Shown piece after piece: positions 1 to 11,269 of a DNA stretch of 11,269 bases. A program made the translations under genes and the position numbers. Source of the DNA: Candidatus Coatesbacteria bacterium RBG_13_66_14 (GTDB taxonomy: Bacteria > RBG-13-66-14); NCBI GenBank assembly GCA_001774505.1, contig MFAF01000095.1, positions 7,261-18,529 of the forward strand, read 5' to 3'. The notes beneath the pieces were generated by a model, which was given only the letters and a program-made list of their open reading frames with translations, made no database searches and was not told where the DNA came from. The first letter of the stretch is position 1, and each line of letters starts with the position of its first letter.

Positions 1-1212
1 GTTGATGATGCGCTCCAGGTCGCGGTTCAGGGTGTCGGGGAGCCCGGGGGCCTTCCGGGAGAGCTGGGCAAAGCCGAGAATGGAGGTGAGCGGCTCGTTG
101 AGCTCGTGGGCAACTCCCGCCCCGAGCTGCCCGATGGTGGCCAGGCGGTCGGCATGCCGCAACTGCTCCTCCAGGGTGCGCTTGTCCTCCTCGGTCCGGC
201 GCCGCTCGAGAATCAGCGAGATGTGACGGGCGATGCTGTCTATGAGGTCGTGCTCCTCCTCGAGGAAAAGCGCCGTCTCCAGCACGTCTTCCCCGCCCGA
301 GTAGACCAGCTCGACGAAGCCCCGCTTCTCGCCGCCACACACGATGTCGTAACGGAGGGAGTTGCCCTCACCCTCGAAATTCGAGCTCTCGTAGCTCCGG
401 CTGTCCACCACCAGCCGGGCCGAGGCCATGTCCGGGTACTGCCAGGCGGGCGGCATCAGCTCGACGATCCCCTGCAGCAGTTCGTCCAACGCGACGTCCT
501 GCTGCCTAACGAGCTCGTCTATCCCGTAGAGGCAGGAGAGCTCCTTGACCCGCTCGCGCAGGGCGTACTGGGCGCGGCGGTCGTTCACGGCCACGCCCAG
601 GGCCTCGGCCAGCCCCTCGTAGAACTCGATGGTGGAGGGGGTGAAAAAATTCACCCGGCGGCTCTTGAGCTGCAACAGACCCCGGCTCTCCTCCTCCAGC
701 TCGAAGGGGATGAAGGCCACGGACTGGTAACCCCCCGTCAGCTCCCGCAGCTCCTCGGGCGCCAGCTCCGAAAAGACAGGCGGGCATGCGAGCGGTCGGT
801 CCGTGCTCCCGATCCAGAAGCTGCCCCCGGGGCTGATGCAGTCCAACTTTGGGTCCACGTGACGGCACATCACAGCGCCGCAGAGCTTCTCGATCCACGA
901 GCCGTCGTCCACGCAGGGTACCGTCCGGTCGCCGCACTTCAGCACCGGCGACAGCTTCTCGCAGAAGAAGTTCTCCCCCACGCCGTCGGTCGCCTCCCAA
1001 CGGTAGTGCAACTCCCCGTCCCGCATCCGCAGCTCGACGCCGTCGCAGTGCGAGAATTCCATCAGCATCCGGGACACCTCGCGGAGGAAGTCCGCGCGGG
1101 GGGTGCCCAGGTTGGCGTAGCGGAGGATGCGCCGCGACAGGAGGCAGAAGTCGGTCGCCAGCTTGACCGCGGTCTCCCGGATGGACTGGAGGTTGATGAC
1201 GGTTTTTTTCAT
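1..1212 (-). CDS. GAF-domain sensor histidine kinase, 3' end cut by the window
   Basis: Cytosolic two-component sensor kinase; 404 residues are visible and the frame is still open at position 1. No membrane segment is seen. Residues about 35-215 look like a GAF-type sensor domain, and residues about 222-335 look like a second GAF-like module (it begins with KELSCLYGIDELV and contains MPPAWQYPDMASARL). A short helical linker with many charged residues follows. The start of the HisKA dimerisation domain is at 345-404, with the H-box GAGVAHELNEPL and phospho-acceptor His369. The ATP-binding domain should lie beyond the window edge. The start is the only ATG before an in-frame stop upstream near 1287, but no good Shine-Dalgarno sequence precedes it. 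The first sensor domain carries eight cysteines between residues 56 and 143. The gene follows the hydrogenase operon on the same strand after a 387-base gap, so regulation of that operon is possible but not shown. The kinase call is firm; the signal is unknown. Confidence 0.9.
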   Translation of the reverse strand, partial: MKKTVINLQSIRETAVKLATDFCLLSRRILRYANLGTPRADFLREVSRMLMEFSHCDGVELRMRDGELHYRWEATDGVGENFFCEKLSPVLKCGDRTVPCVDDGSWIEKLCGAVMCRHVDPKLDCISPGGSFWIGSTDRPLACPPVFSELAPEELRELTGGYQSVAFIPFELEEESRGLLQLKSRRVNFFTPSTIEFYEGLAEALGVAVNDRRAQYALRERVKELSCLYGIDELVRQQDVALDELLQGIVELMPPAWQYPDMASARLVVDSRSYESSNFEGEGNSLRYDIVCGGEKRGFVELVYSGGEDVLETALFLEEEHDLIDSIARHISLILERRRTEEDKRTLEEQLRHADRLATIGQLGAGVAHELNEPLTSILGFAQLSRKAPGLPDTLNRDLERIIN

Positions 1213-1400
1213 CTTGGGGTTTTGTCGTGGCGACCCGGATTCTAGCCGAAAGGTCGGATTAATTCTTGAAAAATGGATCCGGTGTTACTCAGACCGGCGT
1301 AGCCTTCCGCCAAGCGTACTCCAAGAAACGTGCCAGGGGTACATCGCCCGCTGAGATGGCTCGACCGCTCGCCGTCGGGTTCCGCGACCGGTCGAACGAA

Positions 1401-1422
1401 GGGTCGGTGCGCGCACCGACCC
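1401..1422. repeat. 22-base perfect palindrome with no spacer
   Basis: The two 11-base arms GGGTCGGTGCG and CGCACCGACCC abut directly and are exact reverse complements. A zero-length loop fits a dimeric DNA-binding site or a cruciform better than an RNA terminator. It lies about 190 bases upstream of the kinase start codon. No binding protein is identified. Confidence 0.6.
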
Positions 1423-1449
1423 CGAAATGCATTAAAAGCAATGGGGTTT

Positions 1450-1509
1450 GCCAGAGGCATAGCTCGCTCCGCTCGGTTCGCCAGAGTCATAGCTCGCTTC
1501 TCGAGCCGT
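1450..1509. repeat. Two tandem copies of a 30-base unit
   Basis: The units start at 1450 and 1480. Their first 19 bases, GCCAGAG(G/T)CATAGCTCGCT, differ at one position. Their second halves are looser but both are CTCG- and CGAG-rich. A third, more diverged copy (GCGTAGCTCGC..CGCTCGGTT) is at 4111-4140 between mvhD and mvhG. All copies lie outside genes. Confidence 0.6.
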
Positions 1510-1511
1510 AG

Positions 1512-1534
1512 GGGCGGGGTTTAAGTCCCCGCCC
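1512..1534. repeat. GC-rich palindrome centred on TTTAAG, copy 1
   Basis: Arms GGGCGGGG (1512-1519) and CCCCGCCC (1527-1534) flank TTTAAGT. The reverse complement of 5217-5260 matches this copy closely, including the flank GAGCCGTAGG, so the two are an inverted dispersed pair. There is no U-tract on either side. It could give a stable hairpin in the 3' untranslated part of the hydrogenase transcript. Confidence 0.65.
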
Positions 1535-1599
1535 GCTGGCGACCGCAGAGGACTCGTTCTACGGGCCACCTCTATACGGTTAAACCCCTTGCCCCATCT

Positions 1600-3060
1600 T
1601 CACTGCCGCAATGTTTCCAGAACCGTCCCGTCCTGCGAGCGGATGACGACCTCCAGCGGCGTATGGCCCGGCAGGGAGTGGGTGGCGCATGCCAGGCAGG
1701 GGTCGTAAGCGCGGAAGGCCATCTCCACCTGGTTCAGCAGGCCGTCGTCCACCTTTCCGCCCTTTATCAGCCCCCGGGCCGCCCGCTCGATGGACATGCA
1801 CATGGCGGCGGAGTTGTTCACCGTGGCCACGATGAGGTTGGCCTTCTTGATGATTCCCCGCTCGTCGGTCTCGTAGTGGTGGAGAAGGGTGCCCCGTGGG
1901 GCCTCCACCACGCCCACCCCGGAGGTGGGGATCTCGGTGGGCAGGGTGCGGACGTTGGGGTCGAGGATCTCCTCGTCGGCGGCCAGCTCCGAGAGACGCT
2001 CGGCGGCGTACAACAGCTCGATCAGCCGCGCCCAGTGGTAGGCCAGGGTGTTGTGGGCCGGCTTCCCGCCGAGGGCCTCGTAGAGCTTCTCATACTCGGC
2101 CTGGGCCAGGGGGGTGGCCATGCCGTCGGCGGCGTTCAGGCGCGCCAGCGGGGCGACCCGGTACACCCCCGAGCCAGAACCGTCCACAAAGCCCTTCCAT
2201 CCAACGTTCTTCAGGTACGGGAACTTGATGTAGCTCCAGGGCTCCACGTGCTCGGCGATGTGGTCCAGGTATTCTCGGGGTTTAAATTTTACAAACTCGG
2301 CGCCCGTGGGGTCCACGACGCGGATATCGCCGTCGTAGAAGTTCACCCGGTTGTTCGCGTCCACCAGTCCCATGTAGTAGGTTTCGTGGCGGTACAGGTC
2401 GCCGATGATGACGTCCACGTAGTCCTTATTGGCCAGAACGATGTCGGCGAAGGCTCCGAGGGTGAACTGGGCGAACTCGACGGCGTCCTTGGCGGTCTGG
2501 ATGTACTCCTCCCGATTTTCCTTGGATACACCCTTGGAGACGCCGCCCGGCAGGTTGCACACCGGGTGGATGACCCTCCCGCCCTGTTTGGCGATGATGT
2601 CGCGCAGGCGCTTTCGTATGCCGATGACGGTCTTGCCGGCTTCGAGCCCGACTTTTTCAAGGACGCCGAGGATGTTGCGCAGGCCCTTGGGCGCCGTGGG
2701 GCCGACGATGAAATCGGGGCCCCCGAGGAAGAAGAAGTGCAGGGCGTGGTCTTCGGCCATGAAGGCCGAGTTCACCATCTCCCGGATCTTCCTGGCCGCC
2801 GGCGGAGGCTTGACCTTGTAGAGGTCGTCCAACGCCTTGCCCGAGGCCATGTGGTGAGCCGTGGGGCAGACGCCGCAGATTTTCGGCGTTATCCGCGGCA
2901 TCTCCTCGGCCGGGCGCCCCTCGGAGAACTTCTCGAATCCCCGGAGCTCGGGAACCTGCAGGAAGGCCCGGTCCACATCGCCCCGGTCGTCGAGGAAGAT
3001 TTCAATCCTGCCGTGACCCTCGAGGCGGGTGATCGGATCAATGGTTATCTTGCGAGCCAT
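1600..3060 (-). CDS. mvhA: [NiFe] hydrogenase large subunit, MvhA-like (group 3c)
   Basis: Catalytic subunit that splits or forms H2 at a Ni-Fe centre; 486 residues, full length for the family, predicted cytosolic. Both nickel-binding cysteine pairs are present. The N-terminal motif KICGVCPTAHH holds Cys62, Cys65 and His69. The C-terminal motif DPCLACATH holds Cys455 and Cys458. A further 25 residues follow His461, so cleavage after that His by a maturation endopeptidase is predicted from family knowledge. The opening MARKITIDPITRLEGHGRIE is typical of large subunits. Assignment to the methyl-viologen-reducing (Mvh, group 3c) type rests on overall sequence and on the MvhD and MvhG partners next to it. 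The ATG at 3060 is preceded by AAAGG seven bases away. It is the last gene of the cluster, 26 bases after mvhG. The F420-reducing FrhA family is the nearest alternative, but FrhB and FrhG are absent here. Confidence 0.95.
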   Translation of the reverse strand: MARKITIDPITRLEGHGRIEIFLDDRGDVDRAFLQVPELRGFEKFSEGRPAEEMPRITPKICGVCPTAHHMASGKALDDLYKVKPPPAARKIREMVNSAFMAEDHALHFFFLGGPDFIVGPTAPKGLRNILGVLEKVGLEAGKTVIGIRKRLRDIIAKQGGRVIHPVCNLPGGVSKGVSKENREEYIQTAKDAVEFAQFTLGAFADIVLANKDYVDVIIGDLYRHETYYMGLVDANNRVNFYDGDIRVVDPTGAEFVKFKPREYLDHIAEHVEPWSYIKFPYLKNVGWKGFVDGSGSGVYRVAPLARLNAADGMATPLAQAEYEKLYEALGGKPAHNTLAYHWARLIELLYAAERLSELAADEEILDPNVRTLPTEIPTSGVGVVEAPRGTLLHHYETDERGIIKKANLIVATVNNSAAMCMSIERAARGLIKGGKVDDGLLNQVEMAFRAYDPCLACATHSLPGHTPLEVVIRSQDGTVLETLRQ

Positions 3061-3078
3061 GACGCGGCCTTTCTATGG

Positions 3079-3098
3079 CAAGGGGTTTAAGCCCCTTG
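3079..3098. repeat. Palindrome centred on TTTAAG, overlapping the mvhG stop codon
   Basis: Arms CAAGGGG and CCCCTTG flank TTTAAG. On the minus strand this repeat encodes the last residues of MvhG (Gln-Gly-Ala) and its TAA stop, then runs into the 26-base gap before mvhA. A hairpin at this spot could slow 3' exonucleases or tune the ratio of small to large subunit. That role is inferred. Confidence 0.6.
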
Positions 3099-4076
3099 TC
3101 TCAGGTTCTTCCGCTTCAGGAGCGAGGCGGGCAGGCTGTAGAAGTAGAAGAGCCCCGCCGGGTCGTCAATCTGCCCGATGAGACGCCCGACCTCCTCGTC
3201 GGTCATCTTCTCCTCGCCCTCCAGCCCCGCGATGGAGGCCAGGAAGGAGAGGATCTTCGCCCCCTGGTCGCGCACGCCCTTTGTGGGGCCGAAGCACCCG
3301 CGGCAGGGCATGTTGGCATTGATGCAGCGCTCGCCGCAGCCGGAGCGGGTGGCCGGCCCGTGGCAGATGAGCCCCTGGGCCAGGTAGCACTTCTCGGGGT
3401 CCGCCAGAATCTGGTGCGGCCGCTTGAACTCCGCCAGGGAAACCTTCTCCGGCTTGGAGTCGTTCAGGGGGCAGGTGTCGCAGAGCGACTTGTCCGGGGC
3501 AAGGACGGCGCCCTTCTCGGGCAGCTTCCCCTCCAGGATGGCGGTGACCGCCCCGAGGATCAGGTCGGGCGGCGGGGCGCATCCCGGCAGGTAGTAGTCC
3601 ACGTCTATAACCTGGTCCAGGGTCCGGACCGTGTCGTGGAACTCGGGCAGGGTTAGCTCCTTGCCGTCCACGGTGGTCTGAGTCTGCGGGAGGACGCCCC
3701 CGGGGTTGGCGTTGGAGGGGGCTTCTTTGTAGACCCGCTCGAAGATGGATTTCCGGTCGTGGAAGTTGGCCAGGCCGGGTATGCCGCCCAGATGGGCGCA
3801 TGAGCCGAAGGCCACGACCAGACCCGATTTCCTCCGCAGGAGTTTTACCATCTCCTCCTGCTCCGAGGTGCGCACGGCGCCATTGATGAAGCTGACCGCG
3901 ACCGAGCCGTCTTCGTGGGCCTCCACGTCGGATTTCTTGAAATCCAGCGCCACGGGCCAGAATACGATGTCCACCGCGCCGACCACCGCCAGGATGTCCT
4001 CGGCCAGGTCCACCACCGCCTCCTCGCACCCGCCGCAGGAGGCGCACCAGTAAAAGGCCACTTTCGGCTTTGCCAT
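3087..4076 (-). CDS. mvhG: [NiFe] hydrogenase small subunit, MvhG-like
   Basis: Iron-sulfur subunit that carries electrons between the Ni-Fe site of MvhA and MvhD; 329 residues. The N-terminal motif WCASCGGCEE gives Cys14 and Cys17 of the proximal cluster, completed by Cys93 (GSCAH) and Cys166 (LPGC). Eight further cysteines, at 199, 202, 230, 238, 247, 251, 258 and 261, supply the ligands for two more [4Fe-4S] clusters. Cys11 is extra. No twin-arginine signal peptide or C-terminal anchor is seen, so the enzyme is soluble and cytosolic, as expected for Mvh. The ATG at 4076 follows a good AAGGAG site. The gene sits between mvhD and mvhA, and its last codons lie inside a repeated palindrome. 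The hydrogenase small-subunit call is firm; the Mvh subtype follows from its neighbours. Confidence 0.94.
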   Translation of the reverse strand: MAKPKVAFYWCASCGGCEEAVVDLAEDILAVVGAVDIVFWPVALDFKKSDVEAHEDGSVAVSFINGAVRTSEQEEMVKLLRRKSGLVVAFGSCAHLGGIPGLANFHDRKSIFERVYKEAPSNANPGGVLPQTQTTVDGKELTLPEFHDTVRTLDQVIDVDYYLPGCAPPPDLILGAVTAILEGKLPEKGAVLAPDKSLCDTCPLNDSKPEKVSLAEFKRPHQILADPEKCYLAQGLICHGPATRSGCGERCINANMPCRGCFGPTKGVRDQGAKILSFLASIAGLEGEEKMTDEEVGRLIGQIDDPAGLFYFYSLPASLLKRKNLRQGA

Positions 4077-4100
4077 CGTCTATCTCCTTTGGCAAGGAGA

Positions 4101-4151
4101 CAAGGGGTTTCGCCGGGGGCGTAGCTCGCCACGCTCGGTTAAACCCCTTGC
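4101..4151. repeat. Ten-base inverted repeat split by a 30-base unit
   Basis: Perfect arms CAAGGGGTTT (4101-4110) and AAACCCCTTG (4142-4151) enclose a copy of the 30-base unit also found twice at 1450-1509. If the inner unit is removed, the arms join into a palindrome of the same kind as at 3079-3098. This looks like an insertion of one repeat into another. It fills most of the 77-base gap between mvhD and mvhG and could form a hairpin in the operon transcript. Confidence 0.6.
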
Positions 4152-4153
4152 CC

Positions 4154-4585
4154 TCACAAGGGCCCCAGTTGGGCCACCCTCGCGGTGAAGTCGCCCACCA
4201 GCTTCGCCAGCTTCGCCGACTCGCCCGTGGAAACCCATTCCAGGGCCAGCCGTTCGGGCTCAACGCCCAAAGGCCCTAGCGTTTTTTTGAGGAGCAGAAT
4301 CCGCCGGCGGGTCTTGTAGTTGCCGTTGTGCTCGCACTCGTCGGGCGGGCAACCGGCCACGAAGACGCCCCAGGCGCCCCGGGAGAAGGCTTCCAGAATC
4401 AGCTCGGGGTCCAGCCGACCGGTGCACATAGTGATGATGATGGGTTCACGGTCGCCTTCATCTCCCTCCCCGAGCCGGGAGAGCTGAAAGCCCGGGTAGG
4501 TGGACCAGTTGCAGCAGAAGACCAGGACCTTTGGTCGTAAACTTTTTTCTTCGGCCGCAGGTTTACCCTCGGTAGTAACGCCCAC
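4154..4585 (-). CDS. mvhD: MvhD-like hydrogenase iron-sulfur subunit
   Basis: Small [2Fe-2S] adapter that links hydrogenase MvhGA to its electron partner (HdrA in methanogens); about 143 residues. The family signature is clear: FCCNWSTYPG, MCTGRLDPELILEAF, AGCPPDECEHNGNYK and the tail LALEWVSTGES. Cysteines are at 24, 25, 54, 79 and 84. The usual first motif, as I recall it, is CNWC; here its second Cys is Ser28, while an extra Cys24 stands just before. The start chosen is GTG at 4585, because GGAGGTG lies six bases ahead and this start sits one base after the stop of the upstream iron-sulfur gene. A longer frame from 4630 would overlap that gene and has no family-like sequence. The tight junction implies translational coupling. 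The subunit call is firm; the exact cluster ligands are uncertain. Confidence 0.9.
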   Translation of the reverse strand: MGVTTEGKPAAEEKSLRPKVLVFCCNWSTYPGFQLSRLGEGDEGDREPIIITMCTGRLDPELILEAFSRGAWGVFVAGCPPDECEHNGNYKTRRRILLLKKTLGPLGVEPERLALEWVSTGESAKLAKLVGDFTARVAQLGPL

Positions 4586-4586
4586 C

Positions 4587-5138
4587 CTACACCTCCTCCA
4601 GGAACGCCCGGACCGTCTCACGGAGCTCACCCCGGGTGACGCCGAACCCCTCGACCATGATTATCGCGTTCGAGGGGCAGGTGGCCGCGCAGACGCCGCA
4701 GCCCTCGCACTTGACGATATCTATCTTCTTCCCGTCCTCGCCGAAGCTGATCGCCTCGTTCTTGCACACCGCCTGGCAGACCCGGCACCGGCTGCACAGG
4801 TCGTCGTCGGTGCGGGCGGCGAGCCCCCGGAAATCAATACCCGCGTCGAGGAAATCGGCCTTGGCGTCGGTGAAGATCTTGGTCAGAGAGACCTTTGACG
4901 AGCAGCTCCGCTCGCAGTTCTTGCAGTAGAAGCACTGGACGACCTTCTCAACCATGCCGGGGTCCGGCTGCAAGGCTCCGGTCAGGAGACCGTAGATCAG
5001 AAGCAGCTTGCCCCGGGGGGTGTCGGTCTCATAGGCGTGGGACTTGTAGAGGTGGCAGAGCTCGTAGCAGTACCCGCAGCGGATGCAAAGGTTCAGCTCG
5101 TGCATCCAGCTTTTCAGTCTCTCGTAAGGGGCGGCCAT
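4587..5138 (-). CDS. Four-cluster [4Fe-4S] electron-transfer protein (HdrC/GlcF-like plus HdrA-like ferredoxin domain)
   Basis: Predicted electron wire of 183 residues. All 16 cysteines fall into four CxxCxxCxxxC sets: 18/21/24/28, 69/72/75/79, 115/118/121/125 and 144/147/150/154. The first half (residues 15-95, with CIRCGYCYELC, TPRGK and CFYCKNCERSC) resembles the two-cluster domain of HdrC, GlcF and LutA. The second half (residues 110-180, ending CPSNAI then GFGVTRGEL) resembles the C-terminal ferredoxin domain of HdrA. The CCG cysteine domains of GlcF, HdrD and HdrB are absent. The ATG at 5138 is chosen over an in-frame start at 5201 because AGGAGG lies just before it and the family-like sequence begins there. 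It follows the flavin dehydrogenase by 106 bases and mvhD by one base, so it probably joins the flavin enzyme to the hydrogenase. The domain reading is seen; the partner assignment is inferred. Confidence 0.85.
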   Translation of the reverse strand: MAAPYERLKSWMHELNLCIRCGYCYELCHLYKSHAYETDTPRGKLLLIYGLLTGALQPDPGMVEKVVQCFYCKNCERSCSSKVSLTKIFTDAKADFLDAGIDFRGLAARTDDDLCSRCRVCQAVCKNEAISFGEDGKKIDIVKCEGCGVCAATCPSNAIIMVEGFGVTRGELRETVRAFLEEV

Positions 5139-5221
5139 GAAACCTCCTATTCCGCACGGTGGTACCGCATCCGGTTCCGCTACGGTTGCCGGTTGACACA
5201 ACGTCTTACAGAGTCGCCCGC

Positions 5222-5244
5222 GGGCGGGGACTTAAGCCCCGCCC
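5222..5244. repeat. GC-rich palindrome centred on CTTAAG, abutting the dehydrogenase stop codon
   Basis: Arms GGGCGGGG (5222-5229) and CCCCGCCC (5237-5244) flank ACTTAAG. The TAG stop of the flavin dehydrogenase is at 5247-5245, directly beside the arm. The similarity to 1496-1540 (inverted) continues into that gene's last codons. There is no U-tract after the hairpin on the minus strand, so it is more likely an mRNA-stabilising or REP-like element than a terminator. Confidence 0.65.
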
Positions 5245-6690
5245 CTACGGCTCGCGAACCGAGCCCACGGGGTAGCGGAGCTCGGTCGCCGTGACCCAGT
5301 CGTCGGGCGCGTCGAAGAGCTTGTGGGGGTTGAGGATGTTGTTGGGGTCGAAAGCCCGCTTGACCGCGCGCTGGAGCTCCAGCGAGTCGGCCTTTTCCTT
5401 CTTGAAGGCGGGCGCCTTGGAGAGCCCGATGCCGTGCTCGGCCGAGGTGGTGCCGCCCACGGAATGGACGTAGTCGTAGATTTCGGCCACGGCCCGCCGG
5501 GCGTCCTCCCACTGGGCCTTCTTCGTGACGTCCATGAGGATCTTGGTGTGCATGCAGCCCGAGCCGCAGTGACCATAGGCGGACATGATGATGTTGTTCC
5601 GGGCTGCCACTTCGTGGATCTTGCCCGCCAGGTCGGCCATCCTCGAGTACGGCACCGCCATGTCGTCGGCCAGGGAGGTGCAGGCATAGCCTTCCTTGTA
5701 GCGCGAAAGTGACGAGAAGAGCTTCTTCCTCCCGGCGAAGATGCGGGTGCGCTCCTTGGCGTCGTAGCTGGTCTCGATGTTGAAGCCGCCGTGCTTTTCG
5801 CAGGCGGCTTGGATGGCGTCAATCTCCGCCTGGACGGCGTCCTTCACCCGGCCCTCGGCCTCGAAGAGGATTATGGCCTCCACGTCGGGCAGGCCCAGGT
5901 TCTGGGTTTCGTTGACCGCGGTGATGGCGACGTTGTCCATCAGCTCGATCATGGAGGCCGAGCAGCCGCTGGCTATGATCTCGCTGACGGCGTGTCCGGC
6001 GTCCGCGAGCTTGTTGTAGCAGGCGATGCCCAGGCAGCGGATCTTGGGGATGGGGACGATCTTCATCGTGGCCTCGACGATGACGCCCAGCGTGCCCTCG
6101 GAGCCCACCATCAGGCGCTCGAGCTGGTAACCCGAGGCTTCCACGTTGGTGTTGGCGCCCAGTTTGACCAGCTCGCCCGAGGCCAGCACGACCTTCATCC
6201 CGAGGACGGAGTCGCGGGTGGCCCCGTACTTGACGGAGCGGGTACCGCTCGCGTTGTTGGCGATTTCGCCGCCGATGGTGGCGATGCAGCTTGAGGCCGG
6301 CGCCGGCGGGTACATGAAGCCGTACGGTTTCAGGGCCTTGTTCAGGTCGTCGTCCACCACGCCGGGCTGCACACGGCAGAGAATGTCCTGGGGCCGGATC
6401 TCCAGGATGCGGTTCATCCGCTTCATGTCGAGGACGATCCCGCCGTCAATGGGGACGGCGTGTCCCGACATGCCGCTCCCGGCGCCACGGGGGATCACCG
6501 GTATCTTCTTCGCGTTGGCGTACCGGAGTATCGCCTGGACCTCCTCGGTCTTCCCCGGCACCAGGACGAGGTCGGGTCGGGCAGCGTGGACGGAGGCGTC
6601 GGCTCCGTAGATGTACAGATCGGCGGGGCTCGAGCGCGCGTTCTCCTCGCCGACTATCTCTCTGAGCTTCTCGATGTCCCTGGCGTTCAT
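5245..6690 (-). CDS. FAD-binding 2-hydroxyacid dehydrogenase, GlcD / D-lactate dehydrogenase family
   Basis: Flavoenzyme expected to oxidise a 2-hydroxyacid (lactate, glycolate, malate or similar) to the 2-oxoacid, or to run in reverse; 481 residues, normal for the family. The N-terminal FAD-binding domain (about 1-215) shows RGAGSGMSGHAVP (68-80), IGGEIANNASGTRSVKYGA (139-157) and GSEGTLGVIVEAT (196-208). The C-terminal FAD-oxidase domain shows GHCGSGCMH with His374 and His381, SAEHGIG with His419, and FDPNNILNPHKL (447-458). The usual HxGDGNxH motif is altered to HCGSGCMH. The ATG at 6690 follows AAGGAG by five bases. It is the first gene of the cluster that continues with the four-cluster iron-sulfur protein and MvhDGA, which implies that its electrons go to or come from H2 rather than quinone. 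Family and fold are firm; the substrate and the direction are unknown. Confidence 0.92.
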   Translation of the reverse strand: MNARDIEKLREIVGEENARSSPADLYIYGADASVHAARPDLVLVPGKTEEVQAILRYANAKKIPVIPRGAGSGMSGHAVPIDGGIVLDMKRMNRILEIRPQDILCRVQPGVVDDDLNKALKPYGFMYPPAPASSCIATIGGEIANNASGTRSVKYGATRDSVLGMKVVLASGELVKLGANTNVEASGYQLERLMVGSEGTLGVIVEATMKIVPIPKIRCLGIACYNKLADAGHAVSEIIASGCSASMIELMDNVAITAVNETQNLGLPDVEAIILFEAEGRVKDAVQAEIDAIQAACEKHGGFNIETSYDAKERTRIFAGRKKLFSSLSRYKEGYACTSLADDMAVPYSRMADLAGKIHEVAARNNIIMSAYGHCGSGCMHTKILMDVTKKAQWEDARRAVAEIYDYVHSVGGTTSAEHGIGLSKAPAFKKEKADSLELQRAVKRAFDPNNILNPHKLFDAPDDWVTATELRYPVGSVREP

Positions 6691-6732
6691 GGGTGCTCCT
6701 TGATCAATTCCGAACCGCCGCCGGAATCAAGC

Positions 6733-6746
6733 GTGAATCATTTCAC
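6733..6746. promoter_or_regulatory. Possible operator at the start of the dehydrogenase-hydrogenase operon
   Basis: GTGAATCATTTCAC is an inverted repeat with five-base arms (GTGAA and TTCAC). It sits six bases downstream of a candidate -10 box, so it would overlap the transcription start. The position suits a repressor site. The regulator is not known. Confidence 0.4.
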
Positions 6747-6751
6747 ACCAA

Positions 6752-6780
6752 ACTCTAACACAAAAAGAGGCTCGACTCAA
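6752..6780 (-). promoter_or_regulatory. Candidate promoter for the dehydrogenase-hydrogenase operon (proximal)
   Basis: On the minus strand, TTGAGT (6780-6775) and TAGAGT (6757-6752) are separated by 17 bases. Each matches the sigma-70 consensus at four of six positions. The region is far more AT-rich than the genes around it. The leader to the ATG would be about 55 bases. Confidence 0.45.
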
Positions 6781-6791
6781 AGTGGAAACAT

Positions 6792-6819
6792 ATTTAACAA
6801 AACCCATCGGGACAGTCAA
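6792..6819 (-). promoter_or_regulatory. Candidate promoter for the dehydrogenase-hydrogenase operon (distal)
   Basis: On the minus strand, TTGACT (6819-6814) and TTAAAT (6797-6792) are separated by 16 bases. The -35 box matches consensus at five of six positions and the -10 box at four. It lies between the malic enzyme terminator and the proximal candidate, so either or both may be used. Confidence 0.4.
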
Positions 6820-6856
6820 GCTTTAAGGGAGTGACCGCAACTCGTTTCGACGATAT

Positions 6857-6893
6857 AAAAAAGGGATGCCGCCGGAGAACCGGACGGCATCCC
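6857..6893 (-). terminator. Rho-independent terminator after the malic enzyme gene
   Basis: Read on the minus strand, GGGATGCCGTCCGG pairs with CCGGCGGCATCCC around a TTCT loop. The stem has 13 pairs with one bulged T, and six T residues follow directly. It begins 28 bases after the maeB stop and separates that gene from the dehydrogenase-hydrogenase operon. Confidence 0.93.
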
Positions 6894-6921
6894 GAACGGG
6901 GGACCCCGACAGTGGAGGGTG

Positions 6922-9162
6922 TCAGATCTCGGCCACGGCGATGGCCGCCATGTTCACCACGTCGTCCACCTCGCAGCCGTGGGGGAGGATGTGGGCCGAT
7001 TTTCTCAGGCCCATCAGAATCGGCCCGATGGCCTCGGCGCCCGAAAGCTTCGAGCACAGCTTGTATGCGATGTTGGCCGATTGCAGGTCGGGGAAAACCA
7101 AGATGTTTGCCCCGCCCCGCAGGTTGGCAAAGGGGTAGGTGCTCTCGATGAGCTCCGGCAGCACCGCCGTGTCCGCCTGCATCTCCCCGTCCACCATCAG
7201 GTCGGGGACGGCCCGCTTGATTATCTCCACGGCCCGCTTCACCTTCTGCGTCTTTTCGTGGTTCACGCTGCCGAAGTTGGAGAAGGAGAGCATCGCGATC
7301 CGAGGCTTGTAGCCGAGCTTCTTCACGTACTTCGCGGTGAGCTGGGCGATGCCCGCCAACTCCATGGCGCTGGGATCTATGTTCACGGTCGTGTCGGCGA
7401 AGAAGTAAACCCTCTCCTTGAAGATGAGCATGAACATGCTGGCCACGGTGCCGAACACGTCGTCGGTGCCGATGACGCGGATAGCCGAGCGGAACGCCTC
7501 GGGGTAGTAGGTCGTAATTCCCGTCAGGACGCTGTCGGCGTCACCCATCCGGACCATCATCGGCCCGTACACGCGCCCCAGGCGCATCAATTCGCGGCAG
7601 TGGGCCAGGGTCCGCCCCTTGCGCTGCCGGAGGCCGAAGTACTCCTCGGCGTATTCCTCCAGCCGGGGGGAATCGGACGGGTTGATGATTTCCACTTCCT
7701 CCAGGTCCAGGCCCAGTTCCCGGATGCGCCCCTCGATGACGGCGGGTCGGCCGAGGAGGGTGGGCCTGGCTATCCCCTCATCCACGATGATGGCGCTGGC
7801 GCGCAGGATGCGGTCGTCCTCGCCCTCGGGGAATACCAGGCGGGCGGGACGCTTCCGGGCCTTGTTGATCACGAGGCGCATGATTTCACGGCTCTTCCCC
7901 AGACGCGCCTCCAGCATTTCCCTGTAGGAGTCCAAGTCCAGCTTGACCCTGGCGACGCCGGATTCCATCGCCGCCCGGGCCACGGCGGAGGCCTCGTGGA
8001 TCAGCACGCGGAAATCGAAGGGCTTGGGGATGAGGTACTCGCGGCCGAAGCTGAGGCGCTCGACGTCGTAGGCCTTGCAGACCGAATCGGGTACGTCCTC
8101 CTTGGCCAGGTCGGCCAGCGCCTTGGTGGCGGCGTGCTTCATGGTCTCGTTGATGTCGGTGGCGCGGACGTCCAGGGCGCCGCGGAAGATGAACGGGAAC
8201 CCGAGGACGTTGTTCACCTGGTTCGGGTAGTCGGAACGACCGGTGGCCATGATGGCATCACTACGGGCCTCCATCGCGTCCGGGTAGGAAATTTCGGGAT
8301 CGGGATTGGCCATGGCGAAGATGATCGGATCGGAGGCCATCGTCCGGACCATATCCTGGGTCACCAGCCCGCCCACGGAGAGGCCCAGGAAAACGTCTGC
8401 CCCCTTCATGGCCTCGGCGAGGGTGCGCCGGTCGGTTTCCACGGCGAACTGCTCTTTATACGGGTTCATCCCCTCCTTGCGGCCCTTGAAGATGACGCCC
8501 TTCGAGTCCACCAACAGGATATTCGCCGGGTTCAACCCGAGGCTGACGTAGTACTTGGTGCAGGCGATGGCGGAGGCCCCGGCGCCCGAAACCACGAGCC
8601 GGACCTGGCCGATGTCCTTCCCGTTGAGCTCCAGGGCGTTTAAGAGGGCCGCCCCGGAGATGATGGCCGTCCCGTGCTGGTCGTCGTGAAAGACCGGGAT
8701 GCTCATCCGCTTCTTCAACTCCTCCTCGATGACGAAGCAGTCGGGGGCGGCGATGTCCTCCAGGTTGATCCCCCCGAAGGTCGGCTCGAGCATCTCCACG
8801 GCGCGGATTATCTCTTCGGGGTTCTTGGAGGCTATCTCCAGATCGAAAACGTCAATGTCGGCGAAGCGCTTGAAGAGGACGCCTTTGCCCTCCATCACCG
8901 GCTTGCCGGCTGCGGGGCCGATGTCGCCCAGCCCGAGCACCGCCGTGCCGTTCGAGATGACGGCCACCAGGTTGCCCTTGGCCGTGTAGTCGTAGACCTT
9001 CGACGGTTCCTCCTCGATCTCCAGACAGGGTATCGCCACCCCGGGGGTGTAAGCCAGGGACAGGTCGCGCTGGGTCCGGCAGCGCTTTGTGGAAACGACC
9101 TCTATCTTGCCGGCCCTGCCCCGGCTGTGGTACTCGAGAGCCTCCTCGCGGCTGATGGCCAT
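6922..9162 (-). CDS. maeB: NADP-type malic enzyme fused to a phosphotransacetylase domain (MaeB)
   Basis: Cytosolic enzyme for oxidative decarboxylation of malate to pyruvate and CO2; 746 residues, the usual length of the bacterial MaeB fusion. The malic enzyme part (about 1-410) shows [11 protein letters not shown] (Tyr38), [13 protein letters not shown] (Lys93 region) and NLEDI with FHDDQHGTA for the metal. It also shows the nucleotide-binding GAGASA (193-198) and VDSKG. The second part (about 430-746) is the phosphotransacetylase-like domain ([55 protein letters not shown]). In this fusion type that domain is generally regulatory, binding acetyl-CoA, rather than a working Pta. The ATG at 9162 is chosen because GGAGG lies five bases ahead; a TTG frame extends to 9177. 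A strong terminator follows. NADP preference is inferred from the family only. No convincing promoter is seen in the 274 bases upstream. Confidence 0.95.
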
Positions 9163-9436
9163 CGGTTCCTCCAACAATAAGGCACAGGGTGCGCCCTGCG
9201 CCGGTTACTCTTCCGCCGTCCCCCGAAATCGAGAAACGAAAAAAACACACCTTCCCGAACGGCTAGCCGACCGGCTCGCCGTCGGTCCGGGTGTCAAGGG
9301 TGACGAGGTGAAATTACCACACCCACGAGACCGGGTTCCCATTTTTCGCCCAGCTCGATGTAAACGCTCGGGTGCAAGGCCGACCGGGTACGAACCGTCA
9401 TAACCAGCAAACCGGCGAATCCCGCCCTCCCACCCC

Positions 9437-10684
9437 TCAGGAGGGGATCAGGGGCACGGTGATGCTCCCATCCACGAGGAAGAGCGCCTTCGCATCGGGC
9501 CCCCGGGCGGATAGGGCCTCATCCACCGCCGCCTGGACCGTGGCGAAGGGGCGCATGAGGCAATTGCGGACCACGTCGTCGGGGAGCTCGGTGACCGCCC
9601 ACATCTGTGCCCAGAGGCCGATCTCCGCCATCTTGGCCGCTTTATGATACCCCAGGACATAGCCCCGCTCGATGTGGGCCAGCACCTGGCTCGGGGTGGA
9701 GCAGGAGGAGAGAAGCTCGTAGAACGTCTCGTGGCCGATGCCGGTGCGGCATTTGGACACCAGGATTAAAATCCCGCCCTCGGCCAGGGCCAGCTTGCCG
9801 TTGTCCAGGGCCTTCTGGGACTGGTAGAGGTCCACGTCCATGGGATAGGGGGCGACGCTTACCACCACGTCGGCCTTGGCGGGGATCTTCACGCAGAAAA
9901 CCTCGTTGGCCCGTTCGATGGCGGCGTAGAAGGACTCGTGGATGTGACCGGCGGTGGCGGCGTAGATTTTCCGGTCGCGGTCCAGGACCGTCTGGATCGA
10001 GAAAATGGGTTTCTCGGCGATGACCTTCAGGGCGTCAATCATGTCCTCGTGGACCGGGTTGCCCTCGAGGGCCAGCGCCTGGGCCCGGATATCCATGGCA
10101 AATTTATGGTTCTGCTCGATCGTTGAGTATGAAGCGATGCCGGGCAGGAAAGCCTTGCGGCCGCCAGTGTACCCGCCGAAATAGTGGGGCTCGACGGAGC
10201 CGATGATGACCAGCCGGTCCGCCTCCACCCCCAGGCGGTTGACCCACATCTCGGTCCCCGACGTCGAGGTGCCGATGTGGACCATCTCGGCGTCGGCCCT
10301 GGAGTCGTGGACGTGGATCCGGTCGCGGAAACGCTCCAGGTGGCGGCCGAAGATGAAGCGGAGCTCCTCCTCGGTGGGGCCGCGGTGGACGCCGGTGGCG
10401 ATGATGAAGGAGGGCTCCACGCCGGCCAGGTCACCCTCGATGATGTCCAGGACCTTGGCGGTGGGGGTGGGCCGCGTGCCGTCATTGACGATGAAGAGAA
10501 TCTCCCCTCCGGCGCCGATGAATTCACCGAAGGGAACGGTGCCGATGGGATTCGCCAGGGCGCGGCGCAGCGTTTCGAACTCATCGCCCGAATCCACCCG
10601 GTTCGGATGCACGACGCCGGCCAGCCGGTCGGGTTTCAGCTCGACCGCCTGCTCCCCTTTTCCCCACCCAACCCGAATCTCCAC
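9437..10684 (-). CDS. larA: LarA-family nickel-dependent 2-hydroxyacid racemase
   Basis: Racemase or epimerase that uses the nickel-pincer nucleotide cofactor; 415 residues from the chosen start. The known Lactobacillus plantarum LarA residues are matched with near-constant spacing: DGTRPTP with Arg71 (Arg75), GVHRG with His100 (His108), EPHYFGG with His167 (His174), GGRKAFLPG with Lys177 (Lys184, the cofactor-linking lysine), QNH with His193 (His200, nickel ligand), and YQSQK with Gln288 and Lys291 (Gln295, Lys298). The full catalytic set therefore seems intact. The start is taken at GTG 10684, with GAGG just before it, giving an N-terminus like other LarA proteins. The longer GTG at 10729 falls inside a candidate -10 box. 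The cofactor genes larB, larC and larE are not in the window. LarA relatives act on lactate, malate and other 2-hydroxyacids, so the substrate is open; the malic enzyme next door makes malate worth testing. Confidence 0.9.
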   Translation of the reverse strand: MEIRVGWGKGEQAVELKPDRLAGVVHPNRVDSGDEFETLRRALANPIGTVPFGEFIGAGGEILFIVNDGTRPTPTAKVLDIIEGDLAGVEPSFIIATGVHRGPTEEELRFIFGRHLERFRDRIHVHDSRADAEMVHIGTSTSGTEMWVNRLGVEADRLVIIGSVEPHYFGGYTGGRKAFLPGIASYSTIEQNHKFAMDIRAQALALEGNPVHEDMIDALKVIAEKPIFSIQTVLDRDRKIYAATAGHIHESFYAAIERANEVFCVKIPAKADVVVSVAPYPMDVDLYQSQKALDNGKLALAEGGILILVSKCRTGIGHETFYELLSSCSTPSQVLAHIERGYVLGYHKAAKMAEIGLWAQMWAVTELPDDVVRNCLMRPFATVQAAVDEALSARGPDAKALFLVDGSITVPLIPS

Positions 10685-10725
10685 TACGGCCTCGGTGAAA
10701 AAAATAACGAAGTCAAACCGGGGGG

Positions 10726-10754
10726 ACACTACGATAGCGCAACCGGTTTGTCAA
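10726..10754 (-). promoter_or_regulatory. Candidate promoter of the larA-like gene
   Basis: On the minus strand, a perfect TTGACA (10754-10749) stands 17 bases from TAGTGT (10731-10726), which matches -10 consensus at only three of six positions. Transcription would start near 10719, about 35 bases before the GTG at 10684. Inverted arms AAACCGC (10758-10764) and GCGGTTT (10777-10783) lie just upstream and could be a regulator site or a weak hairpin after the preceding gene. Confidence 0.5.
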
Positions 10755-10787
10755 TCCAAACCGCAGTCCGTCCGGCGCGGTTTAAAA

Positions 10788-11269
10788 CTACTCGAAGACC
10801 ACGAACCACCTGGATTTGGACTTCGCCGGGTGGAGCCGGAGCCAAAGGTCGTCGGGCAGGTACACCTTCACGTTGCAGAACTGGCAGGGCACCAGTCGTT
10901 GTGTGCCGTCCACGACCAGGGCGCCGCCGCACTTCGGGCAGGAAAAGGCCACGGGGCCCGATTCGCCCTCGAGCTGCTTCCCGTCGGTGCCCCCTGTATT
11001 CGCGTTGACGATGAGTATCGCCCGCTGCGCCTTCAACCACGCGGGCGCCGGGGCGGTCTCGGTGGTCTCGCCGCACTTGGAACACGTGAGCGTGCCCGCG
11101 CCGGGCTTGAGCGAGGCCTCCGGGAAATCGGTCTTGCATTTCTGGCAGTTCGGGATCCGGTTCCCGTACATGAGCGTCGTGTTGAAGGTCCCCCAGATGG
11201 TGGAGCCGCGCCCCTCGCCGTCTTTCATCTCCCCGGATTTGATCTCCTCCAGGACATCCTTGAAGATGT
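10788..11269 (-). CDS. Zinc-ribbon protein of unknown function, 5' end cut by the window
   Basis: I do not recognise this family. The last 159 residues are visible. The frame is open to the window edge, so the ATG at 11228 is probably internal. Three pairs of CxxC knuckles are seen: NCQKC, then TCSKCGE, then SCPKCGG with VPCQFCN further on, which suggests two zinc ribbons. The tail is KVYLPDDLWLRLHP followed by SRWFVVFE. No signal peptide, membrane segment or catalytic motif is visible in this part. It ends about 100 bases before the larA-like gene, which has its own candidate promoter, so no functional link is implied. The zinc-binding reading rests on cysteine spacing only. Confidence 0.8.
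   Translation of the reverse strand, partial: IFKDVLEEIKSGEMKDGEGRGSTIWGTFNTTLMYGNRIPNCQKCKTDFPEASLKPGAGTLTCSKCGETTETAPAPAWLKAQRAILIVNANTGGTDGKQLEGESGPVAFSCPKCGGALVVDGTQRLVPCQFCNVKVYLPDDLWLRLHPAKSKSRWFVVFE

Follow-up and report, generated by a model that had tools for sequence, protein, structure and literature searches.

The DNA analyzed here (the window) comprises 11,269 nt of contig MFAF01000095.1, positions 7,261–18,529 of the forward strand (GCA_001774505.1), from which nine proteins were scanned with Pfam and sequence models. As originally predicted, five genes run in the same direction on its minus strand (6690–1600), all with open reading frames, and the Pfam domains matched the predicted subunits: a GlcD-family FAD dehydrogenase of 481 aa (5245–6690), which carries both domains of the GlcD type, FAD_binding_4 and FAD-oxidase_C; a four-cluster Fe-S protein, hereafter the adaptor (4587–5138; Fer4_8 and Fer4_7); an MvhD of the FlpD family, hereafter MvhD' (4154–4585; FlpD), with a probable GTG start at 4585 in a frame open to 4630; and MvhG (3087–4076; Oxidored_q6) and MvhA (1600–3060; NiFeSe_Hases), the small and large subunits of an Mvh-type [NiFe] hydrogenase. 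The same strand carries a malic enzyme fused to a phosphotransacetylase-type domain (6922–9177) and a LarA-family nickel racemase (9437–10729).

The gene order, including the place of the malic enzyme, is kept in the congener G001 (LarA-ME-GlcD-...-MvhA-HK). This synteny and the recurrence of GlcD-adaptor-MvhD' in other phyla led us to reject an assembly error or a chance grouping. In G001, a CCG-domain (GlcF/HdrD-like) gene sits between GlcD and the adaptor, and directly before the adaptor lies a remnant resembling the GlcD C-terminus (score 43 versus a maximum of 36 in 2000 single-base shuffles). Because of this remnant, and because GlcD directly adjoins the adaptor in most genomes (see below), the CCG gene looks like an insertion, and a derivation of the window's arrangement by loss of this gene is less likely.

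Hydrogenase subunits and MvhD'

Both Cys pairs of MvhA are kept (C62/C65 and C455/C458). Its best PDB match is the NiFe hydrogenase large subunit 7t2r_D (406 bits), followed by the Mvh chains 9sw2_F and 5odc_F (396 bits each), while the closest chain to MvhG is 5odc_E; in its two MvhA Cys pairs and its Mvh-type MvhG, the window enzyme agrees with MvhADG-HdrABC. MvhD' departs from the usual subunit of MvhADG-HdrABC in that its CxxC motif has become CxxS (CNWS for CNWC) and in that the MvhD' rows form one separate clade (14 of the 37 tree rows, support 100/100), the MvhD' label having been set by the motifs themselves. Same-place repeats, rows shorter than 100 residues and L026 were omitted from this tree. 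The MvhD' of L026 is not a broken gene, the break being a run of N. In sequence models MvhD' aligns on HdrA2 positions 640–773, and the ORF survey of the window revealed no second MvhD in the cluster.

The Fe-S adaptor

The adaptor contains 16 Cys residues in four CxxCxxCxxxC motifs, which are invariant across 13 aligned adaptors. Judged by sequence, it is a protein of four [4Fe-4S] motifs and a chimera, with an N-half of the GlcF dicluster type and a C-half resembling the ferredoxin at the C-terminal end of HdrA. Sequence models match the N-half to GlcF and align residues 100–162 on HdrA2 positions 564–626, and the N-half shares 46–59% identity with the N-terminal halves of the G001 and G149 CCG proteins. 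Neither the HdrA flavin domain nor a CCG domain was found in the adaptor by Pfam scan. The predicted structure of the window adaptor shows no preference for HdrA, since its C-half fits a range of dicluster ferredoxins to much the same degree; it is the sequence models that point to HdrA specifically. An AF2 model of a natural adaptor-MvhD' fusion (L018; pLDDT 57.2) was too poor for fold comparison. For the N-half, no PDB sequence match was better than E 0.0017 and few structure-search rows span it; we do not read this as a new fold.

Since it joins a GlcF-type half to an HdrA-type ferredoxin half, the adaptor can plausibly stand in for HdrA. The original prediction had the flavin dehydrogenase take the place of the electron partner; in our reading HdrA's place is instead filled by the adaptor, a mimic of the HdrA tail. 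The predicted lack of HdrA holds for its flavin domain, but a piece resembling its C-terminal ferredoxin sits inside the Fe-S protein.

Recurrence of the module

The adaptor is present in at least 15 genomes. This is a lower bound, because scoring stopped at 17 or at 8 first-look candidates in genomes that offered more, and because one search used six exact peptide patterns. L027 (24 residues only) and G226 and G415, which match only via the N-half of a CCG protein, were left out. GlcD lies directly upstream of the adaptor in 13 of the 15 genomes, the exceptions being G001, with one gene between, and G149, where the two are ~26 kb apart. MvhD' follows the adaptor or is fused to it in all 15 (interrupted by the N run in L026). 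The pairwise distances of GlcD, adaptor and MvhD' correlate (r 0.90–0.95, reached in 0 of 5000 permutations; 13 of 15 genomes, L024 and L026 being left out for N runs), for which shared ancestry alone could suffice. These counts bear out the expected conservation of GlcD beside a 16-Cys Fe-S gene and MvhD', but the strict order MvhD'-MvhG-MvhA was seen only in the window and G001.

That direct adjacency to MvhG and MvhA was seen in only two genomes of one genus would be expected if hydrogenase and GlcD module were only co-regulated, with no electrical link and with MvhD' serving another acceptor. We consider this very improbable, given that the adaptor-MvhD' combination reproduces the pairing of HdrA tail and MvhD and that the cluster offers no other MvhD. 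MvhD' need not bind a hydrogenase, since the module was not seen beside MvhGA in Dehalococcoidia. For the window, the chimeric adaptor and its recurrence support the predicted joining of a GlcD-type enzyme to MvhDGA via a dedicated Fe-S protein.

Relation to heterodisulfide reductase

Neither the HdrA flavin domain nor HdrB was detected among the nine window proteins scanned, in line with the prediction, and the HdrA flavin domain and HdrB/HdrC of MvhADG-HdrABC were not encountered in the window cluster. The description "without heterodisulfide reductase" thus fits this cluster but not the system in general: HdrB and HdrC genes share the contig with the adaptor in 8 of 13 loci outside the genus (G149, G196, G698 and the five archaeal genomes G198, G200, G202, G203 and G205), and several of the other loci end at contig ends.

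This distribution favors the view that the unit is mainly the acceptor arm of a bifurcating HdrABC, which here would borrow an HdrABC from elsewhere for the reaction H2 + ferredoxin + oxaloacetate -> reduced ferredoxin + malate. A separate set (HdrC, HdrB, HdrA, MvhD, MvhG, MvhA) is indeed encoded on contig C111 of the window's own genome, and a CCG protein lies inside the G001 cluster. However, no hdr gene was seen in the window, the adaptor lacks the flavin domain, and the C111 set carries its own MvhADG, whose MvhA shares 65% identity with that of the window. The C111 hdrABC is therefore not the clear partner of the window MvhADG; such a partnership would have counted against the original prediction. 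We regard the acceptor-arm reading, with a borrowed HdrABC in this genome, as unlikely.

Substrate of the flavoenzyme

Among PDB entries, GlcD matches glycolate oxidase (9qgz_A) and LctD (7qh2_C) best. The metal motif of the GlcD family is of the HxGDGNxH type; in the window it is altered to HCGSGCMH, with both His residues kept and Asp and Asn replaced (13-row alignment). The site is probably one for a 2-oxoacid/2-hydroxyacid pair, for which oxaloacetate/D-malate is our best guess. The predicted substrate class is retained, while the neighboring genes point to oxaloacetate/malate rather than to lactate or glyoxylate. Standard potentials favor H2-driven reduction, which supports the predicted direction, H2-driven reduction of a 2-oxoacid.

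For LarA, the best NCBIfam model is LarAH6 and not LarA (368.5 bits, below the curated cut-off of 500; 396.4 and 393.5 bits for LarA in G149 and L022). On its substrate side the malate racemase Mar2 has Tyr172, Lys173, Gln293 and Lys351, as given in the accessible text of PMC7583248; by our alignment, LarA keeps Tyr, Gln and Lys (3 of 4) and has Phe at the position of Lys173. In a tblastn panel of the 15 loci, which are of very unequal length (5.9 kb contigs to ~80 kb), a malate-racemase-like LarA was located on the same contig within ~35 kb in 10 of 15 adaptor genomes. For C4-acid enzymes, counting malic enzyme, PEPCK, pyruvate carboxylase B, fumarase and fumarate reductase, at least one was located within the same range in 12 of 15. 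L022 and G698 share the order pyruvate carboxylase B-GlcD-adaptor-MvhD'-LarA-FumA-HdrC-HdrB-FrdX-FrdA-FumB. By tblastn, neither LarA nor a C4 enzyme was found on the short contigs L017 and L020 or across ~80 kb of the G204 scaffold, which contains N runs, and no LarA on the stretches examined of L026 and G202.

The same electron path could serve another substrate of GlcD, namely D-lactate/pyruvate (or D-2-hydroxyglutarate or glycolate), with LarA as a lactate-type racemase. Beyond the PDB relatives of GlcD, the Phe in the LarA loop, as in lactate racemase, would agree with this, as would the top PDB match of LarA, lactate racemase 2yjg (203 bits versus 194 for Mar2), and the naming of a GlcD as lactate dehydrogenase in the accessible text of PMC9723716. 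On the other hand, the Gln and Lys specificity positions of LarA are those of Mar2 and its best model is LarAH6, three other groups have C4 enzymes as neighbors, and no lactate permease was present among the nine window proteins scanned. We judge a substrate other than oxaloacetate/D-malate rather unlikely.

Malate dehydrogenase in the adaptor genomes

A search for classical malate dehydrogenase (PF02866) was negative for 14 of the 15 adaptor genomes, whereas G197 has both this enzyme and the adaptor. G698 and G785 are placed among the 14 since neither appears in the matched rows listed. PF02615 was found in 0 of 13 carriers tested (all except G698 and G785), but its control was positive in only 4 of 14 genomes, so this absence says less. 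In the phylum of G198, PF02866 occurs in 209 of 389 genomes versus 0 of 8 carriers (hypergeometric P 0.0019), and in the class of G196 in 294 of 393 versus 0 of 3 (P 0.016; ~0.05 once the Chloroflexota class includes G197), significance that is overstated throughout because the carriers are related. Two congeners without an adaptor match, G002 and G003, lack PF02866 as well, so in the window's genus the missing enzyme is not tied to the adaptor. The completeness of G000 is only 75.6%.

Proposed electron path

We hold with about even confidence that the product of the cluster is a soluble 2-oxoacid reductase linked to H2, most likely a malate dehydrogenase without NAD. In the window, H2 would be split at MvhA, as its kept ligands suggest. 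By analogy with homologous systems, electrons would pass via MvhG and MvhD' to the HdrA-like ferredoxin half of the adaptor and from its GlcF-like half to the FAD of GlcD, which would reduce oxaloacetate to D-malate. Judging from the neighboring genes, LarA would convert D-malate to L-malate, which would become available to malic enzyme in the window and to fumarase/fumarate reductase in its relatives. The window version should be non-bifurcating, because the flavin part of HdrA is absent from the adaptor. Where the GlcD-adaptor-MvhD' unit is surrounded by hdr genes, as in Thermoplasmatota, Chloroflexota and G149, a bifurcating complex may use oxaloacetate as its high-potential acceptor; the electron source for GlcD would thus be H2 in the window and Hdr complexes elsewhere. 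The wider proposal falls just short of even confidence: that GlcD, wired through the HdrA-tail adaptor to [NiFe] hydrogenase or Hdr hubs and followed by nickel-pincer racemization, would replace classical malate dehydrogenase in the reductive C4 branch, in uncultured archaea and bacteria from roughly four phyla.

If true, the central step from oxaloacetate to malate would run on hydrogen electrons instead of NADH, filling a gap in the central carbon metabolism of anaerobes in which carboxylases, fumarase and fumarate reductase occur without a recognized malate dehydrogenase. The MvhD-HdrA junction would be a plug that a small chimeric adaptor can move onto a new flavoenzyme, oxaloacetate could replace CoM-S-S-CoB as bifurcation acceptor, and the annotation of 'glcD' genes beside hdr/mvh clusters would change. 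The proposal makes a sharp prediction: an H2:oxaloacetate activity with D-malate as intermediate.

Comparison with known systems

No published complex of the window's composition was found among the literature matches listed, judged by title or start of abstract. MvhADG-HdrABC (PDB 5odc, 9sw2) shares MvhA, MvhG, an MvhD-family subunit and an HdrA-type ferredoxin domain; the window differs in its lack of the HdrA flavin domain, HdrB and HdrC, in the CNWS motif and own clade of MvhD', and in having a GlcD flavoenzyme as acceptor. GlcDEF glycolate oxidase (PDB 9qgz) has a GlcD of the same family and a GlcF whose model matches the adaptor N-half, whereas in the window no GlcE was seen, the adaptor has no CCG domain, and there is a link to hydrogenase. 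The bifurcating lactate dehydrogenase LctD-EtfAB (PDB 7qh2) likewise places a GlcD-family flavoprotein in an anaerobic multi-subunit complex, but neither EtfA nor EtfB was among the window proteins scanned.

In Archaeoglobi, Bathyarchaeia, Methanomethylicia and Korarchaeia, GlcD is paired with an adjoining HdrD/GlcF-like Fe-S protein, a type to which the G001 CCG gene also belongs; such a gene adjoins GlcD in G001, is one gene away in G149 and is absent from the window. Unlike the window cluster, these pairs are tied to Fpo or to CoM/CoB disulfide chemistry, and the accessible portions of the reports name no HdrA-tail adaptor or GlcD-hydrogenase link (PMC6474303, PMC10667645). The malate racemase Mar2/LarAH6 (PDB 6d6z) represents the closest NCBIfam model to the window LarA and shares its substrate-side Tyr, Gln and Lys, the differences being the score below the model cut-off and Phe for Lys173 (PMC7583248, accessible text). 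Finally, in MetVF-MvhD-HdrABC and in FdhAB-HdrABC, as presented in the accessible text of PMC6085437, MvhD acts as a socket for varied redox modules, as proposed here; HdrABC is kept in those complexes, whereas in the window it is the Hdr-side partner that has changed.

Gene Cluster and Hydrogenase

The genome assembly comprises 2.06 Mb in 152 contigs, with a completeness of 75.6. Genes on the minus strand of the window follow in the order LarA-like racemase, fusion of malic enzyme with a phosphotransacetylase-type domain, GlcD, four-cluster Fe-S protein, MvhD, MvhG, MvhA, and histidine kinase. The five genes from GlcD to MvhA, placed at 6690–1600 in the original prediction, were all found to have open reading frames. 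The Fe-S protein (4587–5138, minus strand), hereafter the adaptor, combines a GlcF-type dicluster N-half with an HdrA-type ferredoxin C-half, and its neighbor (4154–4585, minus strand) is a divergent MvhD of the FlpD family (MvhD'). MvhA keeps both Cys pairs; its top PDB match is the NiFe hydrogenase large subunit 7t2r_D (406 bits) and the Mvh chains 9sw2_F and 5odc_F come next (396 bits each), while 5odc_E is the nearest match of MvhG. At residue 135 (ASSC-IATIGGE) the window GlcD carries Cys; of the 13 GlcD rows aligned, the 12 others all carry Arg at this position.

A GC-rich palindrome, GGGCGGGG-CTTAAGT-CCCCGCCC, lies directly after the GlcD stop codon (5222–5244). The 15-base core of the palindrome is found again, with one mismatch, shortly beyond MvhA (1516–1530), so that copies flank adaptor–MvhA, and exactly at L032:10435-10449 on contig C111, near another hydrogenase set. 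The window has two core matches against 0.04 expected. The palindrome appears to be a small genomic repeat.

Distribution of the Adaptor and Divergence of MvhD'

Merging all searches placed the adaptor in at least 15 genomes. Matches were found in three of 193 relatives (G000, which is the window genome, its congener G001, and G149), one of four genomes of the phylum of G149, 10 of 389 Thermoplasmatota (eight being full adaptors), three of 393 Dehalococcoidia, and 10 named loci. From kinship labels and small size, the phyla of the window and G149 were taken as two beyond the two named.

GlcD lies directly upstream of the adaptor in 13 of the 15 genomes. In G149 it is ∼26 kb away, and in G001 a gene for a CCG-domain protein intervenes; upstream of the G001 adaptor (L028:11449-11616), a remnant similar to the C-terminus of GlcD (VTAIRLGYPVG*) suggests that this gene was inserted. 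A single frame encodes both adaptor and MvhD' in 12 of 15 genomes (in L026 as far as an N run); the other three have one gene for each.

All 14 adaptor-linked MvhD' proteins in our tree have CxxS in place of CxxC and an altered GCHPGDCHY stretch, and they form a single clade (support 100/100) apart from the ordinary MvhDs of the same genomes. CxxC is kept in 22 of the 23 other MvhDs; the remaining one, from Desulfotomaculum (L027:10769-11158), has an in-frame stop codon in place of the second CNWC Cys (FLCNW*), which may encode selenocysteine, and selenocysteine-containing MvhDs have been reported (PMC2702500). Across 13 of the 15 genomes, the distances for GlcD, the adaptor, and MvhD' correlate with one another (r 0.90–0.95), a level reached in 0 of 5000 permutations. 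This fits one co-inherited unit, although host relatedness alone could also yield this pattern.

Hydrogenase and Hdr Genes

Among the 15 adaptor loci, the window and G001 are the only two with MvhG and MvhA directly after MvhD'. In five genomes (G198, G200, G202, G203, and G205) the two genes are found upstream of GlcD, as part of a large cluster that also includes HdrABC and FAD/NAD-domain genes and that we take to be Flx-type. Both are near the module in G149, an MvhA end is visible at the edge of locus L017, and in G196 a different contig carries both, along with HdrA and an MvhD of the ordinary kind.

For the original prediction, an hdrABC set elsewhere in the genome would count against the proposed coupling if it were the clear partner of the window MvhADG. 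Contig C111 does encode HdrC, HdrB, and HdrA, together with a hydrogenase of their own (ordinary MvhD, MvhG, and an MvhA 65% identical to that of the window), and is thus not a clear partner; it may nevertheless be shared with the window hydrogenase. Upstream of HdrA-MvhDGA on C111 (L032:8551-13300) are ORFs of 589 aa (30 Cys) and 936 aa (19 Cys), taken by eye as NuoG/NuoF-like. Contig C77 carries a 1111-aa frame (L035) with GlcD- and GlcF-like parts, ∼32% identical to the window GlcD and probably a separate 2-hydroxyacid dehydrogenase.

C4-Acid Neighbors and Malate Dehydrogenase

Locus L022 and genome G698 show a single gene run: carboxyltransferase, pyruvate carboxylase B, GlcD, adaptor-MvhD', LarA, fumarase A, HdrC, HdrB, Fe-S protein, a flavoprotein of the fumarate-reductase type (TfrA as top model, with a score under the cut-off), and fumarase B. 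By gene content, the run would span pyruvate to succinate, with malate dehydrogenase the one missing step. Related orders are carboxylase-GlcD-adaptor-MvhD'-LarA, then the contig end (G785), pyruvate carboxylase B-GlcD-adaptor (L026), and LarA-GlcD-PEPCK-CCG-HdrC-HdrB, with a fumarate-reductase pair elsewhere on the contig (G149). Within ∼35 kb of archaeal adaptors we found LarA (G198, G200, G203, G205), fumarase (G198, G200), PEPCK (G203), and a fumarate-reductase pair (G200, G202, G203, G205). The adaptor contig carries LarA in 10 of 15 genomes and a C4 enzyme in 12, the other three being the short contigs L017 and L020 and the N-run scaffold of G204.

GlcD-family enzymes act on D-isomers, which would account for a racemase alongside. 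The best model for the LarA proteins is the malate racemase LarAH6, although all scores are below its cut-off of 500 (368.5 for the window, 396.4 for G149, and 393.5 for L022). Among the substrate-side residues of the malate racemase Mar2 given in PMC7583248, Tyr, Gln, and Lys are kept in all six aligned LarA rows and Lys173 is replaced by Phe.

The malate dehydrogenase family PF02866 was matched in one of the 15 adaptor genomes (G197); for comparison, 209 of 389 Thermoplasmatota (the phylum of G198) and 294 of 393 Dehalococcoidia (the class of G196) gave a match (control 13 of 14). PF02615 was matched in none of 17 genomes, 13 being adaptor carriers, with the search control positive in only four of 14. 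Against a tie between malate dehydrogenase absence and the adaptor, PF02866 was likewise not found in the congeners G002 and G003, both without an adaptor match. The argument is further weakened by the mutual relatedness of the carriers and the incompleteness of the window genome, and the Chloroflexota test weakens to P ∼0.05 once G197 joins the class of G196.

Proposed Electron Path and Known Systems

In the path we judge likeliest, and to which we give even chances as a whole, electrons would pass from H2 through MvhA and MvhG to MvhD', from there to the adaptor C-half and N-half, and then via the FAD of GlcD to oxaloacetate. We rate the wiring higher than oxaloacetate as the substrate. With textbook potentials of −414 mV for H2, about −170 mV for oxaloacetate/malate, and about −190 mV for pyruvate/lactate, H2-driven reduction would be favorable and the reverse unfavorable without a bifurcating partner.

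Searches of mainly open-access literature, judged by titles and abstract beginnings, revealed no system of the same composition. The window cluster departs in a defining feature from each of Mvh-Hdr, LctD-EtfAB, and HdrD/GlcD, and draws on elements of Mvh-Hdr, GlcDEF, and HdrD/GlcD.
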